NCBI GenBank assembly: GCA_003695725.1
Contig: RFHX01000169.1
Span: forward strand, 1 to 5,661
Source: J061 sp003695725 [NCBI: Candidatus Schekmanbacteria bacterium]
GTDB lineage: Bacteria; Schekmanbacteria; GWA2-38-11
DNA: 5,661 nt
Direction: 5' to 3'
A program made the translations under genes and the position numbers. Shown in pieces: positions 1-5,661 of this stretch. Every line of letters begins with the position of its first letter. Within the stretch, counting starts at the first letter, position 1. The notes under the pieces were generated by a model. The model ran no database searches, was not told the origin of the DNA, and saw only the letters and a program-made list of their open reading frames with translations.

Positions 1-36
1 AATTAATGCAATATATGATTTGCAGAGGATGAGAAA

Positions 37-165
37 ATGAATAAAGATAATAGATATATATTATTTCTTATTCTATTATTTGCCTTAAATTCATTTTATC
101 GCAGTTCGATAAATGAAAAAGAAAATTTGTTTCTTTTATTAAGTTGTTTTGAAAACTATAAATAG
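37..165 (+). CDS. Possible 42-residue hydrophobic leader peptide upstream of the cytochrome
   Basis: A short open frame starts at ATG 37 and ends at TAG 163-165. A purine-rich AGAGGA at 24-29 lies seven bases before the ATG and could serve as ribosome binding site. In-frame stops at 4-6 and 16-18 show it is not the tail of a longer gene. The predicted peptide has a charged start (MNKDNR), a hydrophobic stretch at about residues 7-17 (YILFLILLFAL), a polar middle and a second short hydrophobic patch (LFLLLSCF). Its stop codon overlaps the first bases of the AGGAGGA of the cytochrome gene, so a terminating ribosome would sit on that site; translational coupling or leader control is therefore conceivable. 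I recognise no family. The region is very AT-rich and the frame is short, so it could be chance. It also contains a strong inverted repeat, which may be the real functional element. Confidence 0.35.
   Translation: MNKDNRYILFLILLFALNSFYRSSINEKENLFLLLSCFENYK
90..117. promoter_or_regulatory. Imperfect inverted repeat (operator or 5' leader hairpin) upstream of the cytochrome
   Basis: Seven bases at 95-101 (TTTATCG) pair perfectly with 107-113 (CGATAAA) around a five-base centre, CAGTT. Beyond a single bulged T at 94 the pairing continues for four more bases (90-93 with 114-117), giving 11 pairs in total. No T-tract follows on either strand, so it does not look like a terminator. It lies 46 bases before the cytochrome ribosome binding site. 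It could be a dimeric regulator operator or an mRNA hairpin in the 5' leader. The choice depends on the transcription start, which I cannot place. Confidence 0.5.
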
Positions 166-170
166 GAGGA
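164..170 (+). promoter_or_regulatory. Ribosome binding site of the cytochrome gene, overlapping the leader-frame stop
   Basis: AGGAGGA is a near-perfect Shine-Dalgarno sequence six bases before ATG 177, and it fixes the cytochrome start. Its first two bases are also the last two of the TAG that ends the upstream 42-codon frame. Confidence 0.85.
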
Positions 171-176
171 ATTGCC

Positions 177-1208
177 ATGAAGAGGTTAATTGTCTTGTTG
201 CTTTCAGTAATGCTGGTAATCGGATTGGGCGCTGTAGTTTACGCAGGAGACTACCATGATGGTGCAAGTCTTGTATGTAATCAGTGCCACACAATGCATG
301 CAAGCACAGCTCACGATTATGGATCAACAAGTGGGGGATATAGTTATACTCCTGCCGAACATTTGTTAAAAGCAGGTGGCTCAACAAATGACCTATGTCT
401 CTCATGCCATGACAATGGTGTTGGTCCTGATGTGATGGGAACTAATGATACCGGTTCAACTCAAAGGTCTGCCGGTGCTCTCAATAAAGTTGGCGGTACC
501 GGTCCCTATGCAGAATATATGGGACATACGATAGGCAGCACCGATACAGCCCCCGGCGGAACTTGGAGCAACAGCAATGGATTATCCTGTGCTGATTGTC
601 ATCAACATCATGGTGCTGATTTTAATGTAGGAGATGTTGGCGGTAATACCAATATTGACAATTACAGAAATCTCTCTCCTGTTGCAGGTGGTGCAACACC
701 TACATTAGGTGTAAGTTATGCAGCAGGTACAAATGACTTGTCAAGAGACATTTTCGAAGCAGGCGTAGGTGTGAGAACGATTGCAGGTGTCAACCTTAAC
801 GAACCTAATTCGAGCAAATCCGGCATTGCTGAATTTTGCAAAAAATGTCATACCAATCTCCATGGTGATGTTGGAGGCGCTGAAATTGGCGGAAGTATTG
901 CAAATGGAGCTTTTATTCGCCATCCTGCGGCAGGTGTTGATATAGGCGACATTGGAGGCGGACATTCAAGTCTTGACCAGCTGAATTCCATCAACAATCC
1001 TGTAAGAGTTATGGACCCTGATGGTTCATGGACGGCAGGTGCTTATGATGGAAATGAAACACCAACCTGTTTAACCTGCCATAGAGCTCATGGAAATGGG
1101 AACAGCTTTGGACTTATATATCAGGCAGGAACTTCAACAATCACAGAAGACGGTGATGGTACAAATGTAAGAGACCTTTGCAACAACTGCCATATTCAAG
1201 GCAGCTAA
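177..1208 (+). CDS. Secreted OmcS-like hexaheme c-type cytochrome
   Basis: The 343-residue product is an exported electron-transfer protein. A Sec signal peptide (MKR, hydrophobic core about 4-20, probable cleavage after V-Y-A23) precedes six CxxCH heme-attachment motifs at residues 34-38, 74-78, 138-142, 221-225, 298-302 and 335-339. Extra histidines suited to bis-His ligation occur at 41 (CHTMH), 117 (GHT), 144/145 (CHQHHG), 229 (CHTNLHG), 249 (IRHP) and 305 (CHRAHG). Order, contexts and the closing LCNNCH resemble, from memory, Geobacter OmcS (about 430 residues, six hemes), the subunit of extracellular cytochrome filaments; this protein is shorter. The stretches between hemes are rich in Gly, Asn and Thr, and a GD[V/I]GG motif occurs at 152, 230 and 257. 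The start is set by AGGAGGA six bases upstream. The gene stands alone between its leader and a strong terminator, with no porin or maturation genes beside it. Multiheme identity is certain. OmcS kinship is likely. Filament formation and extracellular location are inferred; a periplasmic shuttle is the alternative. Confidence 0.95.
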   Translation: MKRLIVLLLSVMLVIGLGAVVYAGDYHDGASLVCNQCHTMHASTAHDYGSTSGGYSYTPAEHLLKAGGSTNDLCLSCHDNGVGPDVMGTNDTGSTQRSAGALNKVGGTGPYAEYMGHTIGSTDTAPGGTWSNSNGLSCADCHQHHGADFNVGDVGGNTNIDNYRNLSPVAGGATPTLGVSYAAGTNDLSRDIFEAGVGVRTIAGVNLNEPNSSKSGIAEFCKKCHTNLHGDVGGAEIGGSIANGAFIRHPAAGVDIGDIGGGHSSLDQLNSINNPVRVMDPDGSWTAGAYDGNETPTCLTCHRAHGNGNSFGLIYQAGTSTITEDGDGTNVRDLCNNCHIQGS

Positions 1209-1224
1209 AGTGAAGGACTTTCAG

Positions 1225-1253
1225 AAAGGAGGGGGAAACCCCTCCTTTTTTTT
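1225..1253 (+). terminator. Rho-independent terminator of the cytochrome gene
   Basis: GGAGGGG (1228-1234) pairs perfectly with CCCCTCC (1239-1245) around a GAAA tetraloop. AAA (1225-1227) can extend the stem against the first Ts, and eight Ts run from 1246 to 1253. It begins 17 bases after the cytochrome stop, so the cytochrome transcript should end here and the downstream genes need their own promoter. Confidence 0.93.
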
Positions 1254-1323
1254 GTCATAAAATTACAAAGTTATATCAAACATAACCTCTCCCTTCTTTC
1301 GACAATCTAAAAAAGAATATCTC

Positions 1324-1351
1324 TTGACCACTTTCCAGAAAAAGGTAAAAA
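1324..1351 (+). promoter_or_regulatory. Weak candidate sigma-70 promoter for the flavoprotein-methyltransferase operon
   Basis: TTGACC (1324-1329) matches five of six bases of the -35 consensus. After a 16-base spacer comes TAAAAA (1346-1351), four of six for the -10 box. A promoter must exist in this 206-base spacer because a strong terminator lies before it. The -10 is poor, however, and the TCTAAT at 1355 is too far from the -35 (25 bases). The rest of the spacer holds nothing I can name. Confidence 0.25.
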
Positions 1352-1363
1352 GAATCTAATAAT

Positions 1364-1384
1364 ATTTCAATCAGTCATTTCAAT
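1364..1384 (+). repeat. Short direct repeat in the leader of the flavoprotein gene
   Basis: ATTTCAAT occurs at 1364-1371 and again at 1377-1384, a 13-base period, just before the ribosome binding site of the flavoprotein gene. Two copies of an AT-rich octamer can arise by chance; a regulator site is only a possibility. Confidence 0.25.
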
Positions 1385-1414
1385 ACAACTTAATAGATAA
1401 GGAGATTAAAAGAA

Positions 1415-2026
1415 ATGAAAGTTCTTGGTTTTTGTGGCAGTCCCCGCAAAGGCGGCAACAGTGATGTTATGACAGACACATTTTTAAAAGGTGCAGAATC
1501 CGTTGGAGCTGAAATTAAAAAATTTTTTCTTGCAGAACTTGATATAAGACAATGCCAAGGATGTTTTAGAAACTGTATGCTTGGTCCAGAAAACAGATGC
1601 AAAATTCACAGAGATGACATGGATATAATCATTCCTGAAATGATTTCAGCTGATGTTATGCTTTTTACTTCTCCTCTCTACTGCGCCATATACTCAGCTA
1701 TTATGGCAAGGTTCCTTGAACGATGTCTCCCATTCTGGGAAGTAGAAATTACTGGCGAACCCGGAATTCCTGAATCATATAATATTCTCAGCAATCCAGT
1801 CAAAGGTAAAAAGGCAGTCATAGGAATAGTTCATGATTTCAAAATACCTCAAGTTGCCGATTTGGCATTCAAAGCCTTTGAGCATAATATCGCAGAAATA
1901 TATATGATGAATATTGTAGCTAAACTTCATGTCACAGATGTCAGGGATGTAGGCGATATAAATCAAAAAAAGGAAGAACTCGATAAGATATTTGAAACAG
2001 CCAAAAGGATTGTTGCTGAAGGATAA
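1415..2026 (+). CDS. Iron-sulfur flavoprotein / NADPH-dependent FMN reductase family protein
   Basis: The 203-residue product is a cytoplasmic redox protein of the flavodoxin-like FMN reductase family. It starts with beta-strand 1 and the FMN phosphate loop GSPRKGGNS (residues 8-16). The second flavin-binding segment, TSPLY followed by S94 and the FLER helix, spans about 85-103. Between them is a cysteine cluster C47-x2-C50-x3-C54-x7-C62, located where iron-sulfur flavoproteins (Isf type, usually Cx2Cx2Cx4-7C) bind a 4Fe-4S cluster. It is followed by the HRDDM stretch usual in this group. Known relatives pass electrons between ferredoxin or NAD(P)H and small acceptors; the actual partner is unknown here. 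AAGGAG at 1399-1404, ten bases before the ATG, supports the start. It is the first gene of an operon with the methyltransferase nine bases downstream. The middle cysteine gap of three is one residue longer than the pattern I recall, so cluster binding is probable but unproven. Confidence 0.88.
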   Translation: MKVLGFCGSPRKGGNSDVMTDTFLKGAESVGAEIKKFFLAELDIRQCQGCFRNCMLGPENRCKIHRDDMDIIIPEMISADVMLFTSPLYCAIYSAIMARFLERCLPFWEVEITGEPGIPESYNILSNPVKGKKAVIGIVHDFKIPQVADLAFKAFEHNIAEIYMMNIVAKLHVTDVRDVGDINQKKEELDKIFETAKRIVAEG

Positions 2027-2035
2027 GATTATTTA

Positions 2036-3088
2036 ATGCCAAAAGATAGATCAAAGGAAGATTTTCAATTTAAAATTCTTTCTATATACACAGGCGCTGT
2101 TTTGACAAATTTAATTCAGATCGGTTATGAAACAGGGTTATTTGAAGAAGCGGCAAAAGGTGATTTCACAGTTGAAGAATTAAGTACTCGCCTCGGTTTA
2201 TCTAAAAGATATCTCCAAGAATGGCTTAATGCAATGGCTGCAGCAGAGATATTTCATTACAATTCTGAGGCTAAAACATATAGCTTGCCACAAAATCGTG
2301 CTTCATTTCTCACAGGAGAAAAAGCAAAAAACCTTTGTCCTCATAGCAAAATGCTCAATAGTTTTGGGAAACTACTTCCTAAACTAATAAGATGCTTTAA
2401 AGAGGGAGGAGGAATTCCTTATTCAGATTTTCGCCCTGAATTCACAGACTGTATGGATGATGTATGGAGAAGAATATTTGATGAGCTCCTCAATGACGGC
2501 TTCATAGGAGCCGTTGAGGGGCTGAAAAATAGACTGAAAAAAGGGATTAATGTCCTCGATATAGGATGCGGCACAGGTCACGCAACAAATGTACTTGCTA
2601 AAAAATACCCAAACTCCCTCTTTAAAGGTTACGATATCGCCAAAGATGCAATAGAGAAAGCAAAGATTGAAGCTAAAGAGATGAATCTCTCCAACTCCAA
2701 CTTCGAAGTAATGGATGTATCTAAACTGCCATCAAAACCTAAATTCGATTTAATTACAGCATTTGACACAATCCATGACCAAGCAAAACCTCTTGATGTA
2801 TTGAGGAATGTAAAGAATGCTCTCAGAAATGACGGCATCTTTCTTATGATTGAATTCAAATTTTCAAGTGACTTGAAAAATAACCTCAACAATCCTCTTT
2901 CTTCACTCTATTATGGAATTAGCCTTATGCATTGTCTGCCTGTCTCAATTGCTGAAGGCGGCCCCGGATTAGGTGCAATGTGGGGAATAGAAAAAGCGAA
3001 AGGAATGCTTCTTGCAGCAGGATTTACAAATGTAAAACTTCTTGATTCACCGAGACCTCAAAACTGCATATTCGTTTGCAGGAAATAG
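2036..3088 (+). CDS. SAM-dependent methyltransferase with N-terminal winged-helix domain
   Basis: The 350-residue protein is a class I methyltransferase. Residues about 12-90 form a helical/winged-helix dimerisation domain (IGYETGLFEEA, then FTVEELSTRLGLSKRYLQEWLNAM). The catalytic Rossmann domain starts near 170 with motif I, VLDIGCGTGHA (173-183), which binds SAM. The acidic residue D200 in GYD should hold the ribose, MDVSKLP (226-232) contacts adenine, and FDLITAFDTIHD (237-248) is motif IV. The C-terminal AEGGPGLGAMWG (306-317) followed by a LLAAGF helix is characteristic, as I recall, of the Rv2258c-like group. Members of this fold methylate small molecules, but the substrate cannot be read here. 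AAGGA at 2019-2023 lies inside the end of the flavoprotein gene, 12 bases before the ATG, so translation of the two is probably coupled. The pairing suggests a shared small-molecule pathway, but that is inference. Confidence 0.9.
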   Translation: MPKDRSKEDFQFKILSIYTGAVLTNLIQIGYETGLFEEAAKGDFTVEELSTRLGLSKRYLQEWLNAMAAAEIFHYNSEAKTYSLPQNRASFLTGEKAKNLCPHSKMLNSFGKLLPKLIRCFKEGGGIPYSDFRPEFTDCMDDVWRRIFDELLNDGFIGAVEGLKNRLKKGINVLDIGCGTGHATNVLAKKYPNSLFKGYDIAKDAIEKAKIEAKEMNLSNSNFEVMDVSKLPSKPKFDLITAFDTIHDQAKPLDVLRNVKNALRNDGIFLMIEFKFSSDLKNNLNNPLSSLYYGISLMHCLPVSIAEGGPGLGAMWGIEKAKGMLLAAGFTNVKLLDSPRPQNCIFVCRK

Positions 3089-3140
3089 ATTTTGATAATA
3101 CCACAAATTTAATCTTACCAGTTGAGTCGTTTACTTTATT

Positions 3141-3169
3141 TTTACTTTTGAAAATTTGTAATGTAAAAT
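3141..3169 (+). promoter_or_regulatory. Candidate sigma-70 promoter for the sulfatase-fold gene
   Basis: TTTACT (3141-3146, four of six -35 bases) and TAAAAT (3164-3169, five of six -10 bases) are separated by 17 bases and end 22 bases before ATG 3192. The surrounding gap is extremely AT-rich, so chance matches are common. Read-through from the methyltransferase is equally possible, since no terminator is visible between the two genes. Confidence 0.3.
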
Positions 3170-3191
3170 TATTTGGGTATTTTTAAAGAAA

Positions 3192-5228
3192 ATGAAAAAT
3201 AATACATTCTGCTCAAAAGAAATAATAAATGTCGCCTTTATATTGTCAGTCATCTGCGGGCTTCTTGATTCACTATTGGAGGCACCATCTGAATTCTACT
3301 CAATGAGTTTTTTGCTCTTTCCAACAATTATTACATCCATCTGTTATTTTATCTCTTATTCCCTTCTTCTTTTATGCTTCAATATGTTTCTAAATAAAAA
3401 AGACATACAAAAACTTCCTGCCGCTATATCCCTCGGGATTTTGATTGAAATAATTTTTCTCAAATATTCACCTCTCCCTAACTACCTTTCTTTCATAATA
3501 GGGACCGGATTGTGGCAAAAAATTGCAATTTTTTTTCTCTGCCCATTAGTTGTAGTTGTTTTAACTTATTATTCAGCTCTAAAAATCGTAGCCAATGAAA
3601 AGCTTTTATCGCTATGCACTAAAAGTATCTATATAATCACTGTAATTCTTCTGGAAACTTTAATCTTTCTTTGGCTTTTGCGTTACAATGATTATTATAA
3701 TCTTATAAAGTATTGTTTTTATCTATTTGTTATCATCATCACCATTTCATTTTTCCTGAAAAGAAACGAAGGATTTCTAAAAAAGACCATATATTTTATA
3801 TGTCTTGCTTATATCTTTGGCACTTTCATCTCTTTCATAGGTGAAAACATTCATAGATATTACAACTCAGCTTCATTCAACAATCATAAAATAAAGCATA
3901 TAATTCTGGTTATAGATGACACTCTCAGGGCTGATGCACTATCCTGTTATAATAGAAAAGCAAAAGTGAAAACTCCAAATATTGACAATTTTTCAAAAGA
4001 CTCTTTTCTATTTGAGAATGCCATTTCATCTGCATCGTGGACTTTACCTGCTATAGCTTCAATAATGACCGGATTTCCTCCCTCTGTGCATGTTGTAACA
4101 ACTGTCAACAGAAAACTTTCAGATAATTTTCAAACTCTTGCAGAAAGATTGCAAAAGGCGGGGTACTTAACATCAGCTTTAGGATATAATGCTGTTCTTA
4201 ACCGCTCTATCAATATTTCACAAGGATTTAGCGAATACAATTTTTTCCCTAAATGGTATGGATTCTCCTTTGGGAAAGATGTTTTAAAGAAATTATTTTC
4301 CCAATTATTCATCTCAAAACCATCAACCGAAAAATTGACCGATATGGCTATAAATTGGCTTAAATCAAACAAAGATAAGGATTTTTTTCTTTGGCTTCAT
4401 TATTTCGACCCTCACCTTCCTTATTCTCCTCCACACAAATATCTTACCGCTAAAAAGAAACCGCCGAGTATGGATGAATCATTAATAAGCCGCGATCCTA
4501 TACGGTTTGGGAAATTTAAACCAAACCAAAAAGAAAAAGAATGGATAAAAACCCTTTATAAAGCTGAAGTCTCTTATGTAGATGATAACTTTGGAAGATT
4601 AATTAATGCTTTGAAGAATTTAAACCTATATGACAATTCACTGATTATCTTCACTAGCGACCATGGAGAAGAATTTTGGGAACATAACGGATTTGAACAT
4701 GGCCATACAGTTTACAATGAACTTTTAAAAGTTCCTCTCTTAATTAAAATGCCTCATTCAATTTCCCAAAAAATCCTTGATATTCCTGTTTCCACCTCTT
4801 ATCTAATGCCTACGATATTGGACCAATGCGGAATAAAATATGAAAAAGAAAATTTTTTCAAATCACTTTCTCCTTTACTCTCATCAAATATCACCTCGTA
4901 CAATAAGGAGCCAATAATATCTATTAATGTATTCAGTCCTCTCAGAGTCCAACGAGCAATTACCTTTAATGGGTTTAAATATATCTCTGTTAAAGTAGAA
5001 AAAAATAAGCCAACAGAAGAACTTTATAATTTGGCAGATGACCCTCTAGAAAAACATTCTATTGCAGATATTTTCCCTGAAAAAGTTGAGGAAGCCAAAA
5101 GAATTTTTACCAGATTCGATAAAACTTCTAAAGAACTAAGAGAAAAATACAATGTTATAAAACGAGAAGAAATTTCGCTTAACAAAAATGTAATCCGTGA
5201 ATTGAAGACTTTAGGCTACATCCATTAA
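3192..5228 (+). CDS. Membrane-anchored sulfatase-fold (alkaline phosphatase superfamily) hydrolase/transferase
   Basis: The 678-residue protein has an N-terminal membrane region with about seven hydrophobic segments (roughly 11-29, 38-66, 76-90, 112-130, 145-164, 172-189, 198-216). A catalytic domain follows from about 235, probably outside the cytoplasmic membrane. The sulfatase fold is marked by IILVIDDTLRADALSCYN (metal ligands D242/D243), SWTLPAIASIMTG (283-295), WLHYFDPHLPYSPP (401-414), FTSDHGEEF (487-495, metal ligands D490/H491) and EHGHTVYNELLKVPLLI (502-518). LYNLADDPLE (611-620) and a final LKTLGYI are also usual for this group. The residue in the nucleophile position is T284, within T-L-P-A-I. 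It is not the Cys or Ser of C/S-x-P-x-R that is matured to formylglycine, so phospho- or phosphoethanolamine-type transfer on envelope lipids or glycans is as likely as sulfate ester hydrolysis. The ATG has no good ribosome binding site. The next internal Met (38) would remove the first membrane segment, so I keep this start. Confidence 0.88.
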   Translation: MKNNTFCSKEIINVAFILSVICGLLDSLLEAPSEFYSMSFLLFPTIITSICYFISYSLLLLCFNMFLNKKDIQKLPAAISLGILIEIIFLKYSPLPNYLSFIIGTGLWQKIAIFFLCPLVVVVLTYYSALKIVANEKLLSLCTKSIYIITVILLETLIFLWLLRYNDYYNLIKYCFYLFVIIITISFFLKRNEGFLKKTIYFICLAYIFGTFISFIGENIHRYYNSASFNNHKIKHIILVIDDTLRADALSCYNRKAKVKTPNIDNFSKDSFLFENAISSASWTLPAIASIMTGFPPSVHVVTTVNRKLSDNFQTLAERLQKAGYLTSALGYNAVLNRSINISQGFSEYNFFPKWYGFSFGKDVLKKLFSQLFISKPSTEKLTDMAINWLKSNKDKDFFLWLHYFDPHLPYSPPHKYLTAKKKPPSMDESLISRDPIRFGKFKPNQKEKEWIKTLYKAEVSYVDDNFGRLINALKNLNLYDNSLIIFTSDHGEEFWEHNGFEHGHTVYNELLKVPLLIKMPHSISQKILDIPVSTSYLMPTILDQCGIKYEKENFFKSLSPLLSSNITSYNKEPIISINVFSPLRVQRAITFNGFKYISVKVEKNKPTEELYNLADDPLEKHSIADIFPEKVEEAKRIFTRFDKTSKELREKYNVIKREEISLNKNVIRELKTLGYIH

Positions 5229-5323
5229 TTAATACTAAAGAAAAAAATCTTTCAGTTTGTTGACATAGAAGTCAAAATTAGTAAGCGCATCTTGAAAAAG
5301 ACTGTTATGGGGGAAACAAAGTC

Positions 5324-5335
5324 GCTTATATAAGC
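5324..5335. repeat. Perfect 12-base palindrome between convergent genes
   Basis: GCTTATATAAGC reads the same on both strands. It lies between the 3' ends of the sulfatase-fold gene and the - strand dehydrogenase, so it is not in a promoter position for either. One such palindrome is expected by chance in a window of this size, so a role is doubtful. Confidence 0.3.
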
Positions 5336-5354
5336 AATTGTGTCAGGAATCATC

Positions 5355-5377
5355 ATAAACCCAAATTTTCGGTTTAT
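5355..5377. repeat. Small stem-loop in the convergent intergenic region
   Basis: ATAAACC (5355-5361) pairs with GGTTTAT (5371-5377) around a nine-base loop. No T-run follows directly on either strand, so it is not a standard intrinsic terminator. It could still protect or end transcripts of the flanking convergent genes. The surrounding stretch 5229-5486 shows no convincing gene. Confidence 0.35.
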
Positions 5378-5486
5378 AGGAAACAGCGCAAAGGTAAAAA
5401 AAGAACTGTTTTATTTCTTGTTTCAATAGCTCTCATGGCATCGACTCGACAAATACTTGCAGTAAAAGCAATTCTTTGAAAAAACC

Positions 5487-5661
5487 TCACGCAAGACCTG
5501 TTAATCTCTCACTCAATTCCCAAAATTCTTTCTGAAGTTTTTTGTCTTTACATTTCTTAGAAATATCCTTAATCGAACATTTTTCAAAGTACTCCCCGCT
5601 AATTCCTTCGACCTCTTCAGATGTAGCTACATAAATACTGGTTTTTGCGCCTTCTTCTGGT
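5487..5661 (-). CDS. Short-chain dehydrogenase/reductase, C-terminal fragment (retinol-dehydrogenase-like)
   Basis: Reading the - strand from the right edge, 57 codons stay open to the TGA at 5489-5487. The gene is cut by the window edge, and its start and NAD(P)-binding Rossmann part lie outside. The visible tail begins PEEGAKTSIYVATS, continues EVEGISGEYFEKC and ends FWELSERLTGLA. This is the usual C-terminus of retinol-dehydrogenase/protochlorophyllide-reductase-like SDR proteins: the P-E-E-G-A helix, the S-G-x-Y-F strand and the W-x-x-S-x-x-L-T-G-L end. Such enzymes reduce or oxidise carbonyl/alcohol groups with NAD(P)H. The catalytic Tyr-x-x-x-Lys is not in view, so activity cannot be judged. 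The gene converges on the sulfatase-fold gene and so is not in its operon. Identification rests on recalled family patterns in a short fragment. Confidence 0.82.
   Translation of the reverse strand, partial: PEEGAKTSIYVATSEEVEGISGEYFEKCSIKDISKKCKDKKLQKEFWELSERLTGLA

What the first reader, a model, noticed from the sequence alone, without database searches (positions are those of the whole stretch)
177..1208. Compact OmcS-like hexaheme cytochrome: candidate nanowire subunit
Seen: six CxxCH motifs with a signal peptide. The local contexts CHTMH, APGGT before heme 3, CHTNLH then RHP after heme 4, CLTCHRAH and a terminal LCNNCH follow the same order as in Geobacter OmcS as I recall it. Known: OmcS polymerises into micrometre-long conductive filaments with an unbroken heme chain. 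Inference: this protein, about 90 residues shorter, could build the same type of filament in another lineage.
Basis: partly seen in the sequence, partly recalled or inferred. Interest (0 to 1): 0.72.

Follow-up and report, generated by a model that had tools for sequence, protein, structure and literature searches.

The report
Compact OmcS-type nanowire cytochrome
This gene encodes a shortened relative of the Geobacter protein OmcS, which stacks into heme-filled wires outside the cell; it keeps the heme-binding histidines that OmcS appears to need, including the one thought to link neighbouring subunits, so it is a good candidate for a wire-forming protein in a little-known bacterial lineage, although no filament has been seen.

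Summary
In detail: window 177-1208 encodes a 343-aa exported hexaheme cytochrome with OmcS's motif order. A four-sequence family profile hits one solved protein well, OmcS (E 4.5e-12; next 0.039). Two low-confidence AlphaFold models each gave one PDB candidate, OmcS (Z 8.6 and 9.7, rmsd about 5). Of OmcS's 17 His, the six CxxCH His plus five distal His occur in 11 of 11 OmcS-type and 23 of 23 compact proteins; a sixth distal His (H16, the inter-subunit ligand as I recall) in 8 of 11 and 23 of 23.

The same genome holds an 88%-identical copy in a cluster that matches a Geobacter-type omcS-companion (osc) region in gene order, though split over unjoined contigs and with half the barrel gene unmatched. 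A same-family genome has the orthologous regulators upstream of canonical OmcS genes instead. The compact type is about 25% identical to OmcS, 87 residues shorter, and found in MAGs labelled as eight phyla.

Family and candidacy are supported; polymerisation is inferred, not shown. New variant of a known kind.

The parts
177..1208 (+). compact OmcS-type hexaheme c-type cytochrome, 343 aa
   Evidence: ORF; six CxxCH; OmcS the only significant PDB match of the family profile; own-genome copy 88% identical over the mature part
164..169 (+). AGGAGG ribosome-binding site
   Evidence: read directly
177..245 (+). likely signal peptide (residues 1-23)
   Evidence: hydrophobic run ending VYA, read directly; no prediction program was run
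246..1205 (+). mature chain, 320 residues
   Evidence: N-terminal GDYH aligns with OmcS residues 1-2 (FH)
276..290 (+). heme 1 motif CNQCH
396..410 (+). heme 2 motif CLSCH
588..602 (+). heme 3 motif CADCH
837..851 (+). heme 4 motif CKKCH
1068..1082 (+). heme 5 motif CLTCH
1179..1193 (+). heme 6 motif CNNCH
255..257 (+). inferred distal His ligand, mature residue 4 (OmcS H2)
   Evidence: 11/11 OmcS-type, 23/23 compact
297..299 (+). inferred inter-subunit His ligand, mature residue 18 (OmcS H16)
   Evidence: 8/11 OmcS-type, 23/23 compact; its role as donor to the neighbour's heme 5 is recalled
525..527 (+). inferred distal His ligand, mature residue 94 (OmcS H110)
   Evidence: 11/11, 23/23
609..611 (+). 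inferred distal His ligand, mature residue 122 (OmcS H147)
   Evidence: 11/11, 23/23
921..923 (+). inferred distal His ligand, mature residue 226 (OmcS H257, the RHP motif)
   Evidence: 11/11, 23/23
1089..1091 (+). inferred distal His ligand, mature residue 282 (OmcS H335)
   Evidence: 11/11, 23/23
1223..1250 (+). intrinsic-terminator-like hairpin just after the gene
   Evidence: 12-pair stem with T tail; 3 overlapping sites in the scan against 1.1 expected

Best explanation
The protein is an exported hexaheme c-type cytochrome of the OmcS superfamily, in a compact clade distinct from Geobacter OmcS. It most likely works as OmcS does. Six bis-His hemes lie in sequence order along the subunit. 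Eleven ligands come from the same chain, and His18 of one subunit caps heme 5 of the next. Head-to-tail polymerisation then makes an extracellular wire with an unbroken heme row for electron delivery to solid or cellular acceptors. Folding and export would use the osc-like machinery encoded elsewhere in the genome (PPIase, barrel-like protein, two CsgG/LpoB-like lipoproteins, propeller, 25- and 16-heme proteins). Shown: homology, His conservation, the companion genes and their order, and strong purifying selection on the duplicate. Inferred: which His pairs with which heme, polymerisation, surface location and function. The window copy is a stand-alone duplicate of the first cytochrome gene of that cluster, probably a second isoform or a differently regulated copy.
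For: Profile to OmcS E 4.5e-12, no other PDB chain better than 0.039. hhalign 99.7%, E 4.1e-26. OmcS is the one PDB candidate for two template-free models: Z 8.6, rmsd 5.0, 241 residues; Z 9.7, rmsd 5.1, 254 residues; Foldseek E 4.1e-4 for the second. All 12 inferred ligand His are in the window and in 23 of 23 compact rows. Companion genes match a Geobacter-type osc region (G127) in the same order: propeller 31% (E 3e-36), lipoprotein 34% (4e-33), two-domain lipoprotein 26% (9e-25), PPIase 24% (3e-25), 25-heme 36% (8e-122), 16-heme 36% (5e-75); barrel N-terminal part 5.8e-5 to G084's barrel. Pfam supports PPIC rotamase, LpoB/CsgG/GNA1162 and propeller domains. The same-family genome G001 has the orthologous kinase (65%), sigma54-type regulator (73%) and response regulator (40%) upstream of canonical OmcS (51%), OscD and OscG. 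dN 0.096, dS 2.23 between the two own-genome copies. Roles of OscH (folding), OscE/F/G (secretion) and OscD (morphology): PMC13194489, passages, citing Shen et al. 2025, which I did not read.
Against: The window gene is not in the cluster; its neighbours are an FMN reductase, a methyltransferase and a sulfatase. Identity to OmcS is 26.8% and a single-sequence search misses OmcS. The chain lacks 87 residues, 35 of them between hemes 5 and 6, which lie at a subunit end in OmcS (PMC7096707, passage), so the OmcS contact surface cannot be fully kept. Models: pLDDT 59.5 and 52.2; Foldseek had no hit at E <= 10 for the first, and for the second the TM-scores were only 0.39 and 0.32 with rmsd 11.3. 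Some compact proteins fall to chance level on the OmcS HMM (L026 6.5, L017 13.1 bits). The loci were found by N-terminal patterns that include His4 and end one residue before His18, so the 23 of 23 for those two is biased upward. The C-terminal half of the barrel gene (C248) had no match to the G127/G084 proteins at E <= 0.01, and C15 and C248 are not joined. Osc-like neighbours were found in 13 of 21 compact loci, and no negative control set of loci was run. Whether OmcS filaments matter physiologically is disputed (PMC11077965, start of abstract; PMC13194489, passages).
Confidence: 0.6

Rival explanations
1. It is an outer-surface or periplasmic hexaheme cytochrome with the OmcS fold that stays monomeric or makes short oligomers, passing electrons between other cytochromes rather than building a wire.
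For: Stand-alone gene without osc genes beside it. Loop between hemes 5 and 6 shortened by 35 residues. Three OmcS paralogs in Geobacter-type genomes keep eleven of the His but lack H16, so members of the superfamily need not polymerise.
Against: The inter-subunit His is kept in 23 of 23 compact proteins (N-terminal counts are biased, see above), and the 88% copy sits in an osc-like cluster, which is expected if secretion and assembly are needed.
Confidence: 0.27
2. It is an accessory subunit: a cap, tip or minor partner in a wire made mainly of the cluster's other cytochromes (the 88% copy, a heptaheme, a second hexaheme).
For: The cluster holds three OmcS-superfamily genes of different lineages, and the Geobacter osc operon also holds several OmcS paralogs (PMC13194489, passages). 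A separate locus allows separate regulation.
Against: No inferred ligand differs between the window protein and the cluster copy; the only His/Cys difference is residue 121.
Confidence: 0.1
3. It is an ordinary soluble multiheme cytochrome that shares only the CxxCH spacing with OmcS by chance.
For: Pfam assigns only generic multiheme families (Paired_CXXCH_1, Mtrc-MtrF_II-IV_dom, Cytochrome_C7).
Against: Shuffles with CxxCH fixed reach at most 14.2 bits against 38.4. Proteins with eight or more CxxCH reach at most 13.7, L039_3 (32.5, family-like N-terminus) apart. Five distal His shared in 34 of 34 rows.
Confidence: 0.03

Closest known systems
OmcS of Geobacter sulfurreducens (PDB 6EF8, 6NEF)
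   Same: Six CxxCH in the same order; all 12 inferred ligand His; APGGT, CHTxxH, RHP and CLxCHRAH motifs; likely export; osc-like companion genes in the genome
   Different: About 27% identity, 320 against 407 residues, spacing shortened between hemes 2-3 (29 residues), 3-4 (16), 4-5 (12) and 5-6 (35); filament not shown; window copy stands alone
osc (omcS companion) operon of Geobacter
   Same: The own-genome cluster has propeller, barrel-like, two lipoprotein, PPIase, 25-heme and 16-heme genes in the order of the Geobacter-type genome G127; giving G127's genes Osc names is my assignment
   Different: Cytochromes are compact hexaheme, heptaheme and hexaheme types plus an extra 8-heme protein; the cluster is split between C332/C15 and C248 and that join is not shown
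OmcE, OmcZ, PcECN and AvECN cytochrome filaments
   Same: Multiheme wires; OmcE also has a heme coordinated by a His of the adjacent subunit (PMC12954529, passages)
   Different: Four or eight hemes for OmcE and OmcZ; none of them appears in the PDB searches

Membership tests
OmcS superfamily (by sequence) | significant profile match to OmcS, exceeding other multiheme proteins | tested here: met
OmcS superfamily (by sequence) | six CxxCH in order, and the 11 own-chain ligand His | tested here: met
   which His are ligands is inferred from conservation plus the 11+1 count in PMC6584659
OmcS-type nanowire subunit | His that a neighbouring subunit donates to heme 5 (H16 of OmcS, recalled) | tested here: met
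   His18 present in the window and in 23 of 23 compact rows; presence of the residue only, not the bond
OmcS-type nanowire subunit | same fold as OmcS | tested here: inconclusive
   OmcS the only PDB candidate, Z 8.6 and 9.7, rmsd 5.0 and 5.1, but low-confidence models and low TM-scores
OmcS-type nanowire subunit | continuous heme chain across subunits; filament on cells | not testable with these tools
   no heme-bound or multimer modelling, no microscopy
osc-operon cytochrome | osc-type assembly genes in the genome | tested here: met
   the barrel is matched only in its N-terminal part
osc-operon cytochrome | gene lies inside the osc operon | tested here: not met
   the window gene is on its own contig C169 without osc genes; its 88% copy is in the cluster
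canonical OmcS orthologue | groups inside the OmcS clade in a tree | tested here: not met
   window is in a separate 23-row clade, 100/99; OmcS clade 100/100

The most novel reading that the evidence does not exclude
There is a second, compact kind of OmcS-superfamily wire, with about 320 residues for six hemes instead of 407, spread over at least eight phyla outside the Desulfuromonadia. In the window's own family it replaced canonical OmcS in place, under the same regulators and with the same export machinery. Wires may be built from a mix of hexaheme and heptaheme subunits.
Probability: 0.4. Interest if true: 0.75.

Novelty: new variant of a known kind. Interest (0 to 1): 0.6.

Why it matters
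OmcS homologues are already reported as widespread (PMC10954620, passages; PMC12954529, passages). The survey I could see used E < 1e-5 and coverage above 75%, and a single-sequence search does not connect this clade to OmcS, so that survey may have missed it; Baquero et al. 2023, which may have covered it, I could not read. If these proteins polymerise, the range of heme wires extends further into uncultured phyla, and the shorter chain shows how little protein sheath an OmcS-type heme stack needs. The pair G000/G001, with the same regulators but different cytochrome types, is a natural swap that can be tested.

Tried and rejected
Single-sequence PDB search: only a weak DnaJ match (1exk_A, E 0.019), rejected as cysteine-spacing coincidence. 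A second model from 27 rows was poorer (pLDDT 52.2, pTM 0.56), yet gave the better OmcS match. Viral contigs: of 26 stretches that matched a pattern none encodes a relative. Rfam at gathering thresholds: nothing in the window. Neighbouring contigs of the window: its first 150 bases match only its own contig, and its ends do not overlap the three held contig stretches. Sigma54 sites: 7 matches with up to 3 mismatches in the window against 5.4 expected, none of them in bases 1-176. Papers: the listings of searches showed none that ties this compact clade to nanowires; only 18, 78, 79 and 102 were aimed at that, and I opened few of the papers. Wang 2019 (PMC6720112) is not held; Shen et al. 2025 and Baquero et al. 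2023 I know only from recall and from citing papers. The kinds of protein given to OscD to OscH (propeller, channel-like, prolyl isomerase) are recalled from Shen et al.; one search gives only their roles.

Rows left out of the 23-row His count: L028 (cut by contig end), L032 (4 CxxCH in frame), L034 (no His in the 14 residues before the first CxxCH), the own heptaheme, and the more distant loci L037-L058. Twelve of the 44 loci have no His in those 14 residues (one of them, L057, lacks its start), so the ligand pattern is not universal in the wider set. The 23 rows of that count are not the 23 rows of the tree clade: c433 and L033 fall just outside that clade.

Full report
What is there. The window is the whole contig C169 of a 2.77-Mb draft genome (374 contigs, 97.84% complete). 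The gene at 177-1208 encodes 343 residues with a ribosome-binding site, a signal-peptide-like start, six CxxCH motifs, and a terminator-like hairpin at 1223-1250. Downstream are an FMN-reductase-like protein, a methyltransferase and a sulfatase-family protein. Pfam alone gives generic multiheme matches to the cytochrome.

Relation to OmcS. A single-sequence search of the PDB misses OmcS. A profile of four relatives finds it at E 4.5e-12, with nothing else better than 0.039. Profile-profile comparison of 23 compact with 11 OmcS-type proteins gives 99.7% probability and E 4.1e-26. With every CxxCH fixed and all other residues shuffled, 200 controls reach at most 14.2 bits against 38.4 for the window. 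Among held ORFs with eight or more CxxCH, one 14-heme protein with a family-like N-terminus (L039_3) reaches 32.5 bits and the rest at most 13.7. Three compact relatives score near or below the shuffle maximum themselves (L027 14.7, L017 13.1, L026 6.5), so for them the link to OmcS runs through the family. Two template-free AlphaFold models, from 25 and 27 rows, have low confidence (pLDDT 59.5 and 52.2; pTM 0.66 and 0.56). In each case the one PDB chain that Foldseek passed on was OmcS: Z 8.6, rmsd 5.0, 241 residues, and Z 9.7, rmsd 5.1, 254 residues.

Ligands. OmcS has 12 His ligands, 11 from its own chain and one from the neighbour on heme 5 (PMC6584659, parts 1 and 2 of 3 read). Its 17 His were followed through 34 aligned proteins. 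The six CxxCH His and H2, H110, H147, H257 and H335 are present in 11 of 11 OmcS-type and 23 of 23 compact proteins, which makes eleven. H16 is present in 8 of 11 and 23 of 23; the three without it are paralogs from the OmcS regions of G127 and G084, with Q, P or S there. H247 is I or L in four close OmcS relatives, so it is unlikely to be an essential ligand. By elimination H16 is the twelfth, which agrees with my recollection of Wang et al. 2019 (not read). The window has all twelve. A caution: the compact loci were found with two N-terminal patterns, one containing His4 and one ending one residue before His18, so the counts at these two positions are biased upward; the other positions are not touched by this.

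Assembly genes. The window gene has a copy in the same genome, 83% identical at C332 and 88% at C15. The two pieces overlap by exactly 99 bases, so I read them as one gene. Around it lie, in order, a kinase-like protein with one CxxCH, a sigma54-type regulator, a response regulator (these three named by eye), the 6-heme copy, a 7-heme, a 6-heme and an 8-heme cytochrome, a propeller protein, and the start of a barrel-like protein. Contig C248 continues the pattern: the end of a barrel-like protein, two CsgG/LpoB-like lipoproteins, a PPIase with two rotamase domains, a 25-heme and a 16-heme protein. The exceptions: the 8-heme gene is extra; the barrel matches weakly in its N-terminal part (5.8e-5 to G084, 4.6e-4 to G127), its C-terminal part on C248 has no match at E <= 0.01, and Pfam recognises neither; and no overlap joins C15 to C248. 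In Geobacter the companions are proposed to act in OmcS folding (OscH), secretion (OscE, F, G) and morphology (OscD) (PMC13194489, passages). Giving these names to G127's genes is my assignment.

A natural swap. In G001, a genome of the same family, orthologues of the three regulators (65%, 73% and 40%) lie directly upstream of an NHL-type propeller gene, two canonical OmcS genes (51% and 50% to PDB OmcS), and OscD- and OscG-like genes. G003, of the same order, also has canonical OmcS (68% and 60% to G001's); G002, of the same order, has none. In the window's draft genome no canonical OmcS was found, and G001 has no compact protein at E <= 1e-20, only a 29-residue C-terminal fragment 62% identical to the window protein. 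The simplest reading is that the compact type took the place of OmcS in this lineage and does its job. That is inference.

Spread. A scan of genome contigs gave 44 loci; 21 of them I class as the compact clade. By their record titles they come from Latescibacterota, Eisenbacteria, Zixibacteria, Krumholzibacteriota, Armatimonadota, Planctomycetota, Ignavibacteriota, Nitrospinota and unplaced MAGs. In 386 genomes drawn around the window's, 11 match at E <= 1e-20, the window's own included. A tree puts the window and its copy in a 23-row clade (100/99), apart from OmcS (100/100). Sequence matches to osc proteins other than NHL propellers lie beside 13 of the 21 compact genes: lipoproteins at 8, multihemes with 14 or more CxxCH at 8, PPIase at 1, OscD-type propeller at 1, barrel at 0. 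Several loci are cut by contig ends, and no negative control set of loci was run.

The duplicate. Between the window and cluster copies dN is 0.096 and dS 2.23 (near saturation), so the duplication is old and both copies have been under strong purifying selection. DNA similarity covers only 243-1201, not the signal peptide or flanks. The single His/Cys difference is residue 121, not an inferred ligand. The gene's third-position GC (0.306) fits its neighbours (0.281-0.300), so nothing points to recent transfer.

Verdict. Family, His conservation, companion genes and selection are shown. Polymerisation, ligand pairing and surface location are inferred by analogy. The protein fails as a canonical OmcS orthologue but passes as a member of the wider superfamily, and it probably works like OmcS. 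The main doubts are the stand-alone locus, the 35-residue loss between hemes 5 and 6, and the low-confidence models.

Noticed in passing
L076 (G001:C15:246000-265999) and own C332/C15: Orthologous kinase, sigma54-type regulator and response regulator stand upstream of canonical OmcS in one genome and of compact cytochromes in another genome of the same family.
   Followed up: yes
L014 (G001:C3 near 246068): A 29-residue C-terminal fragment 62% identical to the window cytochrome, followed by a stop two residues before the window protein ends, looks like the remnant of a lost compact gene.
   Followed up: partly
L073 and L074: Three OmcS paralogs near Geobacter-type osc genes keep eleven ligand His but have lost H16 (Q, P, S); they could be end caps of a wire.
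   Followed up: no
L004 25-1197 (own C15, 390-aa ORF); L019, L026, L030, L037: A heptaheme clade (100/99) with an extra CxxCH between hemes 2 and 3 accompanies the compact hexaheme in several phyla.
   Followed up: partly
L023, L026, L027, L036, L047, L077: Proteins with 40-42 CxxCH lie beside these cytochromes and match the multiheme proteins of the osc region.
   Followed up: no
L015, L016, L024, L033: Armatimonadota-type loci follow the hexaheme gene(s) with a protein of about 690-700 aa that looks like a propeller in L015; in L015 and L024 a 1463-1578-aa protein with 9 CxxCH comes next.
   Followed up: no
L006 1946-1961 (-): A sigma54-like site with one mismatch lies just upstream of the response-regulator gene of the osc-like cluster; the total number of sites is as expected by chance.
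   Followed up: no
window 37-165: A 42-aa ORF with a hydrophobic start lies directly upstream of the cytochrome gene; seen by eye, no relatives were sought.
   Followed up: no
window 3192-5228: A sulfatase-family protein whose N-terminal 200 residues look like several membrane helices (by eye).
   Followed up: no
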